Below are positions 1 through 64,000 of a stretch of 64,000 nt of DNA, one piece after another. Position 1 is the stretch's first letter. Each line of letters opens with the position of its first letter. The translations under genes and the position numbers were made by a program. Source of the stretch: Aromatoleum toluclasticum ATCC 700605 (GTDB lineage: Bacteria > Pseudomonadota > Gammaproteobacteria > Burkholderiales > Rhodocyclaceae); assembly GCF_000378245.1 (NCBI RefSeq), contig NZ_KB899491.1, positions 434,001-498,000 on the forward strand. The letters are read 5' to 3'. The notes beneath the pieces are model-generated. The model was given only the letters and a program-made list of their open reading frames with translations. It had not been told where the DNA came from and made no database searches.

Positions 1-3
1 ACA

Positions 4-699
4 ATGTACCGCATCGCCCCCAGCCTGCTTTCGGCCGACTTCGCCCGCCTTGGCGAGGAAGTGCGCAACGTCATCGCCGCCGGCGCGGACTGGATCCACT
101 TCGACGTGATGGACAACCATTACGTGCCGAACCTCACGATCGGGCCGCTGGTGTGCGAGGCGATCCGCCCGCATACCGAGGCGCCGATCGACGTGCACCT
201 GATGGTGAAGCCGGTCGATCGCCTCATTCCCGACTTCGCCAAGGCCGGTGCGAACGTGATCACCTTCCACCCGGAAGCGTCCGATCACATCCACCGCACG
301 CTCGCGCTGATCCGCGACCACGGCTGCAAGGCCGGCCTGGTGTTCAACCCGGCCACCCCGTTGCACTACCTCGACCACGCGCTCGACGACATCGACATGG
401 TGCTGCTGATGAGCGTGAACCCCGGCTTCGGCGGACAGAAGTTCATCCCCGGCACGCTGGCCAAGCTGCGCGCGGCACGCGAGCGGCTCGACACCTACGA
501 GGCGGCGAGCGGGCGTCACATCCTGCTGCAGATCGACGGTGGCGTGAAGGTCGACAACATCGCCGAGATCGCCGCCGCGGGAGCCGACACCTTCGTCGCC
601 GGCTCGGCAGTGTTCGGCGCCGGCCGTGATTCCGATCCCAACCGTTACGACAGCGTGATCGCCGCGCTGCGTGCCGAACTCGCCAAGGCACGGCCGTGA
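4..699 (+). CDS. rpe: ribulose-phosphate 3-epimerase
   Basis: This enzyme interconverts D-ribulose 5-phosphate and D-xylulose 5-phosphate in the pentose phosphate and Calvin pathways, in the cytoplasm. The 231 residues match the usual TIM-barrel length. The N-terminal [16 protein letters not shown], the metal-binding HFDVMD (residues 32-37), [16 protein letters not shown] and IDGGVK motifs are all present. The ATG lies three bases from the window edge, so the ribosome site is not visible. The stop overlaps the next gene (gph) by four bases, which implies translational coupling. This rpe-gph-trp order is common in betaproteobacteria. Confidence 0.96.
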
Positions 700-1373
700 G
701 CACCGCGCGCTTCCCGGTGCGGGCGGTGCTGTTCGACCTCGACGGCACGCTGCTCGACACCATTCACGACCTGGCCGACGCGGCCAACCTGATGCTCGGC
801 GAAGTGGGTCGCCCGGCACGACCGCTGAAGCAGATCCACTCCTTCGTCGGCAAGGGCATCCCCAACCTCGTGCGCCGCTGCATGACCGAGGACGCCGAGG
901 CCGGCGAGGACGAGATCGAGCAGGCGGTTGCGGTGTTCCGCCGCCACTATGCCGACGTCAACGGCCGCAGTACGCGCATCTATCCCGGCGTGATCGAGAC
1001 GCTGGAGGCGATGCGCGGGATGGAGCTGCGGCTGGCCTGCGTCACGAACAAGGCCGAAGCCTTCACCCTGCCGCTGCTCGAGCGCATGGGGCTGACGTCG
1101 TACTTCGGCGCGGTCGTGAGCGGCGACACGCTGCCGGTGAAGAAGCCCGATCCGGCCGTGCTGCACCACGCCTGCGAGCTCTTGGGCGTGCCGTCGCCCC
1201 AGGCGCTGATGATCGGCGATTCGGCCAACGACGCGCTCGCCGCCCGCGGCGCGGGCATGCCGGTGCTGCTCGTGACCTATGGATATAGCGAAGGCATGGC
1301 GGTGGACACCATAGAATGCGATGGGCTACTATCGATCGCTACCGGGGCGCTCGACCGCATCGAGGCGGCGTGA
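696..1373 (+). CDS. gph: phosphoglycolate phosphatase (HAD superfamily)
   Basis: The product dephosphorylates 2-phosphoglycolate, which forms from oxygenase activity or DNA repair. HAD motif I is [10 protein letters not shown] with the nucleophile at Asp14. Motif II is VTNK, the lysine of KKPDP is present, and motif IV is [14 protein letters not shown]. The cap domain lies between motifs I and II, and 225 residues is normal for Gph. The GTG start overlaps the rpe stop (GTGA), the arrangement expected for a coupled pair. Other HAD phosphatases look similar; the assignment leans on the rpe and trpE neighbours. Confidence 0.92.
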
Positions 1374-1431
1374 AGTTCCGGCGCATCTCGGCAAGAAACG
1401 CCGCAAGACACCATCATCCGATTGAGACATC

Positions 1432-1530
1432 GTGACCTACAGGAACCGGGATTCGGTAAAGGAAAGCATCCAGTTTGTCGCCGCGCAGTTGCGCTGGCGC
1501 GGCTGGCGCTCGTGGCCTGCGGGCCACTAA
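1432..1530 (+). CDS. trpL: candidate trp operon leader peptide
   Basis: A 32-codon frame starts at GTG 1432, just after an in-frame TGA at 1423, and ends at TAA 1528. It contains three Trp codons within seven positions (22, 25 and 28), in the context RWRGWRSWP, followed by four codons and the stop. Trp is otherwise rare, so three in a short frame directly before trpE is what a transcription-attenuation leader would show. The last Trp codon lies inside a stem that can pair in two alternative ways. The ribosome site before the GTG is weak (a GAG eight bases upstream), which is the main doubt. Confidence 0.5.
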   Translation: MTYRNRDSVKESIQFVAAQLRWRGWRSWPAGH

Positions 1531-1564
1531 TACGCGACTGCTTCGCGGGCCACGACGCGCCCGC
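1512..1564 (+). promoter_or_regulatory. candidate trp attenuator (alternative hairpins)
   Basis: GTGGCC at 1512-1517 can pair with GGCCAC at 1522-1527, or with an identical GGCCAC at 1548-1553, because the 9-mer GCGGGCCAC occurs twice (1519-1527 and 1545-1553). The second copy can instead fold with GCCCGC at 1559-1564 into a separate stem (1545-1550 with 1559-1564). The structures are mutually exclusive. The third leader Trp codon (1513-1515) lies in the shared arm, so a stalled ribosome would bias the choice. There is no clear T-run after the last stem, so the mechanism may not be intrinsic termination. Confidence 0.42.
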
Positions 1565-1602
1565 ACCCCTTGCCGAATCGAACCGTTTTCTGTGGAGTCT
1601 CC

Positions 1603-3090
1603 ATGCTTGAGCAGGAATTCAACGCGCTGGCCGCGCGGGGCTACAACCGCATCCCGGTCACGCTCGAAACCTTCGCCGACCTCGACACGCCGCTGTCGAT
1701 CTACCTGAAGCTCGCCAACGAACCGTATTCCTACCTGCTCGAATCGGTGCAGGGCGGCGAGCGCTTCGGCCGCTATTCGATGATCGGGCTGGCGGCCTCG
1801 ACGCGCATCGAGGTCTATGGCCGCTCCGCGCTGCTGCTGACCGGCAACCGCCTCGTCGAGCGGCGCGACTACGGCGATCCGCTCAACTATGTCGCCGAGT
1901 TCATGGAGCGCATCAAGGTGCCGCCGCGCGACGGCCTGCCGCGCTTCGCGGGCGGCCTGGTGGGCTGCTTCGGCTACGACACCGTGCGCTACATCGAGCC
2001 GCGCCTCGCCCAAGGCGAGAAGACCGACACGATAGGCACGCCGGACATTCTGCTGCTGCTGTCCGAGGAAATCGCGATCGTCGATAACCTCTCGGGCAAG
2101 CTCACGCTGGTCGTGTATGCCGAGCCCGAGGTGCCGGGCGCCTTCAAGCGTGCGAAGAAGCGCCTGCGCGAGCTGCTCGCGCGGCTGCGCGCGCCGGTCG
2201 AGATCCCGCAGGACGTGCGCGTCGAATCGCAGCCGGCGGTGTCGAGCTTCGGCGAGGAAGCCTTCAAGGCGGCGGTGAATCGCGCCAAGGAGTACATCAT
2301 CGAAGGCGACATCATGCAGGTCGTGCTGTCGCAACGCATGAGCAAGCCCTATGCGGCCAGCCCGATGGCGCTGTATCGCGCGATCCGCTCGCTGAACCCC
2401 TCGCCCTACATGTTCTACTTCAACTTCGAGGACTTCCATGTCGTCGGCGCCTCTCCCGAGATCCTCGTGCGCCTCGACGAGGACGGGCAGGGCAAGCGCG
2501 TGACGGTGCGCCCGATCGCCGGCACCCGCCCGCGTGGTGCGACGCCGGCCGAGGACGAGGCGTTGGAAGCCGACCTGCTCGCCGACGAGAAGGAGCGCGC
2601 CGAGCACCTGCAGCTGCTGGACCTCGGGCGCAACGACGCGGGCCGCGTCGCCGAGACCGGCAGCGTCCGCGTGACAGACCAGTTCACGGTCGAGCGTTAC
2701 TCGCACGTGATGCACATCGTGTCGAACGTCGAGGCGCGGCTGAAGGACGGCCTCAATGCGCTGGCGGTGCTGCGCGCGGCCTTCCCCGCGGGCACCGTGT
2801 CGGGGGCGCCGAAGCTGCGCGCGATGGAGATCATCGATGAGCTGGAGCCCGTGAAGCGCGGCATCTACGCCGGCGCGGCGGGCTACATCGGCTTCCACGG
2901 CGACATGGACCTCGCGATCGCGATCCGCACGGCGGTGATCAAGGACGGTCACATCCATGTGCAGGCCGGCGCGGGCATCGTCGCCGACTCGAATCCTGAC
3001 TCCGAATGGACCGAGACGCAGAACAAGGCGCGCGCAATGCTGCGTGCCGCCGAGATGGCCGAGTCCGGCCTCGACACCCGGATCGACTGA
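1603..3090 (+). CDS. trpE: anthranilate synthase component I
   Basis: TrpE makes anthranilate from chorismate using ammonia delivered by TrpG, the first step of tryptophan synthesis. The N-terminal LLES motif (about residues 46-49) is the usual Trp feedback site. The chorismate-binding core shows [47 protein letters not shown] and [13 protein letters not shown] 1603 is chosen because GGAG lies five bases upstream and the frame then gives 495 residues, the family length; an upstream TTG at 1570 lacks such a site. The gene is ten bases ahead of trpG. Confidence 0.96.
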
Positions 3091-3100
3091 GGAACGCCCC

Positions 3101-3676
3101 ATGCTGCTGATGATCGACAACTACGACAGCTTCACCTACAACCTCGTGCAGTATTTCGGCGAACTGGGCGCGCAGGTGAAGGTGTACCGCAACGACGAAA
3201 TCACCCTCGAACAGATCGCGCTGATGAAGCCCGAGCAGCTCGTGATCTCGCCGGGGCCCTGCACGCCGGCCGAGGCCGGCATCTCGGTGCCGGCGATCCG
3301 CGAGTTCGCGGGCAAGGTCCCCATCCTCGGCGTGTGCCTGGGCCACCAGAGTATCGGCGCGGCCTTCGGCGGCAGGATCGTGCATGCCAAGCGCCTGATG
3401 CACGGCAAGACCTCGCCGGTGCATCACGAAGACGTCGGCGTGTTCAGGGGGCTTCCGAATCCGGTTACCTGCACGCGCTACCATTCGCTGGCGATCGAAC
3501 GCGAGAGCCTGCCCGACTGTCTGGAAGTGACGGCCTGGACCGAGGACGGCGAGATCATGGGCGTGCGTCACAAGACGCTCGCAGTCGAGGGCGTGCAGTT
3601 CCACCCCGAGTCCATCCTGACCGAACACGGTCACACGATGTTGCGCAATTTCCTCGACCAGAGCCGCGCGAACTGA
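3101..3676 (+). CDS. trpG: anthranilate synthase component II (glutamine amidotransferase)
   Basis: TrpG hydrolyses glutamine and passes ammonia to TrpE. In many proteobacteria the same subunit also serves PabB. The class I amidotransferase triad is visible: the cysteine of [10 protein letters not shown], and the His and Glu of VQFHPESIL. The N-terminus [14 protein letters not shown] is typical, and 191 residues is the expected length. ATG 3101 begins ten bases after trpE. No separate pabB or pabC is nearby, so the amphibolic role is only an inference from the family. Confidence 0.95.
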
Positions 3677-3733
3677 AACCGGGGTGAAACCCGAGCGCAG
3701 GCCGATGGTCTGCGTGAACAGACAAGGATTGCC

Positions 3734-4765
3734 ATGACGATTACTGCCCAGGACGCGTTGCAGCGCACGATCGACCACCGCGAGATTTTCTACGACGAGA
3801 TGCTGTCGCTGATGCGCCAGATCATGGCCGGGGAGATCTCGCCGGTGATGACCGCCGCGATCCTCACCGGCCTGCGCGTGAAGAAGGAGACGATAGGCGA
3901 GATCACCGCCGCGGCGACCGTGATGCGCGAGCTGTCGACCAAGGTGCAGGTCGCGGGGCCGGACCAGAACTTCCTCGACATCGTCGGCACCGGCGGCGAC
4001 GGCGCCAATACCTTCAACATCTCGACGACGACGATCTTCGTCGCCGCCGCGGCCGGCGCGCGCGTCGCCAAGCACGGCGGGCGCAGCGTGTCGTCGAAGA
4101 GCGGCGCGGCGGACGTGCTGGAGGCACTGGGCGTGAAGCTCGGCGCGACGCCCGAACAGGTCGCGGCCTCGATCGAGGCGACCGGCATCGGCTTCATGTT
4201 CGCGCCGGCCCACCACAGCGCGATGAAGAACGTCGCGCCGGTGCGCCGCGAGATGGGCGTGCGCACGATCTTCAACATCCTCGGTCCGCTGACGAACCCG
4301 GCCAGCGCGCCGAACACCCTGATGGGCGTGTTCCACCCCGACCTCGTCGGCATCCAGGCGCGCGTGATGCAGCGCCTCGGCGCGAAACACGTGCTGGCGG
4401 TGTATGGCCTGGACGGCATGGACGAGGTGAGCCTGGGCGCCGCGACGATGGTCGGCGAACTGAAGGACGGCGAGATCCGCGAGTACCAGATCCACCCCGA
4501 GGACTTCGGCATGGCGATGGCCGGCACGCGCAACCTGCAGGTGCAGAGCGCCGAGGAGTCGAAGTCCGTGCTGCTCGGCGTGCTCGACAACAAGCCGGGC
4601 CCGGCACGCGACATCGTGATCCTGAATGCGGGCGTGGCGCTGTACACGGCGAATCTGGTCGACTCGATCGCCGACGGCATCGTGCGTGCGCGCGAGATCA
4701 TCGCGAGCGGCGCGGCGCGGGCGAAGCTCGAGGAGTTCCTCGCCTTCAACCGGCAATTCGCGTGA
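3734..4765 (+). CDS. trpD: anthranilate phosphoribosyltransferase
   Basis: TrpD joins anthranilate to phosphoribosyl pyrophosphate to give phosphoribosyl anthranilate. The PRPP-binding [14 protein letters not shown] motif lies near residue 80, followed by [37 protein letters not shown] sits in the middle of the protein. The length of 343 residues is normal. The gene stands 57 bases after trpG in the same direction and 13 bases before trpC, so one transcript probably covers trpE to trpC. Confidence 0.96.
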
Positions 4766-4778
4766 GGCAGACACGGGC

Positions 4779-5567
4779 ATGAGCGACATCCTGAACAAGA
4801 TCCTCGCCGTGAAGGCCGAGGAAGTGGCGGCGGGCAAGGCGCTTCGCCCGCTTGAGCGCGTACGAGCGGAGGCCGAGATGGCGCCGGCCGCGCGCGACTT
4901 CGTCGGCTCGATGCGCGCGAAGATCGCCGCCGGCAACGCTGCGGTGATCGCCGAAGTGAAGAAGGCGAGCCCGTCGAAGGGCGTGATCCGCGCGGATTTC
5001 CGCCCCGCGGAGATCGCCGTGCAGTACGAGCGCGCCGGAGCGGCCTGCCTGTCGGTGCTGACCGACCGGCAGTTCTTCCAGGGCGCGCCCGAATACCTGC
5101 AGGCGGCGCGTGCCGCGTGCGCGCTGCCGGCGCTGCGCAAGGACTTCCTCGTCGATGCGTGGCAGGTGTACGAGGCGCGCGCGATGGGCGCGGACGCGAT
5201 CCTGCTGATCGTCGCGGCGCTGGATCTCGCGCAGATGCAGGAGATGGAAGCGATCGCGACCAGCCTCGGCATGGCGGTGCTGGCCGAGGTGCATGACGCG
5301 GCCGAGCTCGACGTCGCGCTGCAGCTCGCGACGCCGCTCGTGGGCATCAACAACCGCAACCTGCGCAGCTTCGAGGTCAGCCTGCAGACGACGCTGGACC
5401 TGCTGCCGCGTATCCCTGCCGGGCGCCTCGTCGTCACCGAGTCCGGCATCCTCAAGCCGCAGGACGTGGCGTTGATGCGGTCGAACGCCGTGCACGCCTT
5501 CCTTGTCGGTGAAGCCTTCATGCGTGCGCCGGACCCGGGCGAGGAGCTGCGCGCGCTGTTCGGTTGA
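4779..5567 (+). CDS. trpC: indole-3-glycerol phosphate synthase
   Basis: TrpC performs ring closure and decarboxylation to indole-3-glycerol phosphate. The TIM-barrel shows [11 protein letters not shown] (catalytic lysine), [28 protein letters not shown] and VTESGI, all family signatures. ATG 4779 gives 262 residues; a longer upstream frame would run through the end of trpD. It is a stand-alone enzyme, not a TrpC-TrpF fusion. trpF, trpB and trpA are not in the window, which is common in betaproteobacteria, where the trp genes are split into two blocks. Confidence 0.95.
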
Positions 5568-5577
5568 ACGGGCGCGC

Positions 5578-8500
5578 ATGACGTCGCCGGTCCCCGCCAG
5601 ATCCGGGTCTTCGCGCAGGCGGGCGGTGCGGCTGTGGCTGGTGGCGCTCGCGCTGCCGGCGCTGCTCGTACTGGCTGCAGCGTGGCTGGTGCTGACCGAG
5701 TCCGGCCTGCGGGCGGCGGTCGCCCTTGCGGGTGTCCTGAGCGGCGGCCGGGTGGTGCTGGACTCTCCCGCCGGTCGCCTTGCGGGGCCGTTGCGCGTCG
5801 GGGTGTTGCGCATCGACAGCCCCGACCTGCGCGTGCGGGTCGAGGGATTGGCGCTGGCTTGGCGGCCGGACGCGCTGTTCGATGGCGGCATCGCCATCGA
5901 CGAACTCTCGGCGGAGCGGGTCGACATCGCCTCGCGTCCGCAGGAGGAGCCTCCACCGCGGACGCCGCCCGCATCCCTCGCGCTGCCGGTTTCCCTGGCG
6001 GCGCAGTCCCTCAGCGTCGGCCGGCTCGTGCTGCACGAATGGACGGACGGCGAACTCGCCGCGGCCGAGCCCGCCTTCGAGATTGGCGACCTCGCGGCCC
6101 GCGCGCGTAGCGACGGCGGCCGCCACCACATCGAATCCCTTGCGGCGACCTTGCCCTTCGGGCGGGCCGAGCTCGCCGGCGAGATCGACGGGCGTGCGCC
6201 CTTCGCGCTGTCGGCGAGCGCGGCGCTGATCGGGACGAATAACGGGCACGCATACCGCTTGAAGCTCGCCGCGGCCGGCGACCTGCTTGCGCCGCAACTG
6301 CGGATCGAGGCCGAAGGGGCGGGTCTGAGCGGCGACGGTGAAGTGCTTGCTGCCCCGTTCGAGTCGGTGCCCGTGCGCCGGCTGCGCATCGCACTGGGCG
6401 ATCTCGATCCCGCTGTGTTCGCGCCTTCCGCGCCGCGCGCGGCCTTGCGCATCGCGGCGGATCTGTCGGCGCAGGACGAGGCGCAGGGCGCCTGGCGCTT
6501 GTCGGGGCCGGTAACGGTCGAAAATCTTCGTCCCGACTCGATCGACCGGCAGGGCCTGCCCTTCACGAAGCTTGCCGCGCGGCTGCACTGGGCGCCGGAG
6601 TGGGTGCGAGCCGAAGCGCTGGTGCTTCAGCTCGCGGGCGCCGGGCGGGTCACGGGCGACGCGGATTGGCGGCCGGGGGAGCGCGGCGCGGCGCCCGCGG
6701 AGGGCGCCGAAATGGCGGCACGGGCGCTCCCCGCGGCCGATCCGCTCGGCCGTCTGAGCGCCACGCTGCAGTTGGCGGGCGTCGAGCTGCAGCGTCTCGA
6801 TGGACGCCTGCCGCCCTCGGTACTCGCGGGCCGGCTGCACGCGGATGGTGACCGCGAGCGTCAGAGTGCCGAGCTAGACCTGCGCGTGAAGGAGATGCGC
6901 ATGCGTGGCGAGGCGGTGGTGACCGCGCAGGGGGAAGCAGGGGTGCGCAGCCTTGCGGCGAGCGGCGAGGTGTCGTCCTTCGATCCCCGCATCTTCATCG
7001 CGGACGCCCCCGAGGCGAAGCTGAACGTGGATTTCCGCCTCGCTGCGACGCTGGGCGATGTCTCCCGCTACGAGGCCGCCGTCGACTTGCAGTCCGGACA
7101 ACTGCGTGGCAAGCCCGTGCGCGGGAAGCTGCGCGCGGTCGTGGAAGGGGAAAAGGAAAGGGCAGGGGCAGGGGCAGGGGCAGGGGCACGCCTCGTCGAA
7201 GGGGACCTGGATGCGGATGTTGCGGGCAACCGTGTTCGCGCGCGAGGTGCCTGGGGCGCACCCCGGGATGTGCTGAAGGTGGACGTGGACGCCCCGGCGC
7301 TCGCAGCGCTCGATCCGCGGCTCGGCGGCCGGCTGAGCTTCGCGGGAAGTCTTTCCGGGGGCGCTGCACAGCCCGCGGGCAGCCTGAAGTTTTCCGCCGA
7401 GGCGCTGCGCCTGCCGGGCGATGTCCGTATCGCGTCGGCCGACGGCGAGGGGCTGCTCGCCGCGGGGGCGGACGGCGAGGTCCGGCTTGCGATGGCGCTG
7501 CGGGGGCTGAAGTCCGTTGCCCGTGAGGCGCAGAAGGCGGCGGCCGCTGGGCGGGCCGCCGACGAGCCGGACTGGGTGACGGAGGCGAGCCTGCGGATTG
7601 GTGGGACCCGTCGTGCCCATGCCGTCGATGTCGCCGCCGCCGGTCTGGGGGGCGACAGCCTGCGCCTGCGGCTGGAAGGCGGTCTCGCGGGCGACGCGCC
7701 GGCTGGCGGCACGGCGGACGCAAGCGTCGCATGGCGTGGACGTCTGGCCGCACTGGAGACGGCAGGGCGCTGGCCCGCGCGCCTGACCGCGTCCGCGCCG
7801 CTGGAGCTGGGGCCGCGGCGCGTGATGCTGGGCGCGGCCGCACTCGATGCCGGCGAACGCGGCCGCATCCGCCTCGACGAAACGAGCTGGTCGCCGCAGC
7901 GCATCGTCGCGCGCGGTTCCCTGACCGGTCTCGCCTTCGGCCTGGTCTCGCGTCCCGACGGACGTCCGCGTCGCGGCCCGGGGCCGCTGGTGCTCGGCGC
8001 GGAGTGGGATCTGACGCTGGGTGAAGTGGCGCAGGGTTCGGCGCGCGTGTTCCGCGAGGCGGGCGACCTGACCGTGACCGGCGAGATTCCGGCGCGTCTC
8101 GGACTCGAGCATCTGGAGGCGCGCCTCGGGGCTCACGACAACCGCCTTGCGCTGGCGCTCGAGGCGCGCGGCAGCGAACTGGGAGAGCTGGCCGGCGCCG
8201 CGACCGCGCAGGCGGAGCGGACGCCGGGCGGCGGCTGGCGTCTCGCGCCCGATGCGGCGCTGCTCGGTTCGGCGCATCTGGCGATGCCATCCGTGGCCTG
8301 GGTCGGTCGGCTGATGCAGGAGAACGTCGTCACCGGTGGCAGTGTCGGTGCGAGCCTGGCGCTCGCCGGCACGCCGGCCGCACCACGTGCAAGCGGGACG
8401 ATCACGGGGCGGGAGCTGTCGCTGGCGCTGGTGGATCAGGGGCTGCACCTGTCGGGCGGAGACTTGCTCGCGGAGTTCGATCGCGACCGCCTGAGGCTCA

Positions 8501-9627
8501 CGCGCCTCGAATTCGCATCGCCCAACCGGGTGCGTCCGCGCGACGGACGTCTCCCGGTGGTACGGCTCACCGCCACGCCGGGGCGCCTCGGCGCGAGCGG
8601 CGAGATCGCGCTCGACAGCGGCAAGGGCCATTTCTCCTTCGAGGCCGAGCGTCTGCCGATCCTGCAGCGCAGCGATCGCTGGCTGATCCTGTCCGGCGTC
8701 GGCGCGGCCAACAGCACCTGGACGCACGTGGATCTCGCCGCGAACCTGCAGGCCGACGCGGGCTACATCGAGGCGTCCGATACGCCCGCACCCAGTCTCT
8801 CGGACGACGTCGTGATCCTCGGCCGCGAAGCGCGCACCAACGGCGAAGGGCTGCGCGTGGCGGCCGACGTCGCGATCGCGCTGGGGGATCATTTCTACCT
8901 GTCGGCGCTGGGCGTCGACACGCGCCTCACCGGCGGGTTGCGGCTGCGCCTGCGCGACGGCGTGCCGCCGAGCGCAATCGGCACGATCGCGACGGCCGGC
9001 GGCACCTATCGCGGCTACGGCCAGCTGCTGTCGATCGAGCGGGGGCGGATCAACTTCCAGGGCGCGCCCGACAACCCGGGGCTCAACGTCGTCGCGCTGC
9101 GCAAGGGCCTGGCGGTCGAGGCGGGCATCGAGATCTCGGGCAGTGCGCGGCGCCCCCGCATCAGGCTGGTGTCGGAGCCGAACGTGCCGGACCCGGAGAA
9201 GCTGTCTTGGATCGTGCTCGGGCGTGCGCCGAGCGCGGGCGGCGGCGGGGACATGGGCTTGCTGCTGCCGGCAGCGCAGGCCCTGCTGGGCGGACCGGGC
9301 GGAGGCATGACCGACCAGCTGTCGCGCAGCCTGGGCTTCGACGAATTGACGATCGGACAGGGAGAAGTTGGCGGTGTCACCCGAAGTGCCACCAGTCGCG
9401 TTGTTGGAGAAGGTACCATCGTACGTGGAGGCGACAACGTCGGCGGGCAGGTCCTGACGCTGGGCAAGCGCCTTTCGTCGGATCTGGTGCTGTCCTTCGA
9501 GCAGAGCCTGGGCGGGGCCGAAAGCCTCGTCAAGCTGACTTACCAGCTCAGTCGCAGGGTTTCGCTGGTCGCGCGCGGCGGCAGCGACAACGCCGCCGAT
9601 ATCTATTACACGATCTCGTTTGAATGA
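5578..9627 (+). CDS. tamB: TamB-like translocation and assembly protein (DUF490)
   Basis: The 1349-residue protein has a short basic N-terminus and one membrane anchor (about residues 18-42, WLVALALPALLVLAAAWLVL). A long repetitive beta-rich periplasmic region follows, then the conserved C-terminal DUF490/TamB region with GTIATAGGTYRGYGQ, IERGRINFQGAPDNPGLNVVA, SWIVLGR and LTYQLSRRVSLVARGG. TamB-type proteins bridge the inner and outer membranes and help outer-membrane protein insertion or lipid transfer. TamB is often encoded beside the outer-membrane partner TamA, but none is adjacent here. ATG 5578 starts ten bases after trpC; a start inside trpC is less likely. Confidence 0.88.
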   Translation: MTSPVPARSGSSRRRAVRLWLVALALPALLVLAAAWLVLTESGLRAAVALAGVLSGGRVVLDSPAGRLAGPLRVGVLRIDSPDLRVRVEGLALAWRPDALFDGGIAIDELSAERVDIASRPQEEPPPRTPPASLALPVSLAAQSLSVGRLVLHEWTDGELAAAEPAFEIGDLAARARSDGGRHHIESLAATLPFGRAELAGEIDGRAPFALSASAALIGTNNGHAYRLKLAAAGDLLAPQLRIEAEGAGLSGDGEVLAAPFESVPVRRLRIALGDLDPAVFAPSAPRAALRIAADLSAQDEAQGAWRLSGPVTVENLRPDSIDRQGLPFTKLAARLHWAPEWVRAEALVLQLAGAGRVTGDADWRPGERGAAPAEGAEMAARALPAADPLGRLSATLQLAGVELQRLDGRLPPSVLAGRLHADGDRERQSAELDLRVKEMRMRGEAVVTAQGEAGVRSLAASGEVSSFDPRIFIADAPEAKLNVDFRLAATLGDVSRYEAAVDLQSGQLRGKPVRGKLRAVVEGEKERAGAGAGAGARLVEGDLDADVAGNRVRARGAWGAPRDVLKVDVDAPALAALDPRLGGRLSFAGSLSGGAAQPAGSLKFSAEALRLPGDVRIASADGEGLLAAGADGEVRLAMALRGLKSVAREAQKAAAAGRAADEPDWVTEASLRIGGTRRAHAVDVAAAGLGGDSLRLRLEGGLAGDAPAGGTADASVAWRGRLAALETAGRWPARLTASAPLELGPRRVMLGAAALDAGERGRIRLDETSWSPQRIVARGSLTGLAFGLVSRPDGRPRRGPGPLVLGAEWDLTLGEVAQGSARVFREAGDLTVTGEIPARLGLEHLEARLGAHDNRLALALEARGSELGELAGAATAQAERTPGGGWRLAPDAALLGSAHLAMPSVAWVGRLMQENVVTGGSVGASLALAGTPAAPRASGTITGRELSLALVDQGLHLSGGDLLAEFDRDRLRLTRLEFASPNRVRPRDGRLPVVRLTATPGRLGASGEIALDSGKGHFSFEAERLPILQRSDRWLILSGVGAANSTWTHVDLAANLQADAGYIEASDTPAPSLSDDVVILGREARTNGEGLRVAADVAIALGDHFYLSALGVDTRLTGGLRLRLRDGVPPSAIGTIATAGGTYRGYGQLLSIERGRINFQGAPDNPGLNVVALRKGLAVEAGIEISGSARRPRIRLVSEPNVPDPEKLSWIVLGRAPSAGGGGDMGLLLPAAQALLGGPGGGMTDQLSRSLGFDELTIGQGEVGGVTRSATSRVVGEGTIVRGGDNVGGQVLTLGKRLSSDLVLSFEQSLGGAESLVKLTYQLSRRVSLVARGGSDNAADIYYTISFE
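7160..7188 (+). repeat. hexanucleotide tandem repeat inside tamB
   Basis: Four full copies of GGGGCA (7165-7188), preceded by a partial copy (7160-7164), lie in frame within tamB and encode alternating Ala-Gly. Because the unit is six bases, changes in copy number would alter length without shifting the frame. Confidence 0.85.
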
Positions 9628-9684
9628 CGGGAATCGCGGCCCGACGATGCTGTCTTAATCGCGGGCAACGACGGAGACAAGTGC

Positions 9685-10248
9685 ATGACGAAGAGCGAAA
9701 CACCCGCAGCACGCGAGACCGCCATTCTCGCGGGGGGATGTTTTTGGTGCCTCGAAGCGGTCTTCAAGGAAGTCGATGGCGTGGAGTCGGTGACTTCGGG
9801 CTACATCGGCGGGCGTGTCGAGGCGCCCACCTACCGGCAAGTGTGCGACGGCGGCACCGGCCACGCCGAGGCGGTGCAGATCGTCTTCGACCCGGCGGTG
9901 GTGAGCTACCGCGACCTGCTCGACATCTTCTTCGTCATCCATGACCCCACGAGCCTGAACCGCCAGGGCAACGACATCGGCACGCAGTACCGCTCGGCGA
10001 TTTTCGCGACGAGCGACGATCAGCTGCACACGGCACTGGATCTCATCGAGCACATGGGGGAGGCGCGCCTGTATCCGAGCGCGATCGTCACCAAGGTCGA
10101 GCGCGCGGCCACTTTCTGGCCGGCCGAGGACGGCCATCAGGACTACTACGCCAATAACTCGGACCAGCCCTACTGCCAGTACATCGTCGCGCCGAAGATC
10201 TCGAAGTTCCGCGAGAAGTTCGCCAACCGGCGCAAGCGGGGCGGTTAG
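9685..10248 (+). CDS. msrA: peptide methionine (S)-S-oxide reductase
   Basis: MsrA repairs oxidised methionine in proteins. The catalytic GGCFWCLE motif places the nucleophile at Cys19. SGYIGG, GTGHAEAVQI, DIFFVIHDPTSLNRQGND, GTQYRSAI and GHQDYY follow in family order. The length of 187 residues is typical of single-domain MsrA. No signal peptide is seen, so it is cytoplasmic. GGAGAC lies upstream of the ATG. It is followed 32 bases later by the FKBP isomerase gene, so the two may form a small protein-maintenance unit. Confidence 0.96.
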   Translation: MTKSETPAARETAILAGGCFWCLEAVFKEVDGVESVTSGYIGGRVEAPTYRQVCDGGTGHAEAVQIVFDPAVVSYRDLLDIFFVIHDPTSLNRQGNDIGTQYRSAIFATSDDQLHTALDLIEHMGEARLYPSAIVTKVERAATFWPAEDGHQDYYANNSDQPYCQYIVAPKISKFREKFANRRKRGG

Positions 10249-10280
10249 AATCGCGGTTTTAACCCCGCAGGAGAGTTCCG

Positions 10281-10625
10281 ATGTCCCAAACCACCACCGC
10301 CAGCGGCCTCGTCATCGAGGAACTGGAAGTCGGCAGCGGCGCCACCGCCGCCGCGGGCAAGCGCGTGTCGGTGCATTACACCGGCTGGCTGACCGACGGC
10401 CGCAAGTTCGATTCGAGCAAGGACCGCAACGACCCGTTCGACTTCCCGCTGGGCGCCGGCCACGTGATCCGCGGCTGGGACGAGGGCGTGCAGGGCATGC
10501 AGGAAGGCGGCAAGCGCAAGCTGACGATCCCGCCCGAGCTGGGCTACGGTGCGCGCGGCGCGGGCGGCGTGATCCCGCCGAACGCGACCCTGGTGTTCGA
10601 AGTCGAGCTGCTGAAGGTTTTCTGA
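10281..10625 (+). CDS. FKBP-type peptidyl-prolyl cis-trans isomerase
   Basis: This is a minimal single-domain FKBP of 114 residues. The signature [18 protein letters not shown], the loop [32 protein letters not shown] and [13 protein letters not shown] are all seen. Such proteins speed proline isomerisation during folding. There is no leader peptide, so it should act in the cytoplasm. AGGAGAG lies seven bases before the ATG. The stop runs into a tandem copy of TCTGACCCGG (10621-10640), then into an inverted repeat. Confidence 0.94.
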
Positions 10626-10649
10626 CCCGGTCTGACCCGGATCAGCCTC

Positions 10650-10721
10650 GTGGGAGTGGCTTCAGCCGCGAAGCAGCGCTACTGCCGGGCACAGCGCATT
10701 CGCGGCTGAAGCCGCTCCCAC
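10650..10721. repeat. REP-like inverted repeat
   Basis: Two 23-bp arms (10650-10672 and 10699-10721) form an almost perfect inverted repeat with one mismatch around a 26-bp loop. The arm begins GTGGGAGTGGCTTCAGCCGC. The core is of a type dispersed in many proteobacterial genomes. It fills the gap between the FKBP gene and the Lrp-type gene and may also serve as a transcription barrier, although no T-run follows. Confidence 0.8.
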
Positions 10722-10761
10722 ATCCGTCCTTGACGGCGCGATTACAAGAAAAAGGGGAGAC

Positions 10762-11220
10762 ATGAAACTCGATCCGGTCCAGCGGCGTATTCTCGCGTTG
10801 CTGCAGAAGGATTCGACGATCAGCACGCAGAATCTTGCCGAGAAGGTGGGGCTGTCCTCGTCGCCGTGCTGGCGGCGCGTGCGCGAACTCGAAGAGGCGG
10901 GACTGATCCGCGGCTACGTCGCGCTGCTCGACCGCAAGAAGCTGGGGCTGGAGACCTGCGTGTGGGTTCGCGTGAAGCTCAAGAAACACAGCGCCGACGT
11001 GCTCGACCGTTTCGAGCAGGCGGTGAAGGGCTGTGACGAGGTCATCGAGTGCTACGAGCTGCTCGGCGAGACCGACTGCCTGTTGAAGCTCTACCTGCCC
11101 AACCTCGAGGCGCTGTCGTCCTTCATGCACAACTTCCTGCTGAAGATCCCCGAGGTCGACGTCACGAATTCCAGCGTAGCGCTGCGCGAGATCAAGAACG
11201 AGACGGCGCTGCCGCTGTAG
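10762..11220 (+). CDS. Lrp/AsnC family transcriptional regulator
   Basis: The 152-residue protein has an N-terminal winged helix-turn-helix (about residues 1-60, LDPVQRRILALLQKD, then LAEKVGLSSSPCWRRVRELEEAGLIRGYVA). A C-terminal RAM-type ligand domain follows (VIECYELLGETDCLLKLYLPN, then SSVALREIKNETALPL). Members bind amino acids and regulate amino-acid metabolism or transport. A strong GGGGAG lies before the ATG. Its ligand cannot be told from sequence. The liv genes and amino-acid dehydrogenase further on are possible targets, but no site links them. Confidence 0.92.
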   Translation: MKLDPVQRRILALLQKDSTISTQNLAEKVGLSSSPCWRRVRELEEAGLIRGYVALLDRKKLGLETCVWVRVKLKKHSADVLDRFEQAVKGCDEVIECYELLGETDCLLKLYLPNLEALSSFMHNFLLKIPEVDVTNSSVALREIKNETALPL

Positions 11221-11267
11221 CTCGCGGGGGCGCCCTTGTGCCGCTTGTGGAGCCGGCACAAGGATGT

Positions 11268-11332
11268 CGTTCGGCTGCGCCTGAGCCTGTCGAAGCCCGA
11301 TCGAAGCCCTGCGATCGGCTCAGGGCGAACGG
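11268..11332. repeat. dispersed ~65-bp inverted repeat, copy 1
   Basis: The element starts CGTTCGGCTG...CTGAGCCTGTCGAAG and ends GGCTCAGGGCGAACGG, so its ends are imperfect inverted repeats. Related copies lie at 44671-44733, 46706-46785 and 62568-62632. It sits in the convergent gap between the Lrp-type gene and the CheX-like gene. Confidence 0.7.
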
Positions 11333-11349
11333 TGTATCCGATTGCCGCG

Positions 11350-11805
11350 TTACGACGTGCCGGCCAGCGCCACCACCAGGGCGGCGGCGTGCTTGCGCCA
11401 GAGGATGGGCACGACCATCGCGCGCAGGTCGGGCGGCAGGGAGATGCGCTCCGCGCCGCCGCTCACCACCACCGGCACCGAGATCATGAAATCCTTGCCG
11501 AATTCGCGGCGTGCATTGCCGGCGATCGTGTTGGCCACTTCCCCGGCGAGGTCGCTCTGGTTGGCCGGCGTCACGTCGCTCTCGCCGATGCGCAGCAGCA
11601 CGTCGCGCAGGAGCGCGCCCGGGGCCGTGTAGTAGACGCATCCCCGGCTGCTGCCGGAAATACCGATGATGCCGGTGTATTCATAGGCCACCCGTGCCTG
11701 TGCGTCGCTCAGGTAGGGCGTGCCGACCTCGGCAGCGACCCCGGTCTGCTGCAGGAAATAGTTCTTCACCCCGTCGATGAAGATCTGGATGTTCTGCTCA
11801 TCCAT
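11350..11805 (-). CDS. CheX-like chemotaxis phosphatase
   Basis: The protein (151 residues) carries the CheC/CheX/FliY phosphatase signature E-x2-N-x3-GN, at Glu89, Asn92 and Gly96-Asn97 in LAGEVANTIAGN. Proteins of this family dephosphorylate CheY-type regulators. It is the last gene of a three-gene minus-strand unit, and its start overlaps the end of the response regulator gene by eight bases. The context makes the neighbouring CheY-like protein its likely substrate. No membrane segment is present. Confidence 0.8.
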   Translation of the reverse strand: MDEQNIQIFIDGVKNYFLQQTGVAAEVGTPYLSDAQARVAYEYTGIIGISGSSRGCVYYTAPGALLRDVLLRIGESDVTPANQSDLAGEVANTIAGNARREFGKDFMISVPVVVSGGAERISLPPDLRAMVVPILWRKHAAALVVALAGTS

Positions 11806-12169
11806 GAACGGCTCCTTTTATGAGTTCCTCCACTGCTTCGGCCAGATCCTCCTCGGAGAAGGGCTTGCACAGGAATCCCTGGGCCCCGAGCTTGAGCGCT
11901 TCGATGGCGGTGGCCTTGTCCGCCAGTGCCGACACCACCAGGATCAGGGTGTCCGGATTGAGTTCGAGCAGTCGGCGGATGCATTCGATGCCGTCCATCT
12001 CGGGCATGGTGAGGTCCATCGTCACGACGTCCGGCCGGGTGCGGGCAAAGAGGCTTACCGCTTCGTGGCCGTTGCGGGCCAGCCCGACGACCTCCAGGTT
12101 GCGGCTGCCCAGCGCGCGGGCGATCTTGCTGCGGATGATGTTCGAATCATCGACGATGAGCAGTTTCAT
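11798..12169 (-). CDS. CheY-like single-domain response regulator
   Basis: The 123-residue protein is a lone receiver domain. The acidic pair is Asp7-Asp8, the phosphoacceptor is Asp52 in VTMDLTMPEMDG, the switch residue is in VVSALAD, and the conserved lysine is in LCKPF. ATG 12169 is chosen because the receiver fold begins there (MKLLIVDDS); it overlaps the kinase stop by four bases. With no output domain it should act by protein contact. The upstream CheA-like kinase and downstream CheX-like phosphatase are its likely partners. Confidence 0.9.
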   Translation of the reverse strand: MKLLIVDDSNIIRSKIARALGSRNLEVVGLARNGHEAVSLFARTRPDVVTMDLTMPEMDGIECIRRLLELNPDTLILVVSALADKATAIEALKLGAQGFLCKPFSEEDLAEAVEELIKGAVHG

Positions 12170-14301
12170 GCGGCTTCTCCGTGGGCCGGGGCGGCGCCGG
12201 CCGACAGTTGCGGTGACGGGCGGGGCAGGCTGATGCGGAAATGGCAGTATTCGCGCGGCGTGCTGCCGATGCGGATGTTGCCGCCCCATTCATTCACGTG
12301 GGCCCGGATCACATCGAGGCCGACACCGCGGCCGCCATCCTCGTCGGCCGAGGCGCGGGTCGAAAATGCCGGCTTGAAGATGAGCTCCACCAGGCGCCGC
12401 GCGTCGCAGGCATCTGCCTCGGCCGCGCTGAGCAGGCCACGGTCGATGGCGGCTTGCCGAATGGCCGCAAGCTGCAAGCCTGCGCCATCGTCGCGGAAAC
12501 TGAGGTCGACGCCGCCGTCGTCGCGGGCGGCGAGATACAGGGCGAGGTTTCCGACTGCCGGTTTGCCCTGGATCAGCCGTTGCGCCGGGGCCTCTACCCC
12601 ATGCACCACGGCGTTGCGGATGAACTGGTTGATCACGGTGGGCAAGGCTTCGCGGTAGGGGCTCGCCAGCTTCCCCGGATCGATGCCGTGATAGTGGAAC
12701 TGCACGTGCTTGCCGTGCTTCTCCGCCAGGCGCGTGGCGAACTCGCGCCAGCGGACAACCAGGGGTGCCTGGGCAGCGTCCGTTTCGGTTGCCGGGCGCG
12801 CGGGCTCCACGGCTACGACACCGCGGATCTGGGCGAAGCGGTTGACGACACCGCGCAAGGCATCGACCTGGGCAAAGAGACGTTCGAGACGCACGGCGAG
12901 CGGAAGGAAGTCGTTGCCGTCGAGACTCGCGTGCTTCTCCCGCAACGCTACGACCAGGTCCTCGACGTCGTGGATCGCTTCGGCGAGGCCGGACAGGCCG
13001 ACTCCGCTGGCGTCGCCTTTCAGCCCGTGGAGCAGCCGGTAGATCGCGATGACGGCTTCGCGCCGGTCGGTGGCCGATGCGGTTCGTTCGCGCAGCAGCG
13101 TATTCACCTTGTCCAGGCACAGGGCAGCGGCGGCGAGGAAGTCGCGCAAGGCGTCGGGCTCGACCTGCAGCACTTCGACCAGCAGATCCATCTGACCCTT
13201 CGCGCGCTCGTGGGCTTCCTTCAGCGCGCGTTCGAGCTGCACGCGCTTGGTCACGTCGTTGGCGGTCACCAGCAGGTGGGCCACGACGCCGCCTTCGCGT
13301 ACGCGGTTGAAGCGGAACTCCAGGTACTTGGTGACGAAGCCGCCGCGCTGGTCGTCGAAGTGCACCTCGACCACGTCCAGCGGGTTGAGCGAACTCACGA
13401 GCTTTTCGTTGACGCGTTCTCCGAACAGGAGGTCGAGGTAGTCGCGGGACATCCCGACGGTCTTTTCCGTGACGATGCCGCGCAGCAGGTCGACGAAATC
13501 CGCTCCGCCCAGATCCTTGCGCCCGAGGATCGCTTCGAGTGCCTGGGAGTGCTGGGAGCCGATGCGGAAATCGCGGCCGAGCAGGAACAGGCCCTCGTTC
13601 ACGGTGACGAGGATGTCGTCGGTTTCCTTTTTCGCCTGCTCCAGCAACGCATCGCCCTGCCGCAGCTTGCGCAGGAAGTGGAAGAGGATGAGCACGAAGT
13701 TGGCGGTTGCCAGCGTGATGCCGCCGATCTGCACTGCGCGCAGCGTGGTTGCCTTGGCCGCTGCGGTGACTTCCACCTGGCTGGTCAGCTCGTTCATCAG
13801 CTTCAGGAGTTCGAGGTTGGCGCTGTGCGCCACATCCAGGGTGGAGCGGACCTCGTCGACGCTAGGCGCGGGATTCGCGAGCAGGGTCGTGATGCGCGCC
13901 CGATAGGGCGCCCAGACGGCGTTCGCGCGCTGCAGGATGGCGATTCCGTCCGCGTCGTCGATGCGCGCCAGCGTCACCGTCGTGCCGGCCCCGCCGCGGA
14001 TGCTCCCTCCCTGAAGGAAGGCCGTGAGGGTTTCGTCGAACAGCGAGACGGCTTCGGCGAGCTCCGCCGTTTCGCCGCCTGCCGGCTGCCCCGCTGCGGC
14101 CCTTTCGCTGATCTGCCACAGTGTCTTGGCCGCCCGTTGCGACAGCATCCGCTGGCGCCCCGCCATGTTCACCGCCAGTGCGTCGGCGGCGATCTGTGAC
14201 GAGATGACGAAGTTGAGCACCAGCACGCCAAGGTCGAAGACCAGGAACATCGCGACCGTGAGTACGATGACCCGGTACTTGCCGAGTCCGAAAAATCGCA
14301 T
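12166..14301 (-). CDS. membrane-bound CheA-like hybrid sensor kinase
   Basis: The 711-residue protein has a transmembrane segment near residues 10-33. A periplasmic PilJ/NarX-like type IV sensor segment follows (NMAGRQRMLSQRAAKTLW), then a second membrane segment near 185-205 and a PAS-like region. An HPt-like helix around residue 410 carries LLHGLKGDASGVGL, whose His is the likely phosphoacceptor. The C-terminal ATPase region is CheA-like (FIRNAVVHGVE, FRDDGAGL, GRGVGLDVI). No CheW-binding domain is evident at the C-terminus. It overlaps the CheY-like gene by four bases, so signalling is probably directed to that protein. Confidence 0.85.
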   Translation of the reverse strand: MRFFGLGKYRVIVLTVAMFLVFDLGVLVLNFVISSQIAADALAVNMAGRQRMLSQRAAKTLWQISERAAAGQPAGGETAELAEAVSLFDETLTAFLQGGSIRGGAGTTVTLARIDDADGIAILQRANAVWAPYRARITTLLANPAPSVDEVRSTLDVAHSANLELLKLMNELTSQVEVTAAAKATTLRAVQIGGITLATANFVLILFHFLRKLRQGDALLEQAKKETDDILVTVNEGLFLLGRDFRIGSQHSQALEAILGRKDLGGADFVDLLRGIVTEKTVGMSRDYLDLLFGERVNEKLVSSLNPLDVVEVHFDDQRGGFVTKYLEFRFNRVREGGVVAHLLVTANDVTKRVQLERALKEAHERAKGQMDLLVEVLQVEPDALRDFLAAAALCLDKVNTLLRERTASATDRREAVIAIYRLLHGLKGDASGVGLSGLAEAIHDVEDLVVALREKHASLDGNDFLPLAVRLERLFAQVDALRGVVNRFAQIRGVVAVEPARPATETDAAQAPLVVRWREFATRLAEKHGKHVQFHYHGIDPGKLASPYREALPTVINQFIRNAVVHGVEAPAQRLIQGKPAVGNLALYLAARDDGGVDLSFRDDGAGLQLAAIRQAAIDRGLLSAAEADACDARRLVELIFKPAFSTRASADEDGGRGVGLDVIRAHVNEWGGNIRIGSTPREYCHFRISLPRPSPQLSAGAAPAHGEAA

Positions 14302-14457
14302 GGCCGCAGCTCCCCAGAAATGCGTTCGCGATACGCCTTCGCCCGACGGAACGGCAATAAGCGCTTTTTGTTTTGCCCGAACATGCTATGCATAGTGCAT
14401 CAATGCATGTACGACGCGTACGGTAGCCCTACGCGGCCGGCCGAAAAATGATGTGCA

Positions 14458-14592
14458 TCAAAAATACCAGGGGAATTTTGCGGTGCAAAAATCGGGTCCG
14501 GACCAGGGCGCTGCGGGCTGCGCGTCAGGGGCCGTCTGTTCGACGTCCTCGCCCGGGTAGGCGCTACGCATTTTGGGGGCGTCGAGCTTGCT
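14458..14592 (-). pseudogene. relic of a livF 3' end (ABC transporter ATPase)
   Basis: Read on the minus strand, codons from 14592 downwards give LDAPKMRSAYPGEDVEQ. This aligns with the extreme C-terminus of the intact LivF nearby (LDDPKVRSAYLGEEIDQ) at roughly 11 of 17 positions. The frame then drifts into unrelated sequence and stops at 14458-14460. There is no ATPase core ahead of it; the frame joins a 102-bp repeat instead. It looks like a displaced or decayed duplicate tail. The match is short, so confidence is moderate. Confidence 0.55.
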
Positions 14593-14691
14593 CGGCGGAT
14601 GAGCCGAAGGTCCGATCTGCAAAATGAGCCGCCGCACGGGTATGCGTGACGCGGCACATGCGGCGGAAGGCGCTGCGCTTTTCCGCCCTGC
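14590..14691. repeat. 102-bp hairpin repeat, copy 1
   Basis: The element matches copy 2 at 15340-15441, with one mismatch over the shared 101-bp core (14594-14694) and a slightly altered left end (GCTCGGCGGA instead of GCAGGGCGGA). The right end is TCCGCCCTGC. Internal inverted arms (CCGCCGCA with TGCGGCGG; GGCGGAA with TTCCGCC) suggest a folded, MITE-like or REP-like unit. It lies directly beyond the toxin gene. Confidence 0.85.
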
Positions 14692-14727
14692 GACACGGGC
14701 ATCGCCCGTTCGTCGATCAAGAGGGGC

Positions 14728-15024
14728 TCAGCCGTGCGAGTAGCCGGCTTCCCGTTGACTCTTGATCGCGAGCACGAAGACAGTGTCGATTTCCGCGTGG
14801 TAGCGATAAAGCGCGACATACCCGTGGCTGCCGCGTCCAATCACGAGTTCGCGTTTGCCGGCGTGGCCGGGCCGTCCGATCAGCGGACTGTGCGACAGGA
14901 TGTCGATCGCTTCGACGATTTCGCGGACGCGCTCTTCGGGCCGCTCGATCTGCCAGTTTGCGAGGTGTTCGAGAATGCGCTCGAAGTCGTCAGCGATTTC
15001 GGGTGCGAGTTCGATGTGCGCCAT
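14728..15024 (-). CDS. parE: ParE/RelE-family toxin
   Basis: The 98-residue protein fits the ParE/RelE superfamily, with an N-terminal helix pair (FERILEHLANWQIERPEERVREIVEAI), then SPLIGRPG, REL, GYVALYRY and VFVLAIKSQREAGY. ParE toxins act on DNA gyrase and RelE toxins cut mRNA; sequence alone does not settle which applies here. The antitoxin gene ends two bases before its start, so the two are translated together. The pair lies between two near-identical hairpin repeats. Confidence 0.82.
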   Translation of the reverse strand: MAHIELAPEIADDFERILEHLANWQIERPEERVREIVEAIDILSHSPLIGRPGHAGKRELVIGRGSHGYVALYRYHAEIDTVFVLAIKSQREAGYSHG

Positions 15025-15026
15025 GC

Positions 15027-15278
15027 TCAGCGGGCGGGCTTGGCGCGCTTGAGCAGATATTCGCGCATCTGGTCCCAGGGAATGGTTTTTCCGGAATCGA
15101 GCAGCGTGGCATAACGCTCATCGGCCAAGGCATCGAATTCGGCCTGCCGTTCGGCGTCGGCGGTCTTTTCGGCGATGGCGTCCAATATGAAACCGTGCGA
15201 GGTCTTGCCGACGCGCTGAGCCGCTGCGGCAATTCTGGCCTTGAGTTCGTCCGGCAGGCGAATGGTGGTCGTGCTCAT
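15027..15278 (-). CDS. parD: ribbon-helix-helix antitoxin (ParD/RelB-like)
   Basis: The N-terminus STTTIRLPDELKARIAAAAQRV is a ribbon-helix-helix DNA-binding segment, followed by SHGFILDAI and an acidic toxin-binding tail (FDALADERYATLLDSG). ATG 15278 is chosen because GGGAGCG lies upstream and the RHH strand starts at once; it gives 83 residues. Antitoxins of this kind bind and neutralise the adjacent toxin and repress their own promoter. The 61-bp gap to repeat copy 2 contains the inverted pair TTGTGTCACAATTGTG (about 15308-15323), a possible operator. Confidence 0.85.
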   Translation of the reverse strand: MSTTTIRLPDELKARIAAAAQRVGKTSHGFILDAIAEKTADAERQAEFDALADERYATLLDSGKTIPWDQMREYLLKRAKPAR

Positions 15279-15339
15279 GATCGCTCCCGTCTGGGGATGG
15301 AGCTTCATTGTGTCACAATTGTGCTGCGATTGAGGACTT

Positions 15340-15441
15340 GCAGGGCGGATGAGCCGAAGGCCCGATCTGCAAAATGAGCCGCCGCACGGGTATGCGTGAC
15401 GCGGCACATGCGGCGGAAGGCGCTGCGCTTTTCCGCCCTGC
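15340..15441. repeat. 102-bp hairpin repeat, copy 2
   Basis: The ends are perfect 10-bp inverted repeats, GCAGGGCGGA (15340-15349) and TCCGCCCTGC (15432-15441), with nested inverted arms inside. It lies eight bases beyond the livF stop and could act as the livF terminator or as a mobile hairpin. Copy 1 is exactly 750 bp away, on the other side of the toxin-antitoxin genes. Confidence 0.85.
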
Positions 15442-15448
15442 GACGGAT

Positions 15449-16201
15449 TCAGGCGGCGAGTCCTTGGTCGATCTCCTCGCCCAGATACGCGCTGCGCACC
15501 TTCGGGTCGTCGAGCAGCGCCTTGCCGGTGCCTTCCAGCGTGACGAGCCCGCCTTCCATCACGTAGGCGCGTTCGGACACTTCGAGCGCGAGGTTGGCGT
15601 TCTGTTCGACCAGCAGCACGCCCATGCCTTCGCGCGTGATCGAGTGGATCACCTCGAAGATCTTCTCGACGACGAGCGGCGCGAGGCCCATCGACGGCTC
15701 GTCCAGCAGCAGCACCTGCGGGCGCGACAAGAGTGCGCGGCCGATCGCGACCATCTGCTGCTCGCCGCCGGACAGCGTGCCGGCGACCTGGTTGAGGCGC
15801 TCCTTCACGCGCGGCAGCAGCGTGAACACCTTCTCCATGTCGGCGGCGATGCCGTCGGTGTCGCGGCGCGTGTAGGCGCCGGTCTGCAGGTTCTCGGCGA
15901 CGGTGAGGCGCGTGAAGATGCCGCGGCCTTCGGGTACCAGTGCGAGGCCCTTGCGCAGGCGCAGGTGCGAGGGCAGTTTGCCGACGTCCTGGCCCGCGTA
16001 GCGGATCTCGCCGCCGTTGTGCGGCACGACGCCGGCCAGCGTGTTGAGCGTGGTCGTCTTGCCCGCGCCGTTCGCACCGATCAGCGACACGAGCTCGCCC
16101 TCGCGCACCTGCAGGTCGATGCCCTTGACGGCCTGGATGCCGCCGTAGGCGACCTTGAGACCGCGGACTTCGAGGATGGGGGTGGTGTTCTCAGTGCGCA
16201 C
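15449..16201 (-). CDS. livF: branched-chain amino acid ABC transporter ATPase LivF
   Basis: One of two ATPases that power a LivHM-type importer. Walker A is GANGAGKTT, the signature is LSGGEQQM and Walker B is LLLDEPSMGLAP. The length of 250 residues is typical of LivF, which lacks the C-terminal extension of LivG. It starts at GTG 16201 with GGAGG just upstream and overlaps the livG end by 11 bases. It is the last gene of livK-H-M-G-F. The C-terminal codons resemble a relic 0.9 kb further on. Confidence 0.95.
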   Translation of the reverse strand: MRTENTTPILEVRGLKVAYGGIQAVKGIDLQVREGELVSLIGANGAGKTTTLNTLAGVVPHNGGEIRYAGQDVGKLPSHLRLRKGLALVPEGRGIFTRLTVAENLQTGAYTRRDTDGIAADMEKVFTLLPRVKERLNQVAGTLSGGEQQMVAIGRALLSRPQVLLLDEPSMGLAPLVVEKIFEVIHSITREGMGVLLVEQNANLALEVSERAYVMEGGLVTLEGTGKALLDDPKVRSAYLGEEIDQGLAA

Positions 16202-16961
16202 GGTGGCCTCCCAGGTAAGCCTTGATGACGTCGGGGCAACGCTGGACTTCGGCCGGCGTGCCTTCGGCGATCTTCTTGCCGAAGTCGAGGACGGCGACGC
16301 GGTCGCACAATCCCATGATGAGTTTCACGTCGTGTTCGATCAGCAGCACGGTGATGCCGTCGCCGCGGATCGTATCGACCAGCGTGCGCAGCCCCGCGGT
16401 TTCAGTCGCGTTCATGCCGGCGGCCGGCTCGTCGAGCGCCAGCAGTTGCGGCTCGGTGGCCAGCGCGCGGGCGATCTCGAGGCGGCGCTGGTCGCCGTAG
16501 GAGAGGTTCCTCGCGACCGTGTCGGCGTGGCGGCCGATGCCGACGTAGTCGAGGATCTCCAGCGCGCGCTCCTGCATCAGGCGCTCTTCTTCGCGCGCGG
16601 CGCGGCTCTGCGTGAGGATGCCCCACACGCCCGCCGACGAGCGGATGTGGTGGCCGGCCATCACGTTCTCCAGCGCGGTGAGTTCGCGGAACAGGCGGAT
16701 GTTCTGGAAGGTGCGCGCGATGCCGTGCTGCACGACCAGGTGCGGCTTGGCCGAGGGCAATTCCGCGCCGTTCATGACGAACTCGCCGCCGTCGATCGCG
16801 TAGGCGCCCGTGAGCACGTTGAAGAAGGTGGTCTTGCCGGCGCCATTGGGGCCGATGAGTCCATAGACCTCGCCCTTGCGGATCGTCAGCGAGACGTCGG
16901 TGAGCGCCTTCAGGCCGCCGAAGCGTTTATTGACGGCACGGGATTCGAGCAGGGTGATCAT
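16191..16961 (-). CDS. livG: branched-chain amino acid ABC transporter ATPase LivG
   Basis: The second importer ATPase, 256 residues. Walker A is GPNGAGKTT, the signature is LSYGDQRRLEIARAL and Walker B is LLALDEPAAGMNATE, followed by the switch His in LIEHDVKLIMGL. The MNATE and LIEHDV pattern is characteristic of LivG. It overlaps livM by four bases and livF by eleven, so translation is coupled across the operon. The protein works on the cytoplasmic face of LivH-LivM. Confidence 0.95.
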   Translation of the reverse strand: MITLLESRAVNKRFGGLKALTDVSLTIRKGEVYGLIGPNGAGKTTFFNVLTGAYAIDGGEFVMNGAELPSAKPHLVVQHGIARTFQNIRLFRELTALENVMAGHHIRSSAGVWGILTQSRAAREEERLMQERALEILDYVGIGRHADTVARNLSYGDQRRLEIARALATEPQLLALDEPAAGMNATETAGLRTLVDTIRGDGITVLLIEHDVKLIMGLCDRVAVLDFGKKIAEGTPAEVQRCPDVIKAYLGGHRAH

Positions 16962-18046
16962 GCGTTCCTCCGATCACGGTGGGCATAGCGGGTACGGGCG
17001 GGGAGCAGGCCGGCGGGGCGGACGAGCATCATCACGATCATCGCCAGCGACAGCAGCAACATGCGCAGCACTTCCGGGTCGAGCAGCGTCTTGCCGAACA
17101 GCGCCATCTGCATCGGCACTGCGAAGTGGCGCAGCAGTTCCGGCAGCGCGGTGAGCATGATCGCGCCGACGATGACACCGGCGAGGTTGCCCATGCCGCC
17201 GAGCACGATCATCGTCAGCACTACGATGGATTCCATCAGGCTGAAGCTCTCCGGGCTGACGAAGCCCTGGAAGGCCGCGAAGAGCCCGCCCGAGACGCCG
17301 CCGAAAGTCGCGCCCAGCCCGAAGGCCAGCAGCTTCATCATGCGCGTGTCGATGCCGATCGCCTTGGCCGCCAGCTCGTCGTCGCGGATTGCGGCCCACG
17401 CGCGGCCGATGCGCGAGATCTGCAGGCGGCGCACGAGGATGATCGCGGCAACGACGCAGGCGAGGAAGGCGTAGTAGTAGAGCGTCAGCGACGGGATCTG
17501 GAAACCGAACAGATCGAGGTCCTTCGACAGGTCGAGCCCGGCGATGGTCAGCGGGTCGATGGAGTCGATGCCTTGCGGGCCGTTGGTGATGTTGATCGGC
17601 TGGTTCAGGTTGTTCATGAAGATGCGGATGATCTCGCCGAAGCCCAGCGTCACGATCGCGAGGTAGTCGCCGCGCAATCGCAAGGTCGGGAAGCCCAGCG
17701 CGATGCCCGCGAGCGCCGCGAAGGCCGCACCGAGCGGCAACACGATCCAGAACGGCAGGTGGATGCCGAAGTGCGGGGACGCGAGGAAGGCCCAGGTGTA
17801 GGCGCCGACGGCATAGAACGCGATGTAGCCGAGATCCAGCAGGCCGGCGAAGCCGACGACGAGGTTGAGGCCGATCGCGAGCAATACGTACAGCAGCGCG
17901 AAGTCGAGCACGCGCACCCAGCTCTTGCCCATCGACAGGGCGACGAGGGGGGCGGCGAGCGCGAGCAGGATGACGAGCGGTCGCTGGATGCGGCGGTCGA
18001 GCGCGAAGCTCGCCGGCAATGGGAGGGCGGTGGAGTTCGTGGTCAT
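16958..18046 (-). CDS. livM: branched-chain amino acid ABC transporter permease LivM
   Basis: An integral membrane permease of 362 residues with about nine or ten hydrophobic segments. Family signatures are GLNLVVGFAGLLDLGYIAFYAVGAYTWAF (split across the second and third segments), LRLRGDYLAIVTLGFGEI and the EAA-like loop RIGRAWAAIRDDELAAKAIGID. It pairs with LivH to form the channel. The stop overlaps the livG start by four bases, and livH ends 18 bases upstream. Confidence 0.94.
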   Translation of the reverse strand: MTTNSTALPLPASFALDRRIQRPLVILLALAAPLVALSMGKSWVRVLDFALLYVLLAIGLNLVVGFAGLLDLGYIAFYAVGAYTWAFLASPHFGIHLPFWIVLPLGAAFAALAGIALGFPTLRLRGDYLAIVTLGFGEIIRIFMNNLNQPINITNGPQGIDSIDPLTIAGLDLSKDLDLFGFQIPSLTLYYYAFLACVVAAIILVRRLQISRIGRAWAAIRDDELAAKAIGIDTRMMKLLAFGLGATFGGVSGGLFAAFQGFVSPESFSLMESIVVLTMIVLGGMGNLAGVIVGAIMLTALPELLRHFAVPMQMALFGKTLLDPEVLRMLLLSLAMIVMMLVRPAGLLPARTRYAHRDRRNA

Positions 18047-18064
18047 GGTCTCTTTCCTGTGGGG

Positions 18065-18997
18065 TCAGGCGCGGTCCGCGACGCGTTCGCCGAGGAGGCC
18101 GGACGGGCGGAAGATCAGCACGGCGCCGAGGATCATGAAGGCGAAGATGTCCTGGTAGCTCGAGTTGAGGAAGCCGAAAGTCAGGTGCTCGATGTAGCCC
18201 GCCCCGAAGCTCTCGACGAGGCCCAGCACGAGGCCGCCGACCATCGCCCCCGGCAGGTTGCCGATGCCGCCCAGCACTGCGGCGGTGAAGGCCTTCAGGC
18301 CCGGCGTGAAGCCCATCGCGTAATGTGCGATCGCGTAGTTCGATGCGAAGAGCACGCCGGCGAGCGCAGCGAGGCCCGAGCCGATGATGAAGGTCGCTGC
18401 GATCACGCCGTTGGCGTTGATGCCCATCAGGCCCGCGACGCGGTGGTTCTCGGCGGTCGCACGCATCGCGCGGCCCAGCCGGCTTTTGTTCACCAGCAGC
18501 ATCAGCCCGCCCATCAGCGCGAAGGCGACGACGATCGTGAAGATCTGCAGCGGCGACACGACGACGCCGTCCATCGGCTGCATCGGGGTGGTCGACACGA
18601 GCTGAGGGAAGACGTGGAACTCGCGGCCCCAGATGATCATCGCCAGCGTCTGCAGCAGGAAGGACACGCCGATCGCGGTGATCAGCGGCGCGAGGCGCGG
18701 CGCGTTGCGCAGTCGCCGGTAGCCGATGCGCTCGATCAGGTAGCCGACGGCCATGCATACGGGTACGGCGACGGCCACGCCGGCGATCAGCAGGATCACC
18801 GGATGCAGGCCGGGGAATGCGCCGGAGAGGGCGGTGACCGTCTGCAGCGCGACCAGCGCGCCGATCATCACCAGTTCGCCATGGGCGAAGTTGATCAGGC
18901 CCAGGATGCCATAGACCATCGTGTAGCCGAGCGCGACGAGCGCGTAGATGCTGCCCGACACCAGGCCGTTGAGTGTTTGTTGCAGGAAGGTTTCCAT
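18065..18997 (-). CDS. livH: branched-chain amino acid ABC transporter permease LivH
   Basis: A permease of 310 residues from ATG 18997 (METFLQQTLNGLVSG). An AGGG seven bases upstream favours it over an ATG eight codons earlier. Family motifs are ALGYTMVYGILGLINFAHGE, the coupling loop RLGRAMRATAENHRVAGLMGIN and LGGIGNLPGAMVGGL. Together with LivM it forms the channel. The gap to livK (162 bp) contains a GC-rich stem-loop, as is common where the binding protein is made in excess. Confidence 0.94.
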   Translation of the reverse strand: METFLQQTLNGLVSGSIYALVALGYTMVYGILGLINFAHGELVMIGALVALQTVTALSGAFPGLHPVILLIAGVAVAVPVCMAVGYLIERIGYRRLRNAPRLAPLITAIGVSFLLQTLAMIIWGREFHVFPQLVSTTPMQPMDGVVVSPLQIFTIVVAFALMGGLMLLVNKSRLGRAMRATAENHRVAGLMGINANGVIAATFIIGSGLAALAGVLFASNYAIAHYAMGFTPGLKAFTAAVLGGIGNLPGAMVGGLVLGLVESFGAGYIEHLTFGFLNSSYQDIFAFMILGAVLIFRPSGLLGERVADRA

Positions 18998-19058
18998 CGA
19001 TTCACCCTTGGTGTTGCGCACACCCCGACGGCAGGCGCCGCCGGATTGCCGGACGAGC

Positions 19059-19089
19059 GCGTCCGCCGCCTCCGCCGACAGGCGGACGC
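19059..19089 (-). other. intercistronic stem-loop between livK and livH
   Basis: GCGTCCGCC (19059-19067) and GGCGGACGC (19081-19089) form a perfect 9-bp stem with a 13-base loop. It has no T-run. Downstream of livK it could protect the binding-protein message or attenuate reading into livH. Confidence 0.5.
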
Positions 19090-19159
19090 AGGGCTTGCGT
19101 CGTGATCTGGGGAAGAGGTGCGCCGACCGCGGAACTGCCGGCCGGCGCGAGGAGAACTG

Positions 19160-20293
19160 TTACTGGATGGTCTGCAGCGGCGCCCACTTGCCGGCGTCGA
19201 AGTTATAGACGGTGATCGCACCGCCCTTGATGTCGCCCTTGTCGTCGAACGCGACCGGGCCGGTGACGCCCTGGTAGGCGAGGCTGCGCAGTGCGGGTTG
19301 GTACTTGGCCGGCTCGACCGAGCCCGCCGTCTTCATCGCCTCGATCACCGACATCATCGCGTCGTAGGCGTAGGGGGCATAGACGTGGATGTCGTTGCCG
19401 AAGCGCTGCTTGAACTGGGTGCGGAAGGCCGCGCCGCCGGGCATCTTGTCGAGCGGGATGCCGGCCTGGGTGCAGAAGGTGGTCGCCGACAGCGCATCGC
19501 CCGCCATCTTGATCATCTCGCCGGTGCAGCCGCCGTCGCCGGTCAGCAGCTTGGCGGTCATGCCCAACTGCTTCATCTGGCGCGCGAGCGGCGCGGCCTG
19601 CGCGTCCATGCCGCCGTAGAACACCGCGTCCGGGTTCGTGGCCTTGATCTTGGTGAGGATCGCCATGAAGTCGGTCGCCTTGTCGTTCGTGAATTCACGC
19701 CCTGCGATCTGTCCGCCCGAAACCTTCACCGAGTTCGCGAAGGCGTCGGCAAGGCCCTGGCCATAGGCGGTGCGGTCGTCGATCACGGCGATCTTCTTCG
19801 CCTTGAGCTGATCGACCGCGTACTTGCCCAGCGCGTTGCCTTGCTGCAGGTCGTTGGCGATGACGCGGAAGGTCATCTTGTAGCCCTGTTGCGTGAGCTT
19901 GGGGCTGGTGGAGGACGGAGTGATCACCGGGATGCCGGCTTGCTCGTAGATGCGCGAGGCGGGGATCGATGCGCCGGAGGTGACGTGGCCGACCACGCCC
20001 TTCACGCCGGAGTCGGTCAGGCGCTGCGCGACGGTGGTCGCGGTGCGCGGGTCGGCCTGGTCGTCCTCGCTGACGAGCTCGAACTTGACCGTGTCGCCGC
20101 CGATCTTGATGCCCTTCGCGTTGGCGTCCTCGATCGCGAGGCGCGCGCCGTTCTCGCCGTCCTTGCCGAAGGCCGCGGCCGGGCCGGTCAGCGGGCCGGC
20201 GTGGCCGATGCGCACGACGACTTCCTTGGCTTGGACGGCTCCGGCGACGAGGCTCGCAGCGGCGAGGGCGAAAATCAGTTTGTTCTGCTTCAT
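19160..20293 (-). CDS. livK: branched-chain amino acid ABC transporter substrate-binding protein
   Basis: A periplasmic binding protein of 377 residues. A signal peptide (KLIFALAAASLVAGAVQAKE) cleaves near residue 22-23, after AQA or QAK. The mature type I periplasmic fold shows RIGHAGPLTGPAAAFGKDGENG, VVGHVTSGASIPAS, PVITPSSTSPKLTQQGYK, VIDDRTAYGQGLADAF and APYAYDAMMSVI. It collects branched-chain or similar amino acids for LivHMGF. Aromatic or other amino acids are possible given the family's range. It is the first gene of the unit and probably the most expressed. Confidence 0.94.
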   Translation of the reverse strand: MKQNKLIFALAAASLVAGAVQAKEVVVRIGHAGPLTGPAAAFGKDGENGARLAIEDANAKGIKIGGDTVKFELVSEDDQADPRTATTVAQRLTDSGVKGVVGHVTSGASIPASRIYEQAGIPVITPSSTSPKLTQQGYKMTFRVIANDLQQGNALGKYAVDQLKAKKIAVIDDRTAYGQGLADAFANSVKVSGGQIAGREFTNDKATDFMAILTKIKATNPDAVFYGGMDAQAAPLARQMKQLGMTAKLLTGDGGCTGEMIKMAGDALSATTFCTQAGIPLDKMPGGAAFRTQFKQRFGNDIHVYAPYAYDAMMSVIEAMKTAGSVEPAKYQPALRSLAYQGVTGPVAFDDKGDIKGGAITVYNFDAGKWAPLQTIQ

Positions 20294-20678
20294 GGGTGTC
20301 TCCTCCTTGTGGGCGGTGCGCGGGTACTGCAGTACAGGCGCGGCGGAGACGAAGGGACACCGGCCGCTCGCGCGGCAACCGGGCTATTCACGATGGTTTG
20401 TCTCCTGCCTGTATTTTTTTCGCAGCCGTTCGTGGGGCGGTTGCGAGGTGATGAATGGTACGGACGGCAGTGCGGAATTGTTTTGCGGCTTTTGTGGGTT
20501 TTACGTAGACAGCGAGGAAAAATTTTCCGGTTGGTGGCGGTTTCGGCGGAATTCGTACTGAAAGGATGTGGCGCGGTGCAACAAGCCCCCCTCCGCGGCC
20601 GCCATTTCCTTGCCCGAAAGTTCCTGCCGGCACGGTGCTCCGGTAGCATCGCGGACCCATCCTGCGGATACTTGCTTC
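20294..20678. other. divergent promoter region between livK and the Hsp70-like gene
   Basis: This 385-bp gap should hold the promoters of both the liv operon (minus) and the YegD-like gene (plus). AT-richer stretches occur at 20409-20417 and 20480-20530. I see no repeat, tRNA or recognisable operator. Confidence 0.5.
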
Positions 20679-21950
20679 ATGGACCAACCCGCCCGCGCCT
20701 GCGGCATCGATTTCGGCACCTCCAACTCCACGGTCGGCTGGGTACGCCCGGGCGCGGCGACCCTGCTCGTGCTTGAGGATGGCAAGTCGGCACTGCCGTC
20801 TGCCATCTTCTTCAATGCCGACGAGGAGACGACTGCCTTCGGCCGGGCAGCGCTGGCGGAGTACCTGGAAGGCTATGAAGGCCGCCTGATGCGTGCGCTG
20901 AAGAGCCTGCTCGGCAGCAGCCTGATCGACGGGCAGACCGAGGTGCAGGGGCGGGCGCTGCGTTTTCGCGACCTGCTCGCGAGTTTCATCGGCGAGCTGA
21001 AATCACGAGCCGAGGCGCAGGCCGGGCGCAGTTTCGACAAGGCGGTGTTCGGCCGTCCGGTGCGCTTCGTCGATGATGACGATGCCGCCGACCTGAAGGC
21101 GCAGCAGACGCTGGCCGAGATCGCGGCACAGGTCGGATTCCACGATGTCAGCTTCCAGTTCGAGCCGATCGGCGCGGCGCTGCACTATGAACTGTCGCTC
21201 GCGCGCGAGGAGCTGGTGCTGATCGCCGACATCGGCGGCGGCACGGCGGACTTCTCGCTCCTGCGGTTGTCGCCCGAGCGTGCGCGCCGTTCGCACGACG
21301 AGCACGACCGACGCGAGGATCTGCTCGGCAACGGCGGCGTGCATATAGGAGGCACCGACTTCGACCGCGCGCTGAGCCTAGAATGTGTGATGCCGCTGCT
21401 CGGCTACCGCAGCCGGATGAAGAGCGGCGCGGAACTGCCGTCGAGCGTTTTCTTCCAGCTCGCGACCTGGCACACGATCAATTTTGCCTACACGCGACAG
21501 GCGTGGGGGGACCTGCAGAACATCTATCGCGACGCGAGCGCCCGCACCGAACTCGACCGCCTCGCCAAACTCATCAGCGCGCGCGAAGGCCACTGGCTGG
21601 CTTTGCAGGTCGAGCAGGCGAAGATCGATCTGTCGGCGGCGCCGGCGGCGAGCATGGATCTGGAGCGTCTCGAAGCGGGCCTCGGCCACACGATTACCGA
21701 TGCCGACTTCGCGCGCGCCACGCTGTCGCTGGTCGACCGTGTCGCGGCCTGCGTGCGTGCGCTGCTGGACGAGGCGGGCGTGCGGCGCGAGCAGGTCGAC
21801 ACGATCTATTTCACCGGTGGCGGCAGCGCGGTGCCGCAGCTGCGGGCGCGCATCGCTGCCGAGCTGCCGCAGGCGCGCAGCGTCGAGGGCGACTTGTACG
21901 GCAGCATCGGCGCCGGGCTGGCGGTCGAGGCGGCGCGCCGCTACGGTTGA
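20679..21950 (+). CDS. YegD-like Hsp70-family protein
   Basis: The protein (423 residues) starts with ACGIDFGTSNST, the Hsp70/actin phosphate-1 loop. It carries LIADIGGGTADFSLL (phosphate-2) and IYFTGGGSAVPQLRARI (adenosine loop). It lacks the substrate-binding and lid domains of DnaK, which matches the YegD group of short Hsp70 relatives. ATG 20679 is chosen because the conserved fold begins right after it. Function is not established for the family; a nucleotide-dependent chaperone-like role is an inference. No DnaJ or GrpE partner is nearby. Confidence 0.85.
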   Translation: MDQPARACGIDFGTSNSTVGWVRPGAATLLVLEDGKSALPSAIFFNADEETTAFGRAALAEYLEGYEGRLMRALKSLLGSSLIDGQTEVQGRALRFRDLLASFIGELKSRAEAQAGRSFDKAVFGRPVRFVDDDDAADLKAQQTLAEIAAQVGFHDVSFQFEPIGAALHYELSLAREELVLIADIGGGTADFSLLRLSPERARRSHDEHDRREDLLGNGGVHIGGTDFDRALSLECVMPLLGYRSRMKSGAELPSSVFFQLATWHTINFAYTRQAWGDLQNIYRDASARTELDRLAKLISAREGHWLALQVEQAKIDLSAAPAASMDLERLEAGLGHTITDADFARATLSLVDRVAACVRALLDEAGVRREQVDTIYFTGGGSAVPQLRARIAAELPQARSVEGDLYGSIGAGLAVEAARRYG

Positions 21951-21968
21951 ATTCGCGATGGAACGATT

Positions 21969-22760
21969 GTGAGCAAGAGCGATAAGCACATCACCGAATG
22001 GGCAATGCCGGCACGAGATGACATAGAGGTTGTTAGCGCCAGCATGGGGCCATGTGGATTGGATAGCCACTTTCATGATGCCTGGTCTATCGGCGCAATC
22101 CTGGACGGTACGTGCAGTTTTCACTCCAACAACCGTGAATATCTGGCCCGGCAAGGCGACCTGTTCCTGATCCCGCCGTTCGAGGTGCATGCCTGTTCAG
22201 CGGCTTCGTCAGATGTGCAATACAGGGTGCTGTACATCGGCGATGCCTGCTTGCAGAAAATAGACACCGGTCGATTTTCGGCGCTGGCGAACGCAAGCTC
22301 GCGGGTATTCACTGCTCCGGCACTCGCCGGGCACATTGCTTCGTTGAGCGCGCATCATGTCGACACGCCCAGAGTCAATGCATTGCTGAGGGCACTCGCC
22401 CCACTCCTGCCTTCGCCGCAGGAAACCTGCGTGCGGGAGCGTGAACTGCATCCGCTCCAAAATGCCATGCACCGCCTGTGGCAGTCCGACGTGGACGCGG
22501 GGGAACTGGTCGAACGTTCGCCGCATAGCCGATGGCATACGCTTCGAACTTTCCGCAGTCAAACCGGGCTCTCTCCGTCCGCGTACCTGCGCCAGTTGCG
22601 GGCGCTCAAGGCGCGTTTTGTGCTGAATCAACAACAGGCTTCGTTATCCGACCTGGCGCTGCTTCTGCATTTTGCCGATCAAGCCCACTTTACACGGACA
22701 TTCAAAGCGGTGTTCGGGGTGACGCCGGGGCGGTTGCGCAAGGTGATCCTGCGCCGCTGA
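21969..22760 (+). CDS. AraC-family transcriptional regulator
   Basis: The 263-residue protein has an N-terminal cupin-like ligand domain (HFHDAWSIGAILDG, REYLARQGDLFLIPPFEVHA). A C-terminal double helix-turn-helix follows, ending LSDLALLLHFADQAHFTRTFKAVFGVTPG (split here at the second helix pair). It starts at GTG 21969. The base composition is visibly less GC-rich than its neighbours. The next gene, a convergent LysE-type exporter, is its likely target, since AraC-LysE pairs are common. Confidence 0.9.
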   Translation: MSKSDKHITEWAMPARDDIEVVSASMGPCGLDSHFHDAWSIGAILDGTCSFHSNNREYLARQGDLFLIPPFEVHACSAASSDVQYRVLYIGDACLQKIDTGRFSALANASSRVFTAPALAGHIASLSAHHVDTPRVNALLRALAPLLPSPQETCVRERELHPLQNAMHRLWQSDVDAGELVERSPHSRWHTLRTFRSQTGLSPSAYLRQLRALKARFVLNQQQASLSDLALLLHFADQAHFTRTFKAVFGVTPGRLRKVILRR

Positions 22761-22788
22761 ACCGGCGGGGTTTCCGTCCCGCGTCCCG

Positions 22789-23409
22789 CTACAGGAACAA
22801 CGTGCTGATCGAAACCAGCAAGAGCATCGACATCGCCATGTTCAGGCGCCTGACGGCACGCTCGGTTCTCAGCAGCTTGCGCGTCGCCGCACCGAACAGG
22901 GCCCAGGCTCCCACTGACGGAAAGCAGATCACCAGGAACACGATCGACATTGCGATCACGCTGGTGCCATAAGCCTCGCCCGGGTAGGTGTAAGTGGCAA
23001 TGCCGGACGCTGCCACGATCCACGCTTTAGGATTGACCCACTGAGCAATTGCGCCCTCCAGCATGCCGGGCGGCTTGCTGGTGACGATCTCGGATGGGGT
23101 GTCGGACGCATGCCACAGCTTCCAAGCCAGGTACGCTAGAAACACGCTGCCCGCGCCTTTAAGCACCGACTGGATGACCGGCACGCTGGCAACGAGCGCA
23201 TGCATCCCCAGTCCCATGGCCACCAGCAGCGATGAAAACCCGATGGTTGCGCCCAGTACTTGCGGCAAGGTTCGCACCAGCCCGAAAGCGATGCCCGACG
23301 AGGCTGCCGCAATGTTGACCGGCCCCGGCGAGGCCGAGGTTGCCAGCGCGAACAGCATGGTGGGTAGCCAGAATTCCTGCCAGCCGAGTGCAGACGTCAT
23401 CGTTATCAT
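22789..23409 (-). CDS. LysE/RhtB-family amino acid exporter
   Basis: An inner-membrane exporter of 206 residues with about six hydrophobic segments. The N-terminal signature ATSASPGPVNIAAASSGIAFG is diagnostic (SPGPVN). IAQWVNPKAWIVA, a second family motif, lies past the middle. ATG 23409 is chosen because AGGAGG lies ten bases upstream and the length then equals the family norm. Members export amino acids such as homoserine, threonine or lysine; the substrate here is unknown. It converges on the AraC-type gene with a 28-bp gap. Confidence 0.9.
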   Translation of the reverse strand: MITMTSALGWQEFWLPTMLFALATSASPGPVNIAAASSGIAFGLVRTLPQVLGATIGFSSLLVAMGLGMHALVASVPVIQSVLKGAGSVFLAYLAWKLWHASDTPSEIVTSKPPGMLEGAIAQWVNPKAWIVAASGIATYTYPGEAYGTSVIAMSIVFLVICFPSVGAWALFGAATRKLLRTERAVRRLNMAMSMLLLVSISTLFL

Positions 23410-23831
23410 TGCGTCACCTCCTCCTTGCATCATTGCTCGCTTGCGAGGATGAGTATTGAAGGCCGTTGCGCAACTTGCACTGTTTTGGTGCATTGCGGCG
23501 GGCGCATCGTCGAAACCAGTACGCTGATCAGCCGCCGGCCTGCCGGGCAGCTTTGCCGAAAAACCCTGCCGCGCATCGCCACATGCTGCGGTGCAATCGG
23601 GTGGGTGCGTGCCGCATTTCGCGAAACGGGCGGTTTGCGAAAAATTCTTTCCCGGTCTGCTGATTTCCGCTGCAACGAGAAAAAACTCCCCGACCCCGTC
23701 TCCTTACGATGCTCACTCGCGTTCGATGCCGCGGACGCACATAACAGCAACCATACAGGAGACAACGTCGGCAGGCCGGAGCGGGGCGTCACGAGCGCCG
23801 CGCGTCCAAGGGCTGCGACGGTTCACACGCC
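23410..23831. other. divergent promoter region between the exporter and the oxidoreductase
   Basis: The 422-bp gap should hold the promoters of the LysE-type gene (minus) and the large oxidoreductase gene (plus). A perfect 10-bp palindrome TTTCGCGAAA lies near 23628-23637, with a related TTTGCGAAAA shortly after. I cannot assign a regulator to it. No RNA gene or ORF is evident. Confidence 0.45.
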
Positions 23832-26800
23832 ATGTCGAATACCCGTTCGAGTACTCACTCCCCGCAGGCTTCCGCCCCCCTGTCGACCGTCTCGCTCGAC
23901 GACAAGTACACGCTCGTTTCCGGCCGCGCCTACATGACCGGCATCCAGGCCCTGGTGCGCCTGCCTATCATGCAGCGCCTGCGCGACCAGGCCGCCGGGC
24001 TCAACACCGCGGGCTTCGTCACCGGCTACCGCGGCTCGCCGCTGGGTAACGTCGACCAGGAATTCTGGAAAGCGAAGAAATACCTCGAACCGCATCACGT
24101 CCGTTTCCAGCCCGGCCTCAACGAAGACCTCGCGGCGACCGCCGTGTGGGGTACGCAGCAGGTGAACCTCGACCCGAACGCGCTGTACGACGGCGTGTTC
24201 TCGATCTGGTACGGCAAGGGACCGGGCGTGGATCGCACCGGCGACGTGTTCCGCCACGCCAACGCCGCCGGCACCTCGAAGCACGGCGGCGTGCTCGTGA
24301 TTGCGGGCGATGACCACGGCGCCAAATCCTCGACGCTGCCGCATCAGACCGAGCACATCTTCAAGTCGATGATGATGCCGGTGCTCGCCCCCGCGGGCAT
24401 CCAGGACTACCTCGAATACGGCCTGCACGGCTTCGCGCTGTCGCGCTACTCGGGCTGCTGGGTCGCGTTCAAGGCGCTGACCGACACCGTCGAGACTTCG
24501 GCCTCGGTGAACATCGACCCCTTCGCGGTCCGGACCATCATCCCGGCGGACTTCCCGATCCCCCCCGACGGTCTCAACCTGCGCTGGCCCGATCCCCCGC
24601 TGGTGCAGGAAAAGCGCCTCGTGCACCACAAGCTGTATGCCGCGCTCGCCTACTGCCGCGCGAACAAGCTCAACCAGACCATCATCGACAGCCCCAACGC
24701 CAAGCTCGGCATCATCACCTCCGGCAAGAGCTACCTCGACGTGCGCCAGGCGCTCGAAGACCTCGGCATCGACGAGCAACTTGCCGCCGAGATCGGCATC
24801 CGCCTCTACAAGGTCGGCATGGTGTGGCCGCTCGAAGCCGAAGGCGTGCGCGAGTTCGCGAACGGCCTCGACGAAATCCTCGTGATCGAGGAGAAGCGCC
24901 AGTTCCTCGAATACCAGCTGAAGGAAGAGCTCTATAACTGGAACGAGAACGTGCGTCCGCGCGTGATCGGCAAGTTCGACGAGAAGGGCGAATGGTCACT
25001 GCCGCACAGCGAGTGGATGCTGCCGGCCGCCGGCGATCTCACCCCGGCCATGATCGCCCGCGTCATCGCGGCCCGTATCGCGCGCTTCTACACCTCGGAC
25101 AAAATCAAGGCGCGCCTCGCCTTCTTCGACGCCAAGGAAGCCGCGCTCGCAAAGCCCCGCCTGTCGATCCAGCGCGTGCCGCACTACTGTTCCGGCTGCC
25201 CGCACAACACCTCGACCAAGGTCCCCGCGGGGTCGCGCGCGATCGCCGGCATCGGCTGCCACTACATGGCGACCTGGCTGTCGCCCGAAACGACGCAGAC
25301 CTTCTGCCAGATGGGCGGCGAGGGCGTGCCCTGGGTCGGCCAGGCGCCCTTCACGAAGACCCCGCACGTCTTCGCGAACCTTGGCGACGGCACCTACATG
25401 CACTCCGGCATCCTCGCGATCCGCGCGGCGGTGGCGGCGAAGGTGAACATCACCTACAAGATCCTCTACAACGACGCCGTCGCGATGACCGGCGGCCAGC
25501 CGCACGACGGTACCCTGTCGGTGCCGATCATCGCCCGCCAGCTGCAGGCCGAAGGCATCGGCAACATCATCGTCGTCAATGACGGCCCGCGCGCCTACGG
25601 TCCGGCCGACCTGCCGCACGGCGTGCCGATCCGCCATCGCGACGAGCTCGACGCGGTGCAGCGCGAGCTGCGCGAAGTGCCGGGCGTGACCGCGATCATC
25701 TACGACCAGACCTGCGCCGCCGAGAAGCGCCGCCGCAGGAAGCGCGGCAAGTTCCCGGATCCCGCGATGCGCGTCGTCATCAACGATCTCGTCTGCGAAG
25801 GCTGCGGCGACTGCAGCGAGAAGTCGAACTGCATGTCGGTGGCTGCCGTCGAGACCGAGTTCGGCCGCAAGCGCACGATCGACCAGTCCGCCTGCAACAA
25901 GGACTTCTCCTGCGTGAAGGGCTTCTGCCCGAGCTTCGTCACCGTCGAGGGCGGCAAGCTCAGGAAGGGCAAGGCCGCGACCGCGGTGGCGGACGTGTTC
26001 GCGTCGCTGCCCGAACCGACTCTGCCGGCGACCAACGCTCCGTGGGGCATCCTCATCACCGGCGTCGGCGGCACCGGCGTCGTGACCATCGGTGCGCTGC
26101 TCGGCATGGCCGCGCATCTCGAAGGCAAGGGCGTGTCCATCCTCGACATGGCCGGCCTCGCGCAGAAGGGCGGGGCGGTGTGGTCGCACGTCAAGATCGC
26201 GAACCGTCCGGAAGACATCTTCGCCGCGCGCGTCGCCGCCGGTGAAGCCAACGTCGTGATCGGCTGCGACCTGGTGGTTTCGGCCAGCGACGAATCGCTT
26301 GCGAAGATGCGCACCAACCACACCCGCGTCGTCATCAACCGCGACCAGAGCAACACCAGCGAGTTCGTCCGCGGCTTCGCGGCTCAGGCGCGTACCGGCA
26401 ACGTCGCGAAGCACCCGGACCCGCAGTTCCCGTCCGGCTCGATGGAAAGCCAGATCGTCGACGCCGTCGGCAACCAGAACGTCGAGTTCCTCGAAGCCTC
26501 GCGTCTCGCAACGGCGATCCTTGGCGACTCGATCGCGACCAACCTCTTCATGCTCGGTTTCGCCTGGCAGCGTGGCCTCGTGCCGCTGACCCGCGACTCG
26601 ATCCTGCGCGCGATCGAGCTCAACGGCGCCGCGATCGAGGCCAACAGGTCCGCCTTCCAGTGGGGCCGCCGCGCCGCGGTTGACCCGGATGCAGTCGCGA
26701 AGGCCGCCAAGCCGCAGCACGGCACGCCGGAGCATCACAAGCTGTCAGTGTCGGTCGATGAGGTGGTCGCCCGCCGCAAGGCCTTCCTCGCTGACTACCA

Positions 26801-27446
26801 GAACGCCGCCTACGCCGAGCGCTACGCGAAGTTCGTCGAACGCGTGCGCGCCGCCGAAGCCAAGGTCCAACCCGGCACGACGCTGCTCACCGAAGCGGTC
26901 GCGCGCGGCTACCACAAGCTGCTCGCCTACAAGGACGAGTACGAAGTGGCGCGCCTCTACACCGACAGCGACTTCCTCAAGCGCGTCGAGGAGCAGTTCG
27001 AAGGCGACTACAAGCTCGTCTTCCACCTCGCCCCGCCGACGCTCGCCGACAAGGACCCGCAGACTGGCGAGCTGCAGAAGAAGAAGTACGGCCCGTGGAT
27101 GCTCAAGGCGATGCGCCAGCTCGCGAAGATGAAGGGCCTGCGCGGCACGATGCTCGACCCCTTCGCCCGCACGCACGACCGCAAGCTGGACCGTCAGCTG
27201 ATCGCCGACTACGAGCGTGTGGTCGAGGAGATCCTCGTCGGCCTCGAACAGGCGAACTTCGAGACCGCCGTCGAACTCGCGAACCTGCCCGAGCAGATCC
27301 GCGGCTTCGGCCACATCCGCGAGCGTTACCTGCGCAATGCAAGGATGCGCGAAGGCGAGCTGCTGGCGGCCTTCCGCCGCAAGGAGCGTCCGACCGGTAC
27401 GTCCGCCGGCAATGTCCGCAAGACCATCGCCGTCATCCCAGGGTAA
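23832..27446 (+). CDS. indolepyruvate:ferredoxin oxidoreductase, fused alpha/beta subunits
   Basis: The 1204-residue protein oxidatively decarboxylates aryl- or branched 2-oxoacids to acyl-CoA, reducing ferredoxin. An N-terminal region with FVTGYRGSPLGNVDQEFW and VWGTQQVNLDP is followed by HYCSGCPHNTSTK. The thiamine-diphosphate segment is NLGDGTYMHSGILAIRAAV, with NDAVAMTGGQPHDG. A CEGCGDCSEKSNC cluster motif lies near residue 655. The beta-type domain begins ITGVGGTGVVTIGALLG. Fusion of IorA and IorB in one chain is known in proteobacteria. It is followed by an amino-acid dehydrogenase that could supply its 2-oxoacids. Confidence 0.9.
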   Translation: MSNTRSSTHSPQASAPLSTVSLDDKYTLVSGRAYMTGIQALVRLPIMQRLRDQAAGLNTAGFVTGYRGSPLGNVDQEFWKAKKYLEPHHVRFQPGLNEDLAATAVWGTQQVNLDPNALYDGVFSIWYGKGPGVDRTGDVFRHANAAGTSKHGGVLVIAGDDHGAKSSTLPHQTEHIFKSMMMPVLAPAGIQDYLEYGLHGFALSRYSGCWVAFKALTDTVETSASVNIDPFAVRTIIPADFPIPPDGLNLRWPDPPLVQEKRLVHHKLYAALAYCRANKLNQTIIDSPNAKLGIITSGKSYLDVRQALEDLGIDEQLAAEIGIRLYKVGMVWPLEAEGVREFANGLDEILVIEEKRQFLEYQLKEELYNWNENVRPRVIGKFDEKGEWSLPHSEWMLPAAGDLTPAMIARVIAARIARFYTSDKIKARLAFFDAKEAALAKPRLSIQRVPHYCSGCPHNTSTKVPAGSRAIAGIGCHYMATWLSPETTQTFCQMGGEGVPWVGQAPFTKTPHVFANLGDGTYMHSGILAIRAAVAAKVNITYKILYNDAVAMTGGQPHDGTLSVPIIARQLQAEGIGNIIVVNDGPRAYGPADLPHGVPIRHRDELDAVQRELREVPGVTAIIYDQTCAAEKRRRRKRGKFPDPAMRVVINDLVCEGCGDCSEKSNCMSVAAVETEFGRKRTIDQSACNKDFSCVKGFCPSFVTVEGGKLRKGKAATAVADVFASLPEPTLPATNAPWGILITGVGGTGVVTIGALLGMAAHLEGKGVSILDMAGLAQKGGAVWSHVKIANRPEDIFAARVAAGEANVVIGCDLVVSASDESLAKMRTNHTRVVINRDQSNTSEFVRGFAAQARTGNVAKHPDPQFPSGSMESQIVDAVGNQNVEFLEASRLATAILGDSIATNLFMLGFAWQRGLVPLTRDSILRAIELNGAAIEANRSAFQWGRRAAVDPDAVAKAAKPQHGTPEHHKLSVSVDEVVARRKAFLADYQNAAYAERYAKFVERVRAAEAKVQPGTTLLTEAVARGYHKLLAYKDEYEVARLYTDSDFLKRVEEQFEGDYKLVFHLAPPTLADKDPQTGELQKKKYGPWMLKAMRQLAKMKGLRGTMLDPFARTHDRKLDRQLIADYERVVEEILVGLEQANFETAVELANLPEQIRGFGHIRERYLRNARMREGELLAAFRRKERPTGTSAGNVRKTIAVIPG

Positions 27447-27460
27447 GACCATAGGAGTCT

Positions 27461-27495
27461 CCGCTTCGCTCCGCCGTTCAACAGGCGCGAAGCGG
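27461..27495 (+). other. intercistronic stem-loop
   Basis: CCGCTTCGC (27461-27469) and GCGAAGCGG (27487-27495) form a perfect 9-bp stem with a 17-base loop. A T6 run follows at 27512-27517, 16 bases beyond the stem. It lies between the oxidoreductase and dehydrogenase genes and may attenuate or process the transcript. The distance to the T-run argues against a classic terminator. Confidence 0.4.
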
Positions 27496-27599
27496 TGCTC
27501 CGCGAAACCCCTTTTTTCACCGCAGCAAACCTTCCGTCACGGCCACGAGTCGTGGCGGAGGGCCCGCTGCACCCTTTCCAGACCAATGAAGGAGACATC

Positions 27600-28652
<1,053 letters not shown>

Positions 28653-28713
28653 CCGGCCGTTCATCCGTTGCCGGTCCCTCCGATGGCGGAGGGGCCGGCA
28701 ACGGTGAGCCTGA

Positions 28714-29145
28714 TTACCCGCGCAGGAACTTCGACGCGAGGTCCGCCAGGCCTCCCGACAGCACATTGTCGTCCGGCAGGCGGCCCTGCGGCGTGAGCTG
28801 ATCGATGAGCTGCGGCAGCAGTGCCGCAAGTCCGCCGGCCGCTTCCTGCTGCGGCATGCCCAGCTGGTTCGCGATGCCGCCTATCGCGTCCGCCCCGAGC
28901 GCGTTCGAAAGCTGATTTCCGTCGATTGCAGTATTCGGGCCGGTACCGACCCACGACGCGGCCGCATCGCCGAGCCCGGCGTTCTGGAACTGCTGCAGCA
29001 GGCCCGCGAGTCCGCCCGGCTGGTTCTGCAACAGGTTCATCGCGATCTGCAGCAGCGCGCCGCCCGTTCCCTGCTCTCCTTGCTGTTGCCCTCCGCCCAG
29101 CACGCTACCCAGCACCTGGCCGGCCAATCCGTCCAACAGTCCCAT
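28714..29145 (-). CDS. YidB-family protein (DUF937)
   Basis: A small protein of 143 residues rich in Gly, Gln and Leu. It starts MGLLDGLAGQVLGSVLGGG and carries the family's GLAGLLQQFQNAGLGDAAASWVG and the C-terminal half LSNALGADAIGGIANQLGM. YidB proteins are widespread but of unknown function. No signal peptide or membrane span is convincing. It is divergent from the cation efflux gene, with 126 bp between the starts. Confidence 0.88.
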   Translation of the reverse strand: MGLLDGLAGQVLGSVLGGGQQQGEQGTGGALLQIAMNLLQNQPGGLAGLLQQFQNAGLGDAAASWVGTGPNTAIDGNQLSNALGADAIGGIANQLGMPQQEAAGGLAALLPQLIDQLTPQGRLPDDNVLSGGLADLASKFLRG

Positions 29146-29271
29146 TTCGGTCTCCCTGGCGTTTGCGACAGGGTGACGATTGTTTGCTCTTTCGGGTCAT
29201 TCCGCAAGCATGGCCGGGCGCGGCGATTTCCCTTGGTTTACCATGTCGGGCATCGCGTTCCTACTGACCTC

Positions 29272-30132
29272 ATGCGCACGCTCACCCCCCAGCAGGCCCT
29301 GCTGATCTCCCTCCTTGCCGCGCTTACGACCATCGGGATGAAAACCGGAGCGTGGTGGCTCACCGGTTCGGTCGGCTATCTCTCGGATGCCCTCGAGTCC
29401 CTCGTCAACCTCGCCGGCGCGTCCTTCGCGTTGCTGATGGTGTCCTTCGCGCGGGCGCCGGCCGACCCCGAGCACCCGTATGGGCATGGCAAGGCCGAGT
29501 ATTTTTCAGCCGCCTTCGAGGGGGTGATGATCTTCATCGCCGCGCTGGCGATCCTGTTCGCCGCCGGCGAGCGCCTGCTCCATCCGCAGCCGCTGGGCGA
29601 ACTGGGCATCGGCACAGCCTTGTCGGTCGGGGCGAGCCTCGTCAACTTCGCCGTCGCCCGCATCCTGTTCGAAGTCGGACGCGCGCACCGCTCGCTGGCG
29701 CTGGAGGCCGACGCCCGCCACCTGATGACCGACGTCTGGACCACCGCCGGCGTGGTCATCGGCGTGGCGCTCGCGAGCGCCAGCGGCCTCGGGTGGCTGG
29801 ATCCGCTCATCGCCGCAGCGGTCGCGCTGAACATCCTGCGCGAGGGCTGGGGGCTGATACATCGCTCGGTGGACGGCCTGATGGACCGGGCGCTCGGCGC
29901 CGACGAAATCGAGCGTATCGAAGCGGTGCTCGCCTCATTCACCGTGCGGGGCTGCCGTTTTGCGAACCTCAAGACGCGCGTTGCCGGCGCGATGCATTTC
30001 GCGCATGTGGACATCCGCCTGCCGGGCGACTGGACGGTTGCCCGCGCCCATGCGCTGGCCGACGAAGTCGAGCGGGCGGTCGAGACGCAGGCCGGCGCGC
30101 GCCTGACGACGCATGTGGAGCCGGCCGACTGA
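29272..30132 (+). CDS. cation diffusion facilitator family transporter
   Basis: An inner-membrane antiporter of 286 residues that exports divalent metals such as Zn, Fe, Co or Cd. It shows the GSVGYLSDALESLVNL and HPYGHGKAEYFSAAFEG motifs. DARHLMTDVWTTAGV holds the HxxxD half of the transport site, and a C-terminal cytoplasmic domain (FANLKTRVAGAMHFAHVDIRL) follows. ATG 29272 is chosen since conserved sequence begins there; upstream codons overlap the yidB promoter. The metal cannot be predicted with confidence. Confidence 0.92.
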   Translation: MRTLTPQQALLISLLAALTTIGMKTGAWWLTGSVGYLSDALESLVNLAGASFALLMVSFARAPADPEHPYGHGKAEYFSAAFEGVMIFIAALAILFAAGERLLHPQPLGELGIGTALSVGASLVNFAVARILFEVGRAHRSLALEADARHLMTDVWTTAGVVIGVALASASGLGWLDPLIAAAVALNILREGWGLIHRSVDGLMDRALGADEIERIEAVLASFTVRGCRFANLKTRVAGAMHFAHVDIRLPGDWTVARAHALADEVERAVETQAGARLTTHVEPAD

Positions 30133-30537
30133 GACGGCCACGGGCACAGGTCGCGCGCCCGGATCTGTAGCGGTGAGGCGCGGCGCTGCTTGAGATGGCG
30201 GGTGCGTTTCCTCGGGCGCCCATTCCTCGCCTGCAGGCGGGGCAGATCGGCCGAAGGCCGGCTCTGCAACATAGTTTTACCAATCGCAGCCAGCGTGCCC
30301 GGATCCTTTAGGGCCGGTCAGCCGTTAACAGATTGCCAGGGGCCGTTGCCGAAGGCGCAGGTGGGTGATGTGTTCCCCACTAAGGGTGGGGAATATGACC
30401 CGAATCGCTGGTGGCGTCGGGGGCAGGCAGCAGCCCTCCCCGGCGGGGCCCAAGGCCGGCGTGGCCGGTCGGGGTGCGGCACGAGTTTTGCTCGTTACGG
30501 TTGCGGGGCACGAAACTCGCCCGCGGAGGAGGCAGCC
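30133..30537 (+). other. 405-bp region upstream of the EAL-type gene
   Basis: No gene is visible. It contains GC-rich hairpins, including TTCCCCAC (30373-30380) with GTGGGGAA (30386-30393) around a 5-base loop. Near the end, CGAGTTT (30482-30488) can pair with AAACTCG (30523-30529). The latter pair lies 9 to 55 bases before the EAL-type start codon and could form a structured leader. No known riboswitch consensus was recognised. Confidence 0.45.
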
Positions 30538-31140
30538 ATGAAATCCAGGAACGACGTTTTTCTCGCCCGCCAGCCGATCTTCGACCGGCAGCGCAAGGTT
30601 GCCGCCTACGAGCTGCTTTTCCGCGAGGACGAGTCGGGAGAAGCCCGCGTCACCGACGATGCCCGGGCGACGGCGCAGGTCATCGCGCATGCCTTCGGAC
30701 GCCTGGGGCTGAACAGCGTGATCGGCGGCAGTGCCGGCTTCGTCAATGTCGATGCGGAAATGCTGATGAGTGGCCGCATCGAAAGCCTGCCGCGCAATCG
30801 CGTGGTGCTCGAACTGCTCGAAACCATCGCGATCGACTGTGCCGTCGTGGAGCGCTGTTCCGAATTGAAGCACCTCGGCTACCGCCTCGCCCTCGACGAC
30901 GTCTGCGGCGTGAGCCGCGAGATGGAGCCGCTGCTGGACATCGTGGATGTCGTGAAGATCGACATCCTGCAGCTCGATCCCGCCGCGCTCGAACAACTGG
31001 TCCGCCGCCTGCGGCTGCATCCGGCGAAACTGCTGGCCGAGAAGGTGGATACGCCGGAGCGTGCCCGCCGCTGCATCGAGCTCGGATTCGATCTCTTCCA
31101 GGGCTATTTCTTCGCCCGGCCGGCCCTGCTGACGGCCTGA
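30538..31140 (+). CDS. EAL-domain-only protein (YuxH-type N-terminal half)
   Basis: The 200-residue protein opens VFLARQPIFDRQRKVAAYELLFR, the start of YuxH-like EAL-HDOD proteins. It continues with VVLELLET, LALDDVCG, VKIDI, LAEKVDT and FDLFQGYFFARP. EAL itself is reduced to YELL, although several acidic and lysine positions remain, so phosphodiesterase activity is doubtful. Family members usually continue into an HDOD domain of about 200 residues; here the frame stops after the EAL part. GGAGG lies upstream of ATG 30538. A c-di-GMP binding or protein-contact role is an inference. Confidence 0.8.
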   Translation: MKSRNDVFLARQPIFDRQRKVAAYELLFREDESGEARVTDDARATAQVIAHAFGRLGLNSVIGGSAGFVNVDAEMLMSGRIESLPRNRVVLELLETIAIDCAVVERCSELKHLGYRLALDDVCGVSREMEPLLDIVDVVKIDILQLDPAALEQLVRRLRLHPAKLLAEKVDTPERARRCIELGFDLFQGYFFARPALLTA

Positions 31141-31153
31141 CAGCCGGGCGGGG

Positions 31154-32983
<1,830 letters not shown>

Positions 32984-33157
32984 TCTACCGGTGCAGCCGG
33001 GGTCGAAACAGGCCGGGAAGCGATATCACCGATCTTCATGGTGATGCGTTCGGCATCGATGCGGGCGGGGTTGCGGGGCGGGATTCGACGCAGGACGATG
33101 ACGATGTTATCGTTTCACTATTACGAAAGTCGCGGGTTTTGCACGGCGGGAGGTCCC

Positions 33158-33430
33158 ATGCGGAAGACTAACGTTTCGAAGCTCTACGAGGCCTATCCGC
33201 ACCTCAGGCGGATCGACGAGTTGTGGGGGACGCGTGACTGCCGCGAGTTCATCAACCGGCTCATGAACGATACGCGCGACGGCCAGCGGAGGGGATTTCC
33301 CGGTGACCATGCGCGCACGATCCTCCTCCTGCTGATGGAGCATGATCACGAATTTCCCCAGTTCGAGGAAAGCATCACGTCCGACTGGCGCGACACCGTG
33401 GGCGAGTTGCGGCGGGGAATCCAGGGGTGA
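33158..33430 (+). CDS. conserved small hypothetical protein
   Basis: I do not recognise this 90-residue protein. It starts at ATG 33158 with GGGAGG seven bases upstream. The frame contains KLYEAYPHLRRIDELWGTRD, FINRLMNDTRDGQRRGFP and LLLLMEHDHEFPQFEESI. It is soluble, charged and probably helical, with no signal peptide. It ends ten bases before the receiver-EAL regulator gene, so the two are likely cotranscribed. A link to that signalling pathway is only inferred from position. Confidence 0.7.
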   Translation: MRKTNVSKLYEAYPHLRRIDELWGTRDCREFINRLMNDTRDGQRRGFPGDHARTILLLLMEHDHEFPQFEESITSDWRDTVGELRRGIQG

Positions 33431-33440
33431 CGTGCCGTAG

Positions 33441-35660
33441 ATGAATCATCCCGATGACGATCTGCTCGAATTCGCTGCCGAAGCGCAGCTCGCACCTGTC
33501 ACCGTCTCTACCCGGTGGAAGGTCGCGATCGTCGATGACGACGAAGACGTCCATCGCAGCACCGAACTGAGCCTCGCCGACACCGAGATCCTGGGGCGTC
33601 CGCTCGCCTTCCTGCATGCCCGTTCCGCCGCCGAGGCGCGCGCGCTGTTCGCCGGAGAGCGCGACATTGCGGTGATCCTGCTCGACGTGGTGATGGAAAC
33701 GCAGGATGCCGGCCTGCGACTCGTCGACGAGATCCGCCACCATTTCCACATGCACGACGTGCGCATCATCCTGCGCACCGGCCAGCCCGGGTACGCGCCC
33801 GAACTCGATGCGATCCGCGACTACGACATCAACGACTACAAGAACAAGTCGGAGCTGTCCCGTACGCGGCTGTACGCGGCGCTGACGGCGGCGATCCGTG
33901 CCTACCAGCAGATCCGCATCGTCAACGCGAGCCGTACGGGGCTCGCGCACATCGTGCGCGGCAGCGCCGAACTGCTGCGCTGCGAGGGGCTCGCCGACTT
34001 CGCGGGCGGCGTCATCACGCAGATCGCGGGGCTGCTCGCCTTGCCGCCCGAGGGGCTGGTGTGCGCGCGCCGCGACGCCGGCGCGCCGTGCGAGGTCATC
34101 GCGGCGGCCGGCCGCTTCGGCCATGCCTGCCGCCAGCCGCTCGAAGCGCTGCAGGATCCCGCCATCCGCGCTATCCTCGAGCGCGCGCTGATGCAGCGTG
34201 CGAACGTCGTCGAACCGGGGCTGGGCATCGCACTGTACTTCGGTTCGCGGCCTGGGCGCGATCTGGCCGCCTACGTGGAAACCGGTTACCTGGCCGATGA
34301 GCTCGATCCGAGCCTGCTCGAGGTGTTCTGTGCGAACGTGTCGGTGTGCCTGGACAACGTAGACCTCGTGCAGCGGCTCAACGAGTACTCCTACTTCGAT
34401 CCGCTCGTGCAATTGCCCAACCGGCGCCAGCTGCTGGAGCTGCTCGACGTCCATCTGTGCGAGCGTGACGGCCGTCGCGGCGTGCTGGCCGTCGTGGATG
34501 TCGACCATTTCGGCGAGATCAACGGCGCCTTCGGCTATCACTACGGCGACGCGCTGCTCAAGGGGGTGGCGGCGTGCATCGTCGCCGGATGCGGCGCGAG
34601 TGCCAGCGTCGCGCGCGTGGGCAGCGACAGCTTCGCGGTGTTCTGGACGGCCCACGATGCGGACGTGAGCTGCCTCGACGGCCTGTTCTTCGATCCGCTC
34701 GAGGTCGAAGGCGAGAGCGTCATCGTGACCGTGACCGTGGGCATCGTCCGCCTCGACGACGTCGCCGGAGACGGCAGCGAGGCGCTGGAGGACGGCTACC
34801 TTGCCCTCAAACGCGCCAAGCAGGCCGAGCGCGGTTCTGTTGCGCGCTACAACCGCGGCGTCAGCGAGGAAATCCGCGGGCGCGTGAACCTGCTGCACAA
34901 CCTGCGCGGCGCCTTCGGCGCGAGCGAGCTCTCACTCGCGTTCCAGCCGCAGATCGAACTCGCGACCGGCCGCTGCGTCGGCGCCGAAGCCTTGCTGCGC
35001 TGGCGCACCGGCGACGGGACGATGATCCCGCCCGACCGCTTCATCCCGCTCGCCGAGCGTTCCGGCCTGATCGTGGCGATCGGCGAGTGGGTGCTGCGCC
35101 GTGCCTGCGAGGAGGCGGCGCGCATGGCGCGGGCCGGCCACGCTTCGGTACGCATGGCGATCAACGTCTCGGTGATCCAGTTCCGCGACCCGCACTTCCT
35201 CGGACGCCTGCGTGCCGCGATCGAGGACAGCGGTGTGTCGCCGCAGCAGATCGAGCTGGAGATCACCGAGTCGGTCGCGATGAGCGAGGGTGACCGCATG
35301 ATCGAGCTCTTCGGGCGCGTCAAGGCGATGGGGCTGGACATTGCGATCGACGACTTCGGTACCGGTTTCTCGTCCCTGAGCCGCCTGCAGCGCATGAACG
35401 TGGATCGCCTCAAGATCGACCGCGCCTTCATCAACGACATCGGCGGCGAGGGCAAGGGCGGCGACATTGCCGACCTCGTGTGCGGGCTGGGCGCCCGGTT
35501 GGGCATCGAGCTGATCGCCGAAGGCATCGAGCAGGCCGGGCAGGCCGCGCGGCTGCTGGCGATGGGCTGCCAGCTCGGCCAGGGCTACCACTTCGCGCGA
35601 CCCATGCCGGCCGAGGATTGGCGGGCGTGGCTTGATGCGCATGCTCACGGCGGCCGCTGA
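33441..35660 (+). CDS. response regulator with DUF3369, degenerate GGDEF and EAL domains
   Basis: A 739-residue regulator of c-di-GMP turnover. The receiver (about residues 27-150) has VAIVDDDEDVH and the phosphoacceptor near Asp81 in ILLDVVMETQ. A DUF3369 region follows (about 170-310). The GGDEF-like domain has GSDSF instead of GGDEF near residue 393, so cyclase activity is unlikely. The EAL domain is intact: GAEALLRWR near 514, LEITESVAM, DDFGTGFSSL, LKIDRAFI and AEGIEQ. It probably degrades c-di-GMP under control of the kinase encoded next. Confidence 0.92.
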   Translation: MNHPDDDLLEFAAEAQLAPVTVSTRWKVAIVDDDEDVHRSTELSLADTEILGRPLAFLHARSAAEARALFAGERDIAVILLDVVMETQDAGLRLVDEIRHHFHMHDVRIILRTGQPGYAPELDAIRDYDINDYKNKSELSRTRLYAALTAAIRAYQQIRIVNASRTGLAHIVRGSAELLRCEGLADFAGGVITQIAGLLALPPEGLVCARRDAGAPCEVIAAAGRFGHACRQPLEALQDPAIRAILERALMQRANVVEPGLGIALYFGSRPGRDLAAYVETGYLADELDPSLLEVFCANVSVCLDNVDLVQRLNEYSYFDPLVQLPNRRQLLELLDVHLCERDGRRGVLAVVDVDHFGEINGAFGYHYGDALLKGVAACIVAGCGASASVARVGSDSFAVFWTAHDADVSCLDGLFFDPLEVEGESVIVTVTVGIVRLDDVAGDGSEALEDGYLALKRAKQAERGSVARYNRGVSEEIRGRVNLLHNLRGAFGASELSLAFQPQIELATGRCVGAEALLRWRTGDGTMIPPDRFIPLAERSGLIVAIGEWVLRRACEEAARMARAGHASVRMAINVSVIQFRDPHFLGRLRAAIEDSGVSPQQIELEITESVAMSEGDRMIELFGRVKAMGLDIAIDDFGTGFSSLSRLQRMNVDRLKIDRAFINDIGGEGKGGDIADLVCGLGARLGIELIAEGIEQAGQAARLLAMGCQLGQGYHFARPMPAEDWRAWLDAHAHGGR

Positions 35661-35690
35661 CCGCGCTTGTCGCACGCCGACCGTACGGTG

Positions 35691-37718
35691 ATGCGTCCCG
35701 TCCGCCTGTCCCGCCTGCTGTTCCTGCGTTCGCTGGCGGTGGCGTCGCTGACGTTCGCGGTCGTCTATCTGCTGATGAACGTCTGGCTGCTGCCGCAGAT
35801 CGACCGTGATACGAGCCTGCGGCAACACCAGATCGCGCACGCCCTTGCGGCGCAGCTCGAGGCCCTGGTGATGCGCCCCGAGGTGGCCGTGCGGGCGATT
35901 TCGCGCGTCCTCGTGTCGGCCGATCCGTGGAGCCCCGACGCCGTATCCGGCCTGCTCGACCGCCTCGTCGATGACAACGGGAGCCTCTCGGCGATCTACG
36001 CGCTCGACGAGCGTGGCCGGGTCTTCGCGGTCGGGCTCCCGGCCTCGCGCCGCGCGCTGCGCGGCGATCTGACTGGTATGGATTTTTCCGCGCAAGCGCT
36101 GTTCCATGCCGCGCAGGGGGCGCCCGGAGTGCATTGGTCCGACGTTGCGCTGTCCCCGGTCAGCGCGGAAGTGGCGGCAGTGGTCGCCGTGCGGCATGGC
36201 GGTGTGACGCTGCTCGGCGAGCTGTCGCCCGCGCCGCTCATGCTGGCCGTTGCGCGCGTGATGGACGATGGCGGTTTGCGCACCCTGCTGCTGGATCGGC
36301 GCGGCGCAGTGATCGGGGACACCGCGGGCCTGCCCGCGGGGACGCTCCCCAGGATCGTCGATGAGCGCCATCCCGACGGGCACGAACACGACGACGGGCA
36401 CGAACACGACGACGGCAGCCGCCAGGTAAGCCTGCGTGTCGGCGGCATCGACATGGTCGGCAGCTCGGTGCCGGTGTCGCCCATCGGCTGGCAGGTCCAC
36501 GTGATGCGCCCGCGCAGCGAGGCCTTCCGGGCGTCGCAGACGGCCGAGCTGATCATGCTGGTGGGTCTGGCGACGGCATGGATCGTGGGCCTCGTCGGTG
36601 CCGCAATCCAGTCCGGGTATTTCGCGCGGCTGTTCCGCGATCTCTCCGTCTTCGCGCGCGGCGTCGAGCGCGGCCGCTACGACCTCGCGTGGCGGACTTC
36701 GCGGGTGCGCGAGTTCAATCGCCTCGCCGCGGCGTTCCAGCACATGGGGCAGGTGATCCGCGAACGCGAGGCCGCTATCGTCGCGAGCCAGGAAGCCCTG
36801 CACGAGCTCAACCAGACGCTGGAGGCGCGTGTCGCCGAACGGACGGTGGAACTGCACCGGAGCAACGGGGAGCTTTCGGGGGCACTCGAAACCCTGAGCC
36901 GGACGCAGGAGGAACTGGTCCGCTCCGAGAAGATGGCCGCGCTCGGCGCGCTCGTTGCCGGTGTCGCGCACGAACTCGGCACGCCGCTCGGCAACAGCCT
37001 CATCGCTGCAAACACCGTGCGCGACCAGACGCGGGCGCTGCGGCGCGAACTCGAATCCGGCCTGCGGCGCTCCACGCTGGAGCGCTATCTCGAAGACGCC
37101 GAGACGGGCAACGCGATCATCGAGCGTAACCTGGAGCGTTCCGCGGCACTGGTCGCGAGCTTCAAGCAGGTGGCGGTGGACCAGTCGAGCGCGCAGCGGC
37201 GCGAATTCGGCCTGGGCGAGGTCGTGGACGAGATCGTCATGACGCTGCGTCCGTCGCTCAGGCGCCTGCCGTTCCGCCTCGTGACCGAGGTCGACGCGTC
37301 CCTGCGGCTCGACAGCTACCCCGGCGCGCTCGGTCAGGTGCTCACGAACCTCATCAATAATGCCGTACTGCACGGACTGGAAGGGCGGGACGAGGGCGAA
37401 GTGCGCATCGTCGGCCGCGCCGAGGACGCCGACTGGGCGGTGCTGGAAGTCACCGACGACGGCTGCGGCATTGCGCCGGAACTGCAGCGGCGCATCTTCG
37501 AGCCCTTCTTCACGTCGCACCTGGGCAAGGGCGGCAGCGGCCTCGGTCTGCCCATCGTGCATAGCCTGCTGTCGAATGTGCTCGGCGGCACGATTTCGGT
37601 CGACAGCGAGCCGGGCGTGGGTACGACGATGCGCGTGCGCCTGCCGCGCATCGCGCCGTGCACGGCTCCGCTCGTCGAGGACTCGGCCGAGGCCGTCGCA
37701 GCCCGGCCGGCCGCCTGA
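35691..37718 (+). CDS. membrane sensor histidine kinase
   Basis: A 675-residue kinase with membrane segments near residues 10-30 and 285-305 that flank a periplasmic sensor region. A HAMP-like segment and a coiled coil (ALHELNQTLEARVAERTVEL) follow. The H-box is LVAGVAHELGTPLGNS (His near 427). The ATPase region shows NLINNAVLHGLEG, DDGCGIAPELQRRIFEPFF and GGSGLGLPIVHSLL. ATG 35691 is preferred; TTG 35667 in the same frame is possible. A His-Asp-rich duplicated stretch lies in the sensor region. Its partner is almost surely the preceding receiver-EAL protein. Confidence 0.9.
   Translation: MRPVRLSRLLFLRSLAVASLTFAVVYLLMNVWLLPQIDRDTSLRQHQIAHALAAQLEALVMRPEVAVRAISRVLVSADPWSPDAVSGLLDRLVDDNGSLSAIYALDERGRVFAVGLPASRRALRGDLTGMDFSAQALFHAAQGAPGVHWSDVALSPVSAEVAAVVAVRHGGVTLLGELSPAPLMLAVARVMDDGGLRTLLLDRRGAVIGDTAGLPAGTLPRIVDERHPDGHEHDDGHEHDDGSRQVSLRVGGIDMVGSSVPVSPIGWQVHVMRPRSEAFRASQTAELIMLVGLATAWIVGLVGAAIQSGYFARLFRDLSVFARGVERGRYDLAWRTSRVREFNRLAAAFQHMGQVIREREAAIVASQEALHELNQTLEARVAERTVELHRSNGELSGALETLSRTQEELVRSEKMAALGALVAGVAHELGTPLGNSLIAANTVRDQTRALRRELESGLRRSTLERYLEDAETGNAIIERNLERSAALVASFKQVAVDQSSAQRREFGLGEVVDEIVMTLRPSLRRLPFRLVTEVDASLRLDSYPGALGQVLTNLINNAVLHGLEGRDEGEVRIVGRAEDADWAVLEVTDDGCGIAPELQRRIFEPFFTSHLGKGGSGLGLPIVHSLLSNVLGGTISVDSEPGVGTTMRVRLPRIAPCTAPLVEDSAEAVAARPAA
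36375..36415 (+). repeat. 18-bp tandem repeat encoding a His/Asp-rich stretch
   Basis: Two exact 18-bp copies (36375-36392 and 36393-36410) and a partial third lie in frame in the kinase gene and encode DGHEHD twice. A further His precedes them in ERHP. The segment is in the predicted periplasmic loop. Confidence 0.85.
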
Positions 37719-37731
37719 GCGCAGCGGCGCT

Positions 37732-38220
37732 TCAGGCGCCGCGGATGCGGCCGAGCAGCGCGGTTGTCGAGCGTTCGTGTTCGAAGGGGATGGAATGCAC
37801 CGTCCCGCCCCAGCCGCGCACCTCGCCCGCGCCGACGATCCTGTCGACCGGCCAATCGCCACCTTTCACCAGCACTTCGGGGCGTGCATCGAGGATGCGT
37901 TGCAGCGGCGTGTCCTCGTCGAACCAGGTCACGAGATCGACGCATTCCAGCGCGGCCATCACGGCGGCGCGATCCTCGAGCGGATTCACCGGGCGGTCGT
38001 CGCCCTTGCCGAGCCGCTTCACCGAGGCGTCGGTATTCAGCGCGACGACCATCGCCGCGCCAAGCGCGCGTGCCTGCGCGAGATAGGTCACATGCCCGCG
38101 GTGCAGGATGTCGAAGCAGCCGTTGGTGAATACCAGCGGGCGGGGCAGCGTCGCGGCACGCGCGGCGAGCGCATCGGGGGGGCAGATCTTGGCTTCAAAG
38201 CCGGGGCGTGGGTAGCTCAT
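37732..38220 (-). CDS. rfaE2: D-glycero-beta-D-manno-heptose 1-phosphate adenylyltransferase
   Basis: This 162-residue nucleotidyltransferase makes ADP-heptose for the lipopolysaccharide inner core. It corresponds to the C-terminal half of E. coli HldE. The motif [17 protein letters not shown] holds the HxGH nucleotide site, followed by [28 protein letters not shown] and [11 protein letters not shown] 38220 is chosen because the conserved region begins soon after; upstream codons lie in the divergent promoter region. The kinase half (rfaE1) is not in the window, so the split-gene form is used here. Confidence 0.9.
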
Positions 38221-38563
38221 CGGGATTCGTGAAATAAGTAAGGTGGGCGCGCCGCTGCCGCATGACGCAGGTTGCGCCGATTCTAGTGCGGGAGCGCTCC
38301 GTTCGGCCACGTGTATCTTCCCGTGCCGCGGCTTCGGTCGCTGGCGGCGGGGCTGCCGGAATGCCGGCGCCGCCCTCGTCCGGGAAAACCCTGATCCCGC
38401 GGTCAATGTCGTGCAGGTGGCGAGATCTAGCATATATTGCGCTGCAATATATTGATAATACTCAATATCCGTGTTGCCAGTGCCAATTTTGCTATGGCAT
38501 GATCAATTCGAATTCGCTGAAATACGGTTCACACGAGCCGCCGCATTCGATGGGGGTTGGGAC
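38221..38563. other. divergent promoter region between rfaE2 and coxB
   Basis: This 343-bp gap contains a distinctly AT-rich core (about 38430-38510) inside GC-rich flanks. A 9-bp inverted repeat ATATATTGC (38432-38440) and GCAATATAT (38444-38452) is separated by three bases. It abuts an FNR-like box. A possible -35/-10 pair is TTGCCA (38474) and CATGAT (38498) with an 18-base spacer. The region should drive the oxidase operon. Confidence 0.55.
38452..38465 (+). promoter_or_regulatory. FNR/Anr-like binding site upstream of coxB
   Basis: TTGATAATACTCAA differs from the FNR consensus TTGAT-N4-ATCAA at one position. It lies about 100 bases before the coxB ATG and partly overlaps a second inverted repeat (ATATTGA at 38449-38455, TCAATAT at 38462-38468). 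An oxygen-responsive FNR-family protein could repress or tune the aerobic oxidase from here. Confidence 0.45.
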
Positions 38564-39691
38564 ATGAGTCTTGCCGGTCGTCATGCAGTCGCCGTATCCC
38601 TCGCGCTCGCGTCGCCGGCCGTCCTGGCCCAAAGCCGGTACAACCTTCAGCCTCCTGCGACGGGCATCGCCGCGCAGATCTACGACATGCACACGCTCAT
38701 GTTGCTGATCTGCCTGCTCATCTTCGTGATCGTCTTCGGCGTGATGTTCTGGGCGGTGGTCCATCACCGCAAGTCGAAGGGAGCCGTCGCAGCCCATTTT
38801 CACGAGAACACCGCGGTGGAGATCGCCTGGACGGTGATCCCCATCCTCATCCTCCTCGGCATGGCCTGGCCGGCGACGAAGACCGTGCTGGAGATGAAGG
38901 ACACGCGCGACCCCGACATCACCATCAAAGCTACCGGCTACCAGTGGAAGTGGGGCTACGACTACCTGCAGGGCGAAGGGCAGGGCATCCGCTTCGTGTC
39001 CAATCTGTCGACGCCGCGCGAGCAGGTCGACGGCAAGAGCGCCAAGGGTGAGCACTACCTCGTCGAGGTCGACCACCCCGTCGTGGTCCCGGTCGGGAAG
39101 AAGGTCCGCGTGCTGACGACCGCGGCTGACGTGATCCATTCGTGGTGGCTGCCGGCCTTCGGCGTTAAGCAGGACGCCATCCCCGGCTTCATCCGCGACA
39201 GCTGGTTCCGTGCCGACAAGGAAGGCGTCTACCGCGGCAACTGCGCCGAGCTGTGCGGCAAGGACCACGGCTTCATGCCCATCGAGGTGCATGTCGTGTC
39301 GCAGCAGGCCTACAGCAAGTGGGTCGCCGACCAGCAGGCCGAGACAGCCGCTGCCGCAAGCGCGGGTGCGCGCGAATGGGGGCTGGCTGAACTTGTCGAG
39401 CACGGCGCAAAAGTCTTCGCTACGAACTGTGTCGCTTGCCATCAGGCCGACGGCAAGGGCCTGCCACCGGCCTTCCCGCCGCTCGACGGCTCGAAGGTCG
39501 TGCTCGGCGAGGCAGCCGGGCAGATCGCGGTGGTGCTCAACGGTCGTCCGGGAACGCCGATGGCGGCCTTCGGCAAGCTGCTGTCCGACGCCGACATCGC
39601 GGCCGTCATCACCTACACGCGCAACACCTGGAGCAACAAGACCGGTGAAGCCATCCAGCCCTCGCAGATCGCGGCGGCACGGGGCAAGTGA
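38564..39691 (+). CDS. coxB: cytochrome c oxidase subunit II with fused cytochrome c domain
   Basis: Subunit II (375 residues) passes electrons to subunit I. A leader (MSLAGRHAVAVSLALASPAV) precedes two membrane segments. The CuA site is the set CAELCGKDHGFM with an upstream His in VIHSWW. A C-terminal c-type cytochrome domain has the haem motif CVACH near residue 290 and a later Met in GTPMAAF, making this a caa3-type oxidase. ATG 38564 is chosen at the leader; no good ribosome site supports the earlier ATG. It is first in the oxidase operon. Confidence 0.95.
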   Translation: MSLAGRHAVAVSLALASPAVLAQSRYNLQPPATGIAAQIYDMHTLMLLICLLIFVIVFGVMFWAVVHHRKSKGAVAAHFHENTAVEIAWTVIPILILLGMAWPATKTVLEMKDTRDPDITIKATGYQWKWGYDYLQGEGQGIRFVSNLSTPREQVDGKSAKGEHYLVEVDHPVVVPVGKKVRVLTTAADVIHSWWLPAFGVKQDAIPGFIRDSWFRADKEGVYRGNCAELCGKDHGFMPIEVHVVSQQAYSKWVADQQAETAAAASAGAREWGLAELVEHGAKVFATNCVACHQADGKGLPPAFPPLDGSKVVLGEAAGQIAVVLNGRPGTPMAAFGKLLSDADIAAVITYTRNTWSNKTGEAIQPSQIAAARGK

Positions 39692-39746
39692 CGCCGGCCG
39701 AAGGCAGGCGAATCCGATAGCAGGACCGAATCGTCAAGGAGGCAGC

Positions 39747-41324
39747 ATGGCGGCAGTCATGTCCGATCACGCGCACGGCGCCCATCACGGCCCGACCGGC
39801 GTGATGCGCTGGATCACGACGACCAACCACAAGGACATCGGCACGATGTACCTGGTCTTCAGCTTCATCATGTTCCTCTCCGGGGGCGTGATGGCGCTGA
39901 CGATTCGGGCCGAACTGTTCCAGCCCGGCCTGCAGGTCGTTCGGCCCGAGTTCTTCAACCAGCTCACGACCATGCACGGCCTCGTGATGGTGTTCGGCGC
40001 CATCATGCCCGCCTTCGTCGGCTTCGCGAACTGGCAGATCCCGATGATGATCGGCGCCAGCGACATGGCTTTCGCGCGCATGAACAACTGGAGCTTCTGG
40101 CTGCTGCCGCCGGCTGCGCTCCTGCTCATCGGCTCCTTCTTCGTCCCCGGCGGCGCCACCGCGGCGGGCTGGACGCTCTACGCGCCGCTCTCGGTGCAGA
40201 TGGGCATGGGCATGGACATGGCGATCTTCGCGATCCACATCATGGGCCTGAGCTCCATCATGGGCGCGATCAACATCGTCGTGACCATCCTCAACATGCG
40301 CGCGCCCGGCATGACGATGATGAAGATGCCGCTCTTCTGCTGGACCTGGCTGATCACCGCCTACCTGCTCATCGCCGTGATGCCCGTGCTCGCCGGCGCC
40401 GTGACCATGGTGCTCGCCGACCGCCACTTCGGCACCAGCTTCTTCAGCGCCGCGGGCGGCGGCGACCCGGTCATGTACCAGCACATCTTCTGGTTCTTCG
40501 GCCACCCCGAGGTCTACATCATGATCCTCCCGGCCTTCGGCATCATCAGCCAGATCATCCCCACCTTCTCGCGCAAGCCCCTCTTCGGCTACGCATCGAT
40601 GGTGTACGCCACCGCGTCGATCGCGATCCTCTCCTTTAGCGTGTGGGCCCACCACATGTTCACCACCGGGATGCCAGCAGCCGGCCAGCTCTTCTTCATG
40701 TACGCGACCATGCTCATCGCCGTGCCCACCGGCGTGAAAGTGTTCAACTGGGTCGCGACGATGTGGCGCGGCTCGATGACCTTCGAGCCGCCGATGCTGT
40801 TCGCGGTCGGCTTCATCTTCGTGTTCACGATGGGCGGCTTCACCGGACTCATCTGCGCCATCGCCCCGATCGACATCCAGGTGCAGGACACCTACTACGT
40901 CGTCGCCCACTTCCACTACGTGCTCGTCGCCGGCAGCCTCTTCGCGCTCTTCGCCGGCGCCTACTACTGGCTGCCGAAGTGGACCGGCCACATGCCCGAC
41001 GAGCGCATCGGCAAAGTGCACTTCTGGTGCTCGCTCGTCTTCTTCAACGTCACCTTCTTTCCGATGCACTTCCTCGGGCTTGCCGGCATGCCGCGCCGCA
41101 TCCCCGACTACGCGCTGCAGTTCGCCGACTTCAACATGCTGGCCTCGATCGGCGCCTTCGGCTTCGGCCTCTCGCAGCTCATCTTCCTCTACGCCGTCGT
41201 GAAATGCGTGCGTGGCGGCGAAAAGGCCGCCGCACGCGCGTGGGAAGGCGCCGAAGGTCTGGAATGGACCGTCCCGTCGCCCGCACCGCACCACACCTTC
41301 GAAGAAGCGCCGGTGGTGAGATGA
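39747..41324 (+). CDS. coxA: cytochrome c oxidase subunit I
   Basis: The catalytic subunit (525 residues, about 12 membrane segments) holds haem a and the haem a3-CuB centre where oxygen is reduced. Recognisable motifs are TTNHKDIGTMYL, MHGLVMVFG, FWFFGHPEVYIMILPAFG (CuB His and the cross-linked Tyr) and WAHHMFTTGM. VVAHFHYVLVAG carries haem-binding His residues. AAGGAGG lies five bases before ATG 39747. It stands 55 bases after coxB. Confidence 0.97.
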   Translation: MAAVMSDHAHGAHHGPTGVMRWITTTNHKDIGTMYLVFSFIMFLSGGVMALTIRAELFQPGLQVVRPEFFNQLTTMHGLVMVFGAIMPAFVGFANWQIPMMIGASDMAFARMNNWSFWLLPPAALLLIGSFFVPGGATAAGWTLYAPLSVQMGMGMDMAIFAIHIMGLSSIMGAINIVVTILNMRAPGMTMMKMPLFCWTWLITAYLLIAVMPVLAGAVTMVLADRHFGTSFFSAAGGGDPVMYQHIFWFFGHPEVYIMILPAFGIISQIIPTFSRKPLFGYASMVYATASIAILSFSVWAHHMFTTGMPAAGQLFFMYATMLIAVPTGVKVFNWVATMWRGSMTFEPPMLFAVGFIFVFTMGGFTGLICAIAPIDIQVQDTYYVVAHFHYVLVAGSLFALFAGAYYWLPKWTGHMPDERIGKVHFWCSLVFFNVTFFPMHFLGLAGMPRRIPDYALQFADFNMLASIGAFGFGLSQLIFLYAVVKCVRGGEKAAARAWEGAEGLEWTVPSPAPHHTFEEAPVVR

Positions 41325-41375
41325 GCTCCCTCTGCCTCGCCACCCTCCGGACAAGCACCCACGCGAGCGGCGTGT

Positions 41376-41428
41376 CGGGTATCCGCGGCGCGGGCGAGGA
41401 CTGTCTGAGCCCGCAGAGCGGATACCCG
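41376..41428 (+). other. long-loop hairpin between coxA and the small assembly gene
   Basis: CGGGTATCCGC (41376-41386) and GCGGATACCCG (41418-41428) form a perfect 11-bp stem with a 31-base loop. No T-run follows. It may be a processing site or weak terminator that lowers expression of the assembly genes relative to coxBA. Confidence 0.5.
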
Positions 41429-41469
41429 GCGCGCCGCGGATTAAAGCCATAACCGTGTCAGTCCCGACG

Positions 41470-41607
41470 ATGACTGTCCCACAAGCGATGCCGCATCCCG
41501 ACCCCGTCCGCCGCGCCGCGAATCGCCGTGCCGCCCTGGTACTCGCGGCCGTCGCGCTCGCGTTCTTCGTCGCGGCACTCTTCAAGTTCAAGGGCCTCGC
41601 CCCATGA
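41470..41607 (+). CDS. cytochrome oxidase small assembly protein
   Basis: A 45-codon frame starts at ATG 41470 and ends in TGA 41605-41607, overlapping the ctaG start by four bases (ATGA). The peptide has a basic N-terminal third (PHPDPVRRAANRRA), one membrane segment (LVLAAVALAFFVAALF) and a short tail, KFKGLAP. Betaproteobacterial oxidase operons often carry such a tiny single-span protein between coxA and ctaG. Overlap and position support it strongly despite its size. Its role is probably in CuB or subunit I assembly alongside CtaG. Confidence 0.75.
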   Translation: MTVPQAMPHPDPVRRAANRRAALVLAAVALAFFVAALFKFKGLAP

Positions 41608-42167
41608 GCGCGCAAACCCGCATCGCAGCGGAAAACCGCCGCCTGCTCGTGCGCCTCGCCGTCGCCGCCGTCGTCATGTTCGGCTTCGGTTTCCTGCTCG
41701 TGCCCTTCTACGAGAAGATCTGCGAAGTCACCGGCATCAACAACCTGCTCAAGCCCGACGCCGCCGCCAACACCCAGGTCGACCTGACGCGCACCGTCAC
41801 CATCCAGTTCGACGCCAACATCCACGACCTGCCGTGGCAGTTCCGGCCGCTGCAGACCGAAATCAAGGTCCACCCCGGCGAACTCGCCACCGTCGCCTAC
41901 GAAGTCACCAACACCCGCAGCGAACCCGTCACCGGCCAGGCTGTCCCCAGCTACGGTCCGCAACTTGCCGGCCAGCACTTCCGCAAACTCGAATGCTTCT
42001 GCTTCGCCAAACAGACGCTCGCCGCAGGCGAAAGACGCACCATGCCCGTCGCCTTCGTCGTCGATCCCGGCCTGCCCGCGGACGTCAAGATCATCACGCT
42101 CTCCTACACCTTCTTCGAAATAGCCGGGCGCCGGGTCGCCGGTGACGGCGCGGGAGGCCGTTCGTGA
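41604..42167 (+). CDS. ctaG: cytochrome c oxidase assembly protein CtaG/Cox11
   Basis: CtaG delivers copper to the CuB site of subunit I. The 187-residue protein has one N-terminal membrane segment (VRLAVAAVVMFGFGFLLVPF), then VPFYEKICEVTGINN. The copper-binding KLECFCFAKQTL motif and MPVAFVVDP are present in the periplasmic domain. It is translationally coupled to the small assembly protein upstream. The next gene begins at GTGA over its stop. Confidence 0.95.
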   Translation: MSAQTRIAAENRRLLVRLAVAAVVMFGFGFLLVPFYEKICEVTGINNLLKPDAAANTQVDLTRTVTIQFDANIHDLPWQFRPLQTEIKVHPGELATVAYEVTNTRSEPVTGQAVPSYGPQLAGQHFRKLECFCFAKQTLAAGERRTMPVAFVVDPGLPADVKIITLSYTFFEIAGRRVAGDGAGGRS

Positions 42168-42415
42168 TCGCCATGCAGAAACTCGACCCGCGCGCCACGC
42201 CACCCCGCAACGATCCCGCCGCGCCGCCGCGCGCCGGCTTCCTCGCGACGCTGCGCGCCGTGCTGTGGTCCTTCATAGGCGTGCGTCGCCGCCACGACTA
42301 CGAACACGACGCCCGTTCGCTCGATCCGCGCGCCATAGTCGTCGCCGGCCTGCTCGCGGGGCTCGTGTTCGTGCTCACCCTCGTCGCCGTCGTGCGCCTG
42401 GTGGTCGGCTCTTAG
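42164..42415 (+). CDS. DUF2970 family small membrane protein
   Basis: An 83-residue protein with one C-terminal membrane segment (IVVAGLLAGLVFVLTLVAVV). The DUF2970 core GFLATLRAVLWSFIGVRRR, then DYEHD, is clear. Members occur in the oxidase operons of betaproteobacteria; the function is unknown. The GTG 42164 start overlaps ctaG by four bases. ATG 42173 is an alternative with GGGAGG sixteen bases upstream. Confidence 0.85.
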   Translation: MIAMQKLDPRATPPRNDPAAPPRAGFLATLRAVLWSFIGVRRRHDYEHDARSLDPRAIVVAGLLAGLVFVLTLVAVVRLVVGS

Positions 42416-42441
42416 GGAATGGAAGAGGAGGGAGTACGCAC

Positions 42442-43293
42442 ATGACGCAAACCTTCGAAAAATACTTTGTCCCAGAACCGTCGAAGTACCCGATCTTCGG
42501 CTCGATCGCGCTGCTGCTCTTCGGCAGCGGTGCCGCGATGTGGCTCAACGGCGTCAAGGCCGGGCCGTGGATCTTCTTTCTCGGCATCGCCGTGCTCGTC
42601 ATCATGCTGTTCGGCTGGTTCGGCCAGGTCGTGCACGAGTCCGAGGGCGGCAAGTACGGCCGCAAGGTCGATCGCTCCTTCCGCTGGTCGATGGGCTGGT
42701 TCATCTTCTCCGAGGTCATGTTCTTCGCCGCCTTCTTCGGCGCGCTGTTCTATGCCCGCGTCCTCGCCGTGCCCTGGCTCGCCACCGGCGACACCATGGA
42801 ACTGCTGTGGCAGGGCTTCGCGGGCGGCTGGCCCACGGCCGGCCCCGACAAGCCCGACCCCTTCACGCCGATGACCGCCTGGGGCATTCCCGCCCTCAAC
42901 ACCCTCATCCTGCTCAGCTCCGGCGCAACCCTCACCTGGGCGCACCACGGCCTGCGCCACGAGAAGCGCGGCCAGCTCAAGCTCGGTCTGATGATCACGA
43001 TCCTGCTCGGCGTGCTCTTCCTCAGCCTGCAGATCTACGAATACCGCCACGCCTATGCCGAACTCAACCTGCGCCTCGACACCGGCATCTACGGCTCCAC
43101 CTTCTACTTCCTCACCGGCTTTCACGGCATGCACGTCACGGTCGGCGCCATCATGCTCACGGTGATGCTCGGCCGCGCGCTGGCCGGCCATTTCACGCCC
43201 GACAGCCACTTCGGCTTCGAGGCTGCCGCGTGGTACTGGCACTTCGTCGACGTCGTATGGCTGATGCTGTTCCTCGTCGTCTACCTGCTGTAA
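42442..43293 (+). CDS. coxC: cytochrome c oxidase subunit III
   Basis: Subunit III (283 residues, seven hydrophobic segments) stabilises subunit I. Signatures are GWFIFSEVMFFAAFFGALFY, NTLILLSSGATLTWAHHGL, FHGMHVTVGAIMLTVML and AAWYWHFVDVVWLMLFLVVY. AGGAGGGAG lies before ATG 42442. It is followed only 13 bases later by the SURF1 gene; the twin-span DUF2909 gene found here in some relatives is absent. Confidence 0.96.
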   Translation: MTQTFEKYFVPEPSKYPIFGSIALLLFGSGAAMWLNGVKAGPWIFFLGIAVLVIMLFGWFGQVVHESEGGKYGRKVDRSFRWSMGWFIFSEVMFFAAFFGALFYARVLAVPWLATGDTMELLWQGFAGGWPTAGPDKPDPFTPMTAWGIPALNTLILLSSGATLTWAHHGLRHEKRGQLKLGLMITILLGVLFLSLQIYEYRHAYAELNLRLDTGIYGSTFYFLTGFHGMHVTVGAIMLTVMLGRALAGHFTPDSHFGFEAAAWYWHFVDVVWLMLFLVVYLL

Positions 43294-43306
43294 CCGGCCG
43301 CACCGA

Positions 43307-44035
43307 ATGAGCCTGCGTCCTGCCGCCCGCCTGCATCCCGTGCCGCTTCTCGCGGGCGTGGCGCTTGCGCTACTCACGCTGCAACTGGGCAACTGGCAGA
43401 CGCGCCGCGCAGCGGAAAAGGCCGAACTGCAGGCCGAATACCGCGCCGCGGCCGAGCGCCCCGCCCAGCCCCTCGGTTCAACGCCCCCCTCCGAGTGGCA
43501 AAGTCTCGAACTCCGCGGCGAATGGCTCCCAGGGCGCAGCATCCTGATCGACAACCGCGTCCACGAGGGACGCGCGGGCTACCATGTCTTCACGCCGCTG
43601 CAGCTCAAAGGGCAGGGGGGCGTGGTGCTGGTCAACCGCGGCTGGATCGGGGCCGGCGCCGACCGCTCGCAACCGCCCCCCCGGATCGCCAATCCGCCTG
43701 GCGAGACCGCCGTCACCGGCCGAGTGCGTCATCCCGGCGAAAAGCCCTTCATGCTCGCTGCGGATTCACCCTCGGGTAGTGTCTGGCAGACGCTGGATCT
43801 CGCCCGCTACCGTAGCGAAACGCGACTGCCCGTGGCCGACTTCTACCTGCAGCAGACCAGCCCCGCCGACGACGGCCTGATCCGCAACTGGCCCGAGCCC
43901 GACGCCGGCATCGAGCGCCACCGCGGCTATGCCCTCCAGTGGTACGCCCTCGCGGCGCTCGCGGCAGCCCTCACCCTGTGGTACCTGTGGAACGCCTTCC
44001 GGAGTCCCCGGCATGACCAGCGCAAGCCTCTCTGA
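43307..44035 (+). CDS. SURF1-family oxidase assembly protein
   Basis: A 242-residue inner-membrane protein with one span at each end (about 11-28 and 208-230), as in Surf1/Shy1, which helps haem a insertion into subunit I. Core motifs are LGNWQTRRAAEK, LRGEWLPGRSILIDNR, GYHVFTPLQL, VVLVNRGWIG and RGYALQWYALA. Its 3' end overlaps the next gene by 23 bases. Confidence 0.93.
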   Translation: MSLRPAARLHPVPLLAGVALALLTLQLGNWQTRRAAEKAELQAEYRAAAERPAQPLGSTPPSEWQSLELRGEWLPGRSILIDNRVHEGRAGYHVFTPLQLKGQGGVVLVNRGWIGAGADRSQPPPRIANPPGETAVTGRVRHPGEKPFMLAADSPSGSVWQTLDLARYRSETRLPVADFYLQQTSPADDGLIRNWPEPDAGIERHRGYALQWYALAALAAALTLWYLWNAFRSPRHDQRKPL

Positions 44036-44744
44036 GCCCTCGCCAGCCCCCGCCCCGGACGTCGTCGCGCGCGCCCGTGCCGGACGCCGCACGCTAGCGC
44101 TGCTCGCCTTCGTCTGCGTGCTGCCTGTCCTCGCCTCCTATTTCGCCTATTACGTTTGGCAGCCGGAAGGGCGGGCCAACTACGGCGAACTGCTCGTTCC
44201 CGCTGCCTTGCCCGAAGCCGTGTTGCCGGGCGTCCCAGGTCAGCCCGATTTCGCGCGCAAGGAACTTGAAGGCCGCTGGACCCTGCTGTTCGCCGCGTCC
44301 GGCGCATGCGACCGCGCCTGTGCGGATGCCCTGTACCTGATGCGCCAGTCGCGCCTTGCGCAGGGCGAGGAGATGGAGCGCGTCGCGCGCCTGTGGCTGC
44401 TCTCCGACGCCGCGACGCCTGCTGCCGAACTGCTCGCGGCGCACGACGGATTGCGCCTTGCCCGCGCCGCGCCGGCATGGCTCGCGCAATTGCCCGCCGC
44501 CGAGCGCGGACGCCATGTCTATCTGGTCGACCCGCGCGGCAACGTGATGATGCGTTTCCCCGAGAGCGCCGAACCGCGCCGCGTCATCAAGGACTTGCAA
44601 CGCCTGCTCAAGTATTCCGCCCTCGGGCGGGGGCAAACGTCCCGTCTTGCCGCCCGGCAACCGGAAACCGCTCGGGCTGAGCCTGTCGACGCCCCGCGGA
44701 GCTTCAGCCCTTCGATAGGCTCAGGGCGAACGGGTGGAGGCTGA
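44013..44744 (+). CDS. SCO/thioredoxin-like oxidase-associated membrane protein
   Basis: A 243-residue protein with one N-terminal membrane span (TLALLAFVCVLPVLASYFAYY) and a periplasmic thioredoxin-like domain. FAASGACDRACADALYLM holds a CxxxC pair like the copper site of SCO proteins, and HVYLVDPRGNVMMRFP follows. It probably helps CuA assembly or thiol reduction. The last 25 or so residues (from ETARAEPVDAPRSF) are encoded by a dispersed repeat, so the native protein likely ended earlier. It overlaps SURF1 by 23 bases. Confidence 0.8.
   Translation: MTSASLSEPSPAPAPDVVARARAGRRTLALLAFVCVLPVLASYFAYYVWQPEGRANYGELLVPAALPEAVLPGVPGQPDFARKELEGRWTLLFAASGACDRACADALYLMRQSRLAQGEEMERVARLWLLSDAATPAAELLAAHDGLRLARAAPAWLAQLPAAERGRHVYLVDPRGNVMMRFPESAEPRRVIKDLQRLLKYSALGRGQTSRLAARQPETARAEPVDAPRSFSPSIGSGRTGGG
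44671..44733. repeat. dispersed ~65-bp inverted repeat, copy 2
   Basis: This copy reads CTCGGGCTGAGCCTGTCGA near its left end and ends AGGCTCAGGGCGAACGGG. It lies within the 3' end of the SCO-like gene and supplies its final codons before the TGA at 44742-44744. Confidence 0.7.
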
Positions 44745-44747
44745 TTG

Positions 44748-45794
44748 ATGACCGCCTACCGCCGCCTGATTCTTCTCGCACTTGCGCTCGCGACCCTCGT
44801 CGTCGTGTTCGGCGCCTACGTCCGGTTGTCCGATGCCGGTCTGGGATGTCCCGACTGGCCCGGCTGCTACGGCCAGTTCAGCCCCCTTCACGCCGCCGCC
44901 GACATCCGCGAGACCCACGCCGCCGACCCCCAGGGGCCGGTCAGCCTCCCGAAGGCGTGGAAGGAAATGATCCATCGCTACCTCGCCGCCACGCTCGGCC
45001 TGCTCATCCTCGCCATCGCGCTCCTCGCCTGGCGCCGCCGCGGCGCCCCGGGAGCCGCCCCGCGGCTTGCCGCAGCCCTCGTCGGCGTCGTTATCTTCCA
45101 GGGCTTGCTCGGCAAATGGACCGTCACGCTGCTTCTCAAGCCCGCCATCGTCACGGCCCACCTCCTGGGCGGGCTCACCACCCTCGCGCTGCTCGCCTGG
45201 CTTGCCTTGCACGCCCGCGCGGGGGCGCAAGTCGAAGTCCCGCGCGGCCCCATCTCACTGATCACCCTCGCGCGTGCGGCATTCGCCCTGCTCGCGGTGC
45301 AGATTGCGCTCGGTGGCTGGACCAGCACCAACTACGCCGCGCTCGCCTGCACGGACTTCCCCACCTGCCAGGGCAGCCTCTGGCCCGCGGCCGACTACGC
45401 GAATGCCTTCCATGTCGTGCGCGAGCTCGGCATGACCGCCGACGGCGAAGTGCTCCCGCTGGCGGCGCTCACCGCTATCCACTGGTCGCATCGTATCGGC
45501 GCCCTGCTTGCCGCCACGGTGCTCGCGGCGCTTGCCGGATCACTGCTGCGCCGCTCCGTGACCCGTCATCTTGGCGCCGTCCTGCTGGCCGCGCTCGCCG
45601 CCCAGCTCGCCCTCGGTATCGCCAACGTCGTGTCCGGGCTTCCGCTGCCACTCGCGGTCGCTCACAACGCCGGCGCTGCGGTGCTGGTCATCGTGATGGT
45701 CTGGATCACCCACAGCCTCCGCGGGGTCCGCGTTCCCGCATCGGCTGCGCACAGGAGGGAAGGCCATGCCGGCCGCGAAAATTCTTACGCCTGA
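44748..45794 (+). CDS. ctaA: haem A synthase (COX15/CtaA)
   Basis: CtaA converts haem O to haem A for the oxidase. The 348-residue protein has about eight membrane segments. Motifs are [23 protein letters not shown] (split here: [15 protein letters not shown]), [12 protein letters not shown] with the haem-ligand His, and [29 protein letters not shown] and [12 protein letters not shown] follow, giving paired His and Cys positions. ATG 44748 is used; TTG 44745 is just upstream. Its 3' end overlaps ctaB by 29 bases. Confidence 0.94.
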
Positions 45795-46674
45795 ATCGCA
45801 CGCCGCAACAGCCCGCCTGCACGCCTTCTACGTGCTGACGAAGCCGCGCGTGAATTCGCTGATCGTCTTCTGCGCGATCATCGGCATGTTCCTCGCCATC
45901 CCCGACGGCCTGCCGTCACCTGCCATCGTGCTTGCCGCCACTGTCGGCATCGCATGTGTCGCCGGTGCCGCGGCGGCGATGAACTGCCTGATCGAAGCGC
46001 ATATCGACGCCCGCATGACGCGCACCTGCGGGCGCCCCCTGCCGCGCGGCGAGCTCACTCCGCGCGAAACGTTCGCGTTCGCAGGCGCGCTCGGCGGCAG
46101 CGGCCTTTTGATCCTGCACCAGCTCGTCAATCCGCTCACGATGTGGCTCACGCTCGCCACCTTCGTCGGCTACGCGGTCATCTACACCATCTTCCTCAAG
46201 CCGCGCACGCCGCAGAACATCGTCATCGGCGGCGCCTCCGGCGCCATGCCTCCGGTGCTTGGCTGGGCGGCCGTCAGCGGCGAGGTCAGCGCCGATGCGC
46301 TGCTCCTCTTCCTCATCATCTTCGCGTGGACCCCGCCGCACTTCTGGTCCCTCGCGCTCTACCGCAGTGCCGACTACGCGCGCGCCGGACTGCCGATGCT
46401 GCCCGTCACCCACGGCTCCGAATTCACACGCCTGTCGGTGCTGCTGTATACATGCATCCTCTTCGGCGTCACGCTGCTGCCGTTCGCGACGCGCATGAGC
46501 GGCGTTCCCTACCTTGTCGCCGCGATCACGCTCGGCGGCTGCTTTCTTGGGCGCGCATGGGGCTTGTACGTCGACTACAGCGACGCCCGCGCGCGACGCA
46601 CCTTCCGCTTCTCCATCCTGTATCTGTTCTTGCTCTTCGCGGCCCTGCTGGCGGATCATTACCTGCGTTTCTGA
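45766..46674 (+). CDS. ctaB: protohaem IX farnesyltransferase (haem O synthase)
   Basis: CtaB (CyoE family) attaches a farnesyl group to haem B, giving haem O for CtaA. The 302-residue UbiA-type membrane protein has about nine spans. The prenyl-binding motif is [20 protein letters not shown], followed by [20 protein letters not shown] and [18 protein letters not shown]. The ATG at 45766 overlaps ctaA by 29 bases, so the two steps of haem A synthesis are coupled. Confidence 0.95.
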
Positions 46675-46705
46675 TTCACGCCCTATCAACCGGCTGCCGG
46701 AATAC

Positions 46706-46785
46706 CGTTCGGGCTGAGCCCTTCGAGGCTGCTGAGCACAGCTCCGTCGGGGCTTGGCGATCGCCCTTCGACGGGGCGGAACGGA
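46706..46785. repeat. dispersed inverted repeat, copy 3 (diverged)
   Basis: The left end reads CGTTCGGGCTGAGCCCTTCG. The right half, with CCCTTCGACGGGGCGGAACGG, is more diverged and longer than in the other copies. It occupies the ctaB-sco1 gap. Confidence 0.55.
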
Positions 46786-46825
46786 CACGTATTTCATTGC
46801 TGCCTTAACCGTTTGTCCAGGAAAG

Positions 46826-47419
46826 ATGCTTCGCGCCCTGATCGTCGCCGCAACCCTCGCAGTCGCGAGCCTCGCTGCCTGCTCCAACCCGTCCGCCACG
46901 ACCACCTTCCGCGCCACCGACATCACCGGCGCGGACTACGGCAAGGGATTCGCACTATCCGACCACACCGGCGCGCAGCGCACGCTCGCCGACTTCCGCG
47001 GCAAGGTCGTCACACTGTTCTTCGGCTATACGCAGTGCCCGGACGTGTGTCCCACGAATCTCGCGACGATGGCCGAGGTCATGCGCCAGCTCGGTCCCGA
47101 CGCGGAGCGCCTGCAGGTGCTCTTCGTCACCGTTGACCCGGAGCGCGACACGCAGCAACTCCTCGCCCAGTACATCCCGGCCTTCGATCCGCGCTTCATC
47201 GCGCTGCGCGGCGACGCCGCCCAGACGACGGCGGTCGCCAAGGAATTCCGCGTTTTCTACCAGAAGAGCGGCGACACGTCGGGCAGCAGCTACACGGTGG
47301 ATCACTCGACCGGCACCTACGTCTTCGACTCCACGGGCCGCGTCCGGCTGTATGTGAAGCACGGCGAAACGGCAGACAACATCACCGCGGACATCCGCAC
47401 GCTGCTCGCCGCGAAATGA
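46826..47419 (+). CDS. sco1: SCO1/SenC-family copper chaperone lipoprotein
   Basis: A 197-residue protein with a lipoprotein signal: the lipobox LAAC places the lipid-bearing Cys at residue 19. The thioredoxin-like domain has the copper-binding FFGYTQCPDVCPTNL motif and the distal His in YTVDHSTGTYVFD. SCO proteins load CuA in subunit II. It closes the oxidase cluster. ATG 46826 is chosen as it gives the signal peptide; the region before it is repeat sequence. Confidence 0.95.
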   Translation: MLRALIVAATLAVASLAACSNPSATTTFRATDITGADYGKGFALSDHTGAQRTLADFRGKVVTLFFGYTQCPDVCPTNLATMAEVMRQLGPDAERLQVLFVTVDPERDTQQLLAQYIPAFDPRFIALRGDAAQTTAVAKEFRVFYQKSGDTSGSSYTVDHSTGTYVFDSTGRVRLYVKHGETADNITADIRTLLAAK

Positions 47420-47590
47420 ACCGGAAACCCGCTTCCTTCGCGCGGTTCGGCGAGCCGCCGTCGAGTCCGGTCACCGAGAGATGACCGGAAGCTGATCGCC
47501 AGTTTCGGTCCCCTTCAATGCGGAGGGTGACCGCATCAGCGCTTGTCGTCGGATTGCCTGTGGAAACCTATGGGGAGGGACGGATCCGTA

Positions 47591-47619
47591 GGGCGGGAGG
47601 AGCGAAGCACATCCCGCCC
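47591..47619. repeat. hairpin element between sco1 and rpoH
   Basis: GGGCGGGA (47591-47598) and TCCCGCCC (47612-47619) form an 8-bp stem with a 13-base loop. The sequence GTAGGGCGGGAGGAGCGAAG resembles a hairpin type dispersed in many proteobacteria. It sits between convergent genes in a 280-bp gap with no other visible feature. Confidence 0.5.
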
Positions 47620-47699
47620 CGCGCGCGGACTTGCCGCGGCTGCAATCCCCGTCGATTCGCGCCTGCGGCCGATCCACGAATCCCGGCCGCAACAAGACC

Positions 47700-48548
<849 letters not shown>

Positions 48549-48575
48549 GTACGGTATTCCTCCATGCGCGTGATT

Positions 48576-48602
48576 TTAGCACTCAACGACTCCGAGTGCT
48601 AA
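48576..48602 (-). promoter_or_regulatory. CIRCE element (HrcA operator) upstream of rpoH
   Basis: TTAGCACTC (48576-48584), a 9-base spacer, and GAGTGCTAA (48594-48602) match the CIRCE consensus TTAGCACTC-N9-GAGTGCTAA at every position. CIRCE is bound by the HrcA repressor and usually precedes groESL, dnaK or hrcA. Here the only downstream gene is rpoH (minus strand). The spacing is right for an operator near the transcription start. Confidence 0.9.
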
Positions 48603-48937
48603 GGGAGGAAAAGAGTTCCTCGCACAATGCTTTCGGCTATGCCTTCCATGTGGAAATTCCGCCCCCTGCTATCCCTTCGGGATTGTCTCGTGGGGTGAAC
48701 CGGTGCCAGGAAAGGGTCTTGCGGGGAAGTCGGTGCAGGTCCGGCAAGTACAGGTGGCTGCACGCCCCCGTGCTTGTTGCACCCATGCAACAACTTTTAT
48801 CCATTTGCAGTGTTCGAGGCGAACGATTCTTGCGCCGCTGCCGGCCGGTTAAGCACAATCGTGGCAACTTCTCGCTTGAGAGGTAAGTCGGGCCGGGGTT
48901 GCGACCGCGGCTTCAGCTTCAATTAGAGGAGAAATAC
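48603..48937. other. divergent promoter region between rpoH and the first porin
   Basis: The 335-bp gap should carry the rpoH and porin promoters. It contains a small hairpin TTGTTGCA (48774-48781) with TGCAACAA (48786-48793), followed by CTTTTAT. A possible porin -35 is TTGCGC at 48830. The porin ribosome site GAGGAG lies just before its ATG. No ORF or RNA gene was recognised. Confidence 0.5.
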
Positions 48938-50116
48938 ATGCAAAAGAAACTGATCGCCCTGGCCATCGCCGGCCTGGCGTCCGCTCCGGTTTTCGCGCAG
49001 ACCAACGTGACCGTCTACGGTGTTGTTGACGTCACGCTCGAGAACGTTCGCGCGAAGGGCGGAGATGCCGAAGATCTCAAGAACCGCAACCGCGTCACCT
49101 CGAACAGCTCGCTGCTCGGCTTCCGCGGCGCCGAAGATCTGGGTAACGGCCTCAAGGCCCTGTTCCAGGTCGAAAGCGGCTTCGCTGCTGACGGGTCGAG
49201 CTCCACCAGTGGCCTGGCCACGCGTGACACCTTCGTCGGCCTGACCGGCGGTTTCGGTACGCTGCAACTGGGCAAGCTGACCACGATCATGCGTACCGCT
49301 GGCGCCAAGGTTGACTTCAACCCGGCCGCAACCGGCATCGGCTTCCAGGCTGCCACCTACGGCACGATCGGCGGCATCAAGACCGGCGTGGATGAGCGCA
49401 TCAACAACTCGGTGATGTACACCACCCCGAGCTTCAGCGGCTTCAACGCCCAGCTGGCTTACACGGCTGGTGAGAACCGCAAGTCGTCGGCACAAAACCT
49501 CGACGGCAAGAGCATCAACGCCCAGGGCTATCAGCTTGCTGGCGCCTACGAGAATGGCCCGCTGTACGTCTCGGCCGGCTACGCGCTGCAGAAGGACCTT
49601 CAGCTCGCTACCGCTGCTGCACTGGCTGCGGACGTCCCCGCCGCTGACCTCGCCGACACCATCGGTGGTTACAGCGACAAGCTGAAGACGGCGCGTATTG
49701 CTGCCAAGTACACGTTCCCGAGCAACACCACCGTGTCGGCTCTGTGGGATCGCAGCAAGTACGAAGTTTCGGCTGTTGATGGCAAGGCTGACGTCAAGCG
49801 TAACGCCTGGCTGGTCGGTGCTGAGCAGAAGTTCGCTGGCAATCAGGCCGCTTACCTGCAGTACTCGCGCTCGCGTGACCTGAAGGGCGACGTTTGCGAC
49901 GTGGTCGAGTGCAATCGCACCGGTTTCTCGCAGTGGACCCTGGGCTACACCTACGCTCTGAGCAAGCGCACGATGGTCAAGGCGTACTACACCCGTCTGA
50001 ACAACGAGCGTGATTCGGGTGCCGACTTCTACCTGAGCAGCATCAGCTCGACCGGTCTGCTCGGCGACGGTCAGGATGCGACCGGCTTCGGTCTCGGCCT
50101 GCGTCACACCTTCTAA
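48938..50116 (+). CDS. outer-membrane porin (Gram-negative porin, OmpC-like)
   Basis: A 392-residue general porin. A signal peptide (KKLIALAIAGLASAPVFA) ends before QTNVTVYGVVDV, the first strand. LLGFRGAEDLGNGLKALFQVESGF and RDTFVGLTGGFGTLQLGK are the hallmark N-terminal motifs of betaproteobacterial trimeric porins. The C-terminal GLGLRHTF ends in Phe, as needed for outer-membrane insertion. Codon use is strongly biased, consistent with high expression. A second porin follows after a terminator. Confidence 0.94.
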   Translation: MQKKLIALAIAGLASAPVFAQTNVTVYGVVDVTLENVRAKGGDAEDLKNRNRVTSNSSLLGFRGAEDLGNGLKALFQVESGFAADGSSSTSGLATRDTFVGLTGGFGTLQLGKLTTIMRTAGAKVDFNPAATGIGFQAATYGTIGGIKTGVDERINNSVMYTTPSFSGFNAQLAYTAGENRKSSAQNLDGKSINAQGYQLAGAYENGPLYVSAGYALQKDLQLATAAALAADVPAADLADTIGGYSDKLKTARIAAKYTFPSNTTVSALWDRSKYEVSAVDGKADVKRNAWLVGAEQKFAGNQAAYLQYSRSRDLKGDVCDVVECNRTGFSQWTLGYTYALSKRTMVKAYYTRLNNERDSGADFYLSSISSTGLLGDGQDATGFGLGLRHTF

Positions 50117-50141
50117 TTCCGGCTTTTCCGGAATTACCCGA

Positions 50142-50169
50142 AACGGGCGCTTCGGCGCCCGTTTTTTCG
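50142..50169 (+). terminator. rho-independent terminator of the first porin
   Basis: AACGGGCGC-TTCG-GCGCCCGTT (50142-50163) is a 9-bp stem with a TTCG tetraloop, followed by a T-run to 50166. A second perfect stem (TAATTCCGG at 50114-50122 with CCGGAATTA at 50128-50136) precedes it and includes the stop codon. Confidence 0.9.
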
Positions 50170-50316
50170 TTCACGACGCTTGGCGTGCGAGCGTTTTCGA
50201 CTACCCGAATTGGGTTGCGGCGGAAGTGTGGACTTCTTGCCGGACGTTCCGGTTTTGACTTTGTTTTCAGAGCTGTTGCGCGCATGCGACAGTTTCCTTG
50301 CGCAGATCGCATCTCC

Positions 50317-50347
50317 TTGATGCACGGATTTGAAGCCCCCCTATAAT
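50317..50347 (+). promoter_or_regulatory. candidate promoter of the second porin
   Basis: A perfect TATAAT lies at 50342-50347. TTGATG (50317-50322) is the best -35 candidate, but its spacer is 19 bases, slightly long. The start codon is about 100 bases further on, leaving a long leader. The rest of the 334-bp gap between the porins shows nothing else. Confidence 0.45.
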
Positions 50348-50450
50348 CGCCGCGTGCCTCCGCAGCGGCCGCGGATCCCTACCCGGGTTCCGGATTAGCC
50401 TTGTTGCGGAAAGCCGACAATTAATCCATTACAAGTGGGGAGTCGAATCA

Positions 50451-51557
50451 ATGCAGAACGTCAAGACGCTGGCCATCGCGCTGGCTGCCATTGGAGTTGC
50501 CGGCGCCGCTCAGGCGCAATCCAACGTGACCATCTACGGTCGTGTGAATACCTCGCTGGAGCAGACCAAGATCGAGGGTGAAGATAGCGTCACCAAGATG
50601 ATCAACAACAGCTCGCGTATCGGTTTCCGCGGCAACGAGGACCTGGGTGGCGGCATGTCTGCCCTGTTCCAGATCGAAAGCGGCTTCAACTCCGATGCCG
50701 GCGGCGGCAATCTCGCGACCCGCGACACTTTCGTCGGCCTGAAGAGCAACCTCGGCACGATCAAGCTCGGCTACATCACCAGCCCGCTGTATTACGCCAC
50801 GCATGACTACCTCGGTATGTCGAACCACGACACCGGCACGTCGTCGGATGCGTTCCTGTGGCTGTCGGCCTACGATCCTGAGAAGTTCTATCTGCGCAAT
50901 TCGATCACCTATGCCAGCCCGACCTTCGGCGGCGGCTTCGTCTTCGAGGCGCAATACTCCGCGCTGAACGAACAGGCTACCGACTCCGTCGCGCTCAATC
51001 GCAGCGCTCGCCCGACGCACTATTCGGCAACCGTGAACTACGACAACGGCCCGCTGCATGTCGGTTTCGGCTACGCCCGCACCAACAAGTTCTACAACTT
51101 CGACGAAGGGAAGAGCAAGGACAGCGCTCTGACCATGGCCGCCGTGTATGACTTCAAGTCGTTTGTGATCGGCGGGTTGTTCGAGCGTAACAAGTCGGAC
51201 AACGGTGGTCTTCAGGACATCTCCGGCCTCACCGGCGACCACCATCGCAACCACTATCGCGTTTCCGCGATGTTGCCCGTCGGTGCGAACGAGTTCCACG
51301 TGAACTACGGCGTCGCGCGCGACTGGAGCAGCACCAACGACACCGGTGCGAAGCAGATCACGCTGGGTTATAACTACAACCTGTCGAAGCGTACCAAGGT
51401 CTATGCGCAGTGGACCAAGATCGACAACGACAAGCAGAAGTCGTCGATCGATAACGGCGATGCATACAACGGCGGTGGCGCATACAGCTTCCTGTCGGGA
51501 ACGGGGCTGGGTCTGGACAACACCTCGTTCGGCGTCGGCCTGCGTCACAACTTCTGA
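50451..51557 (+). CDS. outer-membrane porin (Gram-negative porin, OmpC-like)
   Basis: A second porin of 368 residues, clearly related to the first. The leader (KTLAIALAAIGVAGAAQA) precedes QSNVTIYGRVNTSLEQ. SSRIGFRGNEDLGGGMSALF, RDTFVGLKSNLGTIKLGY and the final GVGLRHNF are shared motifs. The loops differ from the first porin, so selectivity may differ. It has its own candidate promoter and terminator and may be differently regulated. Confidence 0.94.
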   Translation: MQNVKTLAIALAAIGVAGAAQAQSNVTIYGRVNTSLEQTKIEGEDSVTKMINNSSRIGFRGNEDLGGGMSALFQIESGFNSDAGGGNLATRDTFVGLKSNLGTIKLGYITSPLYYATHDYLGMSNHDTGTSSDAFLWLSAYDPEKFYLRNSITYASPTFGGGFVFEAQYSALNEQATDSVALNRSARPTHYSATVNYDNGPLHVGFGYARTNKFYNFDEGKSKDSALTMAAVYDFKSFVIGGLFERNKSDNGGLQDISGLTGDHHRNHYRVSAMLPVGANEFHVNYGVARDWSSTNDTGAKQITLGYNYNLSKRTKVYAQWTKIDNDKQKSSIDNGDAYNGGGAYSFLSGTGLGLDNTSFGVGLRHNF

Positions 51558-51580
51558 TCCTTCCCGGATCGTGTGATCGT

Positions 51581-51610
51581 AACGGGCGCTTCGGCGCCCG
51601 TTTTTTTTTT
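51581..51610 (+). terminator. rho-independent terminator of the second porin
   Basis: The same AACGGGCGC-TTCG-GCGCCCGTT stem-loop as after the first porin is followed by a run of T residues to 51610. A group II intron relic begins two bases later. Confidence 0.92.
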
Positions 51611-51611
51611 G

Positions 51612-52159
51612 GTGCGCCCTGCAAGGGCGCACTCCTGCGAGTGCAAGTCCCGCCGTAAGTTGACTACAGTGCAAATGCGTGAGGGAGGGCGAGCGTGGGA
51701 AGGGCGCGTGGAGCGTAAGCTGCGAGCCGATGGTCAAGAACCGGAGAGAAGGCACTGCCGAGCAGGGCAAGCGGGCAAGCAAACGTGAAGCTCTCGTGAT
51801 CAAGGCGAGGTGGTGTGAATCCGGCGGCTGTGCAGCAAAGGAGGTCCCGCAGCCGTATGAGGGGACGCCGCAAGGCGGCCCGCTGTCGCCGTTGCTGGCC
51901 ACGTGCTGCCGGACGAGGTGGATCGGAAGTTGGCGCTGCGCGCCTCGAGACGGATGTCGGCAAGGTCGCCGCGAACTGTCGGTGCTGATGGCGAAACGGC
52001 CGCCTGAGGCTGAACCGGGCGATGCCTGTCGCCTACTTCGACCGGCTTGGCGCACCCCGACTCTCGTGACCTCAACTACTCGAACCGCCCTGCGCGGACC
52101 CGCATGCCGGGTGGTGCGGGAGGGGAGCGGCCAGGTATCCCGACCGCCTCTATCCCGAT
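51612..52159 (+). mobile_element. decayed group II intron
   Basis: The left end GTGCGCCCTGCAAGGGCGC has the GTGCG start of bacterial group II introns. The right part carries a domain V-like segment (GAACCGCCCTGCGCGGACCC from 52082, then GGGTGGTGCGGGAGGGG). It ends TATCCCGAT, as bacterial introns do. Between them lie fragments of the intron reverse transcriptase. At about 550 bp it is far shorter than an intact element (about 2 kb), so most of the ORF has been lost. It lies immediately behind a terminator T-run, the preferred target of class C introns. Confidence 0.75.
51841..52069 (+). pseudogene. group II intron reverse transcriptase/maturase remnant
   Basis: PQPYEGTPQGGPLSPLLA (from 51848) is the reverse-transcriptase block found in group II intron proteins. 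The frame then breaks at about 51901: one base missing relative to LLANVLLDEVD leaves VLPDEVDRKLALR in another frame. A third fragment (AMPVAYFDRLGAPRLS, ending at TGA 52067-52069) resembles the family C-terminus. The YADD block and most of the maturase domain are absent, so no functional protein is made. Confidence 0.75.
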
Positions 52160-52359
52160 TCTATGCACGCGGTCTGCATGCGTGCGGGCCTCGACGCGCA
52201 GCGGCGCTCGAAGCATGTGATAATGAAATCGGCGGAAAAAAACGGTCGGGAGTTTCCGGAGAATTCGACCGGAAGCTCCCGGGAGCGGGCGCGCTGGCGG
52301 CGCGGCCATTCCTCTGACCGGGTAAAGGAGAACAGCGGGTGTAAATCTAGGCGCGCCCG

Positions 52360-52377
52360 CTTACATATAACTTACAT
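52360..52377 (+). promoter_or_regulatory. CTTACAT direct repeats upstream of the OmpR-type regulator
   Basis: CTTACAT occurs at 52360-52366 and 52371-52377, an 11-bp period typical of OmpR/PhoB-family sites. A reverse TGTAAAT lies at 52340-52346. The repeats end ten bases before the regulator's ATG. The same CTTAC motif recurs before the DUF485-actP operon. Confidence 0.6.
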
Positions 52378-52386
52378 CCTGATTCC

Positions 52387-53073
52387 ATGCGCATCCTGCT
52401 TGCGGAAGATGATGCCGTCATTGCGGACGGTCTGTGTCGAGCGCTCAGGCGTGGCGGTTTTGCGGTCGATCATGTGGCTTCCGGCATCGAGGCGGATACC
52501 GCGCTGGCATCGCAGCCCTACGATCTCGTGATCCTCGATCTGGGCCTGCCGAGGCTTCCCGGTATCGAGGTGTTGAAGCGCCTGAGGGCGCGCAAGTCGA
52601 CCATCCCGGTGCTGATCCTCACCGCCCAGGACGGCGTCGAGGATCGTGTGCGCGGCCTCGATGCCGGCGCCGACGATTACCTGACGAAGCCCTTCGCACT
52701 ACCGGAGCTGGAGGCGCGGGTGCGTGCGCTCACCCGTCGCGGCACCGGCCAGGCGCGCTGCATCGAGATCGGCAGCCTGTCCTACGACCAGGCCGACCAC
52801 GTCGTCAAGATCGGCGGCCAGGTGGTCGAATTCTCCGCACGCGAGATCGGCCTGCTCGAAGTGTTCGTCCTGCGGGTAGGGCGCCTCGTCAGTAAGGACC
52901 AGCTCGTCGATCACCTGTGTGGCTGGGGCGAGGAAGTCTCCAGCAACGCCATCGAGGTCTATGTCCACCGCCTGCGCAAGAAGCTGGAGGACAGCGGCGT
53001 GCGCATCGTGACGGTGCGCGGCCTGGGGTACTGCCTGGAAACGGTGGATGCGGGTCAGGCGGCGAAAGCCTGA
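52387..53073 (+). CDS. OmpR-family response regulator (TctD/QseB-like)
   Basis: A 228-residue regulator. The receiver has LLAEDDAVIADGL, the phosphoacceptor Asp51 in VILDLGLPRLPG, and the lysine in YLTKPFALPELEARV. The C-terminal winged helix shows FSAREIGLLEVFVLRVGRLVSK, AIEVYVHRLRKKLEDSG and VRGLGYCLE. Its end overlaps the kinase start by 26 bases. Direct repeats before its own gene and before the actP operon suggest autoregulation and control of acetate uptake. Confidence 0.94.
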   Translation: MRILLAEDDAVIADGLCRALRRGGFAVDHVASGIEADTALASQPYDLVILDLGLPRLPGIEVLKRLRARKSTIPVLILTAQDGVEDRVRGLDAGADDYLTKPFALPELEARVRALTRRGTGQARCIEIGSLSYDQADHVVKIGGQVVEFSAREIGLLEVFVLRVGRLVSKDQLVDHLCGWGEEVSSNAIEVYVHRLRKKLEDSGVRIVTVRGLGYCLETVDAGQAAKA

Positions 53074-54532
53074 CAAGACGGCGGCGGGCGGACGCTCGTC
53101 GACGCAGCCGAATTCGCTGTTCGGCGAGATCCTCGACTGGATGCTCGCGCCGCTGCTGTTCCTGTGGCCGATCTCCATCATCGTCACGCACAACGTCGCC
53201 GACAACATCGCCAACCAGCCCTACGACCGCGCGCTCGCCGACAGCGTGCGCGCGCTGGCGCGCCTGGTGTCGGTCGAGGAGGGCAAGGTCGCGGTGCATT
53301 TCCCCGCGCCACCGCGGGCACTGTTCCGGGCCGACCAGGACGACGTCGTCTACTATCAGGTCGCGCACGAGGGCGGCGACCTCGTCACCGGGGATCGCGA
53401 AATCGGCTGGACGCCGGCGCCTCCCGTCCTGATCCCCGAGGACGTCCTTTATCGCGATGACGTGATCCATGGCGAGGAGGTGCGCATCGCGTACCAGTTC
53501 CTGCGCCCGTGGCCGGAGCCCGCCAGTCCCCTGGTGCTAGTGCAGGTCGCCGAAACGCGCAACAAGCGCAGCGACCTCGCGTCGCGCGTCGTTACCGGAG
53601 TGCTACTGCCGCAGTTCGCCATCATCCCGCTCGCGGTCATACTGGTGTGGGTGGGTCTCTCGCGCGGCATCGCGCCCCTCAACCGCCTGCAGAGCCTGAT
53701 CCGCCGCCGCCGCCCCACGGATCTCTCGCCTATCGCGGCGGCGAGCGTGCCCGAGGAGGTGCGTCCCCTGATCGTCGCCTTCAACGACATGATGGCCCGT
53801 CTCGAGGAGAACCTGCAGGCGCAGCAGCGCTTCATCGCAGACGCTGCGCATCAGATGCGCACGCCGCTCACGGGGCTGCGCATGCAGACCGAACTCGCGC
53901 TGCAGGAACCTGACCCGGTCGCGTTGCACGAGTCGCTGTCGCGCATCGCCCAGAGCACGGAGCGCGCGAGCCACCTCATCAACCAGCTGCTTTCGCTGGC
54001 CCGGGCCGAGGCAAGCTTCGAGAAGCTCTACGCGGTCGAAACCATCGACCTGCGCGCGCTCGTGCGTGACGTCGCGCTCGACCTCTTTCCGCGTGCCCAG
54101 GCGAAGAACATCGACCTCGGCGTCGAGGGCGGTTCCGACCCGATGACGGTCGAGGGCAACCCCGTGCTGCTGCGCGAGATGATCAAGAATCTCGTCGATA
54201 ACGCGATCAAGTACACGCCCGCCGGCGGCAGCGTCACTGCGCGCACGCGCTACGCCGGGGCGCCGATCCTGGAAGTCGAGGACACCGGCGTCGGTATCCC
54301 CGAGGCCGACCGCGAGCGCGTGTTCGAGCGTTTCTACCGTGTGCTCGGAAGCGGCGAGGACGGCTCCGGTCTGGGTTTGCCGATCGTGCGCGAGATCGCC
54401 GAACTGCACCGTGCGGCCGTCACGCTCAATCCAAATCCCGGCGGGCGGGGTACGATCGTGCAGGTCGTCTTCCCGCGCGGTCATGTCCCGCCGCCGCCGA
54501 TCCAGGTGTACGGCGATTTCCCTCTGGGCTAG
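53048..54532 (+). CDS. sensor histidine kinase (TctE-like, 2CSK_N sensor)
   Basis: A 494-residue kinase with membrane segments near residues 32-48 and 190-212 that enclose a periplasmic domain of the two-component sensor kinase N-terminal type (NQPYDRALADSVRALARLV). A HAMP segment follows (SRGIAPLNRLQSLI). The H-box is FIADAAHQMRTPLTGLRMQT (His near 267), with ATPase motifs NLVDNAIKYTPAGG, VEDTGVGIP and GSGLGLPIVREIAELH. TctE kinases sense carboxylates, which fits the acetate transporter genes that follow. The signal itself is inferred. Confidence 0.93.
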   Translation: MRVRRRKPDKTAAGGRSSTQPNSLFGEILDWMLAPLLFLWPISIIVTHNVADNIANQPYDRALADSVRALARLVSVEEGKVAVHFPAPPRALFRADQDDVVYYQVAHEGGDLVTGDREIGWTPAPPVLIPEDVLYRDDVIHGEEVRIAYQFLRPWPEPASPLVLVQVAETRNKRSDLASRVVTGVLLPQFAIIPLAVILVWVGLSRGIAPLNRLQSLIRRRRPTDLSPIAAASVPEEVRPLIVAFNDMMARLEENLQAQQRFIADAAHQMRTPLTGLRMQTELALQEPDPVALHESLSRIAQSTERASHLINQLLSLARAEASFEKLYAVETIDLRALVRDVALDLFPRAQAKNIDLGVEGGSDPMTVEGNPVLLREMIKNLVDNAIKYTPAGGSVTARTRYAGAPILEVEDTGVGIPEADRERVFERFYRVLGSGEDGSGLGLPIVREIAELHRAAVTLNPNPGGRGTIVQVVFPRGHVPPPPIQVYGDFPLG

Positions 54533-54558
54533 ACCGGCTTGCGATCGGATGCGCTCAT

Positions 54559-54584
54559 GTAAGAGCTCGTAAGGGCATCGTAAG
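54559..54584 (-). promoter_or_regulatory. CTTAC direct repeats upstream of the DUF485-actP operon
   Basis: GTAAG occurs three times on the plus strand, at 54559, 54569 and 54580, so on the minus strand CTTAC repeats with 11- and 10-bp periods. This mirrors the CTTACAT pair before the regulator gene 2.2 kb upstream. The repeats lie about 70 bases before the DUF485 start, where an activator could act. Confidence 0.58.
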
Positions 54585-54651
54585 TCTCCCGTATTAAGGT
54601 GGCAGCAACCGGAGAAAAATCCCGGCCGACCACCGTTTGAAGGAGGGAGAC

Positions 54652-54960
54652 ATGCAAAACGATATGGTGACAAAAATCGTCGCCAACCCGAAGTACCAGC
54701 AGCTGGTGAGCACGCGCTCGTCATATGGCTGGATACTCACGGCGATCATGATGATCGTGTACTACGGCTACATCGCGATCATCGCGTTCAACAAGGGCCT
54801 GTTCGCGCAGCGCCTCGGCGAGGGCGTCATGACCGTGGGCATTCCCGTCGGTTTCGGCGTGATCGTGTTCACGATCATCATCACCGGCATCTACGTCCGT
54901 CGCGCGAACTCCGAGTTCGACGCGCTGACGCAGGAAATCGTCAAGGAGAGCAGCAAATGA
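54652..54960 (+). CDS. DUF485 membrane protein (YjcH-like)
   Basis: A 102-residue protein with two membrane segments ([20 protein letters not shown] and [21 protein letters not shown]). The N-terminal [16 protein letters not shown] is the DUF485 signature. It is always found with ActP-type symporters and may stabilise or regulate them. AAGGAGGGAG lies just before ATG 54652. Its TGA overlaps the actP ATG by four bases. Confidence 0.93.
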
Positions 54961-56675
54961 GCGGCCGCTTCATGCAAATCGGCGCCGGGCTCCTGCTCGC
55001 GCTGGCGACTGGAGCTGCCCTCGCAGCCGGCGCAGACCTCGGCCAGGCCGAAAAGCAGGCGACCAACTGGACCGCGATCACCATGTTCGCGATCTTCGTC
55101 GTCGGCACCCTCTACATCACCAAGTGGGCGGCGGCCAAGACCAAGTCTGCGGCTGACTTCTACACTGCCGGCGGTGGCATCACCGGCTTCCAGAATGGTC
55201 TGGCGATCGCGGGCGACTACATGTCGGCTGCCTCCTTCCTCGGTATTTCCGCCGCGGTCATGGCCAACGGCTACGACGGCCTGATCTACTCGATCGGCTT
55301 CCTCGTCGGCTGGCCCGTGATCACCTTCCTGATGGCGGAGAAGCTGCGCAACCTGGGCAAGTTCACCTTTGCCGACGTCGCCGCCTACCGCTTCAAGCAG
55401 ACCCCGATTCGCGCGTTTGCGGCCTCGGGTACCTTGGTCGTCGTCGCGTTCTACCTGATCGCACAGATGGTCGGTGCCGGCCAGCTGATCAAGCTGCTGT
55501 TCGGCCTCGAGTACTGGATCGCAGTCGTCATCGTCGGCGCGCTGATGATGGTGTACGTGCTCTTCGGCGGCATGACCGCGACGACCTGGGTGCAGATCAT
55601 CAAGGCCTGCCTGCTGCTCGCTGGCGCGTCCTTCATGGCCTTCATGGTCATGCTGAAGTACGGCTTCTCGCCGGAGCAACTGTTCGCCGCTTCGGTCAAG
55701 GTCAAGGCGGGCGTCGCCATGGCCGGCGGCAAGACCGCCGAGGAAGCCGGCATCATCGGCCAGGCGATCATGGGACCAGGCTCCTTCATCAAGGATCCGA
55801 TCTCCGCGATCTCCTTCGGCATGGCGCTGATGTTCGGCACGGCCGGCCTGCCGCACATCCTGATGCGCTTCTTCACCGTTCCCGATGCGAAGGAAGCCCG
55901 CAAGTCAGTGTTCTGGGCCACCACCTGGATCGGCTACTTCTACATCCTGACCTTCATCATCGGCTTCGGCGCGATCGTGATGGTGTCGACCAACCCGCAG
56001 TTCCTCGACGCCAAGGGCGGTCTGATGGGCGGTGGCAACATGGCCGCTATCCACCTTGCCAACGCGGTCGGCGGCAACGTGTTCCTCGGCTTCATCTCCG
56101 CGGTCGCCTTCGCGACGATCCTGGCGGTGGTGGCGGGCCTGACGCTGTCGGGTGCTTCGGCGGTGTCCCATGACCTGTACGCCACGGTGTTCAAGCATGG
56201 CAACGCCGACTCGGCCTCGGAACTGCGTGTCTCGCGCATGACGACGATCGTCCTGGGCATCATCGCGGTCATCCTTGGTATCGCGTTCGAGAAGCAGAAC
56301 ATCGCGTTCATGGTCTCCCTGGCGTTCGCAATCGCAGCCTCGGCCAACTTCCCGGTGCTGTTCATGTCGGTGCTGTGGAAGGACTGCACGACCAAGGGCG
56401 CATGCCTGGGCGGTTTCCTCGGCCTGATCACCGCGGTAGCCCTGACCGTCGTGTCGCCGTCGGTGTGGGAAGCCACGCTCGGCAACCCGAAGGGTTCGGC
56501 GCTGTTCCCCTACACCTCGCCGGCGCTCTTCTCGATGGCCGCGGGCTTCATCGGCATCTGGCTGTTCTCGATTCTCGACAACAGCGCCCGTGCCAAGGAA
56601 GACCGTGCAGGTTACCTCGCGCAGAAGGTGCGTTCGGAAACCGGCATTGGCGCCGAAGGTGCTTCCGGCCACTAA
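54957..56675 (+). CDS. actP: sodium/acetate symporter ActP
   Basis: A sodium:solute symporter of 572 residues with an N-terminal leader ([17 protein letters not shown]) and about 13 membrane segments. Family motifs are [46 protein letters not shown] and [17 protein letters not shown]. It imports acetate and other short monocarboxylates. It is coupled to the DUF485 gene and ends at its own terminator. The two-component system upstream is its probable regulator. Confidence 0.94.
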
Positions 56676-56723
56676 GATCCGCGACGCCGCCGGCCTTCGG
56701 GCCGGTGGCCGGGCGAATGATTC

Positions 56724-56752
56724 GGGGCAGCCACGGCTGCCCCATGTTTTTT
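56724..56752 (+). terminator. rho-independent terminator of actP
   Basis: GGGGCAGC (56724-56731), a CACG loop and GCTGCCCC (56736-56743) form an 8-bp stem followed by ATGTTTTTT. It separates the actP operon from the tRNA promoter. Confidence 0.88.
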
Positions 56753-56791
56753 GCGTATTGGCGGTATTTCAGTGTCGTGGCGAAAATATCT

Positions 56792-56819
56792 TTGACACTT
56801 CGCCGAGACTCGCTATAAT
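56792..56819 (+). promoter_or_regulatory. consensus sigma-70 promoter of tRNA-Phe
   Basis: TTGACA (56792-56797) and TATAAT (56814-56819) are both perfect, with a 16-base spacer. The discriminator after the -10 is GC-rich (GCGCG), typical of stringently controlled stable RNA genes. The tRNA begins 13 bases after the -10. Confidence 0.88.
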
Positions 56820-56832
56820 GCGCGTCTCCACC

Positions 56833-56908
56833 GGCCAGGTAGCTCAGTTGGTAGAGCAGCGGATTGAAAATCCGCGTGTCGGCGGTTCGATTCCGTCCCT
56901 GGCCACCA
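56833..56908 (+). tRNA. tRNA-Phe (GAA)
   Basis: The 76-base sequence folds as a tRNA: acceptor GGCCAGG with CCTGGCC, and a D-loop AGCTCAGTTGGTAGAGC. The anticodon stem GCGGA/TCCGC holds the loop TTGAAAA (anticodon GAA), and the T-arm contains GGTTCGATTCC. CCA is encoded at 56906-56908. Confidence 0.98.
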
Positions 56909-56917
56909 ACGGATTTC

Positions 56918-56959
56918 AAGCACTTAGCCCAGCCCGAAAAGCTGGGCTAAGTGCTTTTT
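56918..56959 (+). terminator. terminator of the tRNA-Phe gene
   Basis: A perfect 16-bp stem (56918-56933 with 56941-56956), beginning AAGCACTTAGCCCAGC, encloses a 7-base loop and runs into TTTTT. It is among the strongest terminators in the window. Confidence 0.92.
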
Positions 56960-57072
56960 GGCTTGTGTTCTGACAGCAATGCTCTCCGCGCGGCGGCGTG
57001 CAGGGCGCGCGCGACGAAAGGCGCGGTACTGTCGGGGTCTTTGCCGTGCTAAACTCGGCACCGGTCTCGAGG

Positions 57073-57100
57073 AACGGGTCGGCTTTTGTCGGCCCGTTTT
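57073..57100 (+). terminator. second terminator-like hairpin before hemA
   Basis: AACGGGTCGGC (57073-57083), TTTT, and GTCGGCCCGTT (57088-57098) form an 11-pair stem with two G-U pairs, followed by further T residues. It has the plus orientation but no annotated gene lies between it and the tRNA terminator. Confidence 0.6.
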
Positions 57101-57148
57101 CGTTAACGTTGCAATATGCGCAACAGAAACGTCTGATTTTGCGCAATC

Positions 57149-57175
57149 TTGTGGCGTTTTTCGCGGTGCTATAAT
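57149..57175 (+). promoter_or_regulatory. candidate hemA promoter
   Basis: A perfect TATAAT lies at 57170-57175, 33 bases before the hemA ATG. TTGTGG (57149-57154) is the likely -35, with a short 15-base spacer. Confidence 0.55.
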
Positions 57176-57208
57176 CCGCAAAATCAAGCTTCCCTTTCGC
57201 GATCGCGC

Positions 57209-58462
57209 ATGCAACTTTATGCTCTCGGCCTGAATCATCACACCGCGCCGCTCAATATCCGGGAGCGGGTGGCGTTTCAGCCTGAGCGGCTGGACGATGC
57301 CCTGCACAACCTGACGCATGCGCGCACGGTGCGCGAGGCCGCGATCCTGTCGACCTGCAACCGCACCGAGCTCTACTTCGCCACCGAGCAGCCGCAGCAT
57401 GCGGCCGACTGGCTGGCGAACTTCCATCAGCTGTCGCTGAAGGAAGTGTCGCCCTACCTCTACACCTATCCGCAGCGTGACGCGATCCGTCACGTGTTCC
57501 GCGTCGCCAGCGGCCTGGACTCGATGGTGCTGGGCGAGCCGCAGATCCTCGGCCAGGTCAAGGATGCGGCGCGGCGGGCGGAAGAGGCGGGGACGATGGG
57601 AACCCTGCTGCACAAGCTGTTCCAGAATACCTTCGCGGTCGCCAAGGAGGTGCGCTCGACGACCGCGATCGGCGCCAACATCGTGTCGATGGCCGCCGCC
57701 GCCGTGCATCTGTCCGAGCGCATCTTCGAGCGCATTTCGGACCAGCGCGTGCTGTTCATCGGCGCGGGCGAGATGGTCGAGCTGTGCGCCGCGCATTTCG
57801 CCGGGGCGACCCCTAGGGAGATGGTTGTCGCCAACCGTACCGAGGCGCGCGCCCAGGTGGTGGCGAGCCGCTTCGGCGCCCAGGTGATGCGACTGGATGC
57901 GATCGGCGACGTGCTGGCGCAATTCGACATTGTGGTGTCCTGTACGGCCAGCCCCCTGCCTATCGTCGGCCTGGGCATGGTCGAGCGGGCCATCAAGGCA
58001 CGTCGGCACAAACCCATGGTGATGGTCGACCTGGCCGTGCCGCGAGACATCGAGGCCGAGGTGGGCGCGCTGGACGACGTCTTCCTGTATACGGTCGACG
58101 ACCTTGCCCAGGTCGTCGACGCCGGCCTGGAGTCGCGCCAGCAGGCGGTGATCGAGGCCGAGGAGATCATCAATTCGCGCGTGGATGGTTTCCTGCACTG
58201 GATGCAGGCGCGCGATGCCGTGCCGACGATCAAGGCGCTGCGCCAGCATGCCGAGATGCTGCGAACCGTCGAGCTCGAGCGTGCGAGCAGGCTGCTGGCG
58301 AAGGGCGAGGATCCGCACAAGGTGCTCGATGCGCTGAGCCACGGGCTGATCAACAAGCTGATGCACGGCCCGACCCGCTTCCTCAATCAGTCAGAGGGCG
58401 AGCACCAGGCCGACGTTGCGCGGCTGGTGCAGCAGCTCTTCAATCTCAATTCGCACGACTAG
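57209..58462 (+). CDS. hemA: glutamyl-tRNA reductase
   Basis: HemA reduces glutamyl-tRNA to glutamate-1-semialdehyde, the first committed step of C5-pathway haem synthesis. The 417-residue protein begins [17 protein letters not shown]. The catalytic Cys50 lies in [28 protein letters not shown] and the NADPH-binding region [12 protein letters not shown] follow, with a dimerisation helix at the end ([15 protein letters not shown]). ATG 57209 is chosen as the start of the conserved sequence. Haem supply links it functionally to the oxidase genes. Confidence 0.96.
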
Positions 58463-58521
58463 GCGAGCGCGCGCCCGCAGCGGGCGCGCTGCCGTCCGTC
58501 GTGCTCCCCTCCTGGTTCCCG

Positions 58522-59601
58522 ATGAAGCACAGCATCCGCGAAAAGCTCGATCTCCTGAGCAGTCGACTGGTCGAACTGGATCGCGAGCTCGCCTCCGAGG
58601 ATGCCGCACGCGACATGGATGCCTTTCGGGCACTCGGGCGCGAGCGCGCGGAGCTCGAGCCCGTCGTGGCCCTGTACGACGCATGGCGCAGGACCGAGGG
58701 CGATGCGGCGAGCGCCCGCGAGATGCTGACCGACGCGGAGATGCGCGAGCTTGCGGAAATCGAGCTGGCGGCCTGCGCGGAGCGGATCGTGGAGCTGGAG
58801 GCTGAACTGCAGCGCGCGCTGCTGCCGCGCGACCCGGACGACGAGCGCAATCTGTTCCTCGAGATTCGCGCCGGGACCGGCGGCGACGAGGCAGCGCTGT
58901 TCGCCAGCGACCTGTTGCGCATGTATACGCGCTACGCCGAACGGCAGCGCTGGAAGGTCGAGGTCGTGTCGGCGAGCGAATCGGATCTCGGCGGATACAA
59001 GGAAGTCATCGTGCGCGTGGTGGGCGGCGGTGCGTACTCGAAGCTGAAATTCGAATCCGGCGGGCATCGGGTGCAGCGGGTGCCGGCGACAGAGACGCAG
59101 GGGCGCATCCATACGTCCGCGTGCACGGTTGCCGTGATGCCCGAGGCCGACGAGCTCGCGGCCGTCAATATCAACCCCGCGGACCTGCGCATCGACACCT
59201 TCCGCGCGAGCGGCGCGGGCGGGCAGCACATCAACAAGACCGATTCGGCCGTGCGCATCACCCACCTGCCAAGCGGCATCGTCGTCGAATGCCAGGACGA
59301 CCGTTCGCAGCACCGCAACAAGGCGCAGGCGATGTCGGTGCTCGCCGCGCGCATCCACGACATGCAGATGCGCGAGCAACAGGCCCGCGAGGCCGCGACG
59401 CGCAAGAGCCTCGTCGGCAGCGGCGATCGTTCGGAACGCATCCGCACCTACAACTTCCCGCAGGGGCGCGTCACCGACCACCGCATCAACCTCACGCTGT
59501 ACAAGCTGGATGCGGTCATGCAGGGCGAGCTCGACGAGCTGATCGGCGCGCTCACTGCGGAACATCAGGCCGAGCTGCTGGCGGCGCTCGCAGGTGACTG
59601 A
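58522..59601 (+). CDS. prfA: peptide chain release factor 1
   Basis: RF1 ends translation at UAA and UAG. The 359-residue length is standard. It has an N-terminal coiled domain ([20 protein letters not shown]), the stop-codon anticodon motif PAT in RVPATETQG, and the catalytic GGQ in [13 protein letters not shown] 58522 matches the family start; the frame upstream carries no conserved sequence. Its 3' end overlaps prmC, which methylates the GGQ glutamine. Confidence 0.97.
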
Positions 59602-60457
59602 GGTGGAGACGCCTGATACGGCACCCAGTATCGGCGCTGCGCTGAACTGGGCACGTGCGCGCGTCGCGGTCGTCGATGCGCGCATTCTGCTGCGGCACGT
59701 GCTGCAGTGTTCCGCCGCGCGCCTCGCGGCCTATCCCGAAGCGCAACTCGAAGAACGGGAATGGGCCGAGTTCCGGAGCCTGATCGAGCGTCGCGAGGCC
59801 GGCGAGCCGGTGGCTTACCTGACCGGCGAGCGGGAATTCTACGGCCGGCCGTTCATGGTCGGGCCTGCAGTCCTGATCCCGCGTCCGGATACCGAACTGC
59901 TGGTTGAACTCGCGGTTGCGCATTTCGGCGACAAGCCGAGGGCGCGGGTGCTGGACCTCGGCACCGGCAGCGGCGCCCTCGCGGTGACGCTGGCGCTCGA
60001 ACTGCCCGATGCCGACGTGACGGCGGTCGATCGCTCGCGCGAGGCCTTGCTGGTGGCAATGGCCAATGCCGCGCGCCTCAAGGCGAGCGTGTCCTTCGTG
60101 CTCGGCGACTGGTTTTCGCAACTGGGCGGCGACCGCTACCAGCTGATTGTGGCGAATCCGCCCTACGTGGCGGCGGGTGATCCGCATCTGGACCAGGGCG
60201 ACGTGCGATTCGAGCCGGGTACGGCGCTCGCGGCGGGGCCGCAGGGGCTGGATGACCTGGCGACGATCGCCGCGCAGGCGCCGCGCCATCTCGAGCCCGG
60301 CGGCTGGCTCTTCATGGAGCACGGTTACGACCAGGCTGCGGCCGTGCGCGGATTACTGACCGATGCGGGTTTTTCGGCCATTGCCTCGTGGAAGGATCTC
60401 GGCGGTATCGAGCGCGTTTCGGGTGGCCAGTGGCTGGGTCGGGGCGAAGCGCGCTGA
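59594..60457 (+). CDS. prmC: release factor glutamine methyltransferase
   Basis: PrmC methylates the GGQ glutamine of release factors. The 287-residue protein has the N-terminal helical domain ([18 protein letters not shown]), then [15 protein letters not shown]. The SAM-binding [18 protein letters not shown] and the catalytic NPPY in [11 protein letters not shown] follow. The GTG 59594 start overlaps prfA by eight bases; the prfA-prmC order is conserved widely. Confidence 0.96.
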
Positions 60458-60507
60458 ATGTTTGTCAGCAGCTTGGCTGTTGACGAGCAAGGCCGTAATC
60501 CATAGAA

Positions 60508-60533
60508 TTTCCCGAGTTAAATACTCAACTTTT
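60508..60533 (+). promoter_or_regulatory. candidate IscR-type site before grxD
   Basis: TTTCCCGAGTTAAATACTCA, followed by ACTTTTGG, has the palindromic core GAGT-TAAAT-ACTC flanked by CCC and AT-rich arms. On the other strand it reads TTGAGTATTTAACTCGGGAA, similar to proteobacterial type 1 IscR sites. It lies 13 to 38 bases before the grxD ATG. Confidence 0.35.
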
Positions 60534-60545
60534 GGAACGCGCAAC

Positions 60546-60866
60546 ATGGACATCCAGAACGTCATCCGCGAACAAGTCACCGGCAACCCCGTCGTGCTTT
60601 ACATGAAGGGTACGCCGCAGTTCCCGATGTGCGGTTTCTCCGCGACGGCGGTGCAGATCCTGAAGAATCTCGGCGTCACGAATCTGTTCTCGGTTAACGT
60701 GCTGGAGAACGAGGACATCCGCAACGGCATCAAGGAGTACGCGAACTGGCCGACGATTCCCCAGCTGTACATCAAGGGGGAGTTCGTGGGTGGTTGCGAC
60801 ATCATGCGCGAGATGTACGAGAACGGTGAGCTGAAGACGATGCTCGCCGAAGTCGGCACCAACTGA
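60546..60866 (+). CDS. grxD: monothiol glutaredoxin (Grx4 family)
   Basis: A 106-residue CGFS-type glutaredoxin. The active site Cys29 lies in YMKGTPQFPMCGFSATA; WPTIPQLYIKGEFVGGCDIM binds glutathione. Such proteins carry 2Fe-2S clusters to apoproteins rather than reduce disulphides. ATG 60546 is chosen at the conserved start; no strong Shine-Dalgarno is seen. It stands alone after prmC with its own promoter region and a terminator behind. Confidence 0.96.
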   Translation: MDIQNVIREQVTGNPVVLYMKGTPQFPMCGFSATAVQILKNLGVTNLFSVNVLENEDIRNGIKEYANWPTIPQLYIKGEFVGGCDIMREMYENGELKTMLAEVGTN

Positions 60867-60917
60867 GCACCAACTAAGCGTCAACCGCGCGGCAGTTGCC
60901 GCGCGCTGCGTGTTGCA

Positions 60918-60948
60918 AAGCCCGCCCCCGAGGCGGGCTTGTCGTTTT
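60918..60948. terminator. terminator between grxD and argH
   Basis: AAGCCCGCC (60918-60926), a 5-base loop and GGCGGGCTT (60932-60940) are followed by GTCGTTTT. It serves grxD on the plus strand. Beyond it, two copies of the self-complementary GTGGCGCCAC (60951-60960 and 60973-60982) could form a second stem. Confidence 0.8.
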
Positions 60949-60989
60949 GTGTGGCGCCACCCCCGAGCAGGCGTGGCGCCACGCGGCCA

Positions 60990-62405
<1,416 letters not shown>

Positions 62406-62567
62406 AATGTCCGTCTATGGTATGGCGCGGCCGGTTGCGGCCGGCGAGGGGCGGGCGCCGGTTGTCGCTGGCGTCGCGCAAACAGGCCAAAATTATAAAG
62501 CAAAAGCCTTGCACGGCTTGGGATAGGGCAGGGGTTGTCCCCGAGTCGGGGGACGGCAGGGCCATGG

Positions 62568-62632
62568 CCGTTCGCCCTGTGCTTGTCGAAGGCCATGATT
62601 CAGCACGGCTTCGGCAGGCTCAGCCCGAACGG
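62568..62632. repeat. dispersed ~65-bp inverted repeat, copy 4
   Basis: CCGTTCGCCCTGTGCTTGTC on the left and CAGGCTCAGCCCGAACGG on the right repeat, in inverted order, the ends of the copies at 11268 and 44671. It lies in the argH-LytTR divergent gap, 36 bases before the regulator's ATG. Confidence 0.7.
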
Positions 62633-62668
62633 TATTGGGTCGGAGGGCAACAAGGTGGAGGTTCCTCG

Positions 62669-63433
62669 ATGGAGTCGGTACAGCCTTTGCGCGTGGTGAT
62701 CGTCGATGACGAGGCCCCCGCGCGCGCGCGCCTGCGCGACCTGCTCGGCGACATCGCACACGAGCAGCCGACCGCCCTTGCCGGTGTCGCGGCCAATGGC
62801 GTCGAGGCGCTGCGGCTGCTCGAGAGCGAGCCGGCGGACGTCGTGCTGGCCGATATCCGCATGCCGGTCATGGACGGGGTCGAGCTCGCCCGCCACCTCG
62901 GCCGCCTGGAGAAACCCCCCGCAGTGATCTTCACGACGGCCTACGACGAGTACGCCGTGCAGGCCTTCGAACTGTCCGCGGTCGATTACCTGTTGAAGCC
63001 GGTGCGGGCGCAGCGCCTCGCCGATGCGCTGGCGAAGGTGCGCCGCCGCCAGCCGCTGCCGGATGCCGCACTCGCCGCGCTGGCGCCCGGTGCGCGGCAG
63101 CATTTCGGCGTCAATGAGCGCGGCCGTATCCTGCTGGTGCCCGTCGCGGAGGTGCTGTTCCTGCGTGCGGAACTGAAATACGTGACGGCGCGGACGGTGG
63201 AGCGCGAATACCTGCTCGACGAGTCGCTGGTGCAGCTGGAGCAGGAATTCTGCGGCCGCTTCCTGCGCGTCCATCGCAACTGCCTCGTCGCCCGCGCGGC
63301 CGTGGTCGGCGTGGAACGTGCAGGCGAGCATGAGGGAGAGCCGCACTGGGACATCCTGCTGGCCGGGCTGGCCGAGGGGCTACCGGTAAGCCGCCGGCAG
63401 TGGGCGACGGTGAAGCAGATGCTGGGCTTGTGA
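62669..63433 (+). CDS. LytTR-family response regulator (AlgR-like)
   Basis: A 254-residue regulator. The receiver has VVIVDDEAPARARL and the phosphoacceptor Asp62 in VVLADIRMPVMDG, then DYLLKPV. The C-terminal LytTR DNA-binding domain shows ILLVPVAEVLFLRAELKYVTARTVER and RFLRVHRNCLVARAAV (each split at the domain's strands). GGAGG lies seven bases before ATG 62669. No kinase gene is adjacent. AlgR-type proteins often govern exopolysaccharide or pili; the sugar dehydrogenase gene that follows fits that. Confidence 0.92.
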   Translation: MESVQPLRVVIVDDEAPARARLRDLLGDIAHEQPTALAGVAANGVEALRLLESEPADVVLADIRMPVMDGVELARHLGRLEKPPAVIFTTAYDEYAVQAFELSAVDYLLKPVRAQRLADALAKVRRRQPLPDAALAALAPGARQHFGVNERGRILLVPVAEVLFLRAELKYVTARTVEREYLLDESLVQLEQEFCGRFLRVHRNCLVARAAVVGVERAGEHEGEPHWDILLAGLAEGLPVSRRQWATVKQMLGL

Positions 63434-63480
63434 AGCGCGCGGTCGCGCGCACGGACGAAGAACCTGAAGAGCGGGAGAGC

Positions 63481-64000
63481 ATGCTCAGTCTCGAAAACAT
63501 CAAACTGGGGGTCATCGGCCTCGGCTACGTCGGGTTGCCGCTGGCGGTCGAATTCGGCAAACGGCGCGCGGTGGTGGGCTTCGACATCAACCTCGGGCGC
63601 ATCGAGGCGCTCAGGGCCGGTCACGACGCGACGCTGGAGGTCGAGGACGACGACCTTGCGGCAGCCTCCGGCCTGGGATTCACGGCCGACCTGGCCGACC
63701 TCGCCGAATGCAACTTCTTCATCGTCACGGTTCCCACGCCCATCGACGAGCACAAGCGTCCCGATCTGGGGCCGCTGATCAGTGCGTCGGAGTCGGTCGG
63801 CAAGGTGCTGAAGAAGGGTGACGTGGTCGTGTATGAATCGACGGTGTATCCCGGCGCGACGGAGGAGGACTGCGTGCCGGTGCTGGAGCGCCTGTCGGGC
63901 CTGCGCTACAACGAGGATTTCTTCGCCGGCTACAGCCCGGAGCGTATCAACCCCGGCGACAAGCAGCACCGCCTCCCGGGCATCCGGAAGGTGACCTCGG
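63481..64000 (+). CDS. UDP-N-acetylhexosamine dehydrogenase (TviB/WbpA type), partial
   Basis: The gene runs off the window; 173 codons are visible. The N-terminal Rossmann fold has GVIGLGYVGLPLAVEFG (GxGxxG at residues 13-18), then VVGFDIN, FFIVTVPTPID, VVYESTVYPGATEE and FFAGYSPERINPGD, the pattern of UDP-sugar dehydrogenases acting on UDP-GlcNAc or UDP-GalNAc in capsule and O-antigen synthesis. ATG 63481 has GGGAG eight bases upstream. A GTG at 63430 in the same frame overlaps the LytTR stop and is a possible longer start. Confidence 0.88.
   Translation, partial: MLSLENIKLGVIGLGYVGLPLAVEFGKRRAVVGFDINLGRIEALRAGHDATLEVEDDDLAAASGLGFTADLADLAECNFFIVTVPTPIDEHKRPDLGPLISASESVGKVLKKGDVVVYESTVYPGATEEDCVPVLERLSGLRYNEDFFAGYSPERINPGDKQHRLPGIRKVTS

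Follow-up and report, generated by a model that had tools for sequence, protein, structure and literature searches.

A perfect CIRCE, the operator of the repressor HrcA, precedes rpoH, which encodes the heat-shock sigma factor sigma-32, in Aromatoleum toluclasticum ATCC 700605. It coincides with sequences that look like promoters of this gene, one of the sigma-70 and one of the sigma-E type. Judged from sequence, HrcA very probably represses rpoH here by occluding both predicted promoters. The overlap with the two promoter-like sequences was absent from an earlier note on this DNA and is the more informative feature of the site. The features concerned are given below by their positions in the window, which is the whole 64,000-nt stretch of DNA that was analyzed.

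47700..48548, minus strand: rpoH, sigma-32, 282 aa (TIGR02392, 403.5 bits; sigma-70 regions 1.2, 2 and 4)
48549..48937, no strand: intergenic region between the divergent rpoH and porin genes, in which the rpoH promoters are expected (gene positions)
48558..48563, minus strand: likely ribosome-binding site GGAGGA (sequence)
48573..48581, minus strand: predicted extended -10, TGC-TAAAAT, with TGCTAA taken from the CIRCE right arm (consensus scan; conserved attached -10)
48576..48602, minus strand: perfect CIRCE, predicted HrcA operator, TTAGCACTC-N9-GAGTGCTAA (pattern match)
48591..48595, minus strand: predicted sigma-E -10, TCGGA, running from the left-arm end into the loop, 17 nt after its -35 (sequence; motif of relatives)
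48597..48602, minus strand: predicted sigma-70 -35, TTAGCA, formed by the six bases that open the CIRCE left arm (consensus scan; column profile of 77 loci)
48613..48619, minus strand: predicted sigma-E -35, GGAACTC (sequence; motif conserved in relatives)

The operator TTAGCACTC-GGAGTCGTT-GAGTGCTAA occupies 48602-48576 on the minus strand with 0 mismatches at the 18 defined positions, just as the earlier note had claimed. Its distance to the rpoH ATG, which puts it among the regulatory sequences of a heat-shock gene, is 27 nt and was given there as 28, right within one. The gene was also named correctly as rpoH, scoring above the equivalog cut-off of 323.1 bits. The range proposed at that time, 48548-48602, covers the operator and the leader, but the region of interest probably extends to 48619. 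The porin gene upstream is divergent and starts with its ATG at 48938, so the rpoH promoters should fall within the 389 nt separating both genes. It is the first of two Gram-negative porin genes (Porin_4) in tandem on the plus strand, at 48938-50116 and 50451-51557. Downstream of the second one, a group II intron RNA match (RF02001, 61.8 bits) was found at 51689-51850 on the plus strand; it may be an intron remnant, since the overlapping ORF at 51679-52317 has no Pfam match.

At up to three mismatches, the rpoH CIRCE is the sole match in the window, and 100 dinucleotide shuffles of the window gave a mean of 0.01 with a match in one shuffle. The 5.92-Mb genome contains two CIRCE sites at this threshold, both perfect, located at rpoH and at groES-groEL, and the reversed pattern used as a control in the genome-wide scan had 0 matches. 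The operator arms of the groESL site (L002) are identical to those at rpoH, and the same repressor is expected to recognize them. A single hrcA gene, for which the earlier note had proposed to search, is present (TIGR00331, 336.4 bits; cut-off 197.2). It is preceded by a sigma-70-like TTGGCA-18-TAGAAT. The genome scan found no CIRCE with up to three mismatches near hrcA, and CIRCE-mediated autoregulation of this gene was rejected. One gene exceeds the family cut-off for rpoE (TIGR02939, 352.5 bits) and adjoins an rseA-like gene (RseA_N). The closest named relative among the matches listed is Aromatoleum tolulyticum, with an RpoH 96% identical.

A consensus scan identified TTAGCA-18-TAAAAT as a 9/12 match to a sigma-70 promoter with TG ahead of the -10; one such match in the 1.7 kb scanned does not clearly exceed what shuffles gave (mean 0.3, sd 0.6). 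Conservation was followed in a profile of 77 loci, obtained from the best 80 of 588 confirmed rpoH loci by dropping L037 and L038, which have no CIRCE, and L039, whose CIRCE is preceded by fewer than 60 nt. An attached -10 (TAnnnT) is found at the rpoH CIRCE in 75 of these 77 loci, and also in 16/16 rpoH loci of the class search and 35/38 of the class sample. The right arm GAGTGCTAA continues into NAT in the profile, with A at position 28 in 70/77 and T at position 29 in 75/77. GAGTGCTAA with NAT yields TGCTAANAT, an extended -10, for which the left arm offers TTAGCA or TTGGCA as a -35 at 18 nt. Departures from the CIRCE are asymmetric in the same 77 loci: the third base of the left arm is G in 24, and the mirror base of the right arm is changed in 1. 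The left G would move the sequence towards a better -35, and the mirror change on the right would spoil the -10. Upstream of rpoH in one class-level genome (G291, L181), a second GAGTGCTAAAATT lies just before the CIRCE, which suggests a duplicated operator arm and -10.

RpoE-type promoters have the consensus GGAACTT, about 16 nt, and TCnnA. The boxes in the window, GGAACTC-N17-TCGGA, are imperfect compared to this consensus. A GGAACTT-like motif followed 16 or 17 nt later by TCnnA is present in 53 of the 77 loci and absent in 24, against a mean of 1.56 and a maximum of 6 in shuffles that kept the CIRCE in place because it fixes the TC of the -10. Stricter forms of the -35 gave 30 loci versus 0.31 and 15 versus 0.03. 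Further rpoH loci carry the motif in 12/16 (shuffles 0.53) and 27/38 cases (shuffles 0.92), four of the 16 coming from genomes that recur among the 38 (G313, G316, G332 and G347). Position 11 in the CIRCE loop is A in 36/41 loci with a near -35 versus 9/36 others, a contrast based on the looser -35 and on classes set after the alignment was seen; the stricter -35 tried first gave a weaker one (23/29 versus 22/48, p 0.0045). In several Burkholderiaceae the sigma-E-like motif is located entirely upstream of the CIRCE, its spacing unchanged at 16-17 nt. Some 20-40 nt ahead of the CIRCE, four loci from Janthinobacterium, Rugamonas and Duganella (L052, L063, L071 and L080) have in common a sequence similar to ATAGTaTTTnnnCTAT, and the sigma-E motif is missing from them. 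For Bordetella bronchiseptica, in vitro transcription of the rpoH (fam) promoter region by SigE has been reported (PMC3490749). This species is a betaproteobacterium and SigE an RpoE-type sigma factor, which parallels the sigma-E promoter predicted here; that paper differs from our account in that HrcA and CIRCE have 0 occurrences in its main text.

The groESL operators are arranged differently. Among 11 groESL CIRCE sites, none shows the sigma-E-like motif and one has an attached -10. A strict expression found a sigma-32-like promoter upstream of the groESL CIRCE in 5/11 (shuffles 0.02), this genome included, where it reads CTTGAAA-N14-CCCTA. At rpoH, by contrast, the predicted promoter incorporates the CIRCE.

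A CIRCE with up to three mismatches within 400 nt before rpoH was found in 78 of 80 named related loci (the best 80 of 588 confirmed), and 65 of the 78 have at most one mismatch. The two loci without it belong to Nitrosospira (L037 and L038), and both genomes are hrcA-positive. An exact CIRCE with an ATG 10-40 nt downstream, a pattern that may also pick up groESL sites, occurs in 29/41 genomes of the relatives set and in all 16 other genomes of the genus besides the window's own. In a sample of 229 genomes of the class, the CIRCE pattern TTR...TAR was matched in 154. The class search listed 29 new loci, namely 16 at rpoH, 10 at groESL, 2 at hrcA and 1 unassignable near a contig end. A stricter pattern matched 20/150 genomes at the phylum level; of the 22 loci listed, groESL accounts for 12 and rpoH for 10, and among these 10 are the site of the window itself and another that was counted on both strands. 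One class-level genome (G313) has two rpoH copies (L168 and L170), only one of them with a CIRCE. Another genome (G043) matches the reversed control pattern 18 times on each strand, which probably reflects a repeat family similar to a backwards CIRCE.

The occurrence of the rpoH CIRCE follows hrcA across the sampled genomes. At the order level, hrcA is present in 220/250 genomes. For comparison we used 17 hrcA-negative genomes of 20 listed (30 in all), each at least 98% complete, and 18 hrcA-positive ones chosen from the same families where any existed. The CIRCE precedes rpoH in 18/18 hrcA-positive genomes and in 0/16 hrcA-negative genomes, one of the 17 (G151) having no rpoH at the threshold. 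A genome with a weak HrcA match and no CIRCE (G109) was placed in neither group. A class sample of 56 genomes from different families gave 36/39 hrcA-positive and 2/17 hrcA-negative genomes with the operator (Fisher p 6e-9, which is too small because the loci share descent and p-values overstate their independence). The rule for this sample (G283-G361, completeness at least 95%, one genome per family) was fixed before the hrcA and rpoH searches and after the genome-wide CIRCE counts were known; it gave 61 genomes, of which G299, G320, G354, G357 and G359 had no rpoH at E <=1e-70. None of 570 base-shuffled upstream regions from the class sample had a CIRCE with up to three mismatches. Exceptions are the hrcA-positive G294, G307 and G353 without an rpoH CIRCE, the two Nitrosospira loci mentioned above, and the hrcA-negative G297 and G356 with a CIRCE at one and three mismatches, respectively. 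The G297 genome (L194), in which hrcA was not found, is 97% complete, and its operator may reflect a recent loss, an assembly gap or another reader.

The earlier note had presented rpoH as an exceptional place for a CIRCE. It is instead the usual state in the sampled hrcA-positive genomes, and a perfect CIRCE at -51 from rpoH was predicted in Geobacter sulfurreducens in 2004 (PMC545781, Table 8). The control of rpoH transcription by HrcA that the note proposed is supported by the presence of hrcA and by the co-occurrence; the exceptional status of the rpoH site is the part that falls away. As in our genome, the HrcA and sigma-32 systems would be linked through a perfect rpoH CIRCE in this delta-proteobacterium (PMC545781). 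That account differs in its available part, which describes neither a promoter overlap nor a sigma-E element at the rpoH site (PMC545781).

Lineages without hrcA serve as natural experiments on which bases serve which reader. In two hrcA-negative relatives the dyad is gone and promoter boxes are kept. One of them (G058) retains GGAACTT-N16-TCATA and, read by eye, TGATAAAAT; the CIRCE at the same place has 5 mismatches and the -35 is now ATAGCA, whereas its congener G250 has the CIRCE, sigma-E-like and sigma-70-like elements all intact. The other (G196) keeps TTGGCA-N17-TACTAT with no CIRCE, the best match in the whole stretch having 6 mismatches, and its congener G229 has an rpoH CIRCE at 1 mismatch. 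A third hrcA-negative genome (G139, L104) shows the sigma-E-like motif upstream of an inverted repeat, CAGGCACT-N9-AGTGCCTG, at the place of the CIRCE, which may be a relic that has shifted, a different operator or a terminator. The other 13/16 hrcA-negative rpoH upstream regions gave no clear counterpart. Since matches are scattered among them (sigma-E-like in G173 and G192; sigma-70-like in G077, G113, G189 and G192), single matches mean little. The hrcA-negative G358 keeps the TTGGCACTC left arm and the sigma-E-like motif.

HrcA binding, promoter activity, dependence on GroEL and the dynamics are what we infer from these sequences, and the following scheme would connect them. Without stress, HrcA kept active by GroEL would sit on the 27 bp and block RNA polymerase, both at the sigma-70 promoter, whose -35 and extended -10 would be made from the two CIRCE arms, and at the sigma-E promoter, whose -10 would lie within the CIRCE. 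Upon heat shock, unfolded protein would occupy GroEL, HrcA would become inactive, and rpoH and groESL would be released together. Sigma-32 would then activate groESL via the promoter upstream of the groESL CIRCE, and once GroEL had recovered, HrcA would regain its activity and shut rpoH down once more. This would constitute a feed-forward arrangement, in which HrcA blocks rpoH and groESL and sigma-32 activates groESL. Support of HrcA binding by GroEL is reported for C. jejuni in the available part of PMC8533110 and is assumed for this genome. In Xylella fastidiosa under nitrogen starvation, hrcA was four-fold up at 2 h and rpoH two-fold induced at 8 and 12 h, as given in the part of PMC3224663 at hand. 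This timing would not fit HrcA occlusion simply if Xylella rpoH carries a CIRCE.

It is unlikely, though conceivable, that HrcA acts at rpoH on a real sigma-70 promoter only, the GGAACTT motif being something else or unused here. The imperfect sigma-E boxes of the window and the 24/77 loci (from the best 80 of 588) without the pattern agree with that explanation. It is opposed by the enrichment of the motif in three partly overlapping locus sets, by the loop position 11 contrast in the best-80 loci, by the Burkholderiaceae in which the entire motif sits upstream of the CIRCE at the same spacing, and by the use of the rpoH promoter region by B. bronchiseptica SigE in the available part of PMC3490749. 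Less probable still is that the dyad is mainly a promoter constraint, in which -35 and -10 make up an inverted repeat by coincidence, or that it is a relic at which HrcA is inactive. Promoter-like boxes do overlap both arms, and hrcA-negative genomes include one with the left arm kept (G358) and one with a nearly intact CIRCE (G297). However, those parts of the dyad that the boxes leave uncovered show no or almost no variation across the 77 loci (from the best 80 of 588), and the dyad is present in only 0/16 and 2/17 genomes without hrcA. A chance match has practically no probability and was rejected, given the shuffle mean of 0.01 at up to three mismatches and the sharing of the CIRCE by 78/80 relatives (the best 80 of 588).

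Other roles were considered for the rpoH upstream region. With the starts predicted near 48565 (sigma-70) and 48584 (sigma-E), both transcripts would begin downstream of the left arm, and the CIRCE would then be unlikely to act as an mRNA hairpin. In a comparison aimed at an RNA thermometer, the predicted unpaired fraction of the start region at 30-42 C is 0.43-0.46 in the window and 0.21-0.47 in E. coli, depending on the leader chosen. Autoregulation of rpoH by sigma-32 was rejected, as 0/77 upstream regions (from the best 80 of 588) matched the strict expression, which finds 5/11 groESL regions and could miss weaker sites.

The proposed repression by HrcA through a CIRCE that coincides with the predicted promoters can be compared with the E. 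coli heat-shock response, the model for sigma-32 control. E. coli is without HrcA, and the control genomes in which HrcA was found do not include it. The 244 nt upstream of E. coli K-12 rpoH contain one sigma-E-type site by nearly the same expression with 15-17 nt allowed, TGAACTT-N16-TCTGA, which we take to be the sigma-E promoter P3, and no CIRCE, the best match having 8 mismatches. E. coli has a sigma-E-type site like the one predicted at this rpoH and differs in having no CIRCE. Beta-proteobacterial rpoH sites may already be included in a survey from 2003 that dealt with beta-, gamma- and epsilon-proteobacteria. The operator kind is known, and its place in part; the present study adds that it overlaps two predicted promoters, that it is widespread and that it tends to be missing where hrcA is missing too. 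No description of a fused operator/promoter element at rpoH was found in the literature searched, with most subscription journals outside it, and the available parts of PMC3989490, PMC8762339, PMC3135505 and PMC10696704 have no bearing on a CIRCE at rpoH.

We lean slightly towards a broader reading, in which the 27-bp operator doubles as the sigma-70 core and the sigma-E -10, and HrcA arbitrates housekeeping, envelope-stress and GroEL-sensing inputs to sigma-32. Such a fused node would be ancestral for rpoH in Gammaproteobacteria (in the GTDB sense, including betaproteobacteria), as its distribution across genomes suggests, with the E. coli circuit as the remnant after hrcA loss. The overlap would explain the near-invariant operator, several bases of which are apparently read by HrcA and two sigma factors. 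Should HrcA control of rpoH be general among hrcA-positive relatives, GroEL availability would set sigma-32 synthesis at the level of transcription in many bacteria. The E. coli circuit would then be a special case, and the textbook version of sigma-32 control may be simplified.
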